Below, piece after piece: positions 1 through 64,000 of a stretch of 64,000 nt of DNA. The notes below the pieces were generated by a model that did no database searches, was not told the DNA's origin, and saw only the letters and a list, made by a program, of their open reading frames with translations. This DNA comes from Clostridiales bacterium. Lineage in GTDB: Bacteria; Bacillota; Clostridia; Christensenellales; Borkfalkiaceae. The stretch spans positions 1 to 64,000 of the forward strand of contig SVHJ01000002.1 of NCBI GenBank assembly GCA_015055835.1, read 5' to 3'. Positions within the stretch are counted from its first letter, which is position 1, and each line of letters starts with the position of its first letter. The position numbers were made by a program, and so were the translations under genes.

Positions 1-104
1 GCAACGTCATCATAAAACTCATCAAGTTCCTCTTGCGTCATAGGTGGCAGCCCCGTAGCGGTGAGCATTTTATTGAACTCATCCAAATTTGCTTTATCGT
101 CCAT
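1..104 (-). CDS. unknown protein, N-terminal fragment cut by window edge
   Basis: An open frame reads leftward from an ATG at 104 and runs off the window, giving 34 residues that begin MDDKANLDEFNKMLTATGLP and continue with an acidic segment. An AAAGGA ribosome-binding site lies 7 bases upstream of the ATG, which supports the start. The fragment is too short to assign a family. It is downstream of the tRNA-Glu terminator, so it is probably a separate transcription unit. It reads as a soluble acidic N terminus with no signal peptide. Confidence 0.55.
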   Translation of the reverse strand, partial: MDDKANLDEFNKMLTATGLPPMTQEELDEFYDDV

Positions 105-235
105 AGCATATCCTTTCAAATGAAGTCCCCTATATTATATCATAAAAGAACCCCTTTTTCAATACCAAATATCGTCCGCAGACTATAATTTTAACGATTA
201 TCATAATTTTAACGATTACCCATAAATTTAACGCA

Positions 236-286
236 AACAAAAAAGCCCATCCACCGAAAGCGCAAAAACTCTCGGAAGATGGGCTT
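236..286 (-). terminator. intrinsic terminator, leftward
   Basis: Read leftward, AAGCCCATC (278-286) pairs with GATGGGCTT (243-251), extended by an inner CCGA/TCGG stem, and is followed by a T-rich tract. It lies downstream of the two tRNA genes and probably ends their transcript. The 105-397 interval otherwise holds no convincing gene. Confidence 0.75.
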
Positions 287-397
287 CTCCTATCAAAAAT
301 ATGCTTTTTATGCCTCAAAAGGGCAAAAATACCCCTAAAAGGCAATAAAAAACGCAGAATTGGCACAAATAATTGTATCCTATTCTGCGTTCTTATT

Positions 398-472
398 TGG
401 TGACCCCTACGAGAATCGAACTCGTGTTACCGCCGTGAAAGGGCGATGTCTTAACCGCTTGACCAAGGGGCC
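398..472 (-). tRNA. tRNA-Glu (UUC)
   Basis: The reverse complement folds as a 75-nt tRNA with encoded CCA. The acceptor arm GGCCCCT pairs with AGGGGTC, the T loop is GTTCGAATC, and the anticodon loop CTTTCAC carries UUC. It is transcribed leftward, directly after tRNA-Met with a 17-nt spacer, so the two likely share one precursor. Confidence 0.96.
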
Positions 473-489
473 GATTTAGTTTTTGTAAT

Positions 490-566
490 TGGTAGCGGCG
501 GTCGGACTCGAACCAACGACCTGCCGGGTATGAACCGGCCGCTATAACCAACTAAGCTACGCCGCC
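490..566 (-). tRNA. elongator tRNA-Met (CAU)
   Basis: A 77-nt tRNA with encoded CCA. The acceptor begins GGCGGCG, the anticodon loop TTCATAC carries CAU, and the T loop is GTTCGAGTC. A paired G1-C72 acceptor end distinguishes it from the initiator at 21510-21586. It is first in the Met-Glu tRNA transcript. Confidence 0.95.
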
Positions 567-583
567 ATTTAAGTTGCTTATGT

Positions 584-612
584 ATTATACCTAAACAATT
601 AAATTTTGTCAA
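584..612 (-). promoter_or_regulatory. sigma-A promoter of the tRNA-Met/Glu unit
   Basis: Read leftward, TTGACA (607-612), a 17-nt spacer and TATAAT (584-589) match the consensus fully. The predicted start is about 577, roughly 11 nt before the mature tRNA-Met 5' end. Confidence 0.85.
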
Positions 613-660
613 CAAATAAAACAAGCTTTTTGCAAAAAATTTTATTTTTTAATGCTAAAA

Positions 661-691
661 AACAAAAACGGCAGTTTAATTACTGCCGTTT
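661..691 (-). terminator. terminator of the pyr operon
   Basis: The inverted repeat AACGGCAGT/ACTGCCGTT (667-675 and 682-690) is followed on the leftward strand by TTTTGTTTTT. It sits 12 nt after the pyrB stop codon and closes the pyrimidine operon. Confidence 0.85.
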
Positions 692-702
692 TAACGTAAA
701 AT

Positions 703-1794
703 TTATCTTTTTAACTTATGTTCACAGTAAACGCAACGATGAATATCGTGTTCTTTGTCTACTATTTTAAAACTTTGTGGAAGTTCTTGTTCCTTTTTTG
801 TTATACATTTTGGATTTGTACAAACCATACCAGTACTGTCAACAAGTTCACATCTTTCAATATATTTTAGGTTTTCTACTTCTCCTTCGCTAAGAAGTTT
901 AAGTATTAACGCCATACGCATATATTTGCCGTTTAGCACTTGCTTAAAATAGCATGCCCTTTCATCTTTATCAATTTGAACGCTAATTTCGTTAACCCTT
1001 GGAAGTGGATGAAGAACTGACGTATCGCTTTTTGCTAACTTCATTTTTTCTTCCGTTAAAATATAGCAATCTTTAAGTCTTTCATACTCTGTTGGGTCAG
1101 GGAAACGTTCCCTTTGAACTCTTGTCATATAAAGCGCATCTAAAGTAGGAAGTGCTTTTTCTAAATCCGTAGTTTCAACGAACTCAACGCCGTGGTTGTT
1201 CATTTCTTTAATAACGTAATAAGGTAGTTTTAATTCTTCAGGTGAAATAAGTACCATTTTTACGTTTTTATATCTACAAAGCGCACCTATTAAAGAGTGA
1301 ACCGTTCTGCCGTACTTTAAGTCGCCACAAAAACCTACCGTTAGGTTGTCAAAAGTTCCTTTTTCTCTATAAATAGTAAGTAAATCAGCAAGTGTTTGCG
1401 TTGGATGACAATGTCCACCGTCACCTGCGTTTATAACTGGAACGGTTGCGTTTAGTCCTGCAACGAGTGGCGCACCTTCTAACGGATGGCGCATTGCGAT
1501 AATATCTGCATAGCAAGAAATTACCTTTGCAGTATCTGCAATACTTTCCCCTTTAGTTGCTGAAGATGAGTTTGCATCTGAAAAACCTATAACAGAGCCA
1601 CCAAGTTCAAGCATAGCGGCTTCAAAAGAAAGCCTTGTTCTTGTTGATGGTTCAAAAAATAGGGTTGCTAATTTTTTGCCTTGGCATTTTTTTGCGTACT
1701 TTTTAGGTTTTGCTATGATGTCCATAGCAGTTTTAATAAGTTCGTCAATTTCTGCCGTAGATAAATCGAGAATATCTATAAGACTTCTTCTCAT
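703..1794 (-). CDS. pyrB: aspartate carbamoyltransferase, fused to a PyrI-type zinc domain
   Basis: Catalyses carbamoyl phosphate plus aspartate to carbamoyl aspartate, the committed step of UMP synthesis. Residues 1 to about 310 form the catalytic chain: the carbamoyl-phosphate loop STRTR at 50-54, HPLEGA near 103, HPTQTLAD at 130-137 and [10 protein letters not shown] further on. The protein is 363 residues against about 305-310 for a plain PyrB. The extra C terminus carries Cys325 (in VCTNPKC), Cys330, Cys354 and Cys357 (CVYC). This matches the zinc-binding part of the PyrI regulatory chain, without PyrI's N-terminal nucleotide-binding domain. It is the last gene of the pyr operon, 8 nt after pyrE, with AAGGAG before the ATG. 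Catalytic identity is secure. What the fused zinc module does is inference. Confidence 0.96.
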
Positions 1795-1802
1795 ACTTCT
1801 CC

Positions 1803-2438
1803 TTACTTAATCCAACTTTCGTCAGATGGGTTGTTTCTAAATTTAATAAGTTTTTGTACGTCTTCTGGTTTAATATAACCTTCTTCAGCAGCAACTTCTG
1901 CAATAACGTCAAAGTTTGTTAAAGAGTAGTTGATTACGTTTGCTTCCTTAAGTCTTGTTAAACCTTTTTGCATACCGTAAGTGAAGATACTAACTACACC
2001 TAAAACGTCTGCACCTGCTTCACGAAGAACGTTAACAACTTCAATAACGCTACCACCTGTTGAAATTAAGTCTTCAACAACGACAACCTTTTGACCTTTT
2101 TCTAATTTTCCTTCAATTTGGTTTTGTCTGCCGTGGTCTTTAGCACCTGAACGAACGTAACCCATAGGAAGACCTAAAATGTGGCCTGTGATTGCTGCGT
2201 GAGCGATACCTGCAGTTGAAGTACCCATTAATACTTCTACGGTCGGGAATTTTTCTTTAATAACTTCTGCTAAGCCGTTTTCAACGTCAAGTCTAACGTT
2301 TGGTGCTGTTAAAGTTAAACGGTTGTCGCAGTAAACTGGGCTTTTAATACCACTTGCCCAAGTAAATGGTTCATCTGGACGGAAGAACACAGCCTTTATT
2401 GATAATAAATCTTTTGCTATAACTTTTTCTAAACTCAT
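1803..2438 (-). CDS. pyrE: orotate phosphoribosyltransferase
   Basis: Joins orotate to PRPP to give OMP. The PRPP-binding motif [13 protein letters not shown], the [14 protein letters not shown]-like N-terminal region ([14 protein letters not shown] here) and a 211-residue length fit PyrE. I place the start at 2438 ([12 protein letters not shown]) because AGGAGAATAAAA precedes that ATG. A longer frame to 2471 would add 11 residues inside pyrF without an SD. The upstream pyrF stop codon TAA lies within this SD-start spacer, so the two are probably translationally coupled. It precedes pyrB in the operon. Confidence 0.95.
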
Positions 2439-2440
2439 TT

Positions 2441-3145
2441 TTATTCTCCTAAAACAAATTCTCTTACACATCTTTCATAAGCAGCAACTGGGTCTTCTGC
2501 TGCAGTTATTGGTCTACCAACTACTATGTAGTCTGAACCGATTCTTCTTGCTTCTTTTGGTGTCATAATACGTTTTTGGTCACCAACGTCGCCGTCTGCA
2601 AAACGAATACCTGGTGTTACCGTTACGAATTCTTTGCCACAAACGTCGTGTACCTTTTCTGCTTCAAGTGGAGAGCAAACTACGCCGTCAAGTCCTGCGT
2701 TTTTAGCAGTTAACGCATAATGCATTACAACCTTGTCAATAGGTTCTTTAATTAAAAGGTCTCTTTCCATTGTTTCTTGGTCGGTTGAAGTTAATTGAGT
2801 TACACCGATAAGAATTGGTCTTGTGCCGTCTGGTCTTGTTAAACCTTCTAAAGCGCCTTTCATCATTTGAGTTGCACCACTTGCGTGTAAATTACACATA
2901 TCAACGTCAAGTCTACTTAAAACTGCCATAGCCTTTTTAACCGTGTTAGGAATATCGTGAAGTTTTAAGTCTAAAAAGATTTTGTGTCCGTTTTCCTTTA
3001 ATTCTTTAACGATTGCTGGACCTTCTGCATAATAAAGTTCCATACCGATTTTAACGAAAGGTTTTTTGTCCTTAAATAATGAAAGGAAGTTCATAACCTT
3101 TTCTTTACTGTCAAAGTCACAAGCGATAATTACGTCTTTTGCCAT
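2441..3145 (-). CDS. pyrF: orotidine 5'-phosphate decarboxylase
   Basis: Decarboxylates OMP to UMP. The catalytic DxKxxD core appears as [13 protein letters not shown], the phosphate-binding loop as VTPGIRF, and the C-terminal [13 protein letters not shown] closes the barrel. At 234 residues it is the B. subtilis-type length. GGAGAAT precedes the ATG. It begins 2 nt after the pyrD stop codon and ends inside the pyrE SD, so the downstream enzymes PyrF, PyrE and PyrB are made from tightly packed cistrons. Confidence 0.96.
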
Positions 3146-3147
3146 TT

Positions 3148-4056
3148 TTATTCTCCTTTAATTAACTCTTTTAACGAATTTATTTTATATTTTTTCATTA
3201 CCCTTGGTAAATCTTCAATAATATTTTTTGATGCGTAAGGGTCTATTAAGTTTTGCGCACCTATTTCAACGGCAGTTGCACCTGCCATCATCATTTCAAT
3301 AACGTCTTCAGCCGTCGCAATACCACCCATACCGATTACAGGAATTTTTACTGCGTTTGCTACTTGGTAAACCATTCTAACTGCAACTGGGAAGATTGCT
3401 GGTCCTGAAAAACCACCCATTACGTTTTTAATTACAGGCTCTCTAGTTTTCAAGTTAATTCTCATACCAAGTAAAGTGTTTATTAAACTAACCCCGTCTG
3501 CACCTGCATCTTCAACGGCTTTTGCCATTGAAACTATGTCCGTAACGTTTGGTGAAAGTTTGACGATAATAGGTTTTGTGGTTACCTTTTTAACTTCTTT
3601 AGTTACTTCAAAGGCTGATTTTGGGTCAGTACCAAAACTCATACCACCACCGTGCACGTTAGGACAACTTATGTTAACTTCTATCCAGCCAACTTGTTCT
3701 TCTTTGTCTAACTTTTCACAAACTTCTTTGTACTCATCAATAGAAAAGCCACCAACGTTAGCCATTACTTTTTTATTAAATACCTTTTTAAGTTTAGGCA
3801 ATTCTTCTGCTATAACCTTTTCAACACCTGGATTTTGAAGACCAACTGAGTTTATCATACCTGCAGTACATTCTGCAATTCTTGGTGTTGGATTGCCAAA
3901 TCTTGGTTCTTTAGTCGTTCCCTTAAAAGAGAAAGTGCCAAGCATATTGATATCGTAAAATTCAGCAAATTCATAACCGTAACCAAAAGTTCCACTTGCA
4001 GGAATTATAGGGTTATCAAGTTCAATACCTAAAAGATTAACTTTAGTGTCTACCAT
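3148..4056 (-). CDS. pyrD: dihydroorotate dehydrogenase, class 1B catalytic subunit
   Basis: FMN enzyme oxidising dihydroorotate to orotate. The 302-residue protein has the class 1 active-site segment [11 protein letters not shown] with its conserved Cys, an early PASGTFGYG loop, and [19 protein letters not shown] near the C terminus for FMN phosphate. Its start overlaps the end of pyrK by 7 nt. That adjacency identifies the NAD-linked class 1B type, in which PyrK passes electrons to NAD+. No membrane anchor of the class 2 type is present. Confidence 0.95.
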
Positions 4057-4775
4057 ATAATTTCCTCCTTTTTCATAACAGGACCTTCTTTACAAATACG
4101 CTTGTTGCCCGTTAAAGTTTTGCAAGAGCAACCCATACAAGCACCAAAACCACAACCCATTCTTTCTTCAAAACTTAGTTCGCCTGAAATTTTTGTTGCG
4201 TTTGATAATGCTTTAAGCATAGGTTCTGGTCCACAAGAATAAAAGTAAGTTGCATCTACATTTTCAAGTGCGTTAGTTACAAAACCTTTAATTCCGTAAG
4301 AGCCGTCCACCGTGGTTACGAAAACCTTTCCAAGCCTACTAAATTCTTTTTCATAAAAGATTTCGTCTTTAGTGTTAAAACCTAAAATAACCGTTATATC
4401 TTTGCCTTGTTTTTTAAGTTCTTTTGCAAGTAGATATAATGGTGGTACGCCTACGCCACCACCTACTAAAAGTGGTCTTTCTCCTGCACAGCTTAAGTCG
4501 TAGCCGTTACCTAAACCGGTTAAAACGTCTAAAACTTCACCCTTTTTCATATTTGCCATAATTTCCGTACCCTTTCCTACTACTTTGTAGATTAAGGTTA
4601 GGGTATTTTTACCTAAATCGCAAACTGATATTGGGCGACGGAGATATTCGCCGTCAATTTTAATATTAACGAATTGGCCTGCTTTAATATCGCTAACGTC
4701 CCCTTTAAGTACCATTTTAAGAACGTCTTTAGTTAGATGTTCGTTTTTTGTAATTTTCAAAAATACTTGTTTCAT
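4050..4775 (-). CDS. pyrK: dihydroorotate dehydrogenase electron-transfer subunit
   Basis: FAD and [2Fe-2S] subunit that carries electrons from PyrD to NAD+. Visible are the flavin motif RRPISV near residue 47, the NAD-binding GGGVGVPPLY, and the iron-sulphur ligands in GCGFGACMGCSC plus a later Cys in KRICKEG. The length, 241 residues, is slightly under the usual 255. It overlaps pyrD and lies 10 nt after carB. Confidence 0.95.
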   Translation of the reverse strand: MKQVFLKITKNEHLTKDVLKMVLKGDVSDIKAGQFVNIKIDGEYLRRPISVCDLGKNTLTLIYKVVGKGTEIMANMKKGEVLDVLTGLGNGYDLSCAGERPLLVGGGVGVPPLYLLAKELKKQGKDITVILGFNTKDEIFYEKEFSRLGKVFVTTVDGSYGIKGFVTNALENVDATYFYSCGPEPMLKALSNATKISGELSFEERMGCGFGACMGCSCKTLTGNKRICKEGPVMKKEEIIW

Positions 4776-4785
4776 TTTTTACCTT

Positions 4786-7700
4786 TTAAGCATCAATAGT
4801 TGAAATTGTAATAGTTGAATCTTCAATTACGTCTAAAACAACCTTTACCGTGTCAAGTGAAGTGAACATTGTAATATTGTTTTCAGTAGCAAGTCTTCTA
4901 ATAACGTGACCGTCTGCTTGTTCTTTGTTTGCACCTGCTTCACTCGTGTTGATGATGTAAGCAATATGCTTTTGGCGAATTGCCTTTTCAATTTCATCAC
5001 TACCTTGGCTAATCTTTTTGTGAATATGCGTTCTAATACCGTTCTTCTTTAAGAATTCTGCAGTACCTTTGGTTGCTTCAACGTTAAAGCCTAAGTTATA
5101 GAATCTTCTAATTAAAGGTAATGCTTCTTCCTTATCTTTATCTGCAATTGATGCAAATACAGTACCGTAGTTTTGTAAGTGCATACCAGATGCTTGAAGT
5201 GCTTTATATAATGCACGGTCTAAGTTATCGTCATAACCGATTGCTTCACCAGTTGACTTCATTTCAGGTGAAAGGTATGCGTCTAAGCCCTTAATCTTTG
5301 TAAATGAGAATACAGGAACTTTAACGTACCATCTATCCTTTTCTTTAGGATAAATTTTGTTAATACCTTGTTCTTTTAATGATTTACCCATAATAACTTC
5401 CGTAGCGATATCAGCAAGGCTAAAGCCTGTTGCTTTTGATAGGAAAGGAACGGTTCTTGATGAACGTGGGTTAACTTCTATTATATAAACCTTTTCGTTT
5501 TTATCAACGATAAATTGAATATTATATAGGCCTACTATACCGATACCAAGACCTAACTTTTTAGCATACTTTAGTATTGTCTTTTTAACTTTGTTTGAGA
5601 TAGAGAAGGTTGGATAAACGCTTATTGAGTCGCCAGAGTGGATACCCGTTCTTTCAACAAGTTCCATAATACCAGGAACGAATACGTTTTTACCATCGCA
5701 AATTGCGTCAATTTCTACTTCCTTACCAACTATGTATTTATCAACTAAAACAGGCTTGTCTTCATCAATTTCAACTGCCGTTTTTAAGTAATGGCGAAGT
5801 TGGTTTTCGTTAGCAACTATTTGCATTGCTCTACCACCTAATACGAAAGATGGTCTAACTAATACTGGATAGCCGATTTCTTTTGCCGCTTTTACGCCGT
5901 CTTCAATTTTGGTAACTGCTCTACCTTGTGGTTGTGGAATACCAAGTTTATGTAAAATCTTTTCAAAACTATCTCTGTTTTCAGCCCTTTCAATAGCCTT
6001 ACAGTCAGTACCAACAATGTTAACGCCAAGTCTGTCTAGTGGGTCTGCTAGATTAATTGCAGTTTGTCCACCAAGAGATGCGATAACACCTTTTGGGTTT
6101 TCAAATTCTACAATGTTCATAACGTCTTCAGGCGTTAATGGTTCAAAGTAAAGTTTATCACTTGTAGTGTAGTCGGTTGAAACTGTTTCAGGGTTGTTGT
6201 TTATGATAATTGCTTCATAACCAGACTTCTTTATTGTCGTTACTGCGTGTACGGTTGAGTAGTCAAATTCAACACCTTGACCGATACGAATAGGACCTGC
6301 ACCTAAAACTATTAACTTTTCTTTATCAGTAATTATACTGTCGTTTTCGCCAGTATAACTTGAGTAGAAGTATGGTATATAAGCACCTGCGTGTAAAGTG
6401 TCAACCATCTTAAAGATAGGTTTTAAGCCGTTCTTCTTTCTAAAGTCGCTAACTTCTTTTTCAGTACATTTCCAAAGTCTTGCAACGAATAGGTCTGAAA
6501 AGCCCATCTTCTTTGCTTTTGTTAATTCTTCTAAATTAAATGCGTTTTCTTTTAACACGTTTTCCATATCAATTATTCTCTTAATTGATTCTAAGAAAAG
6601 TGGAGTTATCATTGTAACTTTGTGAATTTCTTCTATAGTAGCGCCACGGCTAATTAGTTCTGCAATAGCAAAAAGATTGTCGTGCTTAAATGCCGTTAAG
6701 TATTCAAAAAGTTCTTCTTTTGTCATTTTGTCAAACTTTGAAATGTATAGGTGGTTTACGCCCGTTTCTAATGAACGAACTGCCTTTAACATACTTTCTT
6801 CAAGGTTTGCACCAATACCCATAACTTCGCCAGTTGCCTTCATTTGCGTACCTAATAGGTTAGACGCTTGTGTGAACTTATCAAATGGAAATCTTGGGAA
6901 TTTTGTAATAATATAGTCAAGTCTTGGCTCTGTAGATGCTTTAGTGTTTGCAATTTCAATTTCATCTAAAGTCATACCAACTGCAACTTTAGCAGTTACT
7001 CTTGCAATAGGATATCCACTTGCTTTAGATGCAAGTGCTGATGAACGAGATACTCTTGGGTTTACTTCAATTAAATAGTATTCGCTTGTTTTTGGGTTTA
7101 ACGCATATTGAACGTTACAACCACCTTCAATTTTAAGTTCTCTTATAATTTTAATTGCGCTATCGTTAAGCATTTTTTGGTCTTTTTCGCTTAATGATAA
7201 AATAGGCGCAACTACGATACTATCGCCGGTGTGTACGCCAACTGGGTCAACGTTTTCCATACCACAAATCGTGATAGCCTTGTCGGTTGCGTCACGCATT
7301 ACTTCAAATTCAATTTCTTTATAACCTTTAACACTCTTTTCAATTAAAACTTGGTGAACTGGTGAAAGTTTAAATGCGTTTATACCGATATCTTCAAGTT
7401 CTTGTTCGTTTTCGGCAAAACCACCACCCGTACCACCTAAAGTGAATGCAGGTCTAAGTACTACTGGGTAGCCAATTTTTTTAGCGGCTTCTTTTGCTTC
7501 TTCTAAGTTATAAGTGATTTCTGAAGGAATAACAGGTTCGCCTATCTTTAAGCACATTTCCTTAAATAGTTCTCTGTCTTCAGCCCTTTCAATACTTTCA
7601 CTTGGCGTACCTAAAAGTTCAACTCTACATTCTTTTAATACACCCTTCTTTTCAAGTTGCATTGCAAGGTTTAAGCCAGTTTGTCCACCGATACCAGGCA

Positions 7701-7959
7701 CGATTGCGTCAGGTCTTTCATAACGAAGAATTTTTGCAACGTATTCAAGTGTAAGTGGTTCCATATAAACCTTATCTGCAATAGTCGTATCAGTCATTAT
7801 AGTTGCAGGGTTAGAGTTTACTAAAACAACTTCATAACCTTCTTCTTTTAAGGCTAAACACGCTTGAGTTCCTGCATAGTCAAATTCAGCAGCCTGACCT
7901 ATAATGATAGGACCAGAACCAATAATAAGTATCTTTTTAATATCCTTTCTTTTTGCCAT
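4786..7959 (-). CDS. carB: carbamoyl-phosphate synthase, large subunit
   Basis: Makes carbamoyl phosphate from bicarbonate, ATP and ammonia channelled from the small subunit. The 1,057 residues contain two ATP-grasp halves with matching openings (IIGSGPIIIGQAAEFDYAG near residue 12 and LGAGPIRIGQGVEFDYS near 550). A C-terminal MGS-like allosteric domain follows, ending near ITISTIDA. Length and order of domains are normal. The glutamine-amidotransferase partner carA is missing both here and in the arginine operon, so it must be encoded elsewhere. The product serves both PyrB and ArgF. Confidence 0.97.
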   Translation of the reverse strand: MAKRKDIKKILIIGSGPIIIGQAAEFDYAGTQACLALKEEGYEVVLVNSNPATIMTDTTIADKVYMEPLTLEYVAKILRYERPDAIVPGIGGQTGLNLAMQLEKKGVLKECRVELLGTPSESIERAEDRELFKEMCLKIGEPVIPSEITYNLEEAKEAAKKIGYPVVLRPAFTLGGTGGGFAENEQELEDIGINAFKLSPVHQVLIEKSVKGYKEIEFEVMRDATDKAITICGMENVDPVGVHTGDSIVVAPILSLSEKDQKMLNDSAIKIIRELKIEGGCNVQYALNPKTSEYYLIEVNPRVSRSSALASKASGYPIARVTAKVAVGMTLDEIEIANTKASTEPRLDYIITKFPRFPFDKFTQASNLLGTQMKATGEVMGIGANLEESMLKAVRSLETGVNHLYISKFDKMTKEELFEYLTAFKHDNLFAIAELISRGATIEEIHKVTMITPLFLESIKRIIDMENVLKENAFNLEELTKAKKMGFSDLFVARLWKCTEKEVSDFRKKNGLKPIFKMVDTLHAGAYIPYFYSSYTGENDSIITDKEKLIVLGAGPIRIGQGVEFDYSTVHAVTTIKKSGYEAIIINNNPETVSTDYTTSDKLYFEPLTPEDVMNIVEFENPKGVIASLGGQTAINLADPLDRLGVNIVGTDCKAIERAENRDSFEKILHKLGIPQPQGRAVTKIEDGVKAAKEIGYPVLVRPSFVLGGRAMQIVANENQLRHYLKTAVEIDEDKPVLVDKYIVGKEVEIDAICDGKNVFVPGIMELVERTGIHSGDSISVYPTFSISNKVKKTILKYAKKLGLGIGIVGLYNIQFIVDKNEKVYIIEVNPRSSRTVPFLSKATGFSLADIATEVIMGKSLKEQGINKIYPKEKDRWYVKVPVFSFTKIKGLDAYLSPEMKSTGEAIGYDDNLDRALYKALQASGMHLQNYGTVFASIADKDKEEALPLIRRFYNLGFNVEATKGTAEFLKKNGIRTHIHKKISQGSDEIEKAIRQKHIAYIINTSEAGANKEQADGHVIRRLATENNITMFTSLDTVKVVLDVIEDSTITISTIDA

Positions 7960-7977
7960 AACTTTCCTCTAAAAATT

Positions 7978-9168
7978 TTATTTTTTATAAACTATGTTGC
8001 CATCTTTTACCGTTAAAAGGTTTTCCCCTTGTACCTTATAACCGATAAACGGCGTTGCTTTACCCTTTGACAAGAAGTCTTTTGGGTCTATTTTGTACTC
8101 TTTATCTAAATCCCACACGCTATAGTCTTTACTTAAGTCTATATTAAAGCGCTTAGCAGGGTTTATGCTTAATAATTCAACCAGTTTTTCTAAACTGATT
8201 ATATTTTTCTTAACTAAATAGGTGTAAAGAAGTGGGAATGCCGTTTCTATACCGACTATTCCAAACGCACTCTTTTCAAGCCCTTTACTCTTTTCAGGGG
8301 TAGAGTGTGGTGCGTGGTCGGTGGCTATCATATCAATCGTGCCGTCAATTATACCTTCAATTAACGCTTTTTTATCTTCTTCACTTCTAAGTGGTGGGTT
8401 CATTTTGTAAAAACCGTCTTCCTTTAAATCGCTATCGTCTAAAATAAGATAGTGTGGCGCAGTTTCACATGTTACTTTTAAGCCCTTTTTCTTAGCATCT
8501 CTAATTAACTGTACGCTTTCTTTCGTTGAAATGTGGCAAACGTGGTAATCACAACCAATTTCTTCAACTAGTTTTAAGTCCCTTTCAATTTGTCCCCACT
8601 CTGACTTACTGCATATTCCCCTATGATTATGAGTTTTTGCATATTCGCCGTCGTGAATATAGCCGTTAAATAAAAGTGAGTTGTCTTCACAATGGCAAAC
8701 CAAAATTTTATTTAACTCTTTGGCTTTTATCATTGCTTTTTTAATCATTTCTTCATCTTGAACGCCCTTGCCGTCGTCACTAAAAGCAATTACCTTGCTT
8801 GATAGCTCTTCCATATCAGAAAGTTCCTTTCCAAACTGACCTTTAGTTATAGATGCGTAAGGGTAAACGGAAATTACTGCGTTTTCATCAATTAGTTTTT
8901 GTTGAACGGCTAAATTTTCTACGCTGTCTGGCACAGGGTTTAGGTTAGGCATTGAACAAATTGCCGTGTAGCCACCCCTTGCAGATGCTTTCGTTCCACT
9001 TTCAATAGTTTCTTTATATGAAAAACCCGGTTCTCTTAAGTGAACGTGAACGTCACAAAAACCGGGTAAAATACAAATATTATCAAAACTAGAAAAATCA
9101 CTCTTTAAAAGCGCGTTTACCTTTTCTTTTGCTATGCTTTTTAAGTTTTCGTTAGTTAAGTTTTTCAT
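7978..9168 (-). CDS. pyrC: dihydroorotase
   Basis: Cyclises carbamoyl aspartate to dihydroorotate. It is a metal-dependent amidohydrolase with the DVHVHLREPG metal motif at about residues 39-48, CHCEDN in the middle, and ATDHAPH near residue 288. At 396 residues it is slightly short because the N-terminal beta segment is reduced. The first residues MKNLTNENLKSIAKEKVNAL are helical rather than the usual strand-rich start. It is the first gene of the pyr operon. Its SD (AAGGAAAAAAC) follows directly on the U-tract of the leader terminator. Confidence 0.94.
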   Translation of the reverse strand: MKNLTNENLKSIAKEKVNALLKSDFSSFDNICILPGFCDVHVHLREPGFSYKETIESGTKASARGGYTAICSMPNLNPVPDSVENLAVQQKLIDENAVISVYPYASITKGQFGKELSDMEELSSKVIAFSDDGKGVQDEEMIKKAMIKAKELNKILVCHCEDNSLLFNGYIHDGEYAKTHNHRGICSKSEWGQIERDLKLVEEIGCDYHVCHISTKESVQLIRDAKKKGLKVTCETAPHYLILDDSDLKEDGFYKMNPPLRSEEDKKALIEGIIDGTIDMIATDHAPHSTPEKSKGLEKSAFGIVGIETAFPLLYTYLVKKNIISLEKLVELLSINPAKRFNIDLSKDYSVWDLDKEYKIDPKDFLSKGKATPFIGYKVQGENLLTVKDGNIVYKK

Positions 9169-9180
9169 AGTTTTTTCCTT

Positions 9181-9277
9181 AAAAAAAAGCCTTGCCGTGT
9201 ACCGACAAGACTTACGAAACCATATTAAGACAAACGCTATTATTTAAAGCGCTTACAAATTAATAGTTCCTTTGCCG
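9181..9277 (-). promoter_or_regulatory. pyr operon leader: attenuator with candidate antiterminator
   Basis: On the leftward transcript an 11-bp hairpin (arms 9203-9213 and 9187-9197, loop 9198-9202) is followed by eight U residues, a textbook intrinsic terminator just before pyrC. An upstream segment CGGCAAAGG (9269-9277, read leftward) nearly repeats the terminator's 3' arm CGGCAAGG. It could therefore pair with the 5' arm UCUUGUCG instead, forming an antiterminator. The seen parts are the two competing helices. That they regulate pyr expression is inference. I find no PyrR-type AGAGAGG loop. Confidence 0.7.
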
Positions 9278-9316
9278 ATATCACAGTATCAACTTAAAAG
9301 TCATTTTTTCTTAACT

Positions 9317-9345
9317 ATTATAGCACTCTAAAAATGGTTTGTCAA
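9317..9345 (-). promoter_or_regulatory. sigma-A promoter of the pyr operon
   Basis: Leftward TTGACA (9340-9345), 17-nt spacer, TATAAT (9317-9322). The predicted start is near 9310, giving a leader of about 140 nt that contains the attenuator. Confidence 0.85.
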
Positions 9346-9383
9346 TTTTATTATTAAACAATATATATAATATTAAAAATTTT

Positions 9384-10364
9384 TTATAAGGTTGCTTTCA
9401 TTACAGCCTTAATAGTGTGCATTCTATTTTCTGCTTCATCAAACACTATTGAATATTCGCTTTCAAACACTTCGTCCGTTACTTCCATTTCGGTTATACC
9501 AAACTTATCGTAAATTTGTTTACCGATAGTAGTTTTTAGGTCGTGGAAAGCAGGTAAACAATGCATAAACTTGCAGTTTTCACTTGCGTTTTGCATTAGT
9601 TCTTTAGTAACCCTATAAGGCGTTAGTTCTTTAATTCTTTCTTCCCAAACGGCATCAGGTTCGCCCATAGAAACCCAAACGTCGGTATAAATTACGTTAG
9701 CGCCTTTGGTTGCTACCATAGGGTCTTCAATAAACTCTAACTTAGCGCCAGTTCCACGCGCAATCTTTTCACAAGTTTTAATTAGTTCTTCATTAGGGAA
9801 ATACTTTTTAGGAGCGCACGCAACAAAGTGCATACCCATTTTTGCAGCGCCTACCATTAAAGAGTTGCCCATATTGTATCTGGCGTCGCCCATATAAACT
9901 AACTTCACACCCTTTAACCCACCTAAATGTTCTTTTATGGTTAAAAAGTCGGCTAAAATTTGCGTTGGGTGGAATTCATTTGTTAAACCGTTCCAAACTG
10001 GAACGCCTGCGTGTTTTGCAAGTTCTTCAACAATTTCTTGTCCAAAACCACGGTATTCAATACCGTCAAACATTCTGCCAAGTACCCTTGCAGTATCTTT
10101 TATACTTTCTTTTTTGCCAATTTGTGAACCTTGTGGATCAAGGTAAACTGGGTGCAAACCAAGGTCAGCGCCTGCCACTTCAAAAGCACATCTAGTTCTA
10201 GTTGAAGTTTTTTCAAAAATTAAAGCAATACTACCGTTTAACTTTTTTTGGTTTTTACCTTGCTTTTTTTCCTTTTTTAATTTAGCCGATAAATTAAGTA
10301 AATAATTTATTTCTTCCGGCGTGTAGTCTAAAAGTTTTAAAAAACTTCTACCTTTTAAGTTCAT
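9384..10364 (-). CDS. argF: ornithine carbamoyltransferase
   Basis: Converts ornithine and carbamoyl phosphate to citrulline. The 326-residue protein shows the carbamoyl-phosphate loop STRTR in [23 protein letters not shown], and the ornithine/catalytic Cys motif MHCLPAFHD near residue 270. It is the last gene of the arginine operon, 10 nt after argD, with GGAGAG before the ATG. No GC-rich terminator is visible between its stop and the pyr promoter, only an AT-rich 38 nt. Read-through into the pyr leader is therefore possible. Confidence 0.96.
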
Positions 10365-10374
10365 TTTTCTCTCC

Positions 10375-11535
10375 TTACCCTAAAGCCTTTTCAATTACGC
10401 TTAAGGCTTTAATTAAATCTTTTTCCTTTATATTAAGTGGTGGAAGTAGTCTTAATTTATCCTTTGCAGATAAACATAAAACGCCGCTTGCCATACACTC
10501 TTTTATTACTTCTTTAACAGGTTTTACCGTTTTAATGCCTATCATTAAGCCTAGCCCTGTTATACTTTTAACGCCAGTTTTATCTTTGAAAAAGTCAAAA
10601 ATAATTTTGCTTTTTTTGTTAACTTCTTGTAAAAATTCTTCCGTTAATCTTTCTAAAATACTAACTGCGCCACTTGAAGAAACTGGGTTACCACCAAAGG
10701 TTGAACCGTGTTCGCCATAGCCTAAAACCTTTTCCGTTTTTTCATTAAACATACAAGCGCCGATAGGTAGTCCACCACCAAGACCTTTTGCCGTTGTTAC
10801 GATATCAGGACTAAGACCATAGTTCATATAAGCGTAAAGTTTACCCGTTCTGCCGTTACCCGTTTGTACTTCATCAATTATAAGAAGAATGTCTTCCTTT
10901 TTGCAAAGTTCTTGTACTTTAGTTAAAAACTCTTTATCAAGTGGAATAACCCCGCCTTCGCCTTGGATTATTTCTAGCATAATACCTGCAACTTTGTTTT
11001 CCTTAACCAACTTTTCTACACTTTCAAAATTCTTTTCTGCATATAAAAAGCCGGTCGTTAAAGGGTTAAAAAGTTCGTGGTAGTGGTCTTGACCAGTTGC
11101 TGATAAAGTAGTTATCGTTCTACCGTGAAAACTGTCTTTTAAGGTTATTATATTAAAGTATTCTTCGCCCTTTTTATCTACTGCGTACTTTCTTGCCGTT
11201 TTAATTGCGCATTCGTTTGCTTCTGCGCCAGAGTTAGCAAAGAAAACCTTTTTAAGCCCCGTTTTTTCACACAAAAGTTTTGCTAGGTCAACGCAAGGTT
11301 TTGTGTAATATAGGTTAGAAGTGTGTTGAAGGGTTTTTAGTTGCTTTTTTACGGCTTTTTGCCATATTTTATCGCTAACGCCAAAACTGTTTACCCCTAT
11401 ACCTGAAGTTAAGTCAATATACTTTTTACCATCAAAATCGTAAAAGATAGCACCTTTGCCCCTTTTAATTTGTAAATTAAAACGCGCGTAGGTATTTGCT
11501 ATATATTGACCGTCGTTTTTTACTAAATCGGTCAT
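10375..11535 (-). CDS. argD: acetylornithine aminotransferase
   Basis: PLP enzyme that transaminates N-acetylglutamate semialdehyde to N-acetylornithine. The PLP lysine is in [14 protein letters not shown], the aspartate that contacts the pyridine nitrogen is in [15 protein letters not shown], and the N-terminal part has SGIGVNSFG. The 386-residue length is normal for class III ArgD. Its start overlaps argB by 4 nt (ATGA), which implies coupled translation. Confidence 0.95.
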
Positions 11536-12410
11536 TTTTTATCTCCTACAACCATTGTACCAGCACCTTCGTTGGTCAATAATTCCATAAGTATTGAGTG
11601 TGGAATTCTTCCGTCCATAATAACAACCTTTTCAACGCCGTGGTTAATTGCAGTCGTGCAACAATTTACCTTTGGTATCATACCACCAGAGATGATACCT
11701 TCTTCAAAAAGTTTGTCAACTTCTTTAATAGAAACTAAAGGAATTAAGGTTTTAGGGTCGTCTTTATCTTTTAATATACCGGCAACGTCCGTCATCATAA
11801 TAAGTCTTTCAGCATTAAGTGCCCCTGCAACCATTGATGCAGCCGTATCGCCGTTAATGTTGAAAACTTCACCCTTTTTGTTGCAACCGATAGTAGAAAC
11901 TACTGGAATATAACCCTTTTCTAAAAGGTCAAGTACAGGAGCGATGTTTATTTTTGTAATTTCCCCAACGTAACCTAATCTTTCATCTTTTTGTTTTGCT
12001 TCAATAAGTCTTCCGTCTATACCAGAAATACCCATAGCCTTACCACCTTTACTTTCAAGGTAGTTTACTAAAGATTTGTTTATTTTACCTGCTAAAATCA
12101 TTTGAGCAATATCAACCGTTTCTTTATCAGTTACTCTAAGTCCGTCAACAAACTCTGCCTTTTTGCCAAGTTTTGTCATCATTTCACTAATTTCAGGTCC
12201 ACCACCGTGTACTAAAACAACCTTAACGCCGATAAGCCATAAAAGTACGATATCTTCCATAACGTGTTCTTTTAACTCTTCGTTAATCATTGCGTTTCCA
12301 CCGTATTTAATTACAACGATTTTGCCGTTATATCTTTTAATATAAGGAAGTGCTTGAGTTAACACTTCTGCACGAAGTTGATTTGAAAAATTTTCATCAA
12401 TATGCTTCAT
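11532..12410 (-). CDS. argB: N-acetylglutamate kinase
   Basis: Phosphorylates N-acetylglutamate, the second step of the acetylated arginine route. The amino-acid kinase fold shows VIKYGGNAM near residue 30, LVHGGGPEIS near 65 and a C-terminal VVIMDGRIPHSIL. The N-terminal helix (RAEVLTQALPYIKRY) before the first strand is typical of arginine-inhibited, hexameric NAGK enzymes. Feedback inhibition by arginine is therefore likely, though not shown. At 292 residues it fits that class. It has an AGGAG SD. Confidence 0.95.
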   Translation of the reverse strand: MKHIDENFSNQLRAEVLTQALPYIKRYNGKIVVIKYGGNAMINEELKEHVMEDIVLLWLIGVKVVLVHGGGPEISEMMTKLGKKAEFVDGLRVTDKETVDIAQMILAGKINKSLVNYLESKGGKAMGISGIDGRLIEAKQKDERLGYVGEITKINIAPVLDLLEKGYIPVVSTIGCNKKGEVFNINGDTAASMVAGALNAERLIMMTDVAGILKDKDDPKTLIPLVSIKEVDKLFEEGIISGGMIPKVNCCTTAINHGVEKVVIMDGRIPHSILMELLTNEGAGTMVVGDKK

Positions 12411-12420
12411 AATTTCTCCT

Positions 12421-13638
12421 TTAAGTACGATAATCGCCGTTAATTTTAACGTAATCGTAAGTTAAGTCACAACCCCAAGCCGCCACTGTAAATTCGCCGT
12501 CTTTTAGGTCAATGATAATTTCTATTTCGTTCTTTAATAAAATTTCTTTTGCTTGTTCTTCAGAAAAATCTACACTCGCACCGTTTTTGCAAACGTTAAT
12601 TTCCCCTGCTACTGACTTAAAGTTAACGTCAATTTTGTTTACGTCAACCTTTTCTTTACTATAACCGATTGCGCAAAGCACTCTACCCCAGTTAGCATCT
12701 GCACCAAACATAGCCGCCTTTAGTAGGCTTGAACAAATTACGCTTTTTGCAACCCCTTTTGCCGTTTTAATATCTTTTGCGTTTAATACTTTACATTCTA
12801 AAAGTTTTGTTGCACCTTCGCCGTCACCTGCAATCTTTCTACAAAGCGCAACGGTTACCGTGTTTAGCGCCTTCATAAAGATAGCAAAGTCTTCATCTTC
12901 ACTAACAATTTCTTTATTACCTGCTTCGCCGTTACAAAGAACGGTTACCATATCGTTAGTAGAAGTGTCGCCGTCAATACTTAACATATTAAAGGTGTTT
13001 TGAACGTCGGTTGATAGCGCTTTTTTAAGCATTTCGCTACTAATTTTTACGTCGCTTGTTATAAAAACTAGCATAGTTGCCATATCAGGGTGAATCATAC
13101 CACTACCCTTTGCCATACCACCAAGATGACAAACTTTGCCGTCAATGGTAAATTCTACTGCAACTTCTTTTGGAGTTGTGTCGGTAGTCATAATTGCGTA
13201 TGCTGACTCTAAATTACCTTTTTCACTTAAACCAGCGCAAAGTGGTTTGATTGCGTTTTTGATAGGTTCAATTGATAAAGGTTGACCGATAACGCCAGTT
13301 GATGCAACAACTACGTCGCTACTGTCAATATTTAATTCATCTGCAAGTAATTTTGACATACTTTCAGCAATTTCTATGCCGTTTGCATTACAAGTGTTTG
13401 CGTTTCCACTATTGCAAATAACTGCCCTTGCAACGCCGTTTTCTAAGTGTTTTTTAGTTACAGTTAGCGGTGCGCCTTTAACTAAGTTAGTAGTATAAAC
13501 TGCAGCGGCAGTACAAGGCGTTTTACTAAAAACAACACCTAAATCGTTCTTTCCTCTATTCTTTCTAATTCCTGCGTGTACGCCGTTTGCCATAAACCCT
13601 TTAGATGCGCAAACTCCACCTGATATAAATTTAATCAT
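12421..13638 (-). CDS. argJ: glutamate N-acetyltransferase / N-acetylglutamate synthase
   Basis: Recycles the acetyl group from N-acetylornithine to glutamate, and may also use acetyl-CoA. The precursor self-cleaves before a Thr in MIHPDMATML (near residue 185), which is intact, and the residue following is the nucleophile. It is 405 residues, the normal length. No argA or argE is present in the operon, so the locus encodes the cyclic acetyl-recycling pathway. It overlaps argC by one nucleotide. Confidence 0.95.
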   Translation of the reverse strand: MIKFISGGVCASKGFMANGVHAGIRKNRGKNDLGVVFSKTPCTAAAVYTTNLVKGAPLTVTKKHLENGVARAVICNSGNANTCNANGIEIAESMSKLLADELNIDSSDVVVASTGVIGQPLSIEPIKNAIKPLCAGLSEKGNLESAYAIMTTDTTPKEVAVEFTIDGKVCHLGGMAKGSGMIHPDMATMLVFITSDVKISSEMLKKALSTDVQNTFNMLSIDGDTSTNDMVTVLCNGEAGNKEIVSEDEDFAIFMKALNTVTVALCRKIAGDGEGATKLLECKVLNAKDIKTAKGVAKSVICSSLLKAAMFGADANWGRVLCAIGYSKEKVDVNKIDVNFKSVAGEINVCKNGASVDFSEEQAKEILLKNEIEIIIDLKDGEFTVAAWGCDLTYDYVKINGDYRT

Positions 13639-14564
13639 TATAGTATAAGTCCTTTATTTTCATCTTCGTTAATTAAAAGGTTCATATTTTGTATAGCAGC
13701 ACCACCTGCGCCCTTACCTAAATTGTCAAACCTACTAACTAACAAAATATTGTCGGTACCACCAAAAACGGAAATTTCTAAACTATCTTTCCCTGCTAGT
13801 TTATTTGCCGTTAAAAAGCCCTTTTCATCACTACTTTCAACAAACTTAACGATGTTTCCCGTGTAGTAGTTTTTGTAAATGTCTTTTAAGTCTTCTAATC
13901 CACAAGTTAGCATATCCTTGTTTAACGGAATACTAACTTCCATACCCCTTGGAAAAGAAGAAACGATAGGACAAAAACTTGGTTTTACTTCTAAACCACC
14001 TATCTTCATCATTTCTGGAATATGCTTGTGATTTTGCGTTAAACCGTACTGTCTTGGCGCTATATAATCAAAAGGCATATCTTCTTCATACTCTTTTATC
14101 ATATTTTTACCGCCACCCGTGTAGCCTGTAATTGAAAAAGCCGTTAGATAGGTGTTTTTATCTAACACTCCTTCATCAATAAGTGGTCTAACTAAAGATA
14201 TAAACCCACTTGCATGGCAACCTGGGTTTGCAATTCTTTTTGAAGATTTAATTTTTTCTTTTTGTCCTTTAATTTCTGCAAAACCATAAACCCAATTTTC
14301 ATTAGTTCTATGCGCAGTTGACGCATCAATTATCGCCGTATTTTTATTACTTTCATCAACAAGTAAAACGGCTTCTTTTGAAGCGTCATCGGGAAGACAC
14401 AAAAACACAACGTCTGCAGAGTTTATTGCATCTTTTCTTGCTACTGTGTCCTTTCTAAATTCTTCTTTTAAGGTTATTAAGTTTATATTGTCAAAAGCAC
14501 TTAAGCGTTCCCTTATGTTTAACCCGGTCGTTCCACTAGTGCCATCTATAAAAACCTTTGTCAT
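13638..14564 (-). CDS. argC: N-acetyl-gamma-glutamyl-phosphate reductase, short type
   Basis: NADPH-dependent reductase that forms N-acetylglutamate semialdehyde. The Rossmann start is FIDGTSGTTGLNIRERL and the catalytic Cys lies in NPGCHASGFI near residue 114. The 308-residue length and the GTSGTTGL opening match the shorter type 2 ArgC rather than the roughly 345-residue type 1. It shares one nucleotide with both neighbours (stop and start overlap as TAATG). Confidence 0.93.
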   Translation of the reverse strand: MTKVFIDGTSGTTGLNIRERLSAFDNINLITLKEEFRKDTVARKDAINSADVVFLCLPDDASKEAVLLVDESNKNTAIIDASTAHRTNENWVYGFAEIKGQKEKIKSSKRIANPGCHASGFISLVRPLIDEGVLDKNTYLTAFSITGYTGGGKNMIKEYEEDMPFDYIAPRQYGLTQNHKHIPEMMKIGGLEVKPSFCPIVSSFPRGMEVSIPLNKDMLTCGLEDLKDIYKNYYTGNIVKFVESSDEKGFLTANKLAGKDSLEISVFGGTDNILLVSRFDNLGKGAGGAAIQNMNLLINEDENKGLIL

Positions 14565-15934
14565 TATAAATTTTCCTTAATGAATTTAATTTGCATTTCT
14601 ACTGAAGAAATACTCGTGCCACCCTTTGAAATACGCTTGTTTACGCAATTTGTTAAGTCAATGGCTTCAAAAACTTCTTCATCAAATAAATTAGAGTAGG
14701 TTTTGTATTCATCTAAAGTTAAACTTTCTAAAACCTTGCCCTTTTCTATACAGTCTTTAACAATTCCACCTGAAATTTTGTATGCTTCACGGAAAGGAAG
14801 ACCTTTTTTTACTAAATAGTCTGCAAGGTCAGTTGCGTTAATAAAACCTTCTTTTGCAGCCTTTTTCATATTTTCTTCATTAGCCTTGATAGAAGAAATC
14901 ATCTTTTCCATAACGGTTAAACAGTTCTTTACCGTTTCAACCCCGTCAAACACGCACTCTTTATCTTCTTGCATATCTTTGTTGTAAGCAAGTGGTAAAC
15001 CTTTAAGTACGGTTAAAATTGTTAGTAGGTCGCCGTAAACTCTGCCCGTTTTACCACGGATAAGTTCTGCCATATCAGGGTTCTTTTTTTGTGGCATAAT
15101 TGATGAACCAGTTGTTAAACTGTCTGAAAGTTTTATAAACTTAAATTCCCAACTTGCCCAAAGAATAATTTCTTCAGAAAGCCTACTTAAGTGCATTTGT
15201 ATAGTTGCTATAACTGATAAAAGTTCAACTATAAAATCTCTATCAGATACGCCGTCAATACTGTTTAACGCTACACCATCAAAGCCAAGTTTTTTTGCTT
15301 CGTAGTCCCTATCCGTTTGATAGGTCGTACCTGCTAGGGCGCAACTACCAATAGGTGAAATATTCGTTCTTTTATAACAATCTTTAGCCCTATCAATATC
15401 TCTTAAAAACATCATAGCGTATGCTAAAAGATGATGACCAAAAGTGATAGGTTGCGCACGTTGAAGGTGAGTGTATCCCGGCATTATAGCGCCCTTATAC
15501 TCTTCTGCCTTATTAATAACAGCGCCTATTAGTTTTTTAAGTAGGTCAATTATGGTAAGCGTTTGGTTTTTAAGGTACATTCTTATATCAAGCGCAACTT
15601 GGTCGTTTCTACTTCTTGCCGTGTGAAGTTTTTTGCCAACTTCCCCTACCCTTTTGGTAAGTTCTTGTTCAACGAAGGTGTGAATATCTTCTACGCTCAA
15701 ATCAATTTCAAGTTTGCCACTTTCTATATCGCTTAAAATTTCTTCTAAACCTTTTGCTAAAGTATCGGCTTCTACTTCTTCAATAATGCCTGTATAAGAA
15801 AGCATATATGCGTGTGCAATACTGCCAGTTATGTCTTCCTTATACATTTTGCTATCAAAACTTATTGAAGAGTTAAAGTCGTCTGCAATTTTGTCTACGT
15901 TAGCGTCGGTAACGCCTTGCCATAATTTTGCCAT
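14564..15934 (-). CDS. argH: argininosuccinate lyase
   Basis: Cleaves argininosuccinate to arginine and fumarate. The fumarase-superfamily signature GSSIMPQKKNPD is near residue 280. HTARSRNDQVALD near residue 103 and TPYTHLQRAQP-like PGYTHLQRAQP are also present. It has 456 residues, the normal length. It lies between argG and argC, with an 11-nt gap to argG and a one-nucleotide overlap with argC. Confidence 0.96.
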   Translation of the reverse strand: MAKLWQGVTDANVDKIADDFNSSISFDSKMYKEDITGSIAHAYMLSYTGIIEEVEADTLAKGLEEILSDIESGKLEIDLSVEDIHTFVEQELTKRVGEVGKKLHTARSRNDQVALDIRMYLKNQTLTIIDLLKKLIGAVINKAEEYKGAIMPGYTHLQRAQPITFGHHLLAYAMMFLRDIDRAKDCYKRTNISPIGSCALAGTTYQTDRDYEAKKLGFDGVALNSIDGVSDRDFIVELLSVIATIQMHLSRLSEEIILWASWEFKFIKLSDSLTTGSSIMPQKKNPDMAELIRGKTGRVYGDLLTILTVLKGLPLAYNKDMQEDKECVFDGVETVKNCLTVMEKMISSIKANEENMKKAAKEGFINATDLADYLVKKGLPFREAYKISGGIVKDCIEKGKVLESLTLDEYKTYSNLFDEEVFEAIDLTNCVNKRISKGGTSISSVEMQIKFIKENL

Positions 15935-15945
15935 TTTAATTTTCC

Positions 15946-17169
15946 TTATTTGTTGTTTTTCTTATCTACCATTGCTTGAACTTTTGTAGGTAGACCGAAT
16001 AGGTTAATGAAACCTTCTGAATCTTTTTGGTTATAATCGCTTTCACCAAAAGTTGCAATTTCTTCGCTATAAAGTGAGTAGTCACTCCAAACACCTGCGT
16101 TAATCATATTGCCTTTGTAAAGTTTTAGTCTTACCTTACCAGTAACGTTTTCTTGCGTTTTGTCAACGAAAGCAGAAAGTGCTTCACGAAGTGGTGAGAA
16201 CCATTGTCCGTTATAAACTAATTCACCAAAAGTTACTGCTAACTTTTGTTTTTCGTGCATTGTGTACTTATCTAAACATAAACTTTCTAAAACTGAGTGT
16301 GCTTTGTATAGAATTGCACCACCTGGAGTTTCATATACGCCACGACATTTCATACCAACTAAACGGTTTTCAACGATATCAATAATACCAATACCGTTTG
16401 CGCCACCTAATTTATTTAGTTCTAAAATAATTTCTTTAGCAGTCATCTTTTTGCCGTCAAGTGCAACTGGTACGCCTTTGATAAAATCAAGTTCAATATA
16501 AGTTGGCTTGTCTGGTGCGTCAATAGGTGAAACGCCCATTTCTAAAAAGCCCTTCTTTTCGTATTGTGGTTCGTTACCAGTATCTTCTAAGTCCATACCT
16601 TCGTGTGATAAGTGCCATAAGTTCTTATCTTTAGAATAGTTTGTTTCTCTGTTTATTTTAAGTGGAATATTGTGTGCTTCTGCATATTCAATTTCTTCTT
16701 CACGAGATTTGATTGACCATTCTCTCCAAGGTGCGATAATTGCAAGGTTTGGTGCGAACTTCTTAAAACCTAATTCAAAACGAACTTGGTCGTTACCCTT
16801 ACCAGTACAACCGTGGCAAATTGCGTCTGCCCCTTCTTTAATAGCAATTTCTGCTAAAGCCTTTGCAATACAAGGACGTGCGTGGCTTGTACCTAAATAA
16901 TATTCTTCATATAAAGCACCTGCTTTAACACAAGGAATAATGTAGTTGTCTACGTAGTCGTCAGTTAAATCTAATACGTATAACTTACTTGCACCAGTTT
17001 TTAACGCCTTTTCTTCTAAACCTTCAAGTTCATCTGCTTGGCCAACGTTACCTGCAACTGCAATAACTTCACAGTTGTTGTAATTTTCTTTTAGCCAAGG
17101 AATTATTATAGAGGTGTCAAGACCACCAGAGTATGCTAAAACTACCTTTTTAATATCTTTCTTTTCCAT
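15946..17169 (-). CDS. argG: argininosuccinate synthase
   Basis: ATP-dependent ligase joining citrulline and aspartate. The PP-loop [11 protein letters not shown] is near residue 10, [13 protein letters not shown] near residue 119, and the 407-residue length is standard. It is the promoter-proximal gene of the arginine operon, with AAGGAG 9 nt before the ATG. First position in the operon fits the strong promoter directly upstream. Confidence 0.97.
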
Positions 17170-17212
17170 TTTTAATATCTCCTTTCTTTAGGTTTTTTTA
17201 ATTTACCCCTAA

Positions 17213-17241
17213 ATTATAATTAACTAAAAATTTTTTGTCAA
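17213..17241 (-). promoter_or_regulatory. sigma-A promoter of the arg operon
   Basis: Leftward TTGACA (17236-17241), a 17-nt spacer and TATAAT (17213-17218). The predicted start near 17206 gives a short leader of about 37 nt. Confidence 0.85.
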
Positions 17242-17257
17242 CAATATTTAATGCGTT

Positions 17258-17340
17258 TATACATAATTTTTATACATTTTTATGTGTATTTTGTATATTT
17301 TATTGTATATCTTTGTTTTATATACATTAAATGTGCATAA
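17258..17340. promoter_or_regulatory. cluster of TATACA/TGTATA half-sites upstream of argG, possible operator
   Basis: Between argG and the rightward gene at 17481 lies about 310 nt of very AT-rich DNA. Half-sites TATACAT or TGTATA occur at 17258, 17271, 17292, 17304 and 17321. One 18-bp stretch (17271-17288) is an imperfect palindrome around TTTT, the length of an ARG box. It does not contain the TGAAT core of the ArgR/AhrC consensus, so an ArgR operator is only suggested. Confidence 0.35.
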
Positions 17341-17480
17341 ATACAAATTATACTTTAAAATTATAATAAAACGAACAAAAAAAGTCAAACGGTATAACTA
17401 GCATTTTGATAAGAAAAAACGGTTGTAATTTTATTTTCCTTGTGTTAAAATTAAACAAAAATAAACAAAAGGTAACTTAT

Positions 17481-18425
17481 ATGGCTATTTTAAAAAAAGT
17501 TGGTAAAATTTTTGCAATAATTCTTCTTTGTATTCTTGGGCTATTCGTTGCAATTATTTCAGTACTTAATGTAGCAAAATTTGCAATTTATGCTGAATAT
17601 TATTCAATAACAGATAGTGTTTGTAGAAATCCAGGGTTAGGCGACGGGTTTGTTTGCCAAGGTGTTTGCGCAGTTGAAACGGAAAACAAGTTTTTAGTTT
17701 CAGGCTATATGGCAAACGGCACGGCAAGTAGAATTTACGTTACCGATAAAGATAATAACGACTACTACGTTTCTTTATATAGAGATGGCGAAGAGTTCGA
17801 CGGGCACGTTGGTGGCGTTGCTTTCTATGAAGACAAGGTTTTTACAACCTGTAACGATAGCGTACAAGTTTTTTCTTTGACGGAAATTTTAAGTGCTAAA
17901 AAGGGCGACGTTGTTGAAATGGAAAAGGAAGTTCCTGTAAACAACCAGGGCTCTTCTCTTTACGTTTACGGCGATTATCTTTACGTAGGGGAATTTAATA
18001 ACGGAAATCAATATAAAACTGAACACCATTATGGCGACAACCACGCAATAATTACTAAATATTTGGTGGAAAGTATTTTACAAGGAAGTCCTGTTGCTGA
18101 TAAAATTTATTCTATTCCTGATAAAGTTCAAGGGATATGTTTTACCCCTGACGGAAAAATTGTTCTTTCAACCTCTTGGGCAATTGCCGATAGTTATTTT
18201 TACGTTTATAACGAAAGTGAAATTATAGACTCTGGCGAAGTTTTAGACGGCGCTAAAGTTTATCATTTAGGAAATAGCAGAAAAATTAAAGGGCCAGCAA
18301 TGGTTGAAGGACTTGACTATTACGCAGGTAAAATTATTACCGTTTATGAAAGCGCATCAAACAAATACTTCTTTGGAAAGATGTTTTTCGCACACAAAAT
18401 TGATGCTATTGATATTAATATATAA
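17481..18425 (+). CDS. membrane-anchored extracellular protein, possible beta-propeller
   Basis: A 314-residue protein of unknown function. One hydrophobic segment at about residues 10-35 (FAIILLCILGLFVAII) should anchor it with the rest outside. The remainder has repeated short strand patterns such as NKFLVSGYM, RIYVTD, VGGVAFYEDKVFTTC, SSLYVYGDYLYVGEF and GICFTPDGKIVLSTSW. These resemble the blades of a propeller domain, though no family is recognised. I chose ATG 17481, after AAAGGTAAC, over an earlier in-frame ATG at 17406 that lacks an SD and would place an unlikely 25 residues before the membrane segment. It is monocistronic with its own terminator. Confidence 0.7.
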   Translation: MAILKKVGKIFAIILLCILGLFVAIISVLNVAKFAIYAEYYSITDSVCRNPGLGDGFVCQGVCAVETENKFLVSGYMANGTASRIYVTDKDNNDYYVSLYRDGEEFDGHVGGVAFYEDKVFTTCNDSVQVFSLTEILSAKKGDVVEMEKEVPVNNQGSSLYVYGDYLYVGEFNNGNQYKTEHHYGDNHAIITKYLVESILQGSPVADKIYSIPDKVQGICFTPDGKIVLSTSWAIADSYFYVYNESEIIDSGEVLDGAKVYHLGNSRKIKGPAMVEGLDYYAGKIITVYESASNKYFFGKMFFAHKIDAIDINI

Positions 18426-18448
18426 TTTAAGTTTATAATTTAAAACAC

Positions 18449-18474
18449 AAAAGGCGAGAACTTTCTCGCCTTTT
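18449..18474 (+). terminator. terminator after the propeller-like gene
   Basis: AAAAGGCGAGA (18449-18459) pairs with TCTCGCCTTTT (18464-18474) in an 11-bp stem. A-rich and T-rich flanks make it usable in both directions. Confidence 0.8.
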
Positions 18475-18489
18475 AATATATCAATATTT

Positions 18490-18516
18490 TAAAAAAGCAA
18501 GACAATTTGCCTTGCT
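18490..18516 (-). terminator. terminator downstream of the abiH-like gene
   Basis: Read leftward, AGCAAG (18511-18516) and CTTGCT (18496-18501) form a hairpin followed by six U residues. It would end the leftward WYL/abiH transcript after a 3' region of about 150 nt. Confidence 0.6.
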
Positions 18517-18666
18517 CCAACGTAGTTGAGCGTGTAGTACATAAAACTATATATAAAAGTAGAGCAATTTAGCCCACCCAAAAAATTAAACTTTTTAAGT
18601 CTCTACAACCCTCCCGATATGGTTAAACAAGTTTGAGTTGGAGCTGTATAGAAATTTAAAAAGTTT
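18514..18666 (-). other. noncoding segment with two crossing inverted repeats
   Basis: The stretch between the abiH-like gene and its terminator has no ORF but contains GCTCCAAC (18514-18521) with GTTGGAGC (18637-18644), and AAACTTTTTAA (18588-18598) with TTAAAAAGTTT (18656-18666). The two pairings cross, so both together would be pseudoknotted. GTAGAG/CTCTAC also pairs locally (18559-18564 with 18601-18606). This is a possible structured 3' UTR or small RNA. Function unknown. Confidence 0.3.
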
Positions 18667-18672
18667 GATGTT

Positions 18673-19719
18673 TTAACCCACTTTTTCTTGTGGAAGTTTT
18701 TTCAACTTGAAATTAAAGATATTCGAATTTATTGAAACGAAAATATTTGGGCGAATTGCCTGCTTTTTTTCATCACTTAAATTAGATTTGGATAAAAAAT
18801 TCTCCACAACCTCATCTTCAACTTGCTGTCTTTTATGACTCCTGCGTGCAGAAGTAATTTTGGTTGAATGATAAAAAATTAACAGTTTAGAACCATTTCT
18901 CGCCATTGCTTCGGCTATTTTTTGCCACCAAATATTATCCGTGTCACCTATTGAAAGCCCATATAAACAAATAATATGAGCACTATTTATCATGTTTTCG
19001 CATTTCTTCACGTGTAAAGTTTTTTGAGCTTTATTACATTCACTCTTAATAATATCTTGCTTAAAATAGCGATTCTTCAATAATTCCATATTGTCGACTT
19101 GACTTTCATCATTTACACCTAATATCATTCTACTGTTTGTATATCCATGCACATGTTGAATATCTTGTAAAAAAGATGAATAATTATGCATGTTTGCAAA
19201 TAGGCTCACTTGCCCTTCGTTATAACCCAAAAGACGTTCTACACTTCGTGTGTAGTTGAAGGTGCAAATACTTACATGCCATTGTTCTTTCATGCTTCTA
19301 AAATAATTAGTAATAAATTCACCATCTGTTTCAGTTAAAAAATGATGGGGAGTTAATAAGTCTCGTTGTAACTTAGTTTTATCTTGTAAAGCAAAATCGT
19401 ATAAGTTTTCTTCACCTTCTATATACTCGCCAAGATTATCAACTAAGTCATTATAGACTTCTTCAAAATCTTCTATATTATTAAATTCTTTACAATATTT
19501 TCCTAACGCAAGCTCTAAATCAGACCAATTAACTTCTTCGGTAGTTATTTCTTCATTGTTCTCCTTTTTACGCATATATTCTCTGATAGAATTTTTCAAT
19601 TTCTTAATTTTTTCATTACTTGTAGAAACATTGTTGTAGAATTTATAAAAATCCGAGTATCGAGTATCCATTCCAATATTTATATCAAATCCATTTCCTA
19701 ATAAATAAACAATTTTCAC
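18673..19719 (-). CDS. AbiH-like phage abortive-infection protein
   Basis: The 348-residue protein opens with LLGNGFDINIGMDTRYSDFY and carries TFNYTRSVE near residue 153, HVHGYTN near 189, ILGVND and LYGLSIGDTDNIWW near 250. This combination marks the AbiH family, which blocks lactococcal phages. The GNGFD opening and the FNYT/HxHG pairs recall SIR2-like nucleotide-binding proteins; that relation is inference. It starts with GTG after AGGAG, 15 nt downstream of the methyltransferase fragment. It is probably transcribed from the WYL promoter as the last intact gene of a decayed defence locus. Confidence 0.82.
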   Translation of the reverse strand: MKIVYLLGNGFDINIGMDTRYSDFYKFYNNVSTSNEKIKKLKNSIREYMRKKENNEEITTEEVNWSDLELALGKYCKEFNNIEDFEEVYNDLVDNLGEYIEGEENLYDFALQDKTKLQRDLLTPHHFLTETDGEFITNYFRSMKEQWHVSICTFNYTRSVERLLGYNEGQVSLFANMHNYSSFLQDIQHVHGYTNSRMILGVNDESQVDNMELLKNRYFKQDIIKSECNKAQKTLHVKKCENMINSAHIICLYGLSIGDTDNIWWQKIAEAMARNGSKLLIFYHSTKITSARRSHKRQQVEDEVVENFLSKSNLSDEKKQAIRPNIFVSINSNIFNFKLKKLPQEKVG

Positions 19720-19734
19720 TTGTCTTCTCCTTTG

Positions 19735-19884
19735 TTATTTGCTTGTTAATTTTTGATACATTTTCATAAGTTCGGCGACGCATTCACTTTCGGTGTTGAT
19801 TTTGTCCCAAAATCCGTATGCTTCCATAACTGCTTTATCATTTAACTGATGTGCTCTACGTAATTCAGGTGGCATTGTTATGCT
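19735..19884 (-). pseudogene. C-terminal remnant of an MmeI-like DNA methyltransferase
   Basis: The frame ending at 19735 encodes MPPELRRAHQLNDKAVMEAY followed by GFWDKINTESECVAELMKMYQKLTSK. I recognise this as the extreme C terminus of large MmeI-like restriction-modification methyltransferases, where the TMPPxLRxAHxxxDxAV motif is typical. Everything N-terminal, including the catalytic NPPY region, is missing. Upstream the frame runs without a credible start into the WYL gene. A deletion that joined the two genes near 19875-19885 explains it best. Confidence 0.6.
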
Positions 19885-20605
19885 TTGCCAAGTCAAAATC
19901 TTCAGCTTCTTTGCTTGGTGTAATGTCTTCATTCGTCATCTTCACCCTGTCCATTCGATCTATTCTGTACGATACGACATTACCGTATTTATCGTCATAG
20001 CAGAACAAATAGTAGTTGTCGTTAGCGAAGACGGTGGCTATCGGATTGACTTTGTACACCCTTCTATTATTAGGGTTTGTCTTATCCATTTTGTAATTTC
20101 GATTCATCTGCGCATCGTACATAAAGTAGTTAAACTCTATCTTCTTTTGATTTACGATTGCTGACGAAATTTCGCTGACTGAATAGTATATTCCCTCGTT
20201 CAAACTTTTCACCGTGCTGAATTGCACAATGTTTTGCTTGAGAACTTCGCCACGCTGACTACCCGACAATTTGCCTACCTTATCTACTAGCTCTGCCGTT
20301 TTGTTCTCCGTAATAAAACTCGCAGCCTGGATTGCATCCATTATTATGAGAACTTCTGGCACAGAGAAACTGCGGTCTTCTACGTAATACAGGTTGTTCC
20401 TGGAGCGCTTTACGAAAACTTCGTAACCAAAAGAATTGAGAACCTCTATATCATTGTACAAGGTTCTTCTGTCACACTCGATGCCGTTCTTCGCCAATTT
20501 CTCCTTTATTTGGTCTGTCGTTAATGGATGGTCTTCATCGCTATCTTGCGTGAGTATTTCCCAAATTTTAAGCAATCTTATTCTTTTTACGTTATCTCCT
20601 ACCAT
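19865..20605 (-). CDS. WYL-domain transcriptional regulator, C-terminally truncated
   Basis: The 246-residue protein has an N-terminal helix-turn-helix (residues about 5-65, with RRTLYNDIEVLNSFGYEV) and a WYL ligand-binding core (YKVNPIATVFANDNYYLFCY, then SYRIDRMDRV). Family members usually run to about 320 residues with a C-terminal WCX extension. Here the protein stops just after DFDLAKH, where the methyltransferase fragment begins. Base composition is richer in G+C than its neighbours, which suggests transfer. WYL proteins often repress defence operons, consistent with abiH downstream. Whether the truncated form still works is unknown. Confidence 0.8.
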   Translation of the reverse strand: MVGDNVKRIRLLKIWEILTQDSDEDHPLTTDQIKEKLAKNGIECDRRTLYNDIEVLNSFGYEVFVKRSRNNLYYVEDRSFSVPEVLIIMDAIQAASFITENKTAELVDKVGKLSGSQRGEVLKQNIVQFSTVKSLNEGIYYSVSEISSAIVNQKKIEFNYFMYDAQMNRNYKMDKTNPNNRRVYKVNPIATVFANDNYYLFCYDDKYGNVVSYRIDRMDRVKMTNEDITPSKEAEDFDLAKHNNAT

Positions 20606-20640
20606 AATGGACTCTCCCTTATAAAATAGTAGTTTTTATT

Positions 20641-20669
20641 ATTATACCATATTTTTCTATATATGTAAA
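20641..20669 (-). promoter_or_regulatory. promoter of the WYL/abiH unit
   Basis: Leftward TTTACA (20664-20669), 17-nt spacer, TATAAT (20641-20646), with the predicted start about 30 nt before the WYL ATG. Confidence 0.75.
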
Positions 20670-20723
20670 TGGTGAGATGTGCAAAAACCACGACTTGTCA
20701 AGGGCAATTTATACAAATTTTAT

Positions 20724-20760
20724 GACAAAATAAAAGAACGACCCCTTTTACGAGGTCGTC
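20724..20760 (-). terminator. terminator of the 152-residue unknown gene
   Basis: Read leftward, an ACGACC/GGTCGT hairpin (20754-20759 and 20738-20743) is followed by TCTTTTATTTT. It separates this gene from the WYL promoter. Confidence 0.65.
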
Positions 20761-20764
20761 CATC

Positions 20765-21223
20765 TTACTCCAAACTTGCCAAGAAGTCTTTGATATTTTT
20801 CATCGCTAGGACTTCATCTATACCTTTACCATTATGTATTTTCCAAGACCAAACGACTAGAATTGTCACCTGTTTCTTCCAGTCATTATCTATAAAGGGT
20901 ATTCGTATTTCGTAGTGCTCTTCGTGAATATCTTCGTCAGCGCGTCCTACGTATTTTGCAGCGATGCCCTTGTTTCCATTGATATCTATTTCTTCTATTT
21001 CGCCTACTAGGTCAAATTCAGCCTCTTCTAAAAACCATTGAAAATCTTCTATAAGGTCATCTCTTTCTTCCTCATAAATCTCTATGATGATGTGTTCATC
21101 TTCATCTGTAAACGATATACCACCGTCCCAGGTCGCGTCCTCACTTGTTTGCAAAAGCATGTCTTCTGGCAAACTAAACGAGAGTGTTGATGTGCAAAGT
21201 TTTCCATTTTTTATTTTGAACAT
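20765..21223 (-). CDS. unknown acidic protein, 152 residues
   Basis: A strong SD (AGGAGGTAAAATT) precedes the ATG, and TATAAT lies about 25 nt further up. The protein is acidic, with alternating strands and helices and no signal peptide or membrane segment (for example IIIEIYEEERDDLIEDFQWF, then a strand-rich C-terminal half with KKQVTILVVWSWKI). I do not recognise a family. The two-layer alpha/beta pattern could suit a small immunity or adaptor protein, but that is speculation. It sits in the accessory stretch between tRNA-fMet and the abiH locus. Confidence 0.65.
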   Translation of the reverse strand: MFKIKNGKLCTSTLSFSLPEDMLLQTSEDATWDGGISFTDEDEHIIIEIYEEERDDLIEDFQWFLEEAEFDLVGEIEEIDINGNKGIAAKYVGRADEDIHEEHYEIRIPFIDNDWKKQVTILVVWSWKIHNGKGIDEVLAMKNIKDFLASLE

Positions 21224-21337
21224 AATTTTACCTCCTATTTATATGATACCATTATATCATCGCTTTTGTCATCTAAACTGCCATAATTTGACAGTCCGTA
21301 TTTTCTGGACTTTGTTATTTTATATTCAAATCCCACA

Positions 21338-21427
21338 GGGGCAATAAGTTTCATTTCCTTTTGTTTCGTAAGGTGAAACGAAAAGTCTAGGCAAATCGAG
21401 ACTTTCTAACTTGCCTATTTTTGCCCC
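21338..21427. other. candidate structured RNA or DNA element, three-stem arrangement
   Basis: No ORF is present. An outer pair GGGGCAA (21338-21344) and TTGCCCC (21421-21427) encloses a 10-bp bulged hairpin (CTTTTGTTTC 21358-21367 with GAAACGAAAAG 21375-21385). It also encloses TAGGCAA (21388-21394) paired with TTGCCTA (21411-21417). TTTCATTT near 21350 could additionally pair with AAATGAAA near 21430, crossing the outer stem. The strand of transcription is not evident. Confidence 0.4.
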
Positions 21428-21435
21428 AAAAATGA

Positions 21436-21505
21436 AAAAAGACCCTTAAAAGGGTAAAAAATAAGGTCAAATTGTCTATTTTTGACCTAGACAAATTTGA
21501 CCTTA
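21436..21505 (-). terminator. tandem terminators after tRNA-fMet
   Basis: Leftward, a long stem (AAGGTCAAATTTGTCTA at 21489-21505 with its near-complement at 21463-21478) is followed by A/T-rich sequence. A second stem (21441-21455, ACCC...GGGT) is followed by six U residues. Both lie just after the tRNA 3' end. Confidence 0.8.
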
Positions 21506-21509
21506 TAGG

Positions 21510-21586
21510 TGGTTGCGGGAGTGGGACTTGAACCTCACGACCTTCGGGTTATGAGCCCGACGAACTACCAACTGTTCCATCCCGCG
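21510..21586 (-). tRNA. initiator tRNA-fMet (CAU)
   Basis: A 77-nt tRNA with encoded CCA, starting CGCGGGAT and ending CCCGCAACCA. The C1-A72 mismatch and the three G-C pairs next to the anticodon loop (GGGCTCATAACCC) identify the initiator. The accessory stretch containing abiH begins directly beyond its 3' end. Confidence 0.96.
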
Positions 21587-21603
21587 ATGTAAGTTGTTTT
21601 TAC

Positions 21604-21632
21604 ATAATATATGATATTCCCTTTTTTGTCAA
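21604..21632 (-). promoter_or_regulatory. promoter of tRNA-fMet
   Basis: Leftward TTGACA (21627-21632), 17-nt spacer, TATTAT (21604-21609), start about 10 nt before the tRNA. Confidence 0.75.
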
Positions 21633-21661
21633 CTAAAAATTAGAAAAAATTTGAATTTAAG

Positions 21662-21690
21662 TTGAAAATATCCCTTAAAGGTGTTAAAAT
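21662..21690 (+). promoter_or_regulatory. promoter of tilS, predicting a leaderless mRNA
   Basis: TTGAAA (21662-21667), 17-nt spacer and TAAAAT (21685-21690). Seven nucleotides after the -10 element is position 21697, the A of the tilS ATG, and no SD lies nearby. Confidence 0.7.
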
Positions 21691-21696
21691 ACTTGT

Positions 21697-22992
21697 ATGA
21701 AATTAGATTTAACCCCTATTTTAACTAAAAATGATATTATTGGTGTTGCTTGCTCTGGTGGTAGTGATTCTATGGCACTACTTTATTTTATGCATAAAAA
21801 CCAAAAAAAATACGGTATAACCGTAAAAGCAGTTAATATTGAGCACGGTATTAGGGGCGAAAATTCCATAAATGACACGAATTTTGTAAAAAACTATTGC
21901 AAAAAGCATAAAATTGAACTAATTTCTTATTCCGTTGACGCAATTAATTATTCAAAACAACACAAACTTTCTTTAGAAGAAGGGGCAAGAAAATTAAGAT
22001 ACGATTGTTTTGACGACGCAATTTCTAAAGGGTTAATTACAAAAATTGCAACTGCGCATCACGCAAAAGATAACGCTGAAACGGTGCTTATTAACCTTTT
22101 TAGAGGAACTGGACTAAAAGGCATAACCGGTATTGAAGAAAACTATCAAAACAAAATTATTAGACCTTTTTTATCTCTTTCTAAAGAAGATATTGAAAAT
22201 TTTATAGATAAAAACAAAATTCCTTTTGTCGTTGATGAAACAAACCTTTCTACCGACTACACAAGGAATTATATTAGGTTAAACCTTTTAGAAAAAGTAA
22301 AAGAAATTTTTCCTGAATATGAAAAGGCTGTTTTACGCCTATCAAAAATTGCAAAAATGGAAGAAGAATTTTTGCAAAACTTAGCCATTAAAGAACTAAA
22401 ACAAGAAAAAGACGGCTATTCTTTTTCTGTTAATTTAGAAAAGGCGCTTTTTTATAGAGTTGCAACTTTAGCCCTTAAAAATCTTGTTAAAAAAGATTAT
22501 GAAATTAAGCATATTAACGCCATTTATTCTTTGATTTCTAAAAATAACGGTACTAAAATCACCCTTTTAAGAGGGGTTTTTGCGATAAAAGAATACGACA
22601 AAATAGTTGTTTTTAGTAGCAATAATAAAGAAAAAGTGGATATTCCTTTTGCTGAAGGGGAATTTCCTTTTGAATACGGCAAATTAACGGTTACAAAAAT
22701 GGAAAAGCCGATTAATTTAAAAGACGGATTTTATATTGATGAAAATCTTTTAGTTGGTGCAAAAATAAGATTTGTTGCCTTGGGCGACCTTTTTTATAAG
22801 TTTGGTGGGGGCAGTAAAAAGTTAACGGATATTTTTACTGATAAAAAAATTCCGGTTAGAAAAAGAAAAGCCTTGCCTATTATCGAAAATAATGGTAAAA
22901 TTTTATTTGTAGCAAAAGTCGGCATTAGTGAACTTGCTAAAACAACCGACCAAACTAAAATGGTTTATAAATTAACTTATGAAGAATTTTAA
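21697..22992 (+). CDS. tilS: tRNA(Ile)-lysidine synthase
   Basis: Adds lysine to C34 of tRNA-Ile(CAU), converting it from Met to Ile identity and AUG to AUA decoding. The PP-loop ATP motif GVACSGGSDSMALL is at residues 17-30, the HGIRG-like EHGIRGENS follows, and the C-terminal TilS domains end near 431. It is followed at 10 nt by hpt, the usual Bacillota pairing. Its start has no SD and coincides with the predicted transcription start. Confidence 0.94.
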   Translation: MKLDLTPILTKNDIIGVACSGGSDSMALLYFMHKNQKKYGITVKAVNIEHGIRGENSINDTNFVKNYCKKHKIELISYSVDAINYSKQHKLSLEEGARKLRYDCFDDAISKGLITKIATAHHAKDNAETVLINLFRGTGLKGITGIEENYQNKIIRPFLSLSKEDIENFIDKNKIPFVVDETNLSTDYTRNYIRLNLLEKVKEIFPEYEKAVLRLSKIAKMEEEFLQNLAIKELKQEKDGYSFSVNLEKALFYRVATLALKNLVKKDYEIKHINAIYSLISKNNGTKITLLRGVFAIKEYDKIVVFSSNNKEKVDIPFAEGEFPFEYGKLTVTKMEKPINLKDGFYIDENLLVGAKIRFVALGDLFYKFGGGSKKLTDIFTDKKIPVRKRKALPIIENNGKILFVAKVGISELAKTTDQTKMVYKLTYEEF

Positions 22993-23002
22993 GGAGAATA
23001 CT

Positions 23003-23539
23003 ATGCGTGAAGATTTAAGTTGTATTTGGATTTCTAAAGAACAAATTGCTGAAAAAGTAAAAGAACTTGCAAAACAATTAGACGAAGATTATAAGGATAA
23101 AAACCCACTTGTCGTTTGCATATTAAAAGGTGCAGTAATGTTTTTTACCGATATAGTTAAGGCAATGACTATTCCTCTTGAAATTGATTTTATGGCAATA
23201 TCAAGTTATGGTCAAGGCGCTACTAGTGGGGTTGTAAAATTCGTTAAGGACTTAGACGTTAGCGTAACTGGAAGACACGTTATTATAATTGAAGATATTA
23301 TTGACACAGGTAACACCCTTTATTACCTAAAGAATATTTTAAATGGAAGAGATCCTGCATCAGTAAAAATTTGCGCTCTTTTAGATAAATATGAACGCCG
23401 TGTTGCAGACGTCAAAGTTGACTACAAAGCATTCGATATCAGAGATGAGTTTGTTGTAGGCTACGGTCTTGACTATGCTGAAAAGTATAGAAATTTAGAT
23501 GAAATTGGCGTATTAAAACGTGAAATTTACGAAAAATAA
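23003..23539 (+). CDS. hpt: hypoxanthine phosphoribosyltransferase
   Basis: Salvages hypoxanthine and guanine with PRPP. The PRPP motif VIIIEDIIDTGNTL is near residue 96, and LKGAVMFFTDI near residue 40 binds pyrophosphate. I start at ATG 23003 (MREDLSCIW) because AAGGAGAATACT precedes it. The earlier in-frame ATG at 22979 lies inside tilS without an SD. The length is 178 residues. A strong terminator follows. In many relatives ftsH comes next; here ftsH is 17 kb away. Confidence 0.95.
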   Translation: MREDLSCIWISKEQIAEKVKELAKQLDEDYKDKNPLVVCILKGAVMFFTDIVKAMTIPLEIDFMAISSYGQGATSGVVKFVKDLDVSVTGRHVIIIEDIIDTGNTLYYLKNILNGRDPASVKICALLDKYERRVADVKVDYKAFDIRDEFVVGYGLDYAEKYRNLDEIGVLKREIYEK

Positions 23540-23548
23540 TAAAGAATA

Positions 23549-23582
23549 AAAAGCGTTAGTGTTTTTACTAACGCTTTTTTTA
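23549..23582. terminator. bidirectional terminator between hpt and the LOG gene
   Basis: AAAAGCGTTAGT pairs with ACTAACGCTTTT, with A and T tracts on both sides. It serves the converging hpt and leftward LOG-family genes. Confidence 0.85.
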
Positions 23583-24164
23583 TTAACCGTCTTTTAATTC
23601 TCTTATCGTTCTTTGTTCTTTGTCAGGTTTTTCTACGTATTCAAAAACCTTTTTTGGGTCGTCGCTTATAAAGAAAAGGTCGTAAACGCTATCCTTTATA
23701 AACCTTTTATCAACTGCCGCCTTTAATACGCTGAAAACTTCGTTATAATATCCTAAAACGTTGTATAAAGCAATCGGTTTGTTGTGGCGAAGAAGTTGTT
23801 TTAGGGTTAAAATTTCAAAAAATTCTTCTAAAGTACCTATGCCACCAGGCACTACAACGAAAGCATCTGCATTTTCTTCCATAATTTGTTTTCTTTGACG
23901 CATAGTTTCCGTTTCAATAAGTTTATCACACTTATCATAAATAACTTCAATAGTTTCTTCACTAAAAAAACTAGGAATAACGCCTAAAATTTGACCGTCT
24001 TTTTCCCTAACACCCCTTGCTACTGCGCCCATAAGACCGTTTCCACCACCACCGAAAACCAAAGAGTGTCCCCTTTCAACTAATTCTCTGCCAAATTCTT
24101 CTATCTTTTTAATATATTCTTCATCAATAACTGGCGACGCTGCACCATAAACACAAATTCTCAA
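23583..24164 (-). CDS. LOG-family nucleoside monophosphate phosphoribohydrolase
   Basis: The 193-residue protein has the LOG Rossmann pattern with VFGGGGNGLMGAVARG near residue 38 and the signature PGGIGTLEEFFE near 107. LOG proteins cleave N6-modified AMP to the free base, and bacterial members may act on other nucleotides. The substrate here is not known. Translation starts at TTG, with AAGGAG 9-10 nt upstream, because the conserved opening RICVYGAASP follows directly. A TATAAT lies about 20 nt above the SD. Confidence 0.88.
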   Translation of the reverse strand: MRICVYGAASPVIDEEYIKKIEEFGRELVERGHSLVFGGGGNGLMGAVARGVREKDGQILGVIPSFFSEETIEVIYDKCDKLIETETMRQRKQIMEENADAFVVVPGGIGTLEEFFEILTLKQLLRHNKPIALYNVLGYYNEVFSVLKAAVDKRFIKDSVYDLFFISDDPKKVFEYVEKPDKEQRTIRELKDG

Positions 24165-24211
24165 AACTATATACTCCTTATAAACCTATATATTATTATA
24201 CGCAAAATGCA

Positions 24212-24772
24212 CTAAAAAACAACTACGCCACCTAAACTTTCAAAAACTTTTATAAATTCTTTTAATTCTTCATTTTCTTTTAGATTTATTAAACTAATTT
24301 CTCCAAAAGAAACGGTGCCGGCGATTATTAAAGCAAAAACTAAACTGTTTTCTAAATTAGTTGCGTCAATCTCTTTACCTCTAACAAGCCCCCTGCCGTC
24401 AACTTCAATTTTGTCTTCTTTTATCTCTATTAAAACGCCAAGTTCTTTTAGTACTCTTATAGTATCAAGAGTGTTTTTAGCCGTTAAGTCAACGCCGACA
24501 AAGTTGGTTTTTGCAACGGCAAAAGATGCAGTAGTTAAAAATAGTGGTAAAAATTCTTCCTTACCTTCTAAATTTATTTCGCCACCCTTTACGGTAATAA
24601 GTAAAAATAAATTTATTAGTTCTTTGTTTAAGTTAATTGACCTTTCGGCAAACTTTTCTATTTTAATTCTGTTACCAAAAATATTTGAGGCGATAAAAGA
24701 GGCTTTAGTTAGGTCACTTTTATCATCTAAACAAACTATACCGTCAAGTTTTTTATTTTGTATCTTTAACAT
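24212..24772 (-). CDS. single-domain enolpyruvyl-transferase-like protein (MurA/AroA fold fragment)
   Basis: The 186 residues begin LDGIVCLDDKSDLTKASFIA, resembling the first strand-helix of AroA (GxIxxPGDKSxSHRA). They continue with a segment like the second half of the matching domain: IRVLKELGVLIEIKEDKIEV, then EIDATNLENSLVFALIIAG, and a final VFESLGGVVVF. The other domain and the catalytic Lys/Arg/Asp residues of MurA and AroA are absent. Full enzymes are about 420 residues. It overlaps recF by 20 nt and is translated from the same transcript. It may be non-catalytic or structural. Function unknown. Confidence 0.6.
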   Translation of the reverse strand: MLKIQNKKLDGIVCLDDKSDLTKASFIASNIFGNRIKIEKFAERSINLNKELINLFLLITVKGGEINLEGKEEFLPLFLTTASFAVAKTNFVGVDLTAKNTLDTIRVLKELGVLIEIKEDKIEVDGRGLVRGKEIDATNLENSLVFALIIAGTVSFGEISLINLKENEELKEFIKVFESLGGVVVF

Positions 24773-25868
24773 TTTTTCTTACCTTTATTTTGCCTTTTTC
24801 TATTTGAATTTTATTAATATCCATATCCTTAACGACCGTTCTATCAACGTGAGTTGCCGTTAATATGGTTTGCATACCAGTTATCCTTTTCATAAGTAGT
24901 TTTTGGCGTTTTTTATCAAGTTCAGATAAAACGTCGTCTAAAATCAAAATAGGATATTCGTTAAACCTTTCTTTAAAAAGTTCAACTTCGGCTAACTTTA
25001 TTGAAAGGGCAGCCGTTCTTTGTTGACCTTGTGAGCCGTAAACTTTTACGTTTTCACCATTTACTAAAATCTTTATATCGTCACGGTGAGGACCTATGGT
25101 TGTAAACCCAAGTTTAATATCCCTTTCATAATACTTTTTTAAGTCGTTATAAAAGGCTGTTTTTATATCTTCTTCCGTACCGATATAGTCGTTTTCTTTT
25201 GAAATAAAAAGTTCTTCTTTACCCTCTGTTAAAGAAAAATGCACTTCTTTAGCAATAGGATAAAGTTTAAGTAAAAAGTCGTTTCTTGCCTTTATAATTT
25301 TAGACGCCTCTTTAGAAAGTTGCTCGTCCCAAACGGAAAGGGTGTCCTTTATCATAAAAACGTCTTTTTCTTTTAACAAATTGTTTCTTTGCGCTAAAAT
25401 TTTGTTGTATCTATTAAGTGCATAAAAATACGCCTTTGACATTTGCGATAGAGAAATATTTAAAAATCTTCTTCTATCTTCAGGGCTTTCTTGTATAATT
25501 TTTAGTTCGCCAGGGTTAAAGAAAACGCTGTGCATATTGCCCATTAGTTCACCAATTCTACTTACCTGAACTTCGTTTACCTTAACCACCTTTTTGTCTT
25601 GTCTATTAAAACCTATTGAAACAATAACCTTACCGTAGTTAGAAATAGCCTCTCCTTTAATAAAAGCCTCTTCACTTTCATAATTTATTACCTGACTTTC
25701 TTTTGAAACCCTAGGAGAATACCCCGTGCAAAGATAAAAGATAGCCTCCCCAGCGTTAGTCTTACCTTGCGCGTTAGAGCCTAAAAGCAGATTGATACCG
25801 TTGGTAAATTCAATCTTTTCTTCACTATAATTTCTAAAGTTTTTTAAGGTTAAAGTTTTTATATACAT
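24753..25868 (-). CDS. recF: DNA replication and repair protein RecF
   Basis: SMC-like ATPase that helps load RecA at gaps. The Walker A GSNAQGKTNAGEAI is near residue 31, the signature region GSQGQQRTAALSIKLAEV near residue 275, and the Walker B ILILDDVLSELD near 303. It has 371 residues, the normal length. Unlike the common dnaA-dnaN-recF order, it is divergent from dnaA and no dnaN is next to it. No clear SD precedes the ATG. Confidence 0.95.
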   Translation of the reverse strand: MYIKTLTLKNFRNYSEEKIEFTNGINLLLGSNAQGKTNAGEAIFYLCTGYSPRVSKESQVINYESEEAFIKGEAISNYGKVIVSIGFNRQDKKVVKVNEVQVSRIGELMGNMHSVFFNPGELKIIQESPEDRRRFLNISLSQMSKAYFYALNRYNKILAQRNNLLKEKDVFMIKDTLSVWDEQLSKEASKIIKARNDFLLKLYPIAKEVHFSLTEGKEELFISKENDYIGTEEDIKTAFYNDLKKYYERDIKLGFTTIGPHRDDIKILVNGENVKVYGSQGQQRTAALSIKLAEVELFKERFNEYPILILDDVLSELDKKRQKLLMKRITGMQTILTATHVDRTVVKDMDINKIQIEKGKIKVRKNVKDTK

Positions 25869-26046
25869 AATAAAATAATAAAAATTAAAAAAAATTTCTT
25901 CTCTTTACTTTATTTTCTTGTAAAATTAAGGTATAATATAATTTACAAAAGGATAAACTGCAAATTTTTGCGTTTATACTACTTATTACTACTTATATAG
26001 TATATCTCAAAAAAATTACAAAATCAACTTTTAAGGGGAATTTACA
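25869..26046. promoter_or_regulatory. recF-dnaA divergent intergenic region, candidate origin or promoters
   Basis: The 178-nt spacer is AT-rich. TATAAT at 25932-25937 is a likely -10 for dnaA, with a weak TTTATT at -35. An SD (AAGGGGAA) precedes the dnaA ATG. I see no TTATCCACA-like DnaA box. It matters because transcription is mostly leftward to its left and rightward to its right. Confidence 0.45.
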
Positions 26047-27381
26047 ATGGAAGGATATGATTTTTTATGGAAAAATGCGCTTAAAGAGTTAGAAATTACC
26101 GTTTCTAATTTATCTTTCGCTACTTACATACAAATTTTAGAACCTGTTGATATTAAAGGAAACACTTTGGTTTTATGTTCTCCTAACGAGTTTTTTGGTA
26201 AACAAGTAGGCGAAGGCTCTCCTTTAGAAATAAAAATTAAAAAGGCGCTTGAAAAAACTGAATCAGGTGTTACTGATTTTGAACTTTTTTTCGGTACTAA
26301 AGAAGAATATATTAGAAAAAGTCAAGAAACTTTTGATGAAACTATTCCTACTACGCCTATCAATAGTAAATTTACTTTTGAATCTTTCGTAGTTGGCGAC
26401 TCTAACGAGTTTTTATACGCCGCTGCAAGAGCAGTTGCTGAAGCCCCTGGCGATACTTATAACCCACTTTTCATTTACGGTGGCACGGGACTTGGTAAAA
26501 CGCATATGCTAATGGCTATCGCTAACTACTTAAAATTACATAATCCATCTTTAAAGGTTATTTACACCACTTGCGAACAGTTCACTAACCAGTTTATTGA
26601 AAGTATTCGTCGTGGTAAAAATAACGGTGGTACTAATTTTAGAAATAAATATAGAAACGTTGACGTTTTATTAATTGACGACGTTCAGTTTTTAGCAGGT
26701 AAAGAAGGTATTCAAACTGAATTTTTCCATACTTTTAACGAACTTGTTATGCAAAACAAACAGGTTGTTTTAACTTCTGATAGACCTCCAAAGGAAATTG
26801 AACTTTTAGAAGATAGACTTCGTACGCGTTTTGAAGGTGGATTACTTGCAGACGTTCAACCACCTGACGTTGAAACGAGAATTGCAATTCTAAAAAGAAA
26901 GGCTGAAGAAAGAAAGTGTGTTTTAGACAATAAAGTATTACTTTTCCTTGCTGAAAATTCTGAACCAGACGTTAGAACGCTTATTGCAAGACTTACTAAG
27001 GTTATTTTTGCATCAAAACTTCACGAAAAGGAAATTACCGTTGATTTTGCTGCTGAAGCGTTAAAAGAGGCTACTTCTACCGTTCAAGAAGAAATTAAGA
27101 TTGACGATATTATCAAAAGCGTTTGCTCTTTCTTTAAAATTAATAAAAACGACCTACTTTCTAAAAAGAAAAATAAAGAATTTACTGAGCCTAGACAAAT
27201 TTGTATGTATTTAATTACAGAACTTATGAGTTTACCACTAGTAACTATCGGTCAAAAAATGGGTGGTAAAGACCACGCCACCGTTATTTACGCAAGAGAT
27301 AAGATTGCTGAACTTGTTGAAGAAGGTGGAAAAACTGCCGTTATGGTAAACGATATTAAAAACATGATTTTGAAAAAATAA
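26047..27381 (+). CDS. dnaA: chromosomal replication initiator DnaA
   Basis: AAA+ initiator that melts oriC. Domain I covers residues 1-80. The Walker [12 protein letters not shown] is near 146-156, the Walker [11 protein letters not shown] near 210, and the domain IV signature [15 protein letters not shown] near 410-425 reads DnaA boxes. It has 444 residues, a normal length. It is followed at 8 nt by mnmG rather than by dnaN. Confidence 0.97.
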
Positions 27382-27389
27382 GGATAGAT

Positions 27390-29252
27390 ATGTTTGAATT
27401 TACTGAAGGAAAATTTGACGTTGTTGTTATAGGCGCAGGTCACGCTGGTGTTGAAGCGGCGGCGGCCTCAGCTAAACTTAACAAAAAAACGGCTATGCTA
27501 ACACTTAACCTTGATAGCATAGCATTTATGGCGTGCAATCCTTCAATCGGTGGTACTGCTAAAGGGCATTTAGTGCGTGAAATTGACGCCCTTGGTGGTA
27601 TGATGGGTAAAATTGCCGATAAGGCTTTACTACAAATTCGTATGCTTAACCTTGGTAAAGGCGCTGCCGTTCACTCACTTCGTGGACAAGAAGATAAAAA
27701 CCTTTACCATACCCTAATGAAAAAGGCTTTGGAAGAAACGGATAACTTAAAAATTATTCAAGGTGAGGCAAGTGAAATTTTAGTTGAAGAGGGCAAAGTC
27801 GTTGGTGTTAAAACTGCTTACGGTGGAATTTTATACGCTGATGCAGTTATAATTTGTTCAGGCGTTTACCTAAACGGTAGCATTATAACCGGCGAGTGGA
27901 GAAGAAACTCTGGACCAAACGGTTTTCAACCTGCTAACGAACTAACTGAAAGTTTAATTAAACTTGGCTTTAATATTAGAAGATTTAAAACAGGTACGCC
28001 TGCAAGAGTTGATAAAAGAACTATCGACTTTTCTAAGTGCGAAATTCAAGAAGGTGAAGAGGTTTATCCTTTCTCTTACCAAACCACAAGTCTTCCTGAA
28101 AAGCAAGAACCTTGCTATTTAACTTATACAAACCAAAAAACGCACGAAATTATACTTGCTAATCTACACCGTTCTCCACTTTACGGTGGTATGATAAAAG
28201 GTACGGGACCAAGATACTGCCCGTCTATTGAAGATAAAGTCGTTAGATTTAAAGATAAGGAAAGACACCAAATTTTCTTAGAGCCTGAAGGAAAGGACAC
28301 TAACGAAGTTTACGTTCAAGGTATGAGTACTTCACTTCCTCACGACGTTCAAAAGGCAATGTATCGTACTATCCCAGGGTTAGAAAACGTAGAAATTATG
28401 CGTTATGCTTACGCCATTGAGTACGACTCAATAGATGCGCTTGACTTAAAACCTACTTTAGAATTTAAAAAGGTTAACGGCTTATTTACGGCAGGACAAA
28501 TAAACGGTACAAGTGGTTATGAAGAGGCTGCAATTCAAGGTTTAGTTGCAGGTATTAACGCATCACTTTATATCGACAAAAAAGAACCGTTCGTTCTAAA
28601 GCGCGATAATTCTTACGGTGGCGTTTTGATTGACGACCTTGTTACAAAAGGCACTAACGAACCTTATAGAATAATGACTTCAAGGGCAGAACATAGAATT
28701 CATTTAAGACAAGATAACGCTGACTTTAGACTTACTAAACTTGGTAGAGAAGTTGGACTTGTTGACGATAAGGCTTATGAAAACTTTTTAAATAGAGAAA
28801 AACTACTTAAACTTGGCGAAGAAAAGTTGAACGAAAAAGCACCGTCTAAAGAGGCCCGTGCGTTCTTAAAAGAAGAAATTGATATGGACTTAAACCAAGC
28901 AGTTTCTTACCGTGATATGATTAAAAAGGGAATTTCTTTAAAGAAAATTAAAGAAAGGTTTAATGTTTTAGAAGAAGTTCCGTTTGATATTTTAGAAACT
29001 TTGGAAATCGATGCTAAATACGAAGGCTACTTAAAGCGTGGGCTTGACCAAATTGAAAAGGCTAAAAAACTTGAAGATAAAGCCTTACCACCTGATTTAG
29101 ACTATCTTTCTATTGAGGGACTTAGAATTGAGGCAAGACAAAAGTTAGATAAAATTAGACCACTTAATATCGGACAAGCAAGCAGAATTAGTGGCGTAAA
29201 CCCAGCAGATATTACCGTTTTAATGGTTTATTTAAGACAAAAAGGAATTTAA
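27390..29252 (+). CDS. mnmG: tRNA U34 carboxymethylaminomethyl-modification enzyme MnmG
   Basis: FAD protein that, with MnmE, modifies U34 of tRNAs reading NNA and NNG codons. The FAD motif [12 protein letters not shown] is at residues 13-24. [22 protein letters not shown] follows near 48, split over the conserved Cys loop. The C-terminal helical MnmE- and tRNA-binding part includes YEGYLKRG and [12 protein letters not shown]. The length is 620 residues. mnmG is classically near oriC, but direct pairing with dnaA is unusual. mnmE is not in the window. Confidence 0.96.
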
Positions 29253-29253
29253 C

Positions 29254-29282
29254 TTTACAAAAAACAATAAAAATATTATAAT
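29254..29282 (+). promoter_or_regulatory. promoter of RNase P RNA
   Basis: TTTACA (29254-29259), 17-nt spacer, TATAAT (29277-29282). The predicted start is about 29289, a few nt before the P1 helix. Confidence 0.75.
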
Positions 29283-29292
29283 TAGATTGTTA

Positions 29293-29634
29293 TTGAGTTA
29301 GTTGTGTGGTCGCGGGGGCGTTAGAAGCGCCAATGAGGAAAGTCCGAGCATCGTAGAGCAGGGTGCTGGAGAAATCCCAGTGAGGGTGACCTTAAGGAAA
29401 GTGCAACAGAAATATACCGCCTATTTTAGGTAAGGATGAAAAGGCGAGGTAAGAGCTCACCGTTTCCCTTGTGAAAGGGGAAGCCATGTAAACCCCACCT
29501 GATGCAAGATTGACAATATAACCAATTAGTTGCTCGCTAGGTTATATTAATAAAATATCGCTTGAGGGTGTTGGAGACAACACTCCTAGATAGATGACCA
29601 TACTAGACAGAACTCGGCTTATAGATTAACTCAA
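29293..29634 (+). ncRNA. rnpB: RNase P RNA
   Basis: The catalytic RNA that trims tRNA 5' leaders. P1 is closed by TTGAGTTA at the 5' end and TAACTCAA at the 3' end. The universally conserved GAGGAAAGTCCGAGC, ACAGAAATATACCGCC, GTAAGAGCTCACC, AGATAGATGACCA and ACAGAACTCGGCTTA segments occur in the right order. The length of about 342 nt is compact but complete. Confidence 0.96.
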
Positions 29635-29642
29635 TATATATG

Positions 29643-29674
29643 AAAAGACTTTGGTAATACCAAAGTCTTTTCTC
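29643..29674. terminator. rnpB terminator
   Basis: A 13-bp perfect stem AAAAGACTTTGGT/ACCAAAGTCTTTT with an AAT loop, followed by TCTCATTT. It can work on both strands. Confidence 0.85.
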
Positions 29675-29695
29675 ATTTAGTAATATTCAAAAATT

Positions 29696-29825
29696 TTATT
29701 CTTCCCAAGGGGTTTTACCGTGTAAAGCCCAAAAGGTATAAAAACTTTTTTTTCTATTACTTACAGTTCTTTGTTGAACTCTTCTTTTGACTGCCGTTAC
29801 TTTTTGAACTATTAGTCTTTCTCAT
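29696..29825 (-). pseudogene. small basic ORF downstream of rubrerythrin, apparent frameshift
   Basis: AAGGAGAAATT precedes an ATG at 29825 whose frame gives a 22-residue Lys/Ser-rich peptide ending at 29757. The adjacent frame, closed by a TGA just before it, stays open to 29696. It encodes LIVQKVTAVKRRVQQRTVSN then RKKSFYTFWALHGKTPWEE, which looks more like a real protein end and uses the local preferred codons. A one-base indel after ATG-AGA would join them. It may be a decayed or mis-sequenced small protein of about 43 residues, or the 22-residue peptide. Family unknown. Confidence 0.4.
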
Positions 29826-29836
29826 AATTTCTCCTT

Positions 29837-30415
29837 CTATCTTGGTAAAAGCAAATCACAATAGCCTTGAGTTGCTCCGCATAAAGGACAAACGTCCCAC
29901 GCTTCTTCTAAAGTTTCAGTATAACCACACTCACTGCAAACAAAGGTGGTAGGCTCATTTGCTTTATATAACCCATCTTCATTAAAACATCTTAGTAGAT
30001 ACTTAAAACTATATAAATGCGCCTCTTCAACTTTTGCAATTTTCTTAAAAGAAGCCGCAATATCTATAAATCCTTCTCTTTCAGCAATACTAGCAAATTC
30101 AGGATAGATACTAAAAGCCTCTTCTTCCTCGTTTTTTATAGCAAGGTTAAACATATCTTCAATAGTATTTCCTGAATAAGGGAACCCTGCAGTAAACTCG
30201 ATGTTTTCACTTCCGCCTGCTTTTACAATATGGTCAAAGAATACTTTTGCGTGTTTGGTTTCGTTCTTTGCAATAACTTTAACCTTTTCACTTGCAGTAA
30301 AATATCCTTGATTTTCAAGCAAAGTGGCTAGAAATTGATATCTAAGACCTGCTTGTGCTTCCCCAGCAAAACTTCTTGCTAAATTTATAATTGTCTCTGA
30401 ATTTTTTAATTCCAT
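29837..30415 (-). CDS. rbr: rubrerythrin
   Basis: Peroxide-reducing non-haem iron protein of anaerobes. A ferritin-like four-helix domain (residues 1-140) carries the di-iron ligands in FAGEAQAGLRY, NETKHAKVFF and EEAHLYSFKYLLR. A C-terminal rubredoxin centre holds CSECGY and CPLCGA. The 192-residue length is normal. It implies an anaerobic or microaerophilic lifestyle with oxidative-stress defence. It begins with an AAAGGAG-type SD. Confidence 0.95.
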   Translation of the reverse strand: MELKNSETIINLARSFAGEAQAGLRYQFLATLLENQGYFTASEKVKVIAKNETKHAKVFFDHIVKAGGSENIEFTAGFPYSGNTIEDMFNLAIKNEEEEAFSIYPEFASIAEREGFIDIAASFKKIAKVEEAHLYSFKYLLRCFNEDGLYKANEPTTFVCSECGYTETLEEAWDVCPLCGATQGYCDLLLPR

Positions 30416-30474
30416 ATTTCGCTCCTTTCATAAATATTGTGTCCCCCTTTTTTTGTTTTATGCATTTAAAATAA

Positions 30475-30498
30475 AAAAGACGGAAAAATCCGTCTTTT
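30475..30498. terminator. terminator between lgt-like gene and rubrerythrin
   Basis: AAAAGACGGA/TCCGTCTTTT stem with a short loop. On the leftward strand a T-rich run follows. Confidence 0.8.
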
Positions 30499-30529
30499 AA
30501 ATATATCTAAATATCTATTGTATAAAAGG

Positions 30530-31291
30530 TTAATTATTTGCCTTTTTGTTTTTTAAATATTTTATTAAATAATATATACAAATTGCAATCACAATAAGAA
30601 CACTTATCCATTGAGAAGTAGAAAGCCCTAATAAAATCCCCCTTTCGCTATCCCCCCTCAAATATTCTAAAGAGAAACGCATAATTGCATAACTAATTAA
30701 ATAAGTAACTGTAATTTTGCCAGTTTTTACATTTTTAAACCACATAATAATTAGTGAAACAAACAATAATAAAAGCAAACTTGCTTCTAATAATTGAACG
30801 GGAAAAAGCCCTACTCCTAAAGGGGTTAGCACGTTTGATGAAGAATGATAAACGTGGCTTAAAAATCCATCGTATTCTATCCCATAGCAACAACCACTTA
30901 AAAAACACCCTACTCTTCCCATTGCGTGCCCAAGTGGTAAAACGGTAGCACATAAGTCCATATACTTAATAGAACTTAATTTAAACTGCTTACCATAAAC
31001 AAACACCCCTAAAGCGCCCCCTAAAAGACCACCGTAAAAAACAAAACCACCTTTCATTATTTCTATAAACGAAAGGTTATATTCTATTATCGTATCTATA
31101 GAAACTGCAATAAATAAAAGTTTTGCACCAAGTATCGCTCCTATTAATAAATAAGCAATACAACACAAAAAATCAAATTTATCCCACTTTCTTTTATGCA
31201 AAAGAACAAATGCGATAATTGCCGAAATTAAAATTCCAACAAAAAAACAAACACCGTAAAAAGGTATTTCTTTATTAAAAATTTTTATCAT
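30530..31291 (-). CDS. prolipoprotein diacylglyceryl transferase family protein
   Basis: A 253-residue membrane protein with about seven hydrophobic segments. GGFVFYGGLLGG near residue 80, GHAMGRVGCFLSGCCYG near 122 and a late RFSLEYLRGD correspond to the Lgt active-site and substrate-binding regions. The central motif differs from the E. coli form (GRxGNFxNxEAYG) and carries three Cys, as in the variant Lgt-like proteins of Clostridia. It probably transfers diacylglyceryl to lipoprotein Cys, but a specialised substrate is possible, and a canonical lgt may exist elsewhere. Confidence 0.8.
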   Translation of the reverse strand: MIKIFNKEIPFYGVCFFVGILISAIIAFVLLHKRKWDKFDFLCCIAYLLIGAILGAKLLFIAVSIDTIIEYNLSFIEIMKGGFVFYGGLLGGALGVFVYGKQFKLSSIKYMDLCATVLPLGHAMGRVGCFLSGCCYGIEYDGFLSHVYHSSSNVLTPLGVGLFPVQLLEASLLLLLFVSLIIMWFKNVKTGKITVTYLISYAIMRFSLEYLRGDSERGILLGLSTSQWISVLIVIAICIYYLIKYLKNKKANN

Positions 31292-31303
31292 TTTTTCTCC
31301 ATA

Positions 31304-31340
31304 AAAAAGTTTATTCCACGTTGATATCAGCGTGGAATAA
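31304..31340 (-). terminator. terminator of the DUF4190-like gene
   Basis: Leftward, TTATTCCACG/CGTGGAATAA (31331-31340 with 31311-31320) is a perfect 10-bp stem followed by ACTTTTTT. Confidence 0.85.
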
Positions 31341-31364
31341 TCTTTTAGTTTTTTTATTATCTTT

Positions 31365-31646
31365 TTATGCTACTGCGCCAGCGGCACCAACTAAAGCAAG
31401 CGCGCAAATACCACAAGTAAAGAATAATATTGCAGAAATTACAACTGCGATAATACCTATTACTAAACCTGCTGTTGCTAAACCTGATTTTTCACCAGCT
31501 GCTTTGAACTTTTTACCAGCCATTACTGCAAGAACTAAACCAACAATTGCAACTGGTAGTGCTACGATTGAAAAAATCGTTCCTAAAAAGCTTAATACTA
31601 AACCAACAAGAGATACAACGAACCCTGCTATAGCTAAACCTTTCAT
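31365..31646 (-). CDS. small membrane protein, DUF4190-like
   Basis: A 93-residue, Gly/Ala/Val-rich protein with two or three membrane segments (about residues 5-40 and 58-90) and a basic GKKFKAAGEK connector. The LAIAGFVVSLVGLVLSF opening resembles DUF4190 proteins, whose role is unknown. AAAGGAGGA precedes the ATG. It is monocistronic with its own promoter and terminator. Confidence 0.7.
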   Translation of the reverse strand: MKGLAIAGFVVSLVGLVLSFLGTIFSIVALPVAIVGLVLAVMAGKKFKAAGEKSGLATAGLVIGIIAVVISAILFFTCGICALALVGAAGAVA

Positions 31647-31684
31647 TCTAAAATTTCCTCCTTTGTACTTTTTAAGATGCCTTT

Positions 31685-31713
31685 ATTTTATAGTACTTTT
31701 TCCTATATGTCAA
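31685..31713 (-). promoter_or_regulatory. promoter of the DUF4190-like gene
   Basis: Leftward TTGACA (31708-31713), 17-nt spacer, TAAAAT (31685-31690). Confidence 0.7.
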
Positions 31714-31770
31714 GTAGTTTATCGGATATTTTCCTATAATTTGCTTAATACTAAAAAGGTAGGGGATTAT

Positions 31771-31989
31771 ATGAATAAAGATATTGCAAAAATTGTAGGC
31801 GAAAATTTAAAGTTGGCAAGAAAAGCAAAAGGTATAACGCAAAAAGAACTTGCTAAAGAACTAAATAAATATCAACCAGATTATAGCGAATACGAAAGTG
31901 GAAAAATCCAACTTGATTATGAAAAAATAATTTATTTATGTGAACGACTTGATATAACGCCAAACGATTTGTTTGGTATAAATTTTTAA
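31771..31989 (+). CDS. XRE-family helix-turn-helix regulator, 72 residues
   Basis: The protein is essentially one Cro/CI-type HTH domain: NLKLARKAKGITQKELAKEL, then YSEYESGKIQLDYEKIIYLC and a final LDITPNDLFGI. I start at ATG 31771, preceded by AGGGGATTAT. A longer in-frame reading from 31321 passes through the antisense of the DUF4190-like gene and is not credible. It is divergent from that gene and may regulate it. No target is shown. Confidence 0.8.
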   Translation: MNKDIAKIVGENLKLARKAKGITQKELAKELNKYQPDYSEYESGKIQLDYEKIIYLCERLDITPNDLFGINF

Positions 31990-32009
31990 ATTTTATACTT
32001 TCAAAAGAA

Positions 32010-32041
32010 AAAGACGGCTTAATTTTTAAACCGTCTTTTAT
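32010..32041. terminator. bidirectional terminator, XRE and RHH genes
   Basis: AAAAGACGG and CCGTCTTTT form a stem around an AT loop, with T-rich sequence on both outgoing strands. The two genes converge here. Confidence 0.75.
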
Positions 32042-32055
32042 TATATTCAATTTAT

Positions 32056-32232
32056 TTACTTTTTAGATTTTTTTATTTCAATTTCTCCGTGCTTTTCTTC
32101 ATATCTTTCAATTTCGTTTCTAATTAAAATAAGAATTTCACTATTAGCACTTCTACCCTCGTAATCAGCAACAACGTGTAATTTATCAAGCATTTCTTCA
32201 TCAATTCTTATAGATAAACTTTTTATAGCCAT
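32056..32232 (-). CDS. ribbon-helix-helix (Arc/CopG-like) DNA-binding protein, 58 residues
   Basis: Read leftward, the ATG at 32232 (after AGGGGGTAAATT) encodes AIKSLSIRIDEEMLDKLHVV, then EGRSANSEILILIRNEIERY and a Lys-rich tail. The short strand (SLSIRID) followed by two helices is the RHH pattern of Arc-type regulators and antitoxins. No toxin-like partner is adjacent: the upstream gene is a zinc-ribbon protein 31 nt away, possibly co-transcribed. Confidence 0.7.
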   Translation of the reverse strand: MAIKSLSIRIDEEMLDKLHVVADYEGRSANSEILILIRNEIERYEEKHGEIEIKKSKK

Positions 32233-32263
32233 AATTTACCCCCTAAAACAAGTTTAATATGAT

Positions 32264-32458
32264 TTAAAGTTTTTTCTTTTTGTTTAGTTCGATTTTAAAA
32301 TCAAATAAATGTCCACAATCGGTACACGCTTTTGCAACAACTTTATAACTTTCAGGGCGTAGTTTGTTTTCCGTCCCCTTTTTTATAAATCTAACGCCGT
32401 AAACAGTATCTAACTTTCCTTCTATAATATTTTCGCTACTACATTTTTCACAAATCAT
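32264..32458 (-). CDS. zinc-ribbon protein, 64 residues
   Basis: Two Cys pairs, CEKC at residues 3-6 and CTDC near 45-48, should bind one zinc ion. The rest is strand-rich with a basic tail (LNKKKKL). Family and role are unknown. It may bind nucleic acid or a partner protein. AAGGAG precedes the ATG, and it starts 11 nt after the M20 peptidase stop, so it is likely co-transcribed with the peptidase. Confidence 0.65.
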   Translation of the reverse strand: MICEKCSSENIIEGKLDTVYGVRFIKKGTENKLRPESYKVVAKACTDCGHLFDFKIELNKKKKL

Positions 32459-32469
32459 AGTTTTTCTCC

Positions 32470-33735
32470 TTATTTCACAATATTTTCTATTGCCTTTAAG
32501 TAAATTTCATACATTTTATTGATATCTTCAATTTCCATAAACTCATTAGGTTCGTGAATTTGGTTGTTTTTATTAGGAAATTCCGGTCCAAAAGCGCAAC
32601 CACGCTTAAAAACTGAGGCAAAAGTACCACCTGATTGTGGAATAGGATTTTCATTTACACCTAAAACTTCGTTATATGCTCTTACTAAATCTTGCACGAT
32701 TTTTTCCGTTTTAGGTACAAAAAGTGGCTTTCTACTTAAAACTGCATCAAATTTAATGCCAAACTTTTCAATTAACGGTATAAAATCTTCAAGCACCTTA
32801 GTTGCAGGAATTCTAAAGTCAACGGAAATTAAAATATCATCTTCTCTTTCTTCAATTAAGTTAGCCGATAAAGTGGTAAAACCGGTGTCGTCGCCTATTT
32901 TAGATAGACCTAATTTATCGTTAAAAATATAATCAACAATATTTTTAACATCTTCTTTAGCATCTAAAAGGTAGTCAAACAACGGTTTAATAGCGTTTTT
33001 GCCAAGTTCTGGTTTAGAGCCGTGCGCCGTTTTACCAAAACTTTCAATTAAGTTACCGTTTAACTTAAGCCCGTGTTTTTTAATTAAATCTTTGTTTACC
33101 TCTCCTTTTGCCGTCATACTAGCGTAAGCGCAAACGGCGTTAATTACCGTGCCACTTTTATTAAAAGTATAATTTTTTAGTTTAGGGATAGAAAAATAAA
33201 TTCTATTTATCCCTTTTTCAGAAAAAACTACTGGAAAATCCCCGTCAGGTGAAAAGCCATAGTCAGGGAATTTCGATTTTGTTTTAAAATATTCAACGTC
33301 TTTCCAACCACTTTCTTCATTACAACCAACGAAAAGGCGAATTTTTTTGTTAAAGGTAAAACCTTTATCTTTTAACTCTTTTAATGCGTACAAGCAAGAA
33401 AGTATCGGCGCTTTGTCGTCGGCAATTCCACGGCCAAACGCTTTACCATCTTTAACGGTTAAGGTATAAGGGTCTGTGTCCCAACCCGTTCCTTCAGGCA
33501 CGACGTCAAGATGACCTATAATACCAAACTCTTCGCCACTACCTACTATAACTTCGCCAAAATAGTTATCGTAGTTTATAGTTTCAAAGCCAAATTTTTT
33601 TGCTAATTCTAAAAAGTATAAAAGGGCTTTTTTATTTTCTTCCCCAAAAGGTGCGTTTTCATTAGTAGATTTTACGCTTTTACAAGAAATTAAGTAAGCA
33701 AGATCTTTAACGAAATTTTGGTTTTCAAATATCAT
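32470..33735 (-). CDS. M20-family dipeptidase (PepV/Sapep-like)
   Basis: Cytoplasmic metallopeptidase, 421 residues. The metal ligand and base are in GHLDVVPEG near residue 76, GRGIADDKAP near 108, the Glu pair in NEESGWKD near 142, and a final His in a C-terminal NQIHEPNEF. The insert of the lid domain lies at about 180-310. It probably hydrolyses dipeptides, possibly with beta-Ala or D-residues. AAAAGGAG precedes the ATG. It is divergent from radC. Confidence 0.9.
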   Translation of the reverse strand: MIFENQNFVKDLAYLISCKSVKSTNENAPFGEENKKALLYFLELAKKFGFETINYDNYFGEVIVGSGEEFGIIGHLDVVPEGTGWDTDPYTLTVKDGKAFGRGIADDKAPILSCLYALKELKDKGFTFNKKIRLFVGCNEESGWKDVEYFKTKSKFPDYGFSPDGDFPVVFSEKGINRIYFSIPKLKNYTFNKSGTVINAVCAYASMTAKGEVNKDLIKKHGLKLNGNLIESFGKTAHGSKPELGKNAIKPLFDYLLDAKEDVKNIVDYIFNDKLGLSKIGDDTGFTTLSANLIEEREDDILISVDFRIPATKVLEDFIPLIEKFGIKFDAVLSRKPLFVPKTEKIVQDLVRAYNEVLGVNENPIPQSGGTFASVFKRGCAFGPEFPNKNNQIHEPNEFMEIEDINKMYEIYLKAIENIVK

Positions 33736-33859
33736 TTCATTCTCCTTTTAATACCATTTGTTTGCTTTAATATATACATTATATAATATTATACTCAAAA
33801 TTGTATATTTTTTCTATCTTTTAATTTGATTTTTTTTATTTTTATGTTAAAATATACCT

Positions 33860-34606
33860 ATGACTACTAAAGATGAAGGCGTTCACAACGGGCATAGAGC
33901 CCGTATGTGTGAAAGGCTTTTTAAAAACCCAAATTCATTTTCCGATCACGAACTTTTAGAAGTTTTGCTTTATTCTGTTATCAAAAGAAGAAATACCAAC
34001 GATATTGCGCATAAACTTTTACGCACGTTTGGTACTTTAGAAAATCTTTTTGAGGCAGATGCTAAAAGTATTACTTTAGTTAGTGGTGTTGGCGACGCAA
34101 CTGCAAGAGAAATTAAGGTTGTTGGGCAAATACTGAAAAAGTTAAAAGATAAACCTATCAAAAAACCTGAACTTTTTTCTTTTGCCAATAAAAAAGAAAG
34201 TATTATTGCTGAGTTTAAAGGGGAAATTAACGAAAAGTTTATTATGTATTTACTAAACGATAAGCATGAGTTGGTTTCTAAATTAGATTTTAAGGACCAC
34301 AACCCCTCTTCCGTTTCAGCAGATATTCCTGAAATTGTTAAAGCAATTGCCTTAAATTCGCCATACTTTGCAATAATTGCGCATAATCACCCAAGCAAAA
34401 ACTTAACGCCAACTGAGGCCGACGATTTTACTACGGGTAAACTTAACGTCATTTGTTCAATGCACGGCGTAAATTTAGTTGACCATATTATCGTTAGTGA
34501 TGACGACGCTTACAGTTATTTTATATCAGGCAGAATGGGTTATATTAGAAAATATTTTAATTTTGATAGATTAGTTTCAAAAAATATGGAGGAAATATTA
34601 AAGTGA
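33860..34606 (+). CDS. radC: RadC-family JAB1/MPN metalloprotease-fold protein
   Basis: The N-terminal helix-hairpin-helix region (about 30-85) contains LVSGVGDATAREI. The JAMM metal motif is HNHPSKNLTPTEAD near residue 176, with IVKAIALNSPYFAIIAH before it. RadC's biochemical role is unsettled, and its historical link to DNA repair is doubtful. A TAAAAT (33848-33853) places the transcription start at or next to the ATG, and no SD is present, so the mRNA may be leaderless. Its stop overlaps the gltX GTG start. Confidence 0.9.
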   Translation: MTTKDEGVHNGHRARMCERLFKNPNSFSDHELLEVLLYSVIKRRNTNDIAHKLLRTFGTLENLFEADAKSITLVSGVGDATAREIKVVGQILKKLKDKPIKKPELFSFANKKESIIAEFKGEINEKFIMYLLNDKHELVSKLDFKDHNPSSVSADIPEIVKAIALNSPYFAIIAHNHPSKNLTPTEADDFTTGKLNVICSMHGVNLVDHIIVSDDDAYSYFISGRMGYIRKYFNFDRLVSKNMEEILK

Positions 34607-36030
34607 AAGTAAGAACAAGATTCGCTCCTAGCCCAACAGGTTATTTGCATATCGGTGGTTTAAGAACTGCCCTTTACGGTTACCTTTTTGCTAAAAAACA
34701 AGGGGGCGATTTCGTTTTAAGAATTGAAGATACGGACACTGCAAGATACGTTGACGGTTCAGTTCAAATTATTTACGATACAATGCGTGATTCTGGCGTT
34801 ATGTATGACGAAGGTCCAGACGTTGGTGGTAACTACGGACCATACGTTCAAAGCGAAAGAAAGAATTTATATAAAGAATATGCTGAAAAATTAGTTGAAC
34901 TTGGTGGGGCTTATTACTGTTTTTGTACCCCTGATAGACTAAACGGCTTAAAAGATGAAAACGGCAACTTTAAGTACGACAAGCATTGTCTAAAATTAAG
35001 TAAAGAAGAAATTGAAGAAAGAAAGAAAACTGAACCTTACGTTATAAGACAAAACGTTCCACTAGAAGGCACAGGCAGTTATCACGACTTAGTTTACGGC
35101 GACATTAGTGTTGACTATAAAGATATTGAAGACGGTATTTTATTAAAGAGTGACGGTATGCCAACTTACAACTTTGCAAACGTTATCGACGACCACTTAA
35201 TGGGAATAACTCACGTTATTCGTGGTACGGAATATTTATCTTCTACACCAAAATACAACTTAATGTACGACGCTTTTGGTTGGGAAAGACCGGTTTATAT
35301 TCACCTACCACCTATTATGAAAGATGAAAGGCACAAACTTTCAAAAAGAAACGGTGACGCAAGTTATGCCGACTTTGTTGAAAAGGGTTACGTTAAAGAG
35401 GCAATCGTTAACTATATCGCCCTACTTGGTTGGAGCCCTAAAGAAAATATTGAAAAAATGAGTTTAGCAGAACTAACCGAACACTTCTCTTTAGAAGGTA
35501 TTTCAAAATCTCCTTCAATTTTTGATGAAGTTAAAATGCGTTGGTTATCTGGCGAATATATTAAAGAAATGTCTAACGAAGAATTTGTTAGTCGTGCTGA
35601 AGAATTCTTTAAAAAGTCAAAAGTTTACGGCAAGTACGATTTATTAAAAATTGCTGAACTATTAAAAACAAGGGTAGAAATTTTTAGTGAAATTCCTGAA
35701 AAAATTAATTTCTTAGAAGAATTTACCGACTTTGATAACGCTTTATACTTCCACAAGAAAATGAAGACTGATGAACAAGTTGCGAAAGAAGTTTTACCAA
35801 AGGTAAAGGAAGTTTTAGAAAGTTTAGATTCTTGGAATCACGACGGTATTCACGATACGCTTATGGACTTAGTTAATAAACTTGGCGTAAAAACTGGTCA
35901 AGTTTTCTGGTGTGCAAGAGTTGCAATTACTGGTAAAGAATCAACCCCAGGTGGCGTAATTGAACTTGCTGAAATTTTAGGTAAGGAAGAAACTTTAAGA
36001 AGATTAGACCTTTCAATCAGCAGATTATAA
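34603..36030 (+). CDS. gltX: glutamyl-tRNA synthetase
   Basis: Class I synthetase, 475 residues. The HIGH motif appears as PSPTGYLHIGGLRTA near residues 9-23, and KMSKS as HKLSKRNGD near 245. The anticodon-binding helical domain fills the C terminus. Translation starts at GTG (34603) overlapping the radC stop as GTGA, with GGAGG upstream. Whether it also charges tRNA-Gln for the GatCAB route cannot be decided here. Confidence 0.96.
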   Translation: MKVRTRFAPSPTGYLHIGGLRTALYGYLFAKKQGGDFVLRIEDTDTARYVDGSVQIIYDTMRDSGVMYDEGPDVGGNYGPYVQSERKNLYKEYAEKLVELGGAYYCFCTPDRLNGLKDENGNFKYDKHCLKLSKEEIEERKKTEPYVIRQNVPLEGTGSYHDLVYGDISVDYKDIEDGILLKSDGMPTYNFANVIDDHLMGITHVIRGTEYLSSTPKYNLMYDAFGWERPVYIHLPPIMKDERHKLSKRNGDASYADFVEKGYVKEAIVNYIALLGWSPKENIEKMSLAELTEHFSLEGISKSPSIFDEVKMRWLSGEYIKEMSNEEFVSRAEEFFKKSKVYGKYDLLKIAELLKTRVEIFSEIPEKINFLEEFTDFDNALYFHKKMKTDEQVAKEVLPKVKEVLESLDSWNHDGIHDTLMDLVNKLGVKTGQVFWCARVAITGKESTPGGVIELAEILGKEETLRRLDLSISRL

Positions 36031-36048
36031 TATATATAATGTATAACT

Positions 36049-36142
36049 AAAGGGAGTAAACTTACTCCCTTTTGTGTTTTATGTATTAATCCTTTTGAAA
36101 AATAAACCCTTTTAACGCCACAGATATTACTGTGGCTTTTTT
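36049..36142 (+). terminator. two tandem terminators after gltX
   Basis: First AAAGGGAGTAA/TTACTCCCTTTT (36049-36076), then GCCACAG/CTGTGGC followed by six T residues (36117-36142). Both read rightward. Confidence 0.85.
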
Positions 36143-36273
36143 ATAAATCGACGGTTTTTTGCAAAGTTGTTTAGTAGTTATTTTTTAATTCAACGCTTTT
36201 CAAAAAATCTGTAGTTCATTTTTCCCAAATTTCTTAGTAAAATAAAATTACAAAAAAGAAAGGAGATATAAAA

Positions 36274-36627
36274 ATGAACACAAACAAAATTTACGCAGAA
36301 AATATTATTAACGAATATTCTCAAAAAACTACTTCAAAGGCAGTTGCCTTAAAAAAGCTTGATAGAAAGGCTAAAAACCCTGCAAACATTTTCGCTTACA
36401 CCTTTGGCATCATAACTTGCTTAATTTTTGGCTTAGGAATGTGCCTTGCAATGAAAGTTATTGGTGGTACTAGCATTATTTACTTTATTTTAGGCTTAGG
36501 TTTGGGTATAATAGGTATGGTTGGTATGGGTTTTAACTACCCTATTTATAAAAAAATGCTTGAAAACGGCAAAAAAAAGTATGCTTTTGAAATTATTGAA
36601 CTTGCAAAAGAACTTTATAATGAATAA
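36274..36627 (+). CDS. small membrane protein, 117 residues
   Basis: The N-terminal 40 residues are soluble and basic (STKxSKAVALKKLDRKAK-like, here TTSKAVALKKLDRKAK). Two membrane segments follow (about 40-62 and 68-90), then a short helix. I recall similar clostridial proteins annotated as dihydropteridine reductase, but nothing here supports an enzyme. AAAGGAG precedes the ATG. It lies 15 nt before a TetR regulator, with which it is probably co-transcribed. Confidence 0.7.
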   Translation: MNTNKIYAENIINEYSQKTTSKAVALKKLDRKAKNPANIFAYTFGIITCLIFGLGMCLAMKVIGGTSIIYFILGLGLGIIGMVGMGFNYPIYKKMLENGKKKYAFEIIELAKELYNE

Positions 36628-36642
36628 TTTTTTGAGGTAAAA

Positions 36643-37242
36643 ATGAACAAATCTGAAAGCAAATATTTTAATACTGCAGTTAAAATGGATAACGCACTTC
36701 TTTCTATTTTAGAAGTAAAAGATTTTGACTATATAACTATTAACGAAGTATGTAAAAAAGCCGGTGTTAACCGTTCTACTTTTTACCTTCATTACCAAAA
36801 CCTTTACGAACTTTTAGAAGAAACTATAAATTATTTTATGGAAAAGTTGTTCGTTAAATTTAGTAGTATTGAAACTATTAGCGATAAACAAATTGAAACA
36901 GCAAGTTTTGATGAACTTTTTTTAATTACGCCAACCTATCTTTTACCATATCTTGAATTTATTAAGGAAAATAAAAAACTTTTTCACGTGGTTATAAATA
37001 AGCCGGAAATTATGAAGTCTAATCTTATTTATAAAAATCTTTCAAAAGACTTTTTGTTTCCTATTATGAAAAGATTTAAAGTTAAAGATGAAGAAATGAC
37101 TTTCAGACTTTCCTTTTACGTAAACGGCATTATGGCTATAATTACCGAATGGATAAAGGAAGATTGCAAAACGGAAATTAAAAAACTTGCTAATTTAATT
37201 AACGACTGCGTTTTAGCAACTGGTAAAACAAACTTTTTATAA
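36643..37242 (+). CDS. TetR/AcrR-family regulator
   Basis: The 199-residue protein has the TetR helix-turn-helix ITINEVCKKAGVNRSTFYLHY near residues 29-49 (split here: ITINEVCKKAG, VNRSTFYLHY), followed by an all-helical ligand/dimer domain. It lies between two small membrane-protein genes with spacers of 15 and 1 nt. It probably controls this membrane operon. The ligand is unknown. Confidence 0.85.
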   Translation: MNKSESKYFNTAVKMDNALLSILEVKDFDYITINEVCKKAGVNRSTFYLHYQNLYELLEETINYFMEKLFVKFSSIETISDKQIETASFDELFLITPTYLLPYLEFIKENKKLFHVVINKPEIMKSNLIYKNLSKDFLFPIMKRFKVKDEEMTFRLSFYVNGIMAIITEWIKEDCKTEIKKLANLINDCVLATGKTNFL

Positions 37243-37243
37243 A

Positions 37244-37843
37244 ATGAACTTTTTGAATTCCTTAAAAAAAGATAGATTGGTTAGAATTAAATTTTTTACC
37301 AGTCTATCTTTTGCTTTTAATTTCATATACGCACTTTTTAATTTTATAGTGGGCATTTATTTACGCTCTTACTGGTTTATAACTATTGGCGCTTATTTTT
37401 TTGTTTTAGGTTTTATGCGCTCTTTTTCTATTATTTCTATTATAAGAAAAAAAGATAAAAATCTAAATAAAATTATAGGTTTCTTGCTTATATTTTTAAT
37501 AATTATATTAGTTGCAATGATGGCATTATCAGATATGTTTGACGTAATTAAACCATTAAACGAAATAATTATGATAAGTATTGCTACTTTTACTACTGCA
37601 AAAACTGTTATTGCAATACTTAATACTGTAAAAGCAAAAAGACTTACTGTTTCTTATCTTGCTATTAGAAACTTAAGTTTGGTATCAGCATCTTTTTCCA
37701 TTCTTTCTATGCAAAGAAGTATGCTTGTTTCTTTTGGAAATATGTCAATTAATAACATAAGAATTTTTAACTTTTCTACTGGTTTTGCTTTTTTCCTTTT
37801 CCTTTTAGTTTTAATTGTTATTATGATAAAAAGAAAATCTTAG
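37244..37843 (+). CDS. membrane protein of unknown function, 199 residues
   Basis: About five or six hydrophobic segments (near 18-38, 42-62, 78-98, 108-125, 140-155 and 175-195) separated by Lys-rich turns. No transporter signature is seen. It begins one nucleotide after the TetR stop, so translation is coupled. A regulator and two membrane proteins in one operon suggest an envelope or efflux role, which is inference. Confidence 0.65.
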   Translation: MNFLNSLKKDRLVRIKFFTSLSFAFNFIYALFNFIVGIYLRSYWFITIGAYFFVLGFMRSFSIISIIRKKDKNLNKIIGFLLIFLIIILVAMMALSDMFDVIKPLNEIIMISIATFTTAKTVIAILNTVKAKRLTVSYLAIRNLSLVSASFSILSMQRSMLVSFGNMSINNIRIFNFSTGFAFFLFLLVLIVIMIKRKS

Positions 37844-37877
37844 CGTATAAAAAACACTCTTTATATAATAAAAAAAC

Positions 37878-37915
37878 AAATGGCGCAAAGTTAAAATTTT
37901 TGCGCCATTTTTATA
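37878..37915. terminator. bidirectional terminator
   Basis: AAATGGCGCAAA/TTTGCGCCATTT is a perfect 12-bp stem with T and A tracts, between the converging TetR operon and yyaC. Confidence 0.85.
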
Positions 37916-37926
37916 TTTTGATTTTT

Positions 37927-38523
37927 TTAACACAACTTTTTGGTTACAAAAAGCGAATTTTTGTTGTTAAAAAAAGTGTTTAGTTTGTTTTCAGTATTAA
38001 AAAAGTCATATATACCTTCTGATATAATTTCAGCAAACTTATAAACTAAATTTAGCCTTGTAAGCCTTAATAACTTTTCCCCGTTGACACCTTTTTCAGC
38101 AACTATCGCCATAATAGAAACGTCACCTATATAAGAAAAATTTTTATTAACCCCAAGACCAGGTCTAAGTCCTCCCTCAACTACTTTTATTAATCCAACC
38201 TCATCTTTATTGCCTAAGGCTGCATCAACTGCTATTATCGGTATGTTTTTATGAATAGAAGTTAAATATTTTTTTATATAAGAAATTTCTTTAGCCGTTA
38301 CAGGATTTTTTAACGTACCATAAATAAATGTGTCAACTTTGTTTTCTTGTAAAATTGAGCCAACTAACGGACCGACACTATCGCCTAAAACTAAATCACT
38401 ACCTATAGAACAAATAATGGCTTTTTTACTACCTATTATATTTGTTAAAGCCGTTGAAACCCCTTTTTTAGCATAATTATTAAAAATGTTAAAGGTATAT
38501 TCTTTTTTATCTACTTTTTTCAT
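37927..38523 (-). CDS. yyaC: YyaC-like spore protease family protein (DUF1256)
   Basis: The 198 residues contain CSIGSDLVLGDSVGPLVGSIL near 37-57 and YGTLKNPVTAKE near 68, then IAVDAALG near 97 and LRPGLG near 117. These match the YyaC group, related to the germination protease Gpr and found in endospore formers. In B. subtilis yyaC lies next to spo0J near oriC; here parAB is 4 kb away. The last 25 residues (FFNTENKLNTFFNNKNSLFV) are an unusual Asn-rich tail. No clear SD precedes the ATG. Confidence 0.85.
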   Translation of the reverse strand: MKKVDKKEYTFNIFNNYAKKGVSTALTNIIGSKKAIICSIGSDLVLGDSVGPLVGSILQENKVDTFIYGTLKNPVTAKEISYIKKYLTSIHKNIPIIAVDAALGNKDEVGLIKVVEGGLRPGLGVNKNFSYIGDVSIMAIVAEKGVNGEKLLRLTRLNLVYKFAEIISEGIYDFFNTENKLNTFFNNKNSLFVTKKLC

Positions 38524-38565
38524 AAAAAGATTATTTACTTAAAATAAGTTTTTTATACCTTACCC

Positions 38566-38594
38566 TTGCAAATTCTTTGCTTTTAGAGTATAAT
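38566..38594 (+). promoter_or_regulatory. promoter of the CvpA-family gene
   Basis: TTGCAA (38566-38571), 17-nt spacer, TATAAT (38589-38594), with the start about 24 nt before the ATG. Confidence 0.75.
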
Positions 38595-38624
38595 AAATTC
38601 AACTTAATATTACGGAGAATAATA

Positions 38625-39380
38625 ATGCAATTCAATCTATTTGCCATTAATGGTGGCGCAATTGCAGATATTATAGCGCTAGCAGTTTTCATTGTTTGCG
38701 CCATAGTAGGTATTGCAAGAGGGTTTTTAAAATCTCTCTTAAAATCTGCAAAAAAGATTGTTAGCTTAATATTAGCCTTTTTGTTTTGTTCAAAAATAGC
38801 AATTCTCTTTGATAATTGGTTTAACTTAATTGACCTATTAAATGGTCCAGTAGGCTCTTTAGTAGAAAAAATATTTGGCTCTAACATTGTCAACACCCCT
38901 TTTAATGAGGCTTTGTCATCTGATAACGCTTTAACCTTAACGCTTATTAACTTGGTTAAATCAGTTATTGGCGACGCCTCAACTGGCGCTACAACGTTAA
39001 AAGAACTTATTTCGCCTATTTTTTCTTATTACTTATCGGTAGTAATATGTTTTTTTATCGCACTAATCTTTTTCAGGCTTATTTTTGGTCTTGTTATTAA
39101 ATTATTGTCTGCGATAGTTAACAAAATTAAAATATTAAGCTTTACTGATAAGATTTTAGGGTTTGCGTTAGGACTATTTAATGCGTACATTATCTTAAGT
39201 GCAGGGTTAGCAATTCTTTCTATTTTGCCACTAGGCTTTTTAGAATCGGTAAATTTAGCAATTTCTAATTCAGCCGTGCTTTCTTTTGTAGATAATCTAA
39301 ACCTTTTATCATTAATTCTTGAAGGATTGTTAAAATCTAGCTTTTTAGAGGGCGTATTAAACAAAATAATCGTTGCGTAA
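38625..39380 (+). CDS. CvpA-family membrane protein
   Basis: The 251-residue protein has four or more membrane segments. The first region IADIIALAVFIVCAIVGIAR with the following GFLKS is typical of CvpA/YshB proteins, and a second cluster covers about 140-215. I start at ATG 38625 (MQFNLFAINGG), after ACGGAGAAT. The longer frame from 38577 would include the promoter -10 element. CvpA proteins are linked to colicin V export in E. coli and to envelope homeostasis elsewhere. The exact role here is unknown. Confidence 0.8.
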   Translation: MQFNLFAINGGAIADIIALAVFIVCAIVGIARGFLKSLLKSAKKIVSLILAFLFCSKIAILFDNWFNLIDLLNGPVGSLVEKIFGSNIVNTPFNEALSSDNALTLTLINLVKSVIGDASTGATTLKELISPIFSYYLSVVICFFIALIFFRLIFGLVIKLLSAIVNKIKILSFTDKILGFALGLFNAYIILSAGLAILSILPLGFLESVNLAISNSAVLSFVDNLNLLSLILEGLLKSSFLEGVLNKIIVA

Positions 39381-39431
39381 GCCAAAAAACACTTAAAAAC
39401 TTAATAAAAATAACTTAATTTTATGGAAAAA

Positions 39432-39447
39432 TGTTCCACGTGGAACT
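39432..39447. promoter_or_regulatory. parS: parS site 1
   Basis: TGTTCCACGTGGAACT matches the ParB/Spo0J site TGTTNCACGTGAAACA with two changes (G for A in the right half-site, and T for A at the last position). It is the first of three sites in 76 bp. Confidence 0.85.
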
Positions 39448-39465
39448 ATCCAACTAAAAACACAA

Positions 39466-39481
39466 TGTTTCACGTGAAACA
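39466..39481. promoter_or_regulatory. parS: parS site 2, perfect consensus
   Basis: TGTTTCACGTGAAACA is identical to the Bacillus parS consensus, a perfect 16-bp palindrome. It is the probable nucleation site for the ParB encoded at 43353. Confidence 0.95.
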
Positions 39482-39491
39482 TTTTTAAATA

Positions 39492-39507
39492 AGTTCCACG
39501 TGAAACC
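39492..39507. promoter_or_regulatory. parS: parS site 3
   Basis: AGTTCCACGTGAAACC keeps the CACGTG core and both GTT/AAC arms and differs only at the end positions. Confidence 0.8.
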
Positions 39508-39533
39508 AGTAGTTGAAAACAACTAATTACAAA

Positions 39534-39569
39534 AGAGTAAAACGAATTAACTGTTTTACTCTTTTTTTG
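39534..39569 (+). terminator. terminator downstream of parS sites
   Basis: AGAGTAAAAC/GTTTTACTCT forms a 10-bp stem followed by seven T residues. It would end the cvpA transcript after it crosses the parS cluster. Confidence 0.8.
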
Positions 39570-40380
39570 TTAAAAATAGTAATTTTTTGTTAAAAAAGCA
39601 TAAAAAACACCTTTGCACCTATAATATTTTATAAAATAACGATTTCTAAGCGATTTTTAGACATATAAATGAGTAAGTGTTCATTTAAAACAGATGAGAT
39701 AAGTTAAAATTTGTGGATAGATTAAAACTTACGGTTAAAAATATTATAGATATAAAAACCCAAGATATAAGAGATTGATTTTTATAAAGGGGTTAGAATT
39801 TATATAACAAACTAAAATTACCGTTAGACGTTCTAAGAAAAAACGTATGATTTAATAAAGTATTATTAAGGTATCATTAGAGTATTTTAATTAAACTTAA
39901 TGAAATTATTTTATAAGTGTTGATTTTTAGTTAAGTTAGTGTGGTAGCGTTTTTTGTTTTGAAAAAATAAAAATCAGTTAATTTTTGGCGTTAACTAAAA
40001 AATTAGATGAAAAAAATAAAAAAATTTGTGCGTTTTATTTTTATGGCGCAATAGTATTATATATGGCGCTAACAATAAACAAAAAATTAGGTTAAAAATT
40101 TTTAATAAAAAAATATTGTTTTTTGTTTTAAAGTATGGTATTATAATTACACAAAAAAACATAAAAATCATTAGGGTTTTACTAATTATTTTTAATTTGA
40201 ATAATTTAATTAATTTTACCCATACTTTTCGTGTTAGATATATATAATATTATATAATGTTTTAAAAAGGTAATTTTCAATATTTTTTAAAGCGTATTAA
40301 AGTAAAATATATAAAATAAAATCAATCTTTCTATTTTTAATTATTTTTAATATTATTAGCAAATTGATTTTTTTCACTTA
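39570..40380. other. 811-nt AT-rich gene-free region, candidate origin DNA
   Basis: No credible gene is present; a 73-codon frame at 40026 is AT-driven and lacks an SD. The region is extremely A+T-rich, with many TTAA and ATAATA runs that would melt easily. One sequence, TGTGGATAG near 39711, is one base from the DnaA box TGTGGATAA. With the parS cluster on its left and parAB 2.2 kb to the right, it is a candidate unwinding region or origin, but a single box is weak evidence. Confidence 0.35.
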
Positions 40381-40401
40381 AATTAGGAGGACTTATATAA
40401 A

Positions 40402-42516
40402 TTGAAGAAAAAAGGTGGAAAAATTTTAACGTTTATAATAATCGCCGTTATTTTAATCGTGGCAGTTTTTTCTTTCTCTAATTGTGGTAGAACTAGAAAA
40501 GAAGTTGCTTGGGGCGATTTTAACGCTATAGTTTCAGCATTAGAAAAAGACAATAAGATAGACGCATATAAAGCCATTAAAATTCTTGACGGCGTGGATG
40601 ATTTTTTTGCAAATGAAAACGAACCAAACTTTGTTTCTCCTGAACTTTCTTTATTAAAAGTTACAGTTGACGGTTACGTTGTTGAATTTGATATTGTTGT
40701 AAAAGCCCCTGATACTTTTGGCGAAATGCGAAACACTATAATTCAATACACAACGGTATTTGCAAGAACTACCGACCAAATTAATACTATCGACAACGCC
40801 TCAGAAGTAGCAGGCTTTTCATATAATTTAATCGACCCTAACGAAACTTCTGCATGGTCTAACATTTTAAGTTATTTACCTTTAATTTTAGGTGTTGGTT
40901 TTACAATTTTCCTATTCGTTATATTAACCCGTCAAATGGGTGGTGGAACAAAAGACGCTATGGGTTTTGCAAAGACTAACGCAAGGGTTAACAAAGACTT
41001 AAAGGTTAGATTTAGTGACGTAGCCGGGGCTGAAGAAGAAAAAGAAGAACTTAAAGAAGTGGTTGAATTCTTAAAGAACCCTAAAAAGTTCTCTGACGTT
41101 GGCGCTAGAATTCCTAAGGGCGTTTTACTAGTAGGCCCTCCAGGAACGGGTAAAACTTTATTCGCTAAAGCAGTTGCCGGCGAAGCAGGTGTTCCATTCT
41201 TCTCTATAAGTGGTTCAGACTTCGTTGAAATGTTCGTAGGTGTTGGTGCATCAAGGGTTAGAGATTTATTTGAAACTGCTAAAAAGAGCATGCCTTGTAT
41301 AGTTTTCATTGACGAAATCGACGCCGTTGGTAGACAACGTGGCACAGGTCTTGGTGGTGGACACGACGAAAGAGAACAAACTCTTAACCAATTACTTGTT
41401 CAAATGGACGGTTTTGAAACTAACGAAGGTATTATCGTTATGGCTGCAACAAACCGTGCCGATATATTAGACCCAGCACTTCTTCGTCCTGGTAGATTTG
41501 ATAGACAAATTTACGTTAACCTACCAGACGTTAAGGGTAGAGAGGCTATTTTAAGAGTTCACGCAAGAAATAAGCCACTTGCAAAAGATATTAACTTTAA
41601 AACTATTGCAAGAATGACTGCAGGCTTTAGTGGTGCTGATATTGAAAGATTATTAAACGAATCTGCAATTTTAGCGGCTAGAGATGATAGACACGTTATT
41701 ACAAACAAAGATATTTACGAAGGTGTTAACAAAGTAGTTATCGGCCCACAAAAGAAGAGCCGTGTAATTACTGAAACGGATAAGAGAATTACTGCTTACC
41801 ACGAATCAGGCCACGCAATACTTGCAAAACTATTAAAGAATTGCGACCCTGTTCACGAAGTTTCAATTATCCCACGTGGTCCTGCCGCTGGTTACACTAT
41901 GACTTTACCTGACACGGACGACGACCATATTATGAAAAACAAACTTCTTGACGATATCGTTATGACGCTTGGTGGTAGAGTGGCTGAAGAACTTGTTATC
42001 AAAGATATTTCAGCAGGGGCGTCTGGCGACATTCAAGCCGTTTCAAAGAGAGCAAGAAAGATGGTTACTGAATGGGGTATGAGCGACGTGGTTGGTCCTA
42101 TTTCTTACGGTTCTGAAAAAGACGTATTTATCGGTAGAGATATGGCATCACACGCAAATTACAGCGACCAAATGGCTGGTATTATTGATAAAGAAGTAGA
42201 AAAAATTATTATGTCTTCTTTAGAAAAGGCAAGAAAACTACTTTCAGAAAATAGAGAAATTTTGGATAGAATGGCAAGACTTCTAATTGAAAGAGAAACT
42301 ATTTTCGCTGAAGAAGTTAATATGCTTATGGAAGGAAAATCAGTAGAAGAAATCGAAAAATTTATGGATGAAAACGAAAAAACTCTTGCTGAAAACCCTT
42401 TTGAAAGAGGAAACAGAACTATTATTAAAGAACCTGTAAAGCCTACTGAAGAAGTTGAGGTTAAAAATGAACAAACTTCAGAAGTAGAAACTGATGGAGA
42501 TAAAACCGAAGAATAA
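40402..42516 (+). CDS. ftsH: ATP-dependent zinc metalloprotease FtsH
   Basis: Membrane AAA+ protease that degrades misfolded membrane proteins. Segments: an N-terminal membrane helix (about 8-27), an extracytoplasmic domain, and a second helix near 155-175. The Walker A GPPGTGKT is near 244, Walker B VFIDEID near 303, and the zinc site HESGH near 467. The 704 residues include a longer acidic C-terminal tail. Translation starts at TTG (40402), 11 nt after AGGAGG, since no ATG lies near and the Lys-rich start fits. Confidence 0.96.
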
Positions 42517-42563
42517 TTTTATTAACCTATAACGCAAATTACGAAAACCAAAGGAGAAAATAT

Positions 42564-43334
42564 ATGGGTAAAATAATTGCTTTTTCAAATCAAAAAGGTG
42601 GTGTTGGTAAAACGACTACTTGCGTTAATATGGCGGCATATTTGGCAAATTTTGGCAAAAAAACGCTTATTATCGACATAGACCCACAAGGTAACGCAAC
42701 TACTGGTTTAGGCTTTTCAAAAAGCGAAATCAAAGCATCTATTTATAACGCTATGATTGAACCGGAAGATTATCCAGTTGCATCAGTTGCACTTAAAACT
42801 CAAGTGGAAAATCTTGACCTTTTACCTGCTAATATCGATTTAGCAGGGGCTGACGTTGAACTAGTTTATATGAAAAATAGAGAAAGCGTATTAAAAACTA
42901 TCTTAGAAAAGGTTAAAGATTATTACGACTTTATTTTAATTGACTGTCCACCATCACTTGGGCTTTTAACTATAAACGCGTTAGTTGCCGCTAACTCAGT
43001 TATCGTACCTATTCAAAGCGAATATTACGCAATGGAAGGTTTAAGCCAACTTATGAACACTATTAAGTTAGTAATTAAACACCTAAACGAAAAACTTCGT
43101 ATTGAAGGGGTAGTTCTTACAATGAACGACAACCGTGCAATTATTTCACGCCAAATTACGGGCGAAATTAAAAAGTTTTTTGGAAAACGCGTTTTTGACA
43201 CGGTTATTCCTAGAAACATTCGTTTAGCTGAAGCGCCAAGCCACGGTGTACCTATTATGTTACACGACACTAAATGTTCAGGCGCAAAAGCTTACCTTGC
43301 TTTAACTGAAGAATTTTTAGCAAGACAAAAATAA
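42564..43334 (+). CDS. parA: chromosome partition ATPase ParA/Soj
   Basis: The 256-residue deviant Walker ATPase opens with IAFSNQKGGVGKTTTCVNMA (residues 4-23), followed by DIDPQGNATTG near 40 and IDCPPSLGLLT near 122. With ParB and parS it segregates origins; in Bacillus it also affects DnaA. AAAGGAG precedes the ATG, and it is 18 nt before parB. Confidence 0.96.
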   Translation: MGKIIAFSNQKGGVGKTTTCVNMAAYLANFGKKTLIIDIDPQGNATTGLGFSKSEIKASIYNAMIEPEDYPVASVALKTQVENLDLLPANIDLAGADVELVYMKNRESVLKTILEKVKDYYDFILIDCPPSLGLLTINALVAANSVIVPIQSEYYAMEGLSQLMNTIKLVIKHLNEKLRIEGVVLTMNDNRAIISRQITGEIKKFFGKRVFDTVIPRNIRLAEAPSHGVPIMLHDTKCSGAKAYLALTEEFLARQK

Positions 43335-43352
43335 AATTTACGGGAGAAAAAG

Positions 43353-44249
43353 ATGAAAAATAACAGAGGTTTAGGAAAAGGACTTTCAGCATTATTTTCT
43401 GAAACGGAAGAAGATTACGGCAAAAGTTTAATTTTTGATGAAGAAAACGAACCAAAACAAGGGGTTAGCGAAATTGAAATTGATTCTATCTTTGCAAATC
43501 CTAATCAGCCAAGAAAGGTTTTCGACCAAACGGCTTTAGAAGAACTTTCTTCTTCTATCGCTAAACACGGCGTTATTATGCCGATTATCGTTAATAAATC
43601 TGGCGATAAATATATGATAATTGCAGGTGAACGTCGTTTTAGAGCGTCTAAACTTGCAGGTCTAAAGAAAGTTCCTGTAATTATCAAAAATTATTCAGAA
43701 CGTCAAATTAAAGAAATTTCTTTAATTGAAAACTTACAAAGAGAGGACTTAAACCCTATTGAAGCGGCAAACGCTATGCGTTCACTTATGGACGAATACG
43801 GTTTAACTCAAGAAGATTTAGCAGATAGAATTGGTAAGTCAAGACCAGCTATCACAAATACTCTTCGTCTTTTATCTCTTAACCGTGACGTTATAAAGAT
43901 GGTTTCTGACGGAACTTTATCAGCAGGTCACGCAAGAACTTTAATTTCTATGCCTAGCGAAGAACAACTTAAAATGGCTAAGGCAGTTATTAAAGAAGGG
44001 CTTTCAGTTAGAGAGGTGGAAAAGAGAGTAAAAGATTACTTTAACCCACCTGAAAAGGTTAAAAAGGTTAAACAACCACTTTCTCTTGAACTTCAAGACC
44101 TAGTTGAGCGTATGCAAAGAACTTTCGGTACAAAAGTAAACGCTATCGGAAACGATAAAAAGGGTAGAATTTATATCGATTATTACACTAGGGACGATTT
44201 AGACAGACTTTCTGAATTCGTTGAATATTTAGAAAAAAACAATAAATAG
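43353..44249 (+). CDS. parB: chromosome partition CTPase ParB/Spo0J
   Basis: The 298-residue protein has the N-terminal CTP-binding/clamp motif GERRFRASKLAG near residue 92 and ENLQREDLNPIEAA near 126. The helix-turn-helix TQEDLADRIGKSRPAITNTL near 150-170 binds parS. A C-terminal dimer domain follows. The parS cluster at 39432-39507 is its likely target. Confidence 0.95.
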   Translation: MKNNRGLGKGLSALFSETEEDYGKSLIFDEENEPKQGVSEIEIDSIFANPNQPRKVFDQTALEELSSSIAKHGVIMPIIVNKSGDKYMIIAGERRFRASKLAGLKKVPVIIKNYSERQIKEISLIENLQREDLNPIEAANAMRSLMDEYGLTQEDLADRIGKSRPAITNTLRLLSLNRDVIKMVSDGTLSAGHARTLISMPSEEQLKMAKAVIKEGLSVREVEKRVKDYFNPPEKVKKVKQPLSLELQDLVERMQRTFGTKVNAIGNDKKGRIYIDYYTRDDLDRLSEFVEYLEKNNK

Positions 44250-44268
44250 TTTTTAGGAGATTACAACT

Positions 44269-44715
44269 ATGTACATATGGCTTTGGATTATAATTATTGC
44301 AATAAGTTTAATCGTTGAATTTTTTACTGCAGGGCTTGTATCCATATGGTTTGTTGCAGGGGCTTTAGTTTCTTTATTACTAAGCCTATTTGAAGTTCAC
44401 TTAATAATACAAATAGTAGTATTTATCGTAGTTTCTTTACTATGCCTAATATTTTTTAAGAAAATTTTTGGCAAAAGATTTACAAAATCAGTTAAAACCA
44501 ACGCTGACGCTATTATTGGTAAAGATTTTAAGTTAGTACTTCCTATTTCTTTTAACACCCCTGGTTCTGTCAAGGCAAACGGCGTTGAATGGAGCGCAGT
44601 TTCAGAAAACGAACAGGAAAATTTAGAATCAGGTACTTTAGTAAAAGTAATTGATATACAAGGAAACAAATTAATTGTTAAAAAAATAAATAAAAATATT
44701 GAGGAGGAAAAATAA
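44269..44715 (+). CDS. NfeD-family membrane protein
   Basis: The 148 residues comprise two or three hydrophobic segments (about 2-25, 28-45, 48-66) and a C-terminal OB-fold-like domain (about 85-145) ending in LVKVIDIQGNKLIVKKI. This is the short NfeD form, the usual partner of SPFH proteins. It overlaps the SPFH gene by one nucleotide (TAATG), so the two are co-translated. Confidence 0.85.
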   Translation: MYIWLWIIIIAISLIVEFFTAGLVSIWFVAGALVSLLLSLFEVHLIIQIVVFIVVSLLCLIFFKKIFGKRFTKSVKTNADAIIGKDFKLVLPISFNTPGSVKANGVEWSAVSENEQENLESGTLVKVIDIQGNKLIVKKINKNIEEEK

Positions 44716-45587
44716 TGGATCCAATTTTAATTGTATTTTTAGTATTAGTAGTTATTGTTTTTATCATTTTAATTTCTTCACTAAAAATCGTTCGTCAAGC
44801 AACGGCTGTAGTTGTAGAAAGATTAGGTAAATTCAGTAGAGTTTTAGACACGGGCGTACACATCATTTTACCTTTCGTTGAAAGAGCGTACACGCCTATT
44901 AGTTTAAAAGAAAGAGTTGCAGACTTTGCTCCACAACCAGTTATTACAAAAGATAACGTTACAATGCAAATAGACACTGTCGTTTATTTTTCTGTAACCG
45001 ATCCTAAACTTTTTAGTTATGGTGTTGATAACCCTATTAGGGCTATTGAAAACTTAACGGCAACAACACTTCGTAACCTAGTTGGTGAACTTGAACTTGA
45101 TGAAACGCTAACTAGTAGAGATACCGTTAACAGCAAGATGAGAGCAATTCTTGACGAAGCAACCGATCCATGGGGTATTAAAATTAACCGTGTAGAACTT
45201 AAAAACATTCTTCCACCTAAAGATATTCAAGACGCAATGGAAAAGCAAATGCGTGCTGAAAGAGAAAGAAGAGAGGCTATTTTAAAGGCAGAAGGTGAAA
45301 AGAGAAGTAACATTTTAGTTGCTGAAGGTGAAAAAGAAGCGCTTATCTTACGAGCAGAAGCAAGAAAGCAAGCGGCTATCGCAGAAGCAGAAGGTACTGC
45401 AACTGCAATCAAAATGATTAACGAAGCAAACCCTAACGCTGCGTATATAACTTTAAGAGGATATGAAGCCTTAAAAGTCGTAGCCGACGGAAAGAGTACA
45501 AAACTTATTATCCCAAGCGAAATTCAAAACGTTGCAGGACTTCTTGCAAGTTTAAAAGAAGTTGTTGGGGAAGATAAAAAAGATTAA
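44715..45587 (+). CDS. SPFH/Band 7 stomatin-like protein
   Basis: A 290-residue membrane-anchored protein with one N-terminal helix (about 5-25), then the SPFH domain (AVVVERLGKFSRVLDTGVHI, LKERVADF). A long charged helix of Glu/Ala/Arg repeats (about 180-240) should form the oligomeric coiled coil, and the end is conserved (IPSEIQNVAGLLASL). With NfeD it likely organises membrane microdomains. AGGAGG precedes the ATG. Confidence 0.9.
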   Translation: MDPILIVFLVLVVIVFIILISSLKIVRQATAVVVERLGKFSRVLDTGVHIILPFVERAYTPISLKERVADFAPQPVITKDNVTMQIDTVVYFSVTDPKLFSYGVDNPIRAIENLTATTLRNLVGELELDETLTSRDTVNSKMRAILDEATDPWGIKINRVELKNILPPKDIQDAMEKQMRAERERREAILKAEGEKRSNILVAEGEKEALILRAEARKQAAIAEAEGTATAIKMINEANPNAAYITLRGYEALKVVADGKSTKLIIPSEIQNVAGLLASLKEVVGEDKKD

Positions 45588-45601
45588 AAAACACTTAATT
45601 A

Positions 45602-45630
45602 AAAGCCGTCTAAAAAGACGGCTTTATTTT
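45602..45630 (+). terminator. terminator after the SPFH gene
   Basis: AAAGCCGTCT/AGACGGCTTT stem followed by ATTTT, directly before the next gene's start. Confidence 0.8.
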
Positions 45631-45637
45631 AGAAAAA

Positions 45638-47014
45638 ATGCTAGAGTTTACTTTAATTGATGAAAACGTTATAAAATTAAAAGAATTTTTTGAACTTACA
45701 AAACTCCCTTTTTGCGATTTAACCGAAGGCGTTAGATATATGTGGAAAGACGAATATCTTTCTTCTTTTGCCATTTTTGACGACACGCTTATTCTTAAGA
45801 ACGGGCAAAAAGAGTTTAAGGACTACTTTTTTTACCCTATCGGCAAAAATATTGACGGTGCGCTAGAAAAAATAGAAGAATTTGCAAAAACAAAAGGGTT
45901 TTTAGGTTTTTGCGTGCTTGACGATAAACTTACCGATAAAGTTATAGAAAAATATCCAAACGCAAAGGTTACCACCGATAGGCGTTGGAGTGATTATATT
46001 TATAATTTAGAAGACCTTGCATTTTTTAAAGGTAAAAAATACGGTGGACAACGAAACCACGTAAATAAATTTAAAAAACTTTATAACTATACTACCGAAC
46101 TTATAACAAAAGAAAATATTGAAGAGTGTAAACTTTTTCTAAACGATTATATAGACACCCTTTTAGAAGAAATTAAAAAAGATGAGGTTAAAAAAACCAT
46201 AAACTATCTTGAAAATATTTTTGTTTTAAACCACGTAGGTATGATAATAAAGGTAGAAGATAAAATAGTTGGCTTAACCATAGGGGAAGTTTCAAGAAAT
46301 ATACTTTTTATCCACGCTGAAAAAGCCTTAACTTCATATCAAGGGGTTTACCCTACTTTAGTTAGCGAATTTGCTAGGCTTTTTGTCAATAAAGCACAAT
46401 TTATAAACAGAGAAGAGGACTGTGGAGATATTGGGCTTAGAACTTCAAAAACACAGTATAATCCTATTGAAATTAAGGACAAGTACTTTGTTTATATAGA
46501 TACCCTTTTTTCTAAATGTCCTGACACTATTAAGACAAAAAGACTAACCTTAAAAGCCTTAAACGATAGCCATAAAGAAGATTATTGTAGGCTTTATACT
46601 GATGATGAGTTAAATAAGTTTTGGGGATACGACTACCGTGAAGATTTAGGGGATAATTTACCTACCCCAGACTATTTTATTAACTTTGCATACTCTCTTA
46701 AAAAAGACAAGCAAGAATATTCTTATGCCATTATGCTTGAAGATAAAATGATAGGCGAAGGGCTTTTTTGGAACTTTGATTTTAATTGTTCTGTTGAACT
46801 TGGAATTAGGCTTTTTAAAGAATACCAAGGCCATGGCTACGCCGTTGAAACTTATACTGCGTTAAAAGAAACGGCTAAAACAGTATTAGGGGCAAAAACG
46901 GTATATGCAAAATGCATAAAAGCAAATTTACCTTCTAAAAAAATGATACTAAATTCTGGTTTTGAAAATTTTAAGGAAGACGATACCTATTATTATTTTA
47001 AAAGTAAAATTTAA
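45638..47014 (+). CDS. fusion of DUF2156 (MprF-catalytic-like) and GNAT acetyltransferase domains
   Basis: Residues 1 to about 290 resemble the soluble aminoacyl-phosphatidylglycerol synthase domain (DUF2156), with the opening FFELTKLPFCDLTEGVRYMW and RNHVNKFKK, HVGMIIKVEDKIVGLTIGEV and NREEDCGDIGLRTSK. No membrane helices are present. Residues about 300-458 form a RimJ/RimL-like GNAT domain (TKRLTLKAL, GIRLFKEYQGHGYAVETYTA, then KANLPSKKMILNSGFE). Possible substrates are lipids, peptides or tRNA-linked amino acids; none is shown. The ATG follows the previous terminator by 7 nt without an SD, so its promoter and start are unclear. Confidence 0.75.
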   Translation: MLEFTLIDENVIKLKEFFELTKLPFCDLTEGVRYMWKDEYLSSFAIFDDTLILKNGQKEFKDYFFYPIGKNIDGALEKIEEFAKTKGFLGFCVLDDKLTDKVIEKYPNAKVTTDRRWSDYIYNLEDLAFFKGKKYGGQRNHVNKFKKLYNYTTELITKENIEECKLFLNDYIDTLLEEIKKDEVKKTINYLENIFVLNHVGMIIKVEDKIVGLTIGEVSRNILFIHAEKALTSYQGVYPTLVSEFARLFVNKAQFINREEDCGDIGLRTSKTQYNPIEIKDKYFVYIDTLFSKCPDTIKTKRLTLKALNDSHKEDYCRLYTDDELNKFWGYDYREDLGDNLPTPDYFINFAYSLKKDKQEYSYAIMLEDKMIGEGLFWNFDFNCSVELGIRLFKEYQGHGYAVETYTALKETAKTVLGAKTVYAKCIKANLPSKKMILNSGFENFKEDDTYYYFKSKI

Positions 47015-47126
47015 CAAATCTTGTTAATATTTAATTTTTATTACAATTTTTTATAAAAAATTATATACAAATTGTTTTTTTTGTTGTATAATGTGTTATA
47101 TAAAATTATTACTAAAGGGGACGGTT

Positions 47127-47978
47127 ATGAAAGTTGGTGAAATAAATCCTTACATTAGACAGGCAAAAGAATCGACTCTTTTAAAAGGCATGAACATAAA
47201 TCAACGTATCATTTTTGATTATGAACTACTTTATTTAAGAGAGGGTAATTTTACTTTAATCTATAACGGCGACACCTTTTATTGTAAAAAGGGGGACGTT
47301 ATTTTAATTGAGCCTGGCGTTCAACACGAATTTATAGTTAACACAACGGACATTTCACAACCACACATACACTTTGACCTTTCTTATAGGGCTAATAGTG
47401 AAAAAATTCCTATCTGTTTTAAAGATATAACGGCAATGACCGATAAGGAAAAGGATATGATTCACGAAAATATGTTACCAAGTTATCCAACTGCGCCACT
47501 ATTAGTTTGTAAAAACAAAACCCGTTTTTTAACTTATTTTAACAAAATCGTATCTAAAAGGCCAACCTCTCCACTTGTTAGAAAAGGTTTACTTTTAGAA
47601 CTACTTGGGCTTATTTTTTACGATAATTTCTGGGGACTACTTAGAAAGGAACAATTTCCTACCATTGCCCATCAAGTAAAAGATTATATTGATAGAGGAA
47701 ACGGTTTAGATATGTCTTTAGACGACCTTTCAAAATTCTTTTCATACAGCAAGTTCCACTTAGAAAAAAAGTTCAAAGAATGTTTTAACGTAAGTATAAT
47801 AACTTACAAAAACCAACTTCGTATGCAAAAAGCAAAGGAACTACTTATGACAAACTCCGTTTCAAAAACGGCAAAGATTTTGGGATACAACTCAATTCAT
47901 TCTTTTAGTAGAACTTATAAAAATTATTACCAACAATCTCCAACCTCTTCTATAAAAGAAGGTAAAAAAGAGAAATAA
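47127..47978 (+). CDS. AraC-family regulator with cupin sensor domain, copy 1
   Basis: The 283-residue protein has an N-terminal cupin-like domain (about 25-100, with FYCKKGDVILIEPGVQHEF) and two C-terminal AraC helix-turn-helix motifs (MSLDDLSKFFSYSKFHLEKK and KTAKILGYNSIHSFSRTYKN). ATG 47127, after AAAGGGG, is the best start; the earlier in-frame ATG at 47091 lies over the promoter TATAAT. The ligand is probably a small sugar or metabolite. It is a paralogue of the next gene, and neither has an adjacent transporter or catabolic operon. Confidence 0.88.
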   Translation: MKVGEINPYIRQAKESTLLKGMNINQRIIFDYELLYLREGNFTLIYNGDTFYCKKGDVILIEPGVQHEFIVNTTDISQPHIHFDLSYRANSEKIPICFKDITAMTDKEKDMIHENMLPSYPTAPLLVCKNKTRFLTYFNKIVSKRPTSPLVRKGLLLELLGLIFYDNFWGLLRKEQFPTIAHQVKDYIDRGNGLDMSLDDLSKFFSYSKFHLEKKFKECFNVSIITYKNQLRMQKAKELLMTNSVSKTAKILGYNSIHSFSRTYKNYYQQSPTSSIKEGKKEK

Positions 47979-48007
47979 AATTTATAGCTACACAAATTTC
48001 ATAAAAT

Positions 48008-48047
48008 AAAAAGCTCTATTTTTGTTAAAGATAGGGCTTTATTTTTT
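48008..48047 (+). terminator. terminator between the two AraC genes
   Basis: AAAAGCTCTAT pairs imperfectly with ATAGGGCTTT, followed by A and seven T residues. Confidence 0.75.
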
Positions 48048-48048
48048 T

Positions 48049-48190
48049 ACAAAAATTGACTTTCGTTTTAACAAAAATTGACTTATAAAAAAATTATATT
48101 TTAAAAAAATTAAAAATTTGCTTTAAAATATCTAAATTTGTGGTATAATAATAAAAAATGGTCTGTTTTTTGTTTCACAATTATTGACCT
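48049..48190. promoter_or_regulatory. repeated ACAAAAATTGACTT motifs upstream of AraC copy 2
   Basis: ACAAAAATTGACTT occurs at 48049-48062 and 48071-48084, exactly 22 bp apart (two helical turns). A looser copy, ACAATTATTGACCT, is at 48177-48190 beside the SD. TATAAT at 48143-48148 lacks a good -35. This pattern fits an AraC-type activator site, probably auto-regulatory; that is inference. Confidence 0.45.
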
Positions 48191-48201
48191 ATAGGGGAAC
48201 T

Positions 48202-49032
48202 ATGGATATATACGAACTCAATCCACACTTTAGATTACGCTCACGTTCAATTTTGAATAAAGGCGCTCTTTCAACGCCACGCGCACTTTATGATTATGAG
48301 CTTATGTACGTAGAAAAAGGCAGTTTTACTTTAGTATACGACAATAAACCATTCTTTTGTAAAAAAGGAGATATTCTTTTAATCTCTCCTGGTATAACCC
48401 ACTATTTTATAATTGAAAAAGAAGTTTCTCTTCCTTTCATTCATTTTGATGCAATAAAAAAGGCGAATAGTAGAGAAATTCCCGTTTCTTTTAAAGACAT
48501 ACCCGATATGACTGAAGAGGAAAAAACCTGGATACACAAAAGATACTTTCCTAAATATGATGGCGAACCATTTTTGAAGTGTGGAAATATGGAAAGATTT
48601 TTAAAACTATTTAATAAATTAACCTACCCCACTTATAGGGCAATGTTAGTAAGAAAAGCGTGGTTAACTGAACTTTTAGCCGTTTTAATGCACTTTAACT
48701 TTTTGCAGTTTATTAGAAACAACGACGAGCCTTCAATAGAATATCAAGTAAAAAATTATATCGACTCAAACGGTTGTTATAATATGACCCTCCAAGATTT
48801 TGCAGACTTTTTTTCATACAACAAGTTTTATATGATAAGAAAGTTTAAAAGCACTTTTGGAATAGGAATAATGGAATACAGAAACAAAGTTAGACTGGAA
48901 AAATCAAACGACCTACTACTTCGTTTTACCCTTTCTAACACAGCAAAACTTTTAGGATATACTTCCGTTTATTCTTTTTCTAGGGCATATAAAGAATATT
49001 TTGGAAAAGCACCAAAATCTAGCATAACTTAA
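48202..49032 (+). CDS. AraC-family regulator with cupin sensor domain, copy 2
   Basis: The 276-residue paralogue of the preceding gene has the same order: cupin-like sensor (FFCKKGDILLISPGITHYF) then two helix-turn-helix motifs (MTLQDFADFFSYNKFYMIRK and NTAKLLGYTSVYSFSRAYKE). The start at ATG 48202 follows AGGGGAAC; an in-frame ATG at 48184 is 18 nt upstream with no SD. Tandem duplication followed by divergence is likely. The effectors are unknown. Confidence 0.88.
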   Translation: MDIYELNPHFRLRSRSILNKGALSTPRALYDYELMYVEKGSFTLVYDNKPFFCKKGDILLISPGITHYFIIEKEVSLPFIHFDAIKKANSREIPVSFKDIPDMTEEEKTWIHKRYFPKYDGEPFLKCGNMERFLKLFNKLTYPTYRAMLVRKAWLTELLAVLMHFNFLQFIRNNDEPSIEYQVKNYIDSNGCYNMTLQDFADFFSYNKFYMIRKFKSTFGIGIMEYRNKVRLEKSNDLLLRFTLSNTAKLLGYTSVYSFSRAYKEYFGKAPKSSIT

Positions 49033-49037
49033 GTAAA

Positions 49038-49076
49038 AAAAGGACTTTGAAAATTCAAAGTCCTTTTAATTTTTTA
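49038..49076. terminator. bidirectional terminator
   Basis: AAAAGGACTTTGAA/TTCAAAGTCCTTTT is a perfect 14-bp stem with T-rich flanks between converging AraC copy 2 and ppa. Confidence 0.88.
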
Positions 49077-49080
49077 ATAA

Positions 49081-49626
49081 TTATTTCTTTTCAATTAAGT
49101 TGTAAAGATTTACTTGATAGTTTTTAAGCGAAGAATTAATTATATCAATCGCCACCTTTCTATCTTGAACGTTACTAACTGCAGTTGACTTTCCTTCTAA
49201 TTGTTTATAAACCCTAAAAAAGTGCACCATTTCTTCAAAAATGTGAGAAGGTAAGTCCTTAATATCTTTATAAGTGTTATAGTTAGGGTCAGAAAAAGGT
49301 ATTGCAATTATCTTTTCATCAACACTGCCGTTGTCTTCCATAACGATAACGCCTATCGGATAGCACTGAACAAGGCTCATTTGAATTAAAGATTCTGAAC
49401 ATAAAACTAAAACGTCAAGTGGGTCGTCATCAGCAGCAAGCGTGTGTGGAATAAAGCCGTAGTTTGCAGGATAGTGCGTAGAAGTATGTAAAATTCTATC
49501 TAGCATAAGCATACCCGTTGACTTATCCATTTCATACTTTTGTTTAGAACCTTTTGAAATTTCAATAACTGCAAAAAATTCTTCTGGTTGTATTCTTTTT
49601 CTGTCAATGTCGTGCCAAATGTTCAT
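49081..49626 (-). CDS. ppa: inorganic pyrophosphatase, family I
   Basis: Hydrolyses pyrophosphate from biosynthesis. The metal-binding DDDPLDVLVL is near residue 67 and EDNGSVDEKIIAIPF near 100. HYPANYGFIPHTL precedes these. It has 181 residues, the normal bacterial length. It lies 16 nt after serS, a PPi-producing enzyme, and is probably co-transcribed with it. Confidence 0.95.
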   Translation of the reverse strand: MNIWHDIDRKRIQPEEFFAVIEISKGSKQKYEMDKSTGMLMLDRILHTSTHYPANYGFIPHTLAADDDPLDVLVLCSESLIQMSLVQCYPIGVIVMEDNGSVDEKIIAIPFSDPNYNTYKDIKDLPSHIFEEMVHFFRVYKQLEGKSTAVSNVQDRKVAIDIINSSLKNYQVNLYNLIEKK

Positions 49627-49642
49627 TTTTAGCCTCCAAAAT

Positions 49643-50920
49643 TTATTTTATAAATTCTTTACCCATAAACGGAACTAAAACTTCAGGAACTTTGATTGAG
49701 CCGTCTGCTTGTTGAAGTTGTTCAACTAACGCAGGGAAAACTCTACTAGTAGCAAGACCTGAGCCGTTTAAGGTGTGTAAGAATTGGGCTTTGCCCGTCT
49801 TTTTATCTCTATACTTCGTGTTATTTCTTCTTGCTTGATAATCGTTAGCGTTTGAAACTGAAGAAACTTCTTTATAAATTCCCATACTAGGAATCCAAAC
49901 TTCAATATCGTAAGTTCTTGCCATTGATGCTGAACAGTCGCCTGCTGCTAACTTACTAACTCTAAAGTGAAGACCTAATTTTTCCATTAAAGACGCCGCT
50001 TTATCAACTAATTCTTCAAAAGCCTTTTTGCTTTGTTCAGGGGTAGCGTATTGTACCATTTCTACCTTGTTGAATTGGTGACCTCTTATCATACCACGTT
50101 CTTCTGCTCTATATGAACCTGCTTCCTTTCTGTAGCAAGGGGTATAAGCAAAGAATTTCATAGGTAATTTATCTTCATCAACAATTTCACCAGCATACAT
50201 ATTAACAAGCGCAGTTTCAGCAGTAGGTAACATAAATCTGTTCTTTTTCATATCATCTTCGCCACCTAGCCAGTAAACTTCATCACTAAACTTAGGGAAT
50301 TGACCTGCACCAAAACCACAGTTATATCCTAGTTGGTGTGGTGGTAAAATAAATTCATAACCATCTTTTAAATGTTCAGAAATAAAGAAGTTAAGAAGCG
50401 CCCATTCAAGTTTAGCGCCGTCCCCACGATAAATCCAGAACCCTCCACCAGAAAGTTTAGTACCTCTTGTGTAATCAATTAAACCAAGTTTTGTACATAA
50501 ATCAACGTGGTTTTGAGGTGTAAAATCAAAATTAGGCTTTTCACCAACAATTTTAATAACTTCGTTGGCTTCCTTTTCGCCAGCAACTAAGTCTTCATCA
50601 GGAAGGTTAGGTAAAACTGCTAAAAAGTTAAAGATTTTATCTTGAACTTCATTAAGTTCTTTATCCCCTTCTTCAATTTTATTTCCTAACGCTCTCATTT
50701 CTTCAAATATAGGCTCTACGTCCTTACCTTCCTTTTTAAGTTTAGGAATAGAAGAAGAAACAGCGTTTCTTTCAGCCTTTAACTTTTCAATTTCAGAAAT
50801 AATCTTCTTTCTTTTTTCGTCTAATTCTAAAACTTCCGTAAAATCAACGGTTGCACCCTTTCTACTTAAAAGTTCGCTAACTTTTTCAGGGTTTTCAGCA
50901 ATAAGTTTAATGTCTAACAT
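49643..50920 (-). CDS. serS: seryl-tRNA synthetase
   Basis: Class II synthetase, 425 residues. An N-terminal antiparallel coiled coil (about 27-100) reaches the long variable arm of tRNA-Ser. Motif 2 contains YRKEAGSYRAEERGMIRGHQ, and motif 3 lies in the C-terminal LNGSGLATSRVFPALVEQLQ. No T-box leader is seen in the 196-nt upstream gap, which it shares with the divergent DeoR gene. Confidence 0.96.
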   Translation of the reverse strand: MLDIKLIAENPEKVSELLSRKGATVDFTEVLELDEKRKKIISEIEKLKAERNAVSSSIPKLKKEGKDVEPIFEEMRALGNKIEEGDKELNEVQDKIFNFLAVLPNLPDEDLVAGEKEANEVIKIVGEKPNFDFTPQNHVDLCTKLGLIDYTRGTKLSGGGFWIYRGDGAKLEWALLNFFISEHLKDGYEFILPPHQLGYNCGFGAGQFPKFSDEVYWLGGEDDMKKNRFMLPTAETALVNMYAGEIVDEDKLPMKFFAYTPCYRKEAGSYRAEERGMIRGHQFNKVEMVQYATPEQSKKAFEELVDKAASLMEKLGLHFRVSKLAAGDCSASMARTYDIEVWIPSMGIYKEVSSVSNANDYQARRNNTKYRDKKTGKAQFLHTLNGSGLATSRVFPALVEQLQQADGSIKVPEVLVPFMGKEFIK

Positions 50921-51016
50921 AGTTTTCTCCGTCTATAAAAAATATTACTTATTTAGATATTATAAACCCAAAATGCCTAAAAATCAATAGGAAAGAAAAA
51001 TTTAAGCAAAAAACTT

Positions 51017-51033
51017 TTGTTAAATTTTAACAA
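51017..51033. promoter_or_regulatory. 17-bp palindrome, predicted DeoR-regulator operator
   Basis: TTGTTAAATTTTAACAA is a perfect palindrome with one central base. The same sequence (reverse complement) occurs at 58751-58767 before the lactate permease. A second partial copy (AACTTTTGTTAAATT at 51032-51046) directly precedes the promoter -35. Confidence 0.6.
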
Positions 51034-51047
51034 CTTTTGTTAAATTG

Positions 51048-51076
51048 TTGCTAAATCTTTGAAAAAATGATAAAAT
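51048..51076 (+). promoter_or_regulatory. promoter of the DeoR-family gene
   Basis: TTGCTA (51048-51053), 17-nt spacer, TAAAAT (51071-51076), start near 51083. The palindromic operator lies just upstream of the -35. Confidence 0.7.
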
Positions 51077-51116
51077 CTAGTGCAAGATTAGTTAATAATT
51101 TGTTTAGGAGAATAAA

Positions 51117-51878
51117 ATGAAAAGTGATAGAATAAACCAAATTCAAGAACTCGTAGAAAAATATGGAAAAGTTTCTTACGACGAATTACACGGTCTTCTC
51201 CCACACGTTTCTCAAATGACCCTCCGTCGTGACGTTGCTTTCTTAGAAGAACAAGGCGTTTTAGTTAGAATTCCTAACGGCGCAGTTTCTATGGAAGAAA
51301 TTCAAAAAAAGACGGAAGAACAGTTTATTAAAAGGGTTGGTAGAAACGTTTTAGAAAAAAAGGAAATTGCCGAAAAGACAATGAGTATTATCAAACCAAA
51401 AAGTTGTATATTTATTGACGGTGGCTCTACCACTTTATATTTTGCAAAAGACCTACCTGACGACAGTTATTACGTTGTAACAAACGCTTTAAGTATTGCC
51501 ATTGAAGTATTAAGAAACAGTTTACCAACCGTTGCTCTTCTTGGTGGCGACGTTACTAGAAATAACCTTGTAACCATAGGTCAATCAAGTTTAGAATTTT
51601 TAGATAAAATAAATATTGAAGTTGCCGTTATGACTTCAACCGGCTTTTTACCAAAAACTGGTAGTTTTACTTGTGGCTCTCAACCGGAAGTTGAAATTAA
51701 GTCAGCCGTAATAAAAAAGGCAAGCAAGGTAGTTATGCTACTAGATAGTTCAAAAGTTAACGTCAACACTCCTTACACTTTTGCTAACTACGACGATATT
51801 GATTATCTTGTCGTTGACAGCAACTTCCCTAGCGAATTAAGGGAAGAAATTAAAAATAAAAACATAATGGTTATATAA
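51117..51878 (+). CDS. DeoR/GlpR-family transcriptional regulator
   Basis: The 253-residue repressor has an N-terminal winged helix (RINQIQELVEKYGKVSYDEL and SQMTLRRDVAFLEEQGVLVR) and a DeoR sensor domain. The sensor domain carries FIDGGSTTLYFAKDL near residue 98, TNALSIA near 122, LLGGDVTRNN near 141 and a final VDSNFP. Such proteins usually sense phosphorylated sugars. The shared palindrome suggests it controls itself and the lactate permease at 58892. AGGAG precedes the ATG. Confidence 0.88.
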   Translation: MKSDRINQIQELVEKYGKVSYDELHGLLPHVSQMTLRRDVAFLEEQGVLVRIPNGAVSMEEIQKKTEEQFIKRVGRNVLEKKEIAEKTMSIIKPKSCIFIDGGSTTLYFAKDLPDDSYYVVTNALSIAIEVLRNSLPTVALLGGDVTRNNLVTIGQSSLEFLDKINIEVAVMTSTGFLPKTGSFTCGSQPEVEIKSAVIKKASKVVMLLDSSKVNVNTPYTFANYDDIDYLVVDSNFPSELREEIKNKNIMVI

Positions 51879-51883
51879 TCATC

Positions 51884-51912
51884 TTGCAAAAGACAGTTAA
51901 AAGTGATAAAAT
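51884..51912 (+). promoter_or_regulatory. promoter of the cysE-cysS-alaS cluster
   Basis: TTGCAA (51884-51889), 17-nt spacer, TAAAAT (51907-51912). The predicted start near 51919 leaves only about 12 nt and no clear SD before the cysE ATG. Confidence 0.7.
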
Positions 51913-51930
51913 AATTTTTGGTACAAAAAT

Positions 51931-52557
51931 ATGTTTAAGAAATTAAGATTAGATATCAGTGCTGCAAAGCAAAACGACCCTGCTGCTAGAAGTAAGTTTG
52001 AAATTTGGCTTACCTACTCAGGTGTACACGCGCTTTCTTGGCACAGATACGCAAACTTTTTATATAGAATAAAATTAAGACTACTAGCAAGAATGACTAG
52101 TCAATTTGCAAAACTTTTAACGGGTATTGAAATTCACCCTGCCGCTAAAATTGAAGGGGGCGTATTTATCGACCACGGCAACGGCGTAGTTATCGGCGAA
52201 ACTGCCGTTATTGAAAAAGGGGTAGTTATCTATCAAGGGGTAACGCTTGGTGGTACTGGTAAAGAAAAGGGTAAGCGTCACCCTACCGTAAAAGAAGGGG
52301 CAGTAATTAGCGCAGGCTCAAAAGTTTTAGGCAACATCACGGTTGGTGAATTTAGTAAAATCGGCGCAGGGGCAGTCGTTTTAAAAGACGTTCCACCTTA
52401 CGCAACGGTGGTTGGCGTACCTGCAAGGGTTGTTAGAATTAACGGCGAAAAGCCAACTTTAACCCAAGAAAAGTCCGACCCTATGATGGAAGAAGTTTGC
52501 AAGTTAAGGGAAAAGATTTTCGAATTAGAAGAACAACTTAAAAATTTAAATAAATAG
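51931..52557 (+). CDS. cysE: serine O-acetyltransferase
   Basis: Acetylates serine for cysteine synthesis. The 208 residues have a helical N-terminal part and a left-handed beta-helix of hexapeptide repeats (about 65-165, including IDHGNGVVIGETAVI, GVTLGGTG and GAGAVVLKDVPPYATVVGVP). The position directly before cysS, 8 nt apart, matches the common cysE-cysS pairing that ties cysteine supply to tRNA charging. The final 30 residues form a short coiled coil (EEVCKLREKIFELEEQLKNL). Confidence 0.93.
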   Translation: MFKKLRLDISAAKQNDPAARSKFEIWLTYSGVHALSWHRYANFLYRIKLRLLARMTSQFAKLLTGIEIHPAAKIEGGVFIDHGNGVVIGETAVIEKGVVIYQGVTLGGTGKEKGKRHPTVKEGAVISAGSKVLGNITVGEFSKIGAGAVVLKDVPPYATVVGVPARVVRINGEKPTLTQEKSDPMMEEVCKLREKIFELEEQLKNLNK

Positions 52558-52565
52558 GTAAAATT

Positions 52566-53957
52566 ATGAAAGTATATAACACTCTTAGTAGAACTAAAGA
52601 AGAATTTAAGCCACTAGTTGGTAACAAAGTTAATATGTACGCTTGTGGTATCACCGTTTCAGGCGAAGCGCATATCGGCCACGCCTTTCAAGCGTTAATT
52701 TACGATATTATGCGTAAATTTTTATTAAAACAAGGTTACGACGTAACTTATGCAAGAAATTATACCGACGTTGATGATAAAATTATTGCTCGTTCAAAAG
52801 AAACGGGTATCCCTGCAGACAAGTATGCTGAAATGATGATTGAAAAAATCAATTCAGTTATGAAGGATATGGAAATTGACGACCCTGACGTTTGGCTTAA
52901 AGCAACTTTAAATATTGATAACATTATCCATTTTATTGAAGGTTTAATTAATAAAGGGCACGCTTACGCCACCGAACGTGGCGACGTATATTTTGACGTT
53001 GAAAGTTTCCCTTCTTACGGAAAGTTATCTAATAGAAATTTAGAAGACGCAATCTCTAACGTTAGAATTGAAAACGAAGACAATAAGCGTAGCGCGCTTG
53101 ACTTTGCTTTATGGAAATCAGCAAAGGAAGGAGAAATTTACTGGGAATCTCCTTGGGGCAAAGGCAGACCAGGTTGGCATATTGAATGTTCAGCAATGAA
53201 TAAAGAGGCGTTTGGCGAACAAATTGATATCCACGGTGGTGGTAGAGATTTAATTTTCCCTCACCACGAAAACGAAATTGCTCAAACGGAAGCGTTAACG
53301 GGAAAGCCTTTCGTAAAATACTGGATACACAACGGTTTAATTAAAGTAAACGGTCAAAAAATGAGTAAATCACTTGGCAACAGTTTACTTTTAGAAGATT
53401 TACTTAAAAAATACTCTAACGAAGCCATTAAACTTGCACTACTTCAAACGAACTACAAAAACGATATCAACCTAACCGACAACGTTTTTGAAGATGCTGA
53501 AAAACATTTATACGACTTTTATTCAGTATTTAAGTTGGCTACCAAAAAGGGTATCGAAATTAAAGGGGAAAACGCTGAAATCGACGCTGAGTTTGATAAG
53601 GCTATGACCGACGACTTTAACACGGCGCTTGCTCTTTCTAACCTATATAAATACTTTAAGGTTATTAAACAAAAAATTAACGCAGGCGATATAACTGCAG
53701 GGGCTGACCTAAACCAAATTAAGGTTACTTACGACCTTTTAGGTTTATTTAGAAAAGACGCAAACGAATTTACTTCTTACTACGAACAAAAAACGGCAAA
53801 CGGTATTCCTGAAGAAGTTCTTTCTTTAGCAGAAGAAAGAAAGTTAGCCCGTCAAAATAAAGACTGGGCAAAGTCTGACGAATTAAGAGATAAAATTTCT
53901 GCTTTAGGTTTTATTGTTAAAGACTCTAAAGACGGATACGAAATAATTAAAAAATAG
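52566..53957 (+). CDS. cysS: cysteinyl-tRNA synthetase
   Basis: Class I synthetase, 463 residues. The HIGH motif is TVSGEAHIGHAF near residues 30-41, the zinc ligands include Cys27, a central GWHIECSAM and HHENEIAQTEA, and KMSKS is GQKMSKSLGN near 262. The C terminus is a helical anticodon domain. It is 9 nt before alaS in the same operon. Confidence 0.96.
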   Translation: MKVYNTLSRTKEEFKPLVGNKVNMYACGITVSGEAHIGHAFQALIYDIMRKFLLKQGYDVTYARNYTDVDDKIIARSKETGIPADKYAEMMIEKINSVMKDMEIDDPDVWLKATLNIDNIIHFIEGLINKGHAYATERGDVYFDVESFPSYGKLSNRNLEDAISNVRIENEDNKRSALDFALWKSAKEGEIYWESPWGKGRPGWHIECSAMNKEAFGEQIDIHGGGRDLIFPHHENEIAQTEALTGKPFVKYWIHNGLIKVNGQKMSKSLGNSLLLEDLLKKYSNEAIKLALLQTNYKNDINLTDNVFEDAEKHLYDFYSVFKLATKKGIEIKGENAEIDAEFDKAMTDDFNTALALSNLYKYFKVIKQKINAGDITAGADLNQIKVTYDLLGLFRKDANEFTSYYEQKTANGIPEEVLSLAEERKLARQNKDWAKSDELRDKISALGFIVKDSKDGYEIIKK

Positions 53958-53966
53958 GTAGAAATT

Positions 53967-55796
53967 ATGATTACTTCAAAAGAATTAAGGGAAAAATGGA
54001 TAAAGTTTTATGAAGAACGTGGCCACGTTAATATCGGCGCAGTTTCACTAATCGGTGACGGCACGACGGGCGTTATGTTTAACGTTGCAGGTATGCAACC
54101 ACTTATGCCTTACTTACTTGGTAAAAAACACCCTTCTGGCAGTACAAGACTTTGTAACGTTCAAGGTTGTGTTAGAACGGTTGATATTGATTCAGTTGGC
54201 GACGCTACTCACTTTACTTTTTTTGAAATGATGGGTAACTGGAGTCTTGGCGACTACTTTAAAAAGGAAAAAACGAGATGGTCTTTTGAACTTTTAACCG
54301 AAGTTTTTGGTTTTGAAAAGGAAAAAATTTGTTCTACCGTTTTTGAAGGCAACGCGCAAGTTCCAAGAGATAACGAAACTGCTGAACTATTAAAAGGTTT
54401 AGGAATAAAGGAAGAAAACATTTTCTATTTAGATAAATCTAACAACTGGTGGGAACTTGAAGGTACGGTTGGCACTCCTTGTGGTCCTGACAACGAATGG
54501 TTCTATCCAAGACACGACAATCCTTGCTCACCTACTTGTGATATTAACTGCGATTGTGGTAGATACGTTGAAATTGGTAACGACGTTTATATGCAATACA
54601 AAAAGTTAGAAGGTGGAAAGTACACCGAACTTGAAAACAAAAACGTTGACACAGGTTTTGGTCTTGATAGACTTCTTCTTTTCTTAAACAATTTAGACGA
54701 CGGTTATAAAACCGACCTATTTATCGATTCAATTAACCTTTTACAAGAAGTTTCAGGTAAAGATTATGAAACTGATGAAGTTGCAAGAAAGGCTATGCGT
54801 ATTATCGCCGACCACACAAGAACTTCAGTTATGTTAATCGGGGATAGAAACGGCATTGTACCATCTAACACGGGCGCAGGTTATATTTTAAGAAGACTTA
54901 TGCGTAGAGCAATAAGATACTGCAAAAACTTAAACGTTGATGCAACCGTTATTTTAGAAGTTGCTAAAATCTTTATTGAAAAAATTTATAACGACGCATA
55001 CCCACTACTTGTTGAAAAAGAAGGTTATATTTTAGACGAAATTCTAAAAGAAATTAACAAATTTGAAGCAACTTTAGCATCTGGTATGAAGGAATTTGAC
55101 AAGTGCATTATCGGTATGGAAAGAAAGAATGCGTTTATGGCGCAAAAAGACCCAAATTATATTCCTGAAACGGTAATTAGTGGTAAACAAGCGTTTAGAT
55201 TATACGATACTTTCGGTTTCCCACTTGAACTTACTAAAGAACTTGCTGAAGAAAAGGGTTTAACCGTTGATGAAGTTGGCTTTAACGACGCATTTAAAGA
55301 ACATCAAGAAAAGTCAAAAGCACAAGCAGTTTCTGCTAAAGGTGGTTTAACTGAACAAACGGAGATTACGACAAACTACCATACAGCAACACACATTATG
55401 CTTGCAGGTCTTCGTAAAATGTTTGGTACTTCAACTGAACAAAAAGGTTCTAACATTACGGAAGAAAGACTTCGTTTTGACTTTAACTTAGACCACAAAA
55501 TGACGGCTGAAGAATTAAAAGAATTAGAAGATTTCGTTAACGACGTTATTGAAAGAAAAATTGACGTTGTTAAAACGGAAGAACCTTATAATAAGGCTGT
55601 TAGTGAGGGCGCTTACGGCGTATTTACTGCTGAAAGCGACGACCAAATCGTTTCTATCTACACTATTGACGGCGTTGATAAGCAAATTTGTGGTGGTCCA
55701 CACGCAAAAAATACTGGCGACCTTGGTAAATTTATCATTAAAAAGGAAGAAAGTTCATCTAGTGGAGTTAGAAGAATTAAAGCCGTTTTAAGATAA
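53967..55796 (+). CDS. alaS: alanyl-tRNA synthetase, compact form lacking the C-terminal domain
   Basis: Charges tRNA-Ala and clears mischarged Ser/Gly. The class II catalytic core includes GDATHFTFFEMMGNWSLGDY near residue 74 and GFGLDRLLLFL near 230. The editing domain has HTATH near 472 and CGGPHAKNTGDLG near 576. The protein ends at GVRRIKAVL, right after the editing domain. At 609 residues it lacks the coiled coil, DHHA1 and C-Ala parts that bring typical bacterial AlaRS to about 870. The core wording resembles compact AlaRS proteins I associate with reduced bacterial lineages; that comparison is from memory. Confidence 0.93.
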   Translation: MITSKELREKWIKFYEERGHVNIGAVSLIGDGTTGVMFNVAGMQPLMPYLLGKKHPSGSTRLCNVQGCVRTVDIDSVGDATHFTFFEMMGNWSLGDYFKKEKTRWSFELLTEVFGFEKEKICSTVFEGNAQVPRDNETAELLKGLGIKEENIFYLDKSNNWWELEGTVGTPCGPDNEWFYPRHDNPCSPTCDINCDCGRYVEIGNDVYMQYKKLEGGKYTELENKNVDTGFGLDRLLLFLNNLDDGYKTDLFIDSINLLQEVSGKDYETDEVARKAMRIIADHTRTSVMLIGDRNGIVPSNTGAGYILRRLMRRAIRYCKNLNVDATVILEVAKIFIEKIYNDAYPLLVEKEGYILDEILKEINKFEATLASGMKEFDKCIIGMERKNAFMAQKDPNYIPETVISGKQAFRLYDTFGFPLELTKELAEEKGLTVDEVGFNDAFKEHQEKSKAQAVSAKGGLTEQTEITTNYHTATHIMLAGLRKMFGTSTEQKGSNITEERLRFDFNLDHKMTAEELKELEDFVNDVIERKIDVVKTEEPYNKAVSEGAYGVFTAESDDQIVSIYTIDGVDKQICGGPHAKNTGDLGKFIIKKEESSSSGVRRIKAVLR

Positions 55797-55809
55797 ATTA
55801 AAAAAATAA

Positions 55810-55838
55810 TTGACAAATCAAAATAAAATAACTATACT
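55810..55838 (+). promoter_or_regulatory. promoter of tRNA-Arg(ACG)
   Basis: TTGACA (55810-55815), 17-nt spacer, TATACT (55833-55838), with the predicted start near 55845. Confidence 0.8.
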
Positions 55839-55840
55839 AA

Positions 55841-55868
55841 TTAAGCAACTTGGAGAAAAGTTGCTTAA
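55841..55868 (+). other. perfect hairpin at the tRNA-Arg transcription start
   Basis: TTAAGCAACTT (55841-55851) pairs fully with AAGTTGCTTAA (55858-55868) around a six-base loop, ending 5 nt before the tRNA. It lacks a T-run, so it is not a terminator. It may be an operator palindrome or a 5' leader hairpin removed by RNase P. Confidence 0.5.
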
Positions 55869-55873
55869 TACAA

Positions 55874-55950
55874 GCACCGTTAGCTAAGCTGGATATAGCG
55901 TTGGTCTACGGAACCAAAGGCCAGGGGTTCGAATCCCTTACGGTGCGCCA
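55874..55950 (+). tRNA. tRNA-Arg (ACG)
   Basis: A 77-nt tRNA with encoded CCA. The acceptor GCACCGT pairs with ACGGTGC, the anticodon loop CTACGGA carries ACG (read as ICG after deamination), and the T loop is GTTCGAATC. Its last 19 nt (55932-55950) recur downstream in the tandem units. Confidence 0.96.
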
Positions 55951-56149
55951 CAAAAAGCCGTTGACACTTTTGTGTCGATGGCTTTTTGCTTTGTGTGATG
56001 TTAGTGTAAGGGATTCGAACGAAAGCGTTAAGAAAACGGTAGACACCTACCGTTTTTAGTGGCTGACCGAAGTATTTTGCAAAGCATATGCTTGTCTTTT
56101 ATTTTTTTGCTTTGCAAAATACAAGAGCGCAATCCCTTACGGTGCGCCA
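55951..56149 (+). repeat. tRNA-Arg-anchored hairpin unit 1 (199 bp)
   Basis: Parts in order: a terminator-like hairpin ending GGCTTTTT (55952-55986), and an inverted T-arm copy AAGGGATTCGAACG (56008-56021). Then come a 10-bp hairpin AAAACGGTAG/CTACCGTTTT and a 15-bp hairpin GTATTTTGCAAAGCA/TGCTTTGCAAAATAC. A copy of the tRNA 3' end, AATCCCTTACGGTGCGCCA (56131-56149), closes the unit. The inverted and direct T-arm copies can pair with each other. No ORF of note. Confidence 0.85.
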
Positions 56150-56340
56150 CGAAAACACCTAATCCATTTTTATGGGTTGGGTGTTTTTGTTATGTGTATG
56201 AAAAGGGATTCGAACGGGTGGGTATCGGCAACTTACAACTTGTTTTTTTACTATAGTTGCCGACAAACAATTGATAATTGTTTGCCACCCCGGCGTGATA
56301 GTAAACAAAGTTTACGGAGCGAATCCCTTACGGTGCGCCA
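56150..56340 (+). repeat. tRNA-Arg-anchored hairpin unit 2 (191 bp), different core
   Basis: The order matches unit 1 but the inner sequence is unrelated. A terminator-like AAAACACC/GGTGTTTT hairpin comes first, then AAGGGATTCGAACG (56203-56216). Hairpins CGGCAACT/AGTTGCCG, CAAACAATT/AATTGTTTG and GTAAAC/GTTTAC lie inside a GGGTGG/CCACCC pair. CGAATCCCTTACGGTGCGCCA ends the unit, with the 19-nt tRNA-end copy at 56322-56340. Confidence 0.85.
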
Positions 56341-56538
56341 ACAAAAAGCCATTGACACTTTTGTGTTGATGGCTTTTTGCTTTGTGTAATATTAGTGTAA
56401 GGGATTCGAACGAGAACGTTAAGAAAACGGTAGACACCTACCGTTTTTAGTGGCTGACCGAAGTATTTTGCAAAGCATAGGCTTGTCTTTTGTTTTTTTG
56501 CTTTGCAAAATACAAGAGCGCAATCCCTTACGGTGCGC
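56341..56538 (+). repeat. tRNA-Arg-anchored hairpin unit 3 (198 bp), near copy of unit 1
   Basis: About 95% identical to unit 1 by eye (roughly nine substitutions). The two changes in the first hairpin keep it paired (G-T to A-T, G-C to G-T), and the 10-bp and 15-bp stems are unchanged. Other changes fall in loops or spacers. The tRNA-end copy is AATCCCTTACGGTGCGC (56522-56538) and lacks the final CCA. Confidence 0.85.
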
Positions 56539-56554
56539 ATAAAAATTTTAAACA

Positions 56555-56582
56555 AAAAAAGAACTTGTTTTCAAGTTCTTTT
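56555..56582. terminator. bidirectional terminator
   Basis: AAAAGAACTTG/CAAGTTCTTTT stem with a TTTT loop and A/T tracts, between the repeat array and the leftward XRE gene, whose stop codon it touches. Confidence 0.8.
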
Positions 56583-57003
56583 ACATTTTACCAATTAAAA
56601 AATCAATTCCTACGTTAAAATATTTTGCTATTATTAAAAGATTTACTGTTTTTGGGAAAAGCCCCTTCTTCCATCTATAATAATCATATTCACTCATCTT
56701 CATATCAAATAAGGCTTTTGCAACCGAAATTTTCTTTTCTTTAATTAAAAAATTTAAATTTTCTATAAACGGCTTTTCACTTTTTTCCGAACCATTTATT
56801 TTATCATCAAAACCAAATAAATAGTCCAACGAACACCCAAAATAATCAGCAATTTTAATTGCAATATCTATTCTAGGATAATATCCTTTGTTAAAATATC
56901 CGTTTATCGTAGTAGAAGAAACACCAATTTCTTTTGCCAAAAATAACCTACTTATCTTTTTATCAATTAAAAGTTCTTCCAATCTTTCCTTAAACTCATT
57001 CAT
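56581..57003 (-). CDS. XRE-family regulator with two HTH-like halves
   Basis: The 140-residue protein has a clear Cro/CI helix-turn-helix (LAKEIGVSSTTINGYFNKG near 23-41, then IKIADYFGCSLDYLFGF). A second, weaker copy lies in the C-terminal half (AKALFDMKMSEYDYYRWKKG, then IIAKYFNVGIDFLIGK). The start at 57003 follows AGAGGTTTTTAT. A longer frame to 57024 adds seven residues without support. It is divergent from two tiny ORFs, and matching half-sites lie between them. Confidence 0.82.
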   Translation of the reverse strand: MNEFKERLEELLIDKKISRLFLAKEIGVSSTTINGYFNKGYYPRIDIAIKIADYFGCSLDYLFGFDDKINGSEKSEKPFIENLNFLIKEKKISVAKALFDMKMSEYDYYRWKKGLFPKTVNLLIIAKYFNVGIDFLIGKM

Positions 57004-57039
57004 ATAAAAACCTCTTTTCGACAAAAATTTACAAAATAA

Positions 57040-57106
57040 CCCTCACTACTCTTTATAATTTAACCAAAAACGCACTCTCTTTTGTTGCATTAGAGAGTTG
57101 TGAGGG
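57040..57106. promoter_or_regulatory. inverted operator-like half-sites between the XRE gene and small ORFs
   Basis: CCCTCACTACTCTT (57040-57053) and GAGAGTTGTGAGGG (57093-57106) are inverted copies matching at 11 of 14 positions. The second is also the arm of a local ACTCTC/GAGAGT hairpin. They flank the divergent start regions, as expected for autoregulation by the XRE protein. Confidence 0.55.
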
Positions 57107-57132
57107 TATAAAATAAATATAGGAGGTGTAAT

Positions 57133-57279
57133 ATGAAAAATTTAGTAAAAGAAGTTTTATTTTCTTCTTTAAAAAGTGAAACGACTAACGAACTTTTTTT
57201 AACAAAAAAAGAACTAGGCATTTTTTTAAAAAGAAAACTTGTAAAAATAACTTTTGAGGAGAAAAAAGATGAAGATTAA
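57133..57279 (+). CDS. small ORF 1 beside the XRE regulator, 48 residues
   Basis: A strong SD (AGGAGG, 57121-57126) precedes the ATG. The peptide is MKNLVKEVLFSSLKSETTNE followed by a segment with TKKELGIFLKRK and an acidic EEKKDED end. No family is recognised. The amphipathic helix-like pattern could suit a regulator or an antitoxin-type peptide. It overlaps small ORF 2 by 11 nt. Confidence 0.6.
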   Translation: MKNLVKEVLFSSLKSETTNELFLTKKELGIFLKRKLVKITFEEKKDED

Positions 57280-57397
57280 AACAATTAAAAAACTTAAAAA
57301 ATATGTGGAAAAATTTTTAGACTGTAATTTTAACAAAAAAGATTTTGAGGTTTTTGTTATAAATAATTCAATTTGTATAAAAATCAAAAAACCTTAA
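57269..57397 (+). CDS. small ORF 2 beside the XRE regulator, 42 residues
   Basis: GAGGAG (57256-57261) precedes the ATG at 57269. The highly basic peptide starts MKIKTIKKLKKYVEKFLDCN and ends FVINNSICIKIKKP, with a helix then two strands. No family is recognised. The tight overlap with small ORF 1 implies coupled expression. The pair plus a divergent repressor resembles small phage or toxin-antitoxin loci, without proof. Confidence 0.55.
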   Translation: MKIKTIKKLKKYVEKFLDCNFNKKDFEVFVINNSICIKIKKP

Positions 57398-57422
57398 AAC
57401 TTTTTAACTACCTTTCATAAAG

Positions 57423-57451
57423 TTGTTTAATTTTTGTAATTGTGGTAAAAT
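57423..57451 (+). promoter_or_regulatory. promoter of mntP
   Basis: TTGTTT (57423-57428), 17-nt spacer, TAAAAT (57446-57451). The leader of about 24 nt is too short for a yybP-ykoY manganese riboswitch. Confidence 0.6.
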
Positions 57452-57481
57452 ATGCCTAATATATATATTTAAGGTAATATT

Positions 57482-58057
57482 ATGCTTAATTTTATGTTCT
57501 TTTTAGAAAACTCTTTACTTGGCGTTGGGCTAGCAATGGATGCCTTTTCCGTTTCTCTTGCAAACGGCTTAAATGACAAGTGTATGAAAAAAAGTAAAAT
57601 GTTTTCTATCGCAGGGTTATTTGCTTTCTTTCAAGCGCTTATGCCTATGATAGGTTGGGTATGCGTTCACACTTTACTTCAACACTTTAAGGCGTTTGAA
57701 AAGTTTATTCCTTTTATTGCGCTTATTCTTCTTTTATTTATCGGTGGAAAAATGATTTTCGACGCTATTAAAAACGAAGAAGAATGTGGTAAGTCCATAG
57801 GTTTTTTAGCCCTTTTAGTCCAAGGTGTTGCCACTTCAATAGACGCGCTTTCCGTAGGCTTTACAATAGCAAAATACGATATTTGGTTAGCATTAATTGC
57901 CGTTTTATTGATAGGAATTATAACCTTTGCAATTTGCTATGCTGGTATAATTATCGGCAGAAAGTTTGGCACTAAACTAAAAAACAACGCAGGAATTTTA
58001 GGTGGTGTAATTTTAATAATAATAGGTATTGAAATTTTTATAACGGGTATAATTTAA
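57482..58057 (+). CDS. mntP: manganese efflux pump MntP
   Basis: The 191-residue membrane protein has six hydrophobic segments and two paired MntP motifs, AMDAFSVSLANG near residue 18 and SIDALSVGFT near 120, each with the Asp needed for Mn2+ transport. The length matches the family (about 185-190). AAGG lies 9 nt upstream of the ATG. It is monocistronic with its own terminator. Confidence 0.93.
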   Translation: MLNFMFFLENSLLGVGLAMDAFSVSLANGLNDKCMKKSKMFSIAGLFAFFQALMPMIGWVCVHTLLQHFKAFEKFIPFIALILLLFIGGKMIFDAIKNEEECGKSIGFLALLVQGVATSIDALSVGFTIAKYDIWLALIAVLLIGIITFAICYAGIIIGRKFGTKLKNNAGILGGVILIIIGIEIFITGII

Positions 58058-58064
58058 TAAAATT

Positions 58065-58092
58065 AAAGAGAGTTTAACCACTCTCTTTTTTT
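58065..58092 (+). terminator. mntP terminator
   Basis: AAAGAGAGT/ACTCTCTTT stem followed by a T-run. Confidence 0.85.
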
Positions 58093-58122
58093 TCAACTTT
58101 AATTTAAGGATATCTTGTTATA

Positions 58123-58722
58123 ATGCTTAAAAAAGTGAGGCCTTTTATCGTGACAAAAGTAAAAACGCTAAAGGAAGAGGTTTTTACAATACCAAATATT
58201 CTATCTTTTTTTAGAATAACCCTTATTCCGTTTATCGTAATTTTTTACCTATCGTTAAAAAAGAAAGTTTTAGCAAGCATTTTAGTTTTAATTTCCGGCG
58301 TAACCGACCTTTTAGACGGTTTTATTGCAAGAAAGTTTAACCTAATAACAGACCTTGGCAAAATTTTAGACCCTATTGCAGACAAATTAACGCAATTAAC
58401 CGTGCTTTTTTGTCTTATAATACCTCATCCACTAATGATTATTCCTTTTCTACTTCTTTTTTTAAAAGAAATTTTAGCAGGAATAGTAGGTCTTATTTTA
58501 ATAAAAAAAGAATTCGTTCCATTTGCCGTTTGGCACGGAAAACTTTCTACTGCTTTTTTATATTTAACAATGTTTTTGCATTTAATTTGGGTAAATATTC
58601 CCTTTGTTTTTTCTAAAATCCTAATTTTTATATCTTCTAGTTTGATAATTTTATCTTTTATTCTTTACACTATTAAAAACCTAAAAAAATTAACCTCTTT
58701 AAAAAACGTTGCTAAAAATTAG
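58123..58722 (+). CDS. pgsA: CDP-diacylglycerol-glycerol-3-phosphate 3-phosphatidyltransferase family protein
   Basis: CDP-alcohol phosphotransferase with the D-G-A-R-G-D-D signature: LDGFIARKFNLITDLGKILD, then PIADK, near residues 65-90. There are about six membrane segments in 199 residues. It most likely makes phosphatidylglycerol phosphate. Another CDP-alcohol acceptor cannot be excluded. A TATAAT at 58119-58124 overlaps the ATG, so transcription from it would need a later start such as GTG 58135. The annotated start keeps AAGGA 12 nt upstream. Confidence 0.88.
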   Translation: MLKKVRPFIVTKVKTLKEEVFTIPNILSFFRITLIPFIVIFYLSLKKKVLASILVLISGVTDLLDGFIARKFNLITDLGKILDPIADKLTQLTVLFCLIIPHPLMIIPFLLLFLKEILAGIVGLILIKKEFVPFAVWHGKLSTAFLYLTMFLHLIWVNIPFVFSKILIFISSSLIILSFILYTIKNLKKLTSLKNVAKN

Positions 58723-58750
58723 GGCTTAAATTTTTTATTTCAACAATATT

Positions 58751-58767
58751 TTGTTAAAATTTAACAA
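58751..58767. promoter_or_regulatory. 17-bp palindrome upstream of lactate permease
   Basis: TTGTTAAAATTTAACAA is the exact reverse complement of the palindrome at 51017-51033 before the DeoR gene. It lies 45 bp upstream of the permease -35. Confidence 0.6.
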
Positions 58768-58812
58768 ATTTGAAAAATTTTTGCAAAATTTATTATTTCC
58801 TTCAAAATTCCT

Positions 58813-58841
58813 TTGACTTTAACTTTTGTTTTTTTTATAAT
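58813..58841 (+). promoter_or_regulatory. promoter of the lactate permease
   Basis: TTGACT (58813-58818), 17-nt spacer, TATAAT (58836-58841), start near 58848. Confidence 0.8.
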
Positions 58842-58891
58842 AATTAGAAAACAATTTGGAATTTTTAAAATTTTTTGGAGGAAATTTGACG

Positions 58892-60526
58892 ATGTCAGTC
58901 CTATTACCAATACTAGCATTTTTACCAATTTTAATAACGCTAGTTTTGATGATGGTATTTAACTGGCCTGCAAAATGGTGTTTGCTTATATCTTGGGTGC
59001 TTGCAGGCATTTTTGCTTTCTTTTTCTTTGATATAAACTTTATAGAAATTTTAGGCAGTTCCCTTTACGGAATGCTTTCTTCTTTTGACGTTTTAATCAT
59101 TATCGCAGGGGCAATACTACTTATGAACACTCTAAAAGGTTCAGGCGCAACAAGTGCGATAAACCGTGGGTTTAGAAACATTTGTCCTGATAAACGTGTT
59201 CAAGCGTGCATTATCGGTTTTGCTTTCTGTTCATTTATTGAAGCAGCAGCAGGTTTCGGTACGCCAGCAGCACTAGCAGGTCCACTACTTGTTAGTTTAG
59301 GTTTTCCACCTATGGCAGCCGCTATGATAACTTTAATATTTGACTCAACTGCAGTTTCAACGGGTGCAGTTGGTACACCAGTTACACAAGCCTTAACAAT
59401 GTTAGGCTTAACTGGCGACGCTACTTTCACAAGCCAATTCGCTTTATGGACTGCTATCCCACACGCTATAATGAGTTTATTCTTACCACTTATCGTACTA
59501 ATGATGACAACAAAATTCTTTAGTAAAGATAAGTCTTTTAAACCAGCGCTTCAAGCGGCTCCATTTGCAATCTTTACAGGGTTAACTTTTGCAATTCCTT
59601 TGCTTTTAGTTTCAATCTTCTTAAGTTATGAATTTGCATCTCTTTTAGCCTCATTAATTTCAATTGTAGCGACGGTATTAGCTGCAAAAGCAGGCTTTTT
59701 AGTTCCTAAAAAGGTTTGGAACTTTGGCGATCCTGAAAGTTGGGATAAAGATTGGCTAACAACTAGTCAAATTTCTCCTGCAACGGAATCAACAATGTCA
59801 GTTCTAAAAGCGTGGATACCTTACGTTTTAGTTGCTATCGTTTTAGTATTAACGCGTATCCCTGCACTCGGTATAAAAGGTTTATTAACGGGTGGCGCTC
59901 CTTTCGTTATCAAAGTAAACAACATTTTCGGCATAGACAAACTTGACTGGAGCTTAAAATGGGCTTACCTTCCTGGAACTTTCTTTATTTTAGTTTCACT
60001 AGTAACCTTTATTATTCACAAGATGAAAGGTAAACAAATTAGTAATGCGTTTATTGATACTGGTAAACAAATTTCAGGCGCAGCGATTGCTTTACTATTC
60101 GGTTTAGCGTTAGTTGAAATTATGAAATTTACAAACGCAGACGGCGCTAGTATGATGACGACAATGGCAAACGCCCTTTCAAAAACGGGTAAATGGGTAT
60201 ACATTATTCTCTGTCCGTTTATAGGTGTTCTTGGTGCTTTCGTATCAGGTTCTGCAACCGTTTCAATGACGCTATTTACAAATCTACAATTCAGCACGGC
60301 AACCATGCTTTCAATTCCAACAGTTTTTGCCGTTTCAATGCAATGCGTAGGTGCTGCAATCGGTAATATGGTATGTATCAACAACGCAGTTGCCGCAAGT
60401 GCAACAATCGGCGTAACTGGTAGAGAGGGTAAACTTATAAAAATAAACGCAATTCCTATGATTATCTACTCATTAGTAACTGCGCTATTCTTTATGATTA
60501 TAATAGCCCTTGGCGTTATGCCTTGA
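58892..60526 (+). CDS. L-lactate permease family transporter
   Basis: A 544-residue transporter with about 12-14 membrane segments. The conserved [20 protein letters not shown] near residue 112 and [14 protein letters not shown] near 150 mark the LctP family, which moves lactate or glycolate with protons. ATG 58892 follows GGAGG by 10 nt; an earlier in-frame ATG at 58856 lacks an SD. No lactate dehydrogenase gene is adjacent. The shared palindrome links it to the DeoR regulator. Confidence 0.92.
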
Positions 60527-60546
60527 TAAAATTAACTAAATAAAAT

Positions 60547-60583
60547 TAAAAGAGCAAACACTTTTGTGTCTGCTCTTTTTTAT
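60547..60583. terminator. bidirectional terminator
   Basis: AAAAGAGC with an inner ACAC/GTGT pair closes on GCTCTTTT, followed by TTATT, between converging permease and kinase genes. Confidence 0.82.
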
Positions 60584-60589
60584 TATCTT

Positions 60590-61462
60590 TTATAAAAACA
60601 TTTTTAATTTATCGTGAACAACGGTAACTTCAAACGGAATATTTTCATAAAGTTCGCCGTCAACGTTAATAACTAGTGGAATTTCACTTTCAATTTTAAT
60701 TTTTTCAGTTAGTTCCATTTTAGTGGTTGGGTATTCTAAAATTTTACCCTTTTTAAGCTGAATAAACGCACCTGGTATTTTAGCCTTTTTAATTTCCCCA
60801 ACGGTAACAAAATTAAGTTTACCATCAAAAGGGTCGGCATCTTTACAAATAGGTATTCCACCACCAAATAAAGAGCCGTTTGCAACACAGGCTAAAAATG
60901 AAACGTAATCTTTCTTTTCGCCGTTAAACTCTGCTGAAAAACTACTATAATCAAAATTAAAAAGAGTTTGAACTAAAGCCACCGTGTAGCTCATCTTATT
61001 TTTCTTTTTCTTTTTTTGATATCTTTTCAAAACTTCAACGTCAATACCTGCGCCAATAATGTTTATACCACGAGTGGTTGGCATTTGCATATAGTCAACG
61101 AATTTTTTGTTACCTTGTAAAATAATATCAAGCGCCTTTTCAATATCTAAAGGAAGATTTAACCTAGTAGCAAAGTCGTTACCAGTACCACAAGGAATTA
61201 ACCCTAAAGTAACCTTGTCAAAATCAATTAAACCCCTAACAACCTCACTAAGCGTACCGTCGCCACCAACAGCAATAACGTTAGTTGCGCCGTTTTTAAT
61301 AATTTCCGTAGTAAGTTCGGTTGCGTGTTGTGGATAATTAGTTAAATGAATTTTGAAGTCAACCCCAGCTGTTTTACACTTATTTTCTATTTTACTAACA
61401 GTTTTTTCTAATTTTTTGCCCTTTTTATCCCCAGCAATAGGGTTTACAATAAAATCTATCAT
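60590..61462 (-). CDS. diacylglycerol kinase family lipid kinase (DgkB/YegS-like)
   Basis: The 290 residues open with FIVNPIAGDKKGKK, carry the nucleotide motif VGGDGTLSEVV near 64, IPCGTGNDFATRLNLP near 87, and a C-terminal beta domain ending in VINVDGELYENIPFEV. It phosphorylates diacylglycerol or a related lipid for phospholipid recycling. The substrate is not fixed by sequence. It is monocistronic and divergent from cca. Confidence 0.9.
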   Translation of the reverse strand: MIDFIVNPIAGDKKGKKLEKTVSKIENKCKTAGVDFKIHLTNYPQHATELTTEIIKNGATNVIAVGGDGTLSEVVRGLIDFDKVTLGLIPCGTGNDFATRLNLPLDIEKALDIILQGNKKFVDYMQMPTTRGINIIGAGIDVEVLKRYQKKKKKNKMSYTVALVQTLFNFDYSSFSAEFNGEKKDYVSFLACVANGSLFGGGIPICKDADPFDGKLNFVTVGEIKKAKIPGAFIQLKKGKILEYPTTKMELTEKIKIESEIPLVINVDGELYENIPFEVTVVHDKLKMFL

Positions 61463-61535
61463 CTTTTGAAATTCCTTATAGATTTATTTTATAATAATTG
61501 TGCAAAAAACACAAGTTATATGCTATAATATTTTT

Positions 61536-62897
61536 ATGAAAGTTTTCGTAAATAAAAAATTACAAAAGTTATCCACCCTTTTAGACGGCAATATTTATAT
61601 TGTCGGTGGGTTTACACGCAATTTTTTAATAACGGGAAAGCCTTCAGGGGATATCGATTTAGCAACCCCACTTAAAAAGGAAGAACTTTTACCTAAAATA
61701 AAAGAACTTTTTACCAAAATAGCCGAATACGAAAACACGGGAACTATAAAATTTAGCGACGAAGAAACTAATGAAGATTTTGAACTTACCACCTTTAGAA
61801 AGGAAAGTTATAGAAAAGGTGGCACTCACACACCTGAAAAGATAGAATTTACAACCGATATAACTGAAGATGCAAAAAGGCGTGATTTTAAGATAAACGC
61901 TATTTATTACGATATTAAAGAGGACAAAATAATTGACCCACTAGGTGGGATAGAGGATATAAAAAATAAAACCATATCAACCACAAGTAGTGATAGGGAA
62001 GTCTTTTCAGAAGACGGGCTTAGACTTATGCGCCTAGCAAGGTTAAAGGGAGAACTTGGCTTTGAAATAGAAGAAAAAACCCTTTTAGAGGCCAAAAAAT
62101 ACGCTAAAAACATACTTGACATATCAAAAGAAAGAATTTTTGACGAGTTAAATAAAATTTTAGTAGCCGATACTAAATATCCTTTTTCACCAAAGTATGC
62201 GCACTACGACGCATTAATGGTATTAAACGAAACTAGGGTGCTTGATTATATAATTCCAGAGTTAACTGAAGGCAGATTTATGGAACAACGAAAAGATTTT
62301 CATAAATACGACGTTTTAACCCACTCTTTAAAATCCGTTCAATACGCAGATAAAAGCATAAGACTAACAGCCCTTTTACACGACGTTGGCAAGCCTTATT
62401 GTATGAAAAAGTTTTCTAAATACCACGAACACGCAAAGTACGGCGAAATTATTGCAGGTAAAATATTAAATAGGTTAAAAGCCCCAAAAAAGGTTACAGA
62501 AAAAACAAAGCGTTTAATTTCTCTACATATGCTTGATATGAAAGAGGAAATGAAAGAAAATAAAATTCGCCGTTATATCGCCTTAAATGCCGATATATTT
62601 AACGAACTTATGCTACTTAAACAAGCCGATTTTACTGCTTGTAAAGATGATTTTTCAATAAATCAAACGGTTATAAAATGGCGTAATATTTATAAAAAAA
62701 TGAAAGAAGAAAATCTTCCTTTAAGCATAAAGGAACTAAAAATTTCAGGGGAAGATTTAATAGGAATAGTTCCCGATAAAAAAATAGGGCTTATATTAAA
62801 AGAACTTCTTTTTTACGCGTTAAACGATAAAAACAACAACCAAAAAGAAAAACTTATTAAAGAGGCTATTAGGTTAAAAGAGCGTTTTGACGATTAA
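61536..62897 (+). CDS. cca: CCA-adding tRNA nucleotidyltransferase family protein
   Basis: The 453 residues have the class II nucleotidyltransferase head (YIVGGFTRNFLITGKPSGDI with DLAT after it, near 20-45). RRDFKINAIYYD and EDGLRLMRLARLKGELGF follow, plus an HD domain (LLHDVGKPYCM near 285). Most tRNA genes here encode CCA, so it would act mainly in repair. ATG 61536 has no SD. A TATAAT ends 6 nt before it, so the mRNA may be leaderless. The frame extends to 61500, but that start is upstream of the -10. Confidence 0.92.
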   Translation: MKVFVNKKLQKLSTLLDGNIYIVGGFTRNFLITGKPSGDIDLATPLKKEELLPKIKELFTKIAEYENTGTIKFSDEETNEDFELTTFRKESYRKGGTHTPEKIEFTTDITEDAKRRDFKINAIYYDIKEDKIIDPLGGIEDIKNKTISTTSSDREVFSEDGLRLMRLARLKGELGFEIEEKTLLEAKKYAKNILDISKERIFDELNKILVADTKYPFSPKYAHYDALMVLNETRVLDYIIPELTEGRFMEQRKDFHKYDVLTHSLKSVQYADKSIRLTALLHDVGKPYCMKKFSKYHEHAKYGEIIAGKILNRLKAPKKVTEKTKRLISLHMLDMKEEMKENKIRRYIALNADIFNELMLLKQADFTACKDDFSINQTVIKWRNIYKKMKEENLPLSIKELKISGEDLIGIVPDKKIGLILKELLFYALNDKNNNQKEKLIKEAIRLKERFDD

Positions 62898-62941
62898 AAC
62901 GCCTAAAAAATTAAACATTTTAAATAAAATGGTAAAAATAA

Positions 62942-62970
62942 TTGACAATTTTTGCTCTTTTTGTTATTAT
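62942..62970 (+). promoter_or_regulatory. promoter of rpsF-ssb-rpsR
   Basis: TTGACA (62942-62947), 17-nt spacer, TATTAT (62965-62970). Confidence 0.75.
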
Positions 62971-62981
62971 AATTAAACCTT

Positions 62982-63018
62982 GCTTATATTTCGTATATAA
63001 GCCGAATAAGTCCGGGAG
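62982..63018 (+). promoter_or_regulatory. candidate S6:S18 autoregulatory leader
   Basis: The hairpin GCTTATAT/ATATAAGC (62982-62989, 62995-63002) is followed by CCGAATAAGTCCGGGAGG, which contains the rpsF SD. The known S6:S18-binding leader uses a CCG trinucleotide beside a helix to mimic 16S rRNA, which this resembles. Exact structural agreement was not tested. Confidence 0.45.
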
Positions 63019-63028
63019 GTAAAAGAAT

Positions 63029-63307
63029 ATGACTAAATATGAAATGCTTTACATCTTAGCTCCAGAAGTAGAAGATGAAGCTAAAGAAGTCATCATTAAA
63101 AAAATCGAAGAGTTAGTAGCATCTAACGGTGCCGTTGAAAAGACGGATAAATGGGGTATGAAGAAACTTCAATATCCTATCAACTACAAGACTGAAGGTT
63201 TTTACGTTTTAATGACTTTCGAAGCTGAACCAACTTTTATTAAAGAACTTCAAAGAGTTGCAGGCATCACCGATGGAATCATGAGAACTTTGATTACAAA
63301 AAGATAA
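63029..63307 (+). CDS. rpsF: 30S ribosomal protein S6
   Basis: The 92-residue protein begins KYEMLYILAPEVEDEAKEV and has the S6 core WGMKKLQYPINYKTEGFYVL. It pairs with S18 on the platform of the small subunit. It is first in the conserved rpsF-ssb-rpsR operon, with GGGAGG 8-9 nt before the ATG. Confidence 0.96.
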   Translation: MTKYEMLYILAPEVEDEAKEVIIKKIEELVASNGAVEKTDKWGMKKLQYPINYKTEGFYVLMTFEAEPTFIKELQRVAGITDGIMRTLITKR

Positions 63308-63325
63308 ACTGCGGAGATAAAAAAT

Positions 63326-63742
63326 ATGAATAAAGTAATTTTAATTGGTAATTTAACAAGAGATCCAGAATTAAGTGAAACTCCTAACGGAACAGCCGTT
63401 TGCAGATTTGCTATTGCCGTTTCAAGAAACTATGCTAATAGTGAAGGCAGTAGAGAAACTGATTTCTTTAACGTAACTGCGTGGAGAGGATTAGCTGAAA
63501 CTTGTTCTAAATATTTAAACAAAGGCAATAAAGTTGCCGTAGTTGGTAGTTTACAAACTCGTTCTTATGAAGACAAGGACGGCATTAAGAGAAACGTTAT
63601 TGACGTTGTTGCAAGTGAAATTGAGTTTTTATCTCAAAAAAACAGTAATGGCGACGATAAAGGTTTTGATGGTGACGTTGCGCCTGCAAGAACGGTTAGA
63701 CCTACTTTAGAACCTATCGATGATGATAAATTACCTTTCTAG
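63326..63742 (+). CDS. ssb: single-stranded DNA-binding protein
   Basis: The 138-residue OB-fold protein opens with NKVILIGNLTRDPELSETPN and contains FFNVTAWRGLAETC and VVGSLQTRSYEDKDG. The short linker ends in the acidic tip LEPIDDDKLPF, which recruits repair and replication proteins. The C-terminal linker is shorter than in B. subtilis SsbA (about 170 residues). It lies between the S6 and S18 genes. Confidence 0.96.
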   Translation: MNKVILIGNLTRDPELSETPNGTAVCRFAIAVSRNYANSEGSRETDFFNVTAWRGLAETCSKYLNKGNKVAVVGSLQTRSYEDKDGIKRNVIDVVASEIEFLSQKNSNGDDKGFDGDVAPARTVRPTLEPIDDDKLPF

Positions 63743-63760
63743 TAAAAAAGGAGATTAAAG

Positions 63761-64000
63761 ATGGAAGAAAATAAAGTTAAGAAATTTGTAAAAAAAGCAC
63801 CTAGAAAAAAGGTTTGTGCTTTCTGCCAAAACAAAACTGACGTTATCGACTATAAAGACGTTGCTGTTTTAAGAAGATACATTACTGAAAAGGGTAAGAT
63901 TTTACCAAGAAGAATGACTGGCGTTTGTGCTAAACACCAAAGAGTTCTAGCTAATGCTATCAAAAAGGCAAGAATTGCAGATTTATTACCATTCAAGGGT
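63761..64000 (+). CDS. rpsR: 30S ribosomal protein S18, 3' end cut by window
   Basis: The first 80 residues are present, including the S18 core [20 protein letters not shown] then [15 protein letters not shown] and the near-terminal LLPFKG. It keeps Cys pairs CAFC and CAKH, the zinc-binding form of S18, whereas Bacillus S18 lacks these. GGAG precedes the ATG. Only a few residues should be missing. Confidence 0.95.

Follow-up and report, generated by a model that had tools for sequence, protein, structure and literature searches.

A half-size gene at the end of recF

The window, the whole 64,000-nucleotide stretch of DNA analysed here, carries on its minus strand a short gene, hereafter the half, that begins within the end of recF (Table 1). 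An intact frame overlapping recF had been reported in the first-pass annotation, and both features hold. The LOG-like gene follows 47 nt downstream of the half. Two terminator-like sites were found on the minus strand between positions 23500 and 26100, against a mean of 1.5 in shuffled sequences; the weaker one (5 pairs) lies inside the LOG-like gene. As the stronger site lies beyond that gene, co-transcription of the half with recF is plausible, and the LOG-like gene is possibly on the same transcript. The genome (G000) comprises 1.19 Mb in 37 contigs and is 95.9% complete. The gene recurs at this position in a second species of the genus (G001), with a product of equal length (186 aa) and 85% identity, so the half is not an assembly accident.

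Table 1. Genes and sequence features around the half-size gene, in window coordinates
Feature	Positions	Strand	Details
Half-size single-domain AroA-like gene	24212..24772	-	186 aa; ATG at 24772-24770, end at 24212; strand 1 and C-terminal half of the AroA fold, predicted as domain I
Overlap of half-size gene with recF end	24753..24772	-	20 nt, common to both genes
AAAGG, possible ribosome-binding site	24782..24786	-	9 nt before the ATG of the half-size gene, read off the sequence
recF, 371 aa	24753..25868	-	NCBIfam TIGR00611, 347.5 bits against a cut-off of 172
TIGR00730 (LOG-like) Rossmann-fold gene, 193 aa, TTG start	23583..24164	-	183 bits against a cut-off of 96.35
Terminator-like hairpin, 13 pairs, after the LOG-like gene	23548..23579	-	consensus match only
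Antisense open frame, 182 aa	24315..24863	+	overlies the half-size gene

We considered the antisense frame as a gene, given its own dN/dS of 0.34 and the absence of stops there too, and rejected it: 43 of 80 substitutions fall at third positions of the sense frame, and the homology lies on the sense strand. It is probably a shadow of the real gene's codon structure. Long antisense frames also occur in G001 (197 aa) and in G007 (210 aa), a genome of genus g7 that encodes another half. The textbook gene order is dnaA-dnaN-recF; unlike this, recF and dnaA are divergent in the window (25868-26047) and in the fetched g7 neighbourhoods.

Fold, descent and loss of catalytic positions

The enolpyruvyl-transferase fold comprises two similar domains with the active site between them. 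By sequence alone, the half is a weak match to this family, with an E-value of 0.04 and 13.1 bits against Pfam PF00275 (cut-off of 22.8 not reached) and of 1.1e-4 and 21.1 bits against NCBIfam aroA TIGR01356 (cut-off of 287.25 not reached); its best sequence match in the PDB is an EPSP synthase, at 1.1e-4. By AlphaFold2 with 30 aligned sequences, the half was modelled with a pLDDT of 92.5 and a pTM of 0.90. To see whether the fold had been dictated by the normal AroA sequences aligned with the half, we repeated the prediction with only the three half-size sequences; the best model (77.7 and 0.80) had the same strand-helix order, and the other four of the five had mean pLDDT values of 60-66. 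Both best models matched MurA and AroA crystal structures with Z-scores of 18.0-20.5 over 176-185 of 186 residues among the matches listed (about 20 over 179 residues for the model with pLDDT 92.5). The structural alignments use chain ranges such as 3..414, corresponding to the first strand plus the C-terminal half; consistent with this, the 50 matches listed by Foldseek have TM-scores of 0.62-0.72 over the query. The half is therefore not an AroA of the usual two-domain architecture; it is predicted to be domain I of the fold, with the inserted domain II absent, which bears out the earlier description of one complete domain in a half-size protein. By eye, the residues that follow the first strand (DKS in the window, ESK in G007) look like the start of the Lys22 helix of domain II and also like the helix re-entering domain I. 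Because the two domains are internal repeats, the deletion join may lie inside equivalent helices of both.

The half alone does not separate AroA from MurA: in BLAST-type comparison with those of its own genome it scores equally, at E 0.0019 for MurA and 0.0021 for AroA. What it leaves tied is settled by intermediates, namely the half of G007 and the full-length recF-linked AroA paralogs with broken catalytic positions, which we term AroA-prime. In a tree with 19 MurA proteins as the outgroup, the seven recF-linked proteins formed one clade within AroA (SH-aLRT 97), to which five recF-linked AroA of g6 genomes and the AroA of G177 were nearest (87, unstarred). When the halves were omitted and E. 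coli served as the outgroup, AroA-prime, g6 and G177 grouped at 94/99; a constraint joining AroA-prime and g6 without G177 was also not rejected (p-AU 0.374). A domain-I-only tree, from which the AroA of G147 (X at key positions) was left out, kept the seven together (93/99) with the link to g6 unsupported, and midpoint rooting of a tree that retained the halves gave weak deep forks. The AroA-prime of G237 had a mean BLAST score of 336 bits with g6 AroA, against 210 with other normal AroA. MurA has the same fold, and matches to both enzymes come up in the structure search; however, the half groups with AroA and outside the MurA clade, and the MurA of G000 is a separate, intact gene. The reactive Cys of MurA sits in a loop of domain II, which the half does not have. 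The MurA/AroA-like label of the first-pass annotation, correct as to the fold, can thus be sharpened: the half almost certainly descends from AroA and stands apart from MurA, and no different known family has emerged.

The AroA of G177, a member of the recF-linked clade, scores 288.9 bits, just above the cut-off, and its operon lies next to hpt-tilS; the recF-linked lineage was therefore catalytic before its decay. In this otherwise normal-looking aro operon, aroB (L094:3556-4559) is split into two frames, of 232 and 94 aa, by a true break or a sequencing error, and the chorismate synthase frame (L094:5738-7027, 429 aa) has a C-terminal extension that is chorismate mutase-like by eye. In a recF tree, G007 is placed among the g7 genomes (99/98) and away from the window's genus, so a single deletion that later moved, or two separate deletions, gave rise to the halves. 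These cluster together (97/96), with a species-like arrangement not rejected (p-AU 0.245), and they evolve fast, with a stem branch of about 2.3-2.5 changes per column.

Catalytic positions, 22 in all, were compared under what we take to be E. coli AroA numbering. R124 (replaced by K, K, K and I) and H385 (Y, R, G and P) are replaced in all four full-length AroA-prime, which also lack several of S23, 94-97, S169, Q171 and S197; K22, R27, K340, E341, R386 and K411 are kept in all four. In the window's protein, all remaining domain I catalytic positions are replaced, with D313 as the exception, where the residue is E, so that the reported loss of the catalytic residues stands along with that of domain II. 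The four AroA-prime keep 36, 28, 26 and 24 of 47 near-invariant AroA columns and the halves 7, 5 and 4 of the 19 they cover, compared with a median fraction of 0.98 for normal AroA left out in turn (lowest, E. coli, 0.67). All that were scored fall short of the TIGR01356 cut-off, AroA-prime with 271, 220, 171 and 150 bits and two of the halves with 31 and 21. That the AroA-prime of G237 and G120 are dead is less certain, because K22, R27, K340, E341, R344, R386 and K411 are kept there. In sum, the half resembles EPSP synthase in its complete domain I fold, its clade and its inherited operon position, and differs from it in lacking domain II and the catalytic residues, in its length (about 400-420 aa in the enzyme) and in scoring far below the family cut-off.

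AroB shows a parallel case. Full-length AroB-prime frames lie directly downstream of recF in G120 (L039:5008-6057, 193 bits) and G182 (L040:2719-3756, 204 bits), against a cut-off of 305. They keep 33 and 38, respectively, of 65 near-invariant columns, where normal AroB keeps a fraction of 0.97 or more; both lack three conserved His columns, presumably the metal ligands, and share derived residues in intact frames. These proteins are likely pseudoenzymes of the same decayed operon.

Relatives, recF neighbourhoods and selection

Our samples of the family (about 300 genomes) and of the order are draws from larger groups, with match lists ranked by E-value. Across 301 family genomes there were 26 matches at E<=0.01. 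Those in G000, G001 and G007 (a 201-codon frame) are half-size, and all the others run to about 400 codons or more. No further half-size case was found in 44 g7 genomes. A separate scan of genome contigs gave one locus, apparently the contig of G001 itself. Among the matches listed for 396 order genomes, the only half-size frames were those of G000 and G007, except for a 274-aa frame in G441 that starts 321 bases from the listed contig start. An absence from close relatives accompanied by drift, raised in the first-pass annotation as a point against it, is not seen within the window's genus, where both genomes have the gene with no sign of drift; outside the genus the gene is rare.

We annotated the recF neighbourhoods of 40 genomes (38 g7, one g4 and one g6) against reference proteins. 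Downstream of recF, G007 has its half and then an aroE-aroK fusion; G237 has a full-length AroA-like protein directly; G162 and G051 have maf and then a full-length AroA-like protein; G120 has an AroB-like and then a full-length AroA-like protein; and G182 has an AroB-like protein. Genus g7 thus contains four genomes with full-length AroA-prime and one, G007, with a half only; five of its 38 neighbourhoods carry AroA-prime or a half and two carry AroB-prime, six in all. The recF-linked paralog is therefore dispensable in this lineage, most g7 genomes being without it. In the remaining g7 neighbourhoods, some of which break off shortly after recF, no such gene matched at E<=0.01 apart from a weak aroB-like stretch downstream of recF in G202 (L047:2500-2952, E 5e-6), which could be a related dehydrogenase. 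In g6 (G061, G006 and G023), a whole aro operon lies directly downstream of recF, comprising DAHP synthase, a prephenate dehydrogenase-like protein, AroB, AroA, AroC, a chorismate mutase-prephenate dehydratase-like protein and AroEK; in G006, AroB (359.5 bits) and AroA (347.5 bits) are both above their cut-offs.

Normal pathway genes are also present elsewhere in G000. Contig C2 of G000 carries DAHP synthase, a prephenate dehydrogenase-like protein, AroB (360 bits, cut-off 305), AroA (354 bits, cut-off 287), AroC and a chorismate mutase-prephenate dehydratase-like protein, with aroEK on C5. A normal AroA, encoded at another locus and with the listed key residues intact, is present in every one of the seven genomes that carry AroA-prime or a half beside recF; in the six scanned, all but G001, it scores above the TIGR01356 cut-off (312-354 bits). 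AroA-prime occurs beside two separate lineages of normal AroA, which argues against one fixed AroA partner.

Between G000 and G001, with the first 7 codons (the recF overlap) left out, the half has a dN/dS of 0.214 (bootstrap 0.132-0.345) at a dS of 0.46, with no indel and with 22, 15 and 43 differences at codon positions 1, 2 and 3. The same pair gives 0.054 for recF, 0.067 for hpt, 0.104 for dnaA, 0.133 for murA, 0.154 for the LOG-like gene, 0.201 for tilS and 0.240 for normal aroA; a neighbour, C2_14564 (0.53), was set aside as a wrong pairing at 29% identity. When unconstrained change was simulated to the observed dS, the half's frame stayed open in 0 of 5000 runs, and in 110 of 5000 with only the 79 observed differences; the frames of AroA-prime, simulated to their observed change, stayed open in 40, 2, 0 and 0 of 2000. 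The simulations used an AT-biased point-mutation model with no indels, an absence that favours frame survival. On the evidence of this one species pair, the half is very likely under purifying selection and not drifting freely, in line with the earlier view that it is maintained.

Origin and retention of the half

The half is an enzyme homolog that has lost its catalytic residues and whose frame is kept by selection, as expected of a pseudoenzyme, the selection being read from one species pair. Catalytic positions have been lost while frames stayed open; therefore something other than EPSP synthesis has been selected. We consider it probable that the half is a dead AroA of one domain, retained for some non-catalytic function. 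There is strong support for its descent from a normal aroA whose operon followed recF, the arrangement still found in g6. Another normal AroA is present in g1 and g7 genomes, and the recF-linked copy lost catalytic positions while remaining a full-length open frame. The inserted domain II was then excised with the reading frame preserved, both in the window's genus and in one g7 genome; the first strand now runs into the C-terminal half, and domain I is complete again. This domain may act non-catalytically, as a stably folded module for binding.

The same series, from the near-normal G237 protein to the halves, could also be read as decay: a redundant aroA lost its function and then domain II, and the rest is a functionless relic that happens to be unbroken. 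The normal aroA elsewhere in the genome, the absence of recF-linked genes from most g7 genomes and the fast evolution of the halves are all compatible with this. However, the dN/dS of the half (upper bound 0.35) resembles that of tilS and normal aroA, neutral simulations fail to keep the frames open, and the 40 recF loci, a few of which end soon after recF, hold intact aroA copies or nothing, with no broken aroA remnant at E<=0.01. We therefore regard a relic in its last stage as rather unlikely. The half ends precisely at the natural boundary of the domain, which might instead point to a split enzyme, still catalytic, whose domain II is encoded elsewhere and assembles with the half. This is hardly credible: domain I has other residues at its catalytic positions, and the PF00275 matches of G000 at E<=1 are three, two full-length proteins and the half, with no lone domain II among them in a genome of the completeness given above.

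The first-pass annotation found such a domain unexpected beside a recombination gene. The adjacency is real, although the surprise mostly dissolves with the g6 operon, since the half owes its position to inheritance from an aro operon of that kind. Recruitment to DNA repair with RecF would fit the overlap, the shared strand and the adjacency in 7/7 recF-linked cases, where no more than one or two genes intervene. We think it very improbable, as the g6 operon accounts for the address and recF occurs in 293 of the 301 family genomes, the half in three. The position beside recF is no evidence of a recombination role, and nothing in the analysis connects the half with recombination.

If the half is a pseudoenzyme with a non-catalytic function, it might, by analogy, bind a protein or intermediate of the shikimate pathway and so tune the pathway, a suggestion we make only tentatively. 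It is less likely that the displaced AroA-prime and AroB-prime form a set of bacterial non-catalytic regulators that sense components of the pathway or dock onto them, with AroA-prime cut down, perhaps in two independent events (one in the window's genus, one in G007), to the single domain that bears the function. Fungal QutR-type repressors are dead relatives of shikimate-pathway enzymes, for which the working hypothesis is that the inactive protein still binds the inducer (PMC10512348). As described there, they likewise represent pathway enzymes kept without catalysis, but are built from other shikimate domains, eukaryotic and large, so the analogy is one of principle only. The AdoMet decarboxylase prozyme of T. 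brucei is a dead paralog retained beside the active enzyme that activates its partner in a proven heterodimer (PMC5201418). Its fold is unrelated, and the prozyme too is a precedent of principle only.

In the titles and abstract openings of the literature searched, with subscription journals thinly covered, we found no pseudo-AroA or one-domain EPSP synthase. A natural one-domain protein would indicate that a single domain of this fold can stand alone in the cell. Models of the fold's origin by duplication need such a stand-alone single domain. The finding also adds a lineage in which neighbouring pathway genes, aroB and aroA, lost catalysis once a second set was present, yet stayed open, and it puts on view a graded series from a near-normal enzyme to a single domain. 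Were the reading as a regulator true, the half would match in bacteria the QutR principle of fungi, and it would be the first case in nature of an enolpyruvyl-transferase fold with one domain.

Follow-up and report, generated by a model that had tools for sequence, protein, structure and literature searches.

Behind the tRNA-Arg(ACG) gene of the window (the whole stretch of DNA analysed, 64,000 nt long) stand three units of ~190-200 nt each, all built to one plan: a terminator hairpin, an inverted copy of the tRNA T-arm, a core of hairpins, and the tRNA 3′ end repeated in direct orientation. We take these, with a probability of about one half, to be integrative cassettes without genes that occupy tRNA ends and would be moved by a T-loop-specific recombinase acting in trans.

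The array behind tRNA-Arg(ACG)

ARAGORN places tRNA-Arg(ACG) at 55874-55950 on the plus strand, so that the first of the four copies of AATCCCTTACGGTGCGC, the tRNA 3′ end (at 55932, 56131, 56322, and 56522; spacings 199, 191, and 200), is the tRNA's own; the part duplicated by the units runs from the T-loop to the CCA (55932-55950). The inverted T-arm, AAGGGATTCGAACG, is found at 56008, 56203, and 56399. Unit 1 (55951-56149, plus strand) has a core of the family called type A below (covariance-model match 56008-56139) and consists of a terminator (55951-55988), the inverted T-arm (56006-56021), hairpins P2 (56033-56056) and P3 (56072-56122), and the tRNA-end copy (56131-56149). Unit 3 (56341-56540, plus strand), also type A (match 56399-56530), is 96% identical to it over 198 nt, with its terminator at 56342-56379, inverted T-arm at 56397-56412, hairpins at 56424-56447 and 56463-56513, and a tRNA-end copy starting at 56522. 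Unit 2 (56150-56340, plus strand) shares the plan of units 1 and 3 and has a different core, of type B (match 56203-56331), closed by GGGATTCG/CGAATCCC; its inverted T-arm lies at 56203-56216 and its tRNA-end copy at 56322-56340. An initial annotation of this DNA had described the four tRNA-end copies and their spacing, the plan of each interval, the near identity of units 1 and 3, and the separate core of unit 2; each of these points holds in the sequence, and the plan was found at other loci as well.

A scan called the intrinsic terminators of units 1 and 3; it gave no call in unit 2, where a terminator-like hairpin (~56151-56189) was seen by eye. Beyond the outermost tRNA-end copy, a final hairpin with T/A runs (56553-56582, not assigned to a strand) is presumably the original terminator of tRNA-Arg, shared with a convergent gene. 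The only plus-strand promoter-like site upstream of the array is that of the tRNA (TTGACA-17-TATACT, 55810-55838), and the plus-strand promoter scan found none inside the array; any RNA from the units would therefore need read-through. Just upstream of the tRNA, at 53967-55796, lies an alanyl-tRNA synthetase-like ORF of only 609 aa, from which the usual C-terminal part is seemingly absent.

Boundary, inverted arm, and cores across loci and genomes

The window comes from a metagenome-assembled genome (MAG; here G000) of 1.19 Mb, 96% complete. Searching this genome and its relatives, as the initial annotation had proposed, was productive: related units stand behind four more of its tRNA genes, Ser(GCT), Ser(TGA), Ser(CGA), and Leu(TAG), and in many other genomes, while ~20 further tRNA genes examined in G000 have none. 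Chance is excluded, because the identical architecture recurs behind these four tRNAs and behind tRNAs of many genomes. By blastn, 17 of 61 searched genomes match, counting G000 itself; the named type-A records are mostly Christensenella-like or Clostridia MAGs, many of gut and rumen origin. A type-A covariance model finds matches in 29 of 201 genomes of the family and, in an order-wide search, in 28 of 396 genomes from seven families, with up to eight units per genome. In all, ~76 distinct units were collected from Christensenellales-type MAGs, a set that may hold a few other kinds of repeat (e.g., the Pro repeats of locus L046). They follow ~18 tRNA genes, including those for Ser, Leu, Arg(ACG), Ala, Gln, Met, Pro, Thr, Val, Trp, and others, plus tmRNA, behind which type-A units also occur (L051, L055). 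Two side observations concern their surroundings. The right end of contig C28 and the left end of contig C1 of G000 (L002, L004) share ~110 bp of the Ser(TGA) unit, in which a truncated core of a different type comes after the type-A one, and these contigs probably join within it; in another genome (L043, G015:C116) a cas9-like ORF (identified by eye) has a type-A unit immediately upstream.

The units are gene-free, shorter than 300 nt, and all in one orientation, and their general plan is constant: the unit's own terminator straight after the CCA, a spacer, the inverted T-arm, the core, and a copy of the segment from T-loop to CCA. In 64 of 69 units the duplication begins at position 3-8 counted from the G of GTTC (GTTCRAN), that is, inside the T-loop or at its edge, irrespective of the core. 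An intact tRNA with a displaced 3′ fragment, the arrangement that defines tRNA islands, is present in these 64 of 69, and the shared T-loop boundary favors the earlier suggestion of non-autonomous elements that insert at the tRNA 3′ end and restore it. Besides the T-arm, no terminal sequence is common to the units.

The inverted T-arm follows the tRNA at which it stands. Scored against their own tRNAs the arms give 874; with tRNAs permuted, the score is 719 ± 10 (z ~16), with a maximum of 761 in 5000 permutations. The arm reads, for example, GATTCG with Arg, GATTTG with Ser, GACTTG with Leu, GAGTTG with the tmRNA of L055, and CTCGAAC with Val. At one locus (L038), behind Leu(TAG), the duplicated ends are of the TAG type and the inverted arm still belongs to the Leu(CAA) type. 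It looks as though insertion had duplicated the target end and the arm had yet to be corrected; this is the state expected soon after a move.

Several core families can be distinguished. Type A has conserved GAGCG, AGCGGCTGACCGAAG, and CAAGAGCG; type B has GGCGTGATAG ... CGGAGCG; type C is found behind Leu and Met; and there are several rarer families besides, among which types E, H, and J have a weak or absent inverted T-arm. One unit (L157) is a hybrid, type A in its 5′ half and type B in its 3′ half, and another (L266) has the 5′ half of A alone; as read from the sequence, the cores are modular. The conservation of loop sequences within a core family suggests a function beyond hitch-hiking.

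Within G000 the two parts of a unit also differ in their relationships. Between Arg unit 3 and the Ser(TGA) unit, identity is 98% in the core and 64% in the left part; between the Ser(TGA) and Ser(GCT) units it is 95% in the left part and 90% in the core. By this comparison, cores and left halves have different histories, i.e., have been exchanged between loci, which together with the A/B hybrid bears out the idea of exchangeable cores put forward initially. An array that is invariant among relatives, which would have spoken against exchange, was not what was seen: the congener G001 has no type-A unit by the covariance model, and its Arg(ACG) locus holds only the type-B cassette of unit 2, 98% identical and with a different terminator ahead of it. 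At Leu(TAG), the two tRNA-end/terminator pairs of G001 stand in the reverse of their order in G000. The A-B-A array of the window has a counterpart in an A-C-A array at Leu(CAA) (L131), and growth of such arrays by unequal crossing over is also likely.

An Rfam search of the window returned the tRNA only; with Rfam 15, the window and 16 further loci gave nothing beyond tRNA, tmRNA, and RNase P at the gathering score, and the matches below it were weak and at chance level. Identity with an intron or a known ribozyme was rejected for want of any Rfam match. A phage or plasmid origin was likewise rejected: in blastn against phages and plasmids the tRNA itself was the sole match, and no viral contig matched in searches with the A and B patterns.

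Proposed insertion at the T-loop and its alternatives

The stems of types A and B covary, none of 500 shuffles giving as strong a signal and slid controls also being far exceeded; compensatory stem changes, expected of a structured element (RNA or single-stranded DNA), are present in both types. In the P2 and P3 stems of type A, mismatches are G-T in 39 cases and A-C in 5 (binomial p 1e-7, which is only indicative, the sequences being related); the folding strand is therefore the tRNA-sense one. In 50 of 62 units that strand is the better folded of the two, an excess equal to that of terminators (51 of 62). To judge from these patterns, what counts is the tRNA-sense strand, in the form of either RNA or single-stranded DNA.

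In the mechanism proposed, insertion would come about through strand exchange within the T-loop, the recombinase acting in trans from a gene outside the cassette; the tyrosine-integrase type is most likely, because such enzymes are known to use T-loops. Each insertion would duplicate the part of the tRNA from T-loop to CCA, by which the tRNA would be kept whole and a terminator regained, and older cassettes with displaced tRNA ends would accumulate downstream. The machinery would recognise the folded tRNA-sense strand, either single-stranded DNA or read-through RNA, and the closing stem, P1, would probably be refitted to the local tRNA through palindrome correction or selection. Against the cassette reading, no mobile intermediate, no same-strain pair of empty and filled sites, and no recombinase was found; in addition, ordinary gene conversion could also give cores common to several loci, and unequal crossing over could also give A-B-A arrays. 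The conserved loops within each core family and the lack of a shared terminal sequence besides the T-arm count against it too.

Searches of the whole genome located no gene for a tyrosine or large serine recombinase, a reverse transcriptase, Cas1, or a Y1 transposase on the contig of the window, a result that extends the earlier observation that the window has no integrase. G000 has a single tyrosine recombinase, on another contig and near a LexA-like ORF (by eye), which looks like a housekeeping Xer; since the MAG is 96% complete, a recombinase gene may be missing from it. Large serine recombinases (LSRs) and the reverse transcriptase domain RVT_1 are absent from G000, G001, G014, G019, and G021, and Cas1 and Y1 from G000 and G001. 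An LSR as driver was suggested by two loci (L045, L066) and dropped, as several unit carriers are without one; reverse transcriptase, Cas1, and Y1 were rejected in the same role, the unit's own genome having none of them.

The main rival, raised in the initial annotation too and rather unlikely in itself, is that the units are structured RNAs within tRNA read-through transcripts, acting as 3′ regulatory or independent RNAs, in arrays that were duplicated, homogenised by gene conversion, and immobile. The strand preference, the excess of G-T over A-C, and the compensatory changes would all be expected of it, as would the terminator that stands after every unit's end. However, the core comes directly after a terminator and the only plus-strand promoter-like site is the tRNA's; nor does an RNA function account for one T-loop boundary across unrelated cores, or for congeners that differ in the presence of units.

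Another possibility, an improbable one, is that the units are debris of larger tRNA islands, of the tyrosine-integrase or LSR kind, whose left and right ends remain and whose middle was lost. Gene-bearing islands do occur at the same tRNAs, in G009, G104, G186, and G001, and an LSR family of the same bacterial family abuts tRNA ends in many genomes. But the cores are conserved and their stems covary across genera and families, unlike debris, and no island was found with a type-A or type-B core at its own end. The far ends of LSR islands have only ~GCAACCA in common with the tRNA, and these islands are therefore a different system in the same place.

At the tRNA-Met of G009 (L156, L169; G009:C2:1-22000) there are three defense-gene cassettes with units between them, carrying Mrr, PDC-S60, PDC-S01, type III R-M, OLD-like, HEC-05/GmrSD, and (by eye) DUF4062-like genes. 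All three terminate in the same ~70-bp site (..GAAAATAGTTCAATTAAGTTGGCGCTTGTGCAACCA); cassettes 1 and 2 are followed by small structured units, cassette 3 by a large serine recombinase gene. Gene cargo was also observed in tRNA-anchored arrays at L162 (G104:C9), L151 (G186:C29), and L158 (G166:C4), comprising D12 methylase/DpnII genes, RelA-like plus Panacea toxin-antitoxin genes, and a methylase/ATPase cluster. In several genomes (L188-L217) LSR genes lie tail-to-tail with the 3′ ends of tRNAs (Met, Arg, Lys, Ser, Asn, Ala), and this family seems to supply the tRNA with a new terminator. The Ser(GCT) gene of G001 (L218, G001:C4:6000-24000) carries a tyrosine-integrase island where G000 has a type-A unit. 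It was rejected as a source of the unit ends, its crossover apparently lying upstream of the T-arm, because both T-stem strands differ from those of G000; its far end was not found in ~54 kb downstream. Elsewhere in G000 (L014, contig C35), the end of an integrated element with excisionase-like and ArdA-like ORFs (by eye) adjoins the 3′ half of a tRNA-Arg, from the anticodon onward, behind which comes a small unit of a different type.

A further and very improbable alternative likens the units to integron cassettes: folded single strands in which stem P1 mimics the double-stranded T-arm, with the tRNA as an attI-like platform. P1 does recreate the T-arm duplex within one strand, and it is the only stem common to unrelated cores; the single orientation and the strand asymmetry also fit. 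Integron cassettes form arrays on one platform, in one orientation, each closed by a folded site, and the attC consensus boxes are RYYYAAC/GTTRRRY. Unlike them, the small units have no integron integrase, attC consensus, or reading frame: G000 encodes no integron integrase, only the apparent Xer, and no such boxes were seen in the P1 arms of A and B (read by eye). Their cores are moreover conserved within a family, as the variable parts of attC are not. A broader form, in which one recombinase of an integron-like system on T-arms inserts any folded cassette, coding or not, at a stem-matched tRNA serving as attI-like platform, so that the defense cargo of G009, G104, and G186 rides along, is improbable.

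Finally, an assembly artefact, or plain tandem duplication without further biology, is barely credible: two contigs of this MAG, C28 and C1, do end in near-identical units, and breaks at repeats are typical of assemblers, but the array of the window is internal to a contig of 101 kb, and dozens of other MAGs, from other samples, have this architecture too.

Relation to known systems and significance

Integrative cassettes, the reading we prefer, would have their nearest relatives among the islands and prophages of tRNA and tmRNA genes. The Islander work (PMC4383910) describes tRNA genomic islands as a restored gene with a displaced 3′ fragment, and phage Ms6 (PMC1762012) has its attB in a T-loop, where strand exchange has been proposed to take place. 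Like these, the units lie in target genes that are restored by carried sequence, a displaced 3′ fragment marks the far end, and the boundary is in the T-loop, as for Ms6. They differ in having neither an integrase nor other genes, in their size, under 200 nt, in the conserved folded core, in an inverted T-arm that tracks the local tRNA, and in forming tandem arrays of differing cores; an integrase gene, which tRNA islands contain, was found in no unit. The units would thus work like a tRNA island reduced to a folded core. The LSR islands of the same bacterial family (L169, L189, L190) use the same tRNAs and the same arrays and also bring a new tRNA terminator, but encode a recombinase and cargo, and their boundary is near the CCA, not in the T-loop.

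Short, non-coding, hairpin-rich elements are also known as REP/BIME and IS200/IS605-derived palindromic elements. The units resemble these in size, hairpins, and lack of coding, but are bound to tRNA ends and duplicate the target end; the earlier suggestion of REP/IS200-type elements fails on the absence of a Y1 transposase from G000 and G001. Casposons target tRNA 3′ ends and duplicate a target segment, as the units do; the units, however, have no genes or fixed terminal inverted repeats, and G000 and G001 are without Cas1. For retroelements and retrons, LSR elements, and known Rfam families, the defining feature is absent in each case. No description of such units was found in the open-licence PMC literature, and they look like miniature mobile elements of an undescribed type.

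If this is correct, gene-free folded cassettes of ~200 nt can use the insertion principle of tRNA genomic islands, and tRNA 3′ ends are able to host growing, exchanging arrays. With units occurring naturally in sets at many tRNAs, the recognised strand and stem pairs could be tested directly. If the units are RNAs instead, they would represent several new families of structured RNA, coupled to the termination of tRNAs. Since the same arrays take in anti-phage cassettes in relatives, the gathering of defense genes at tRNA hot spots may be partly explained.
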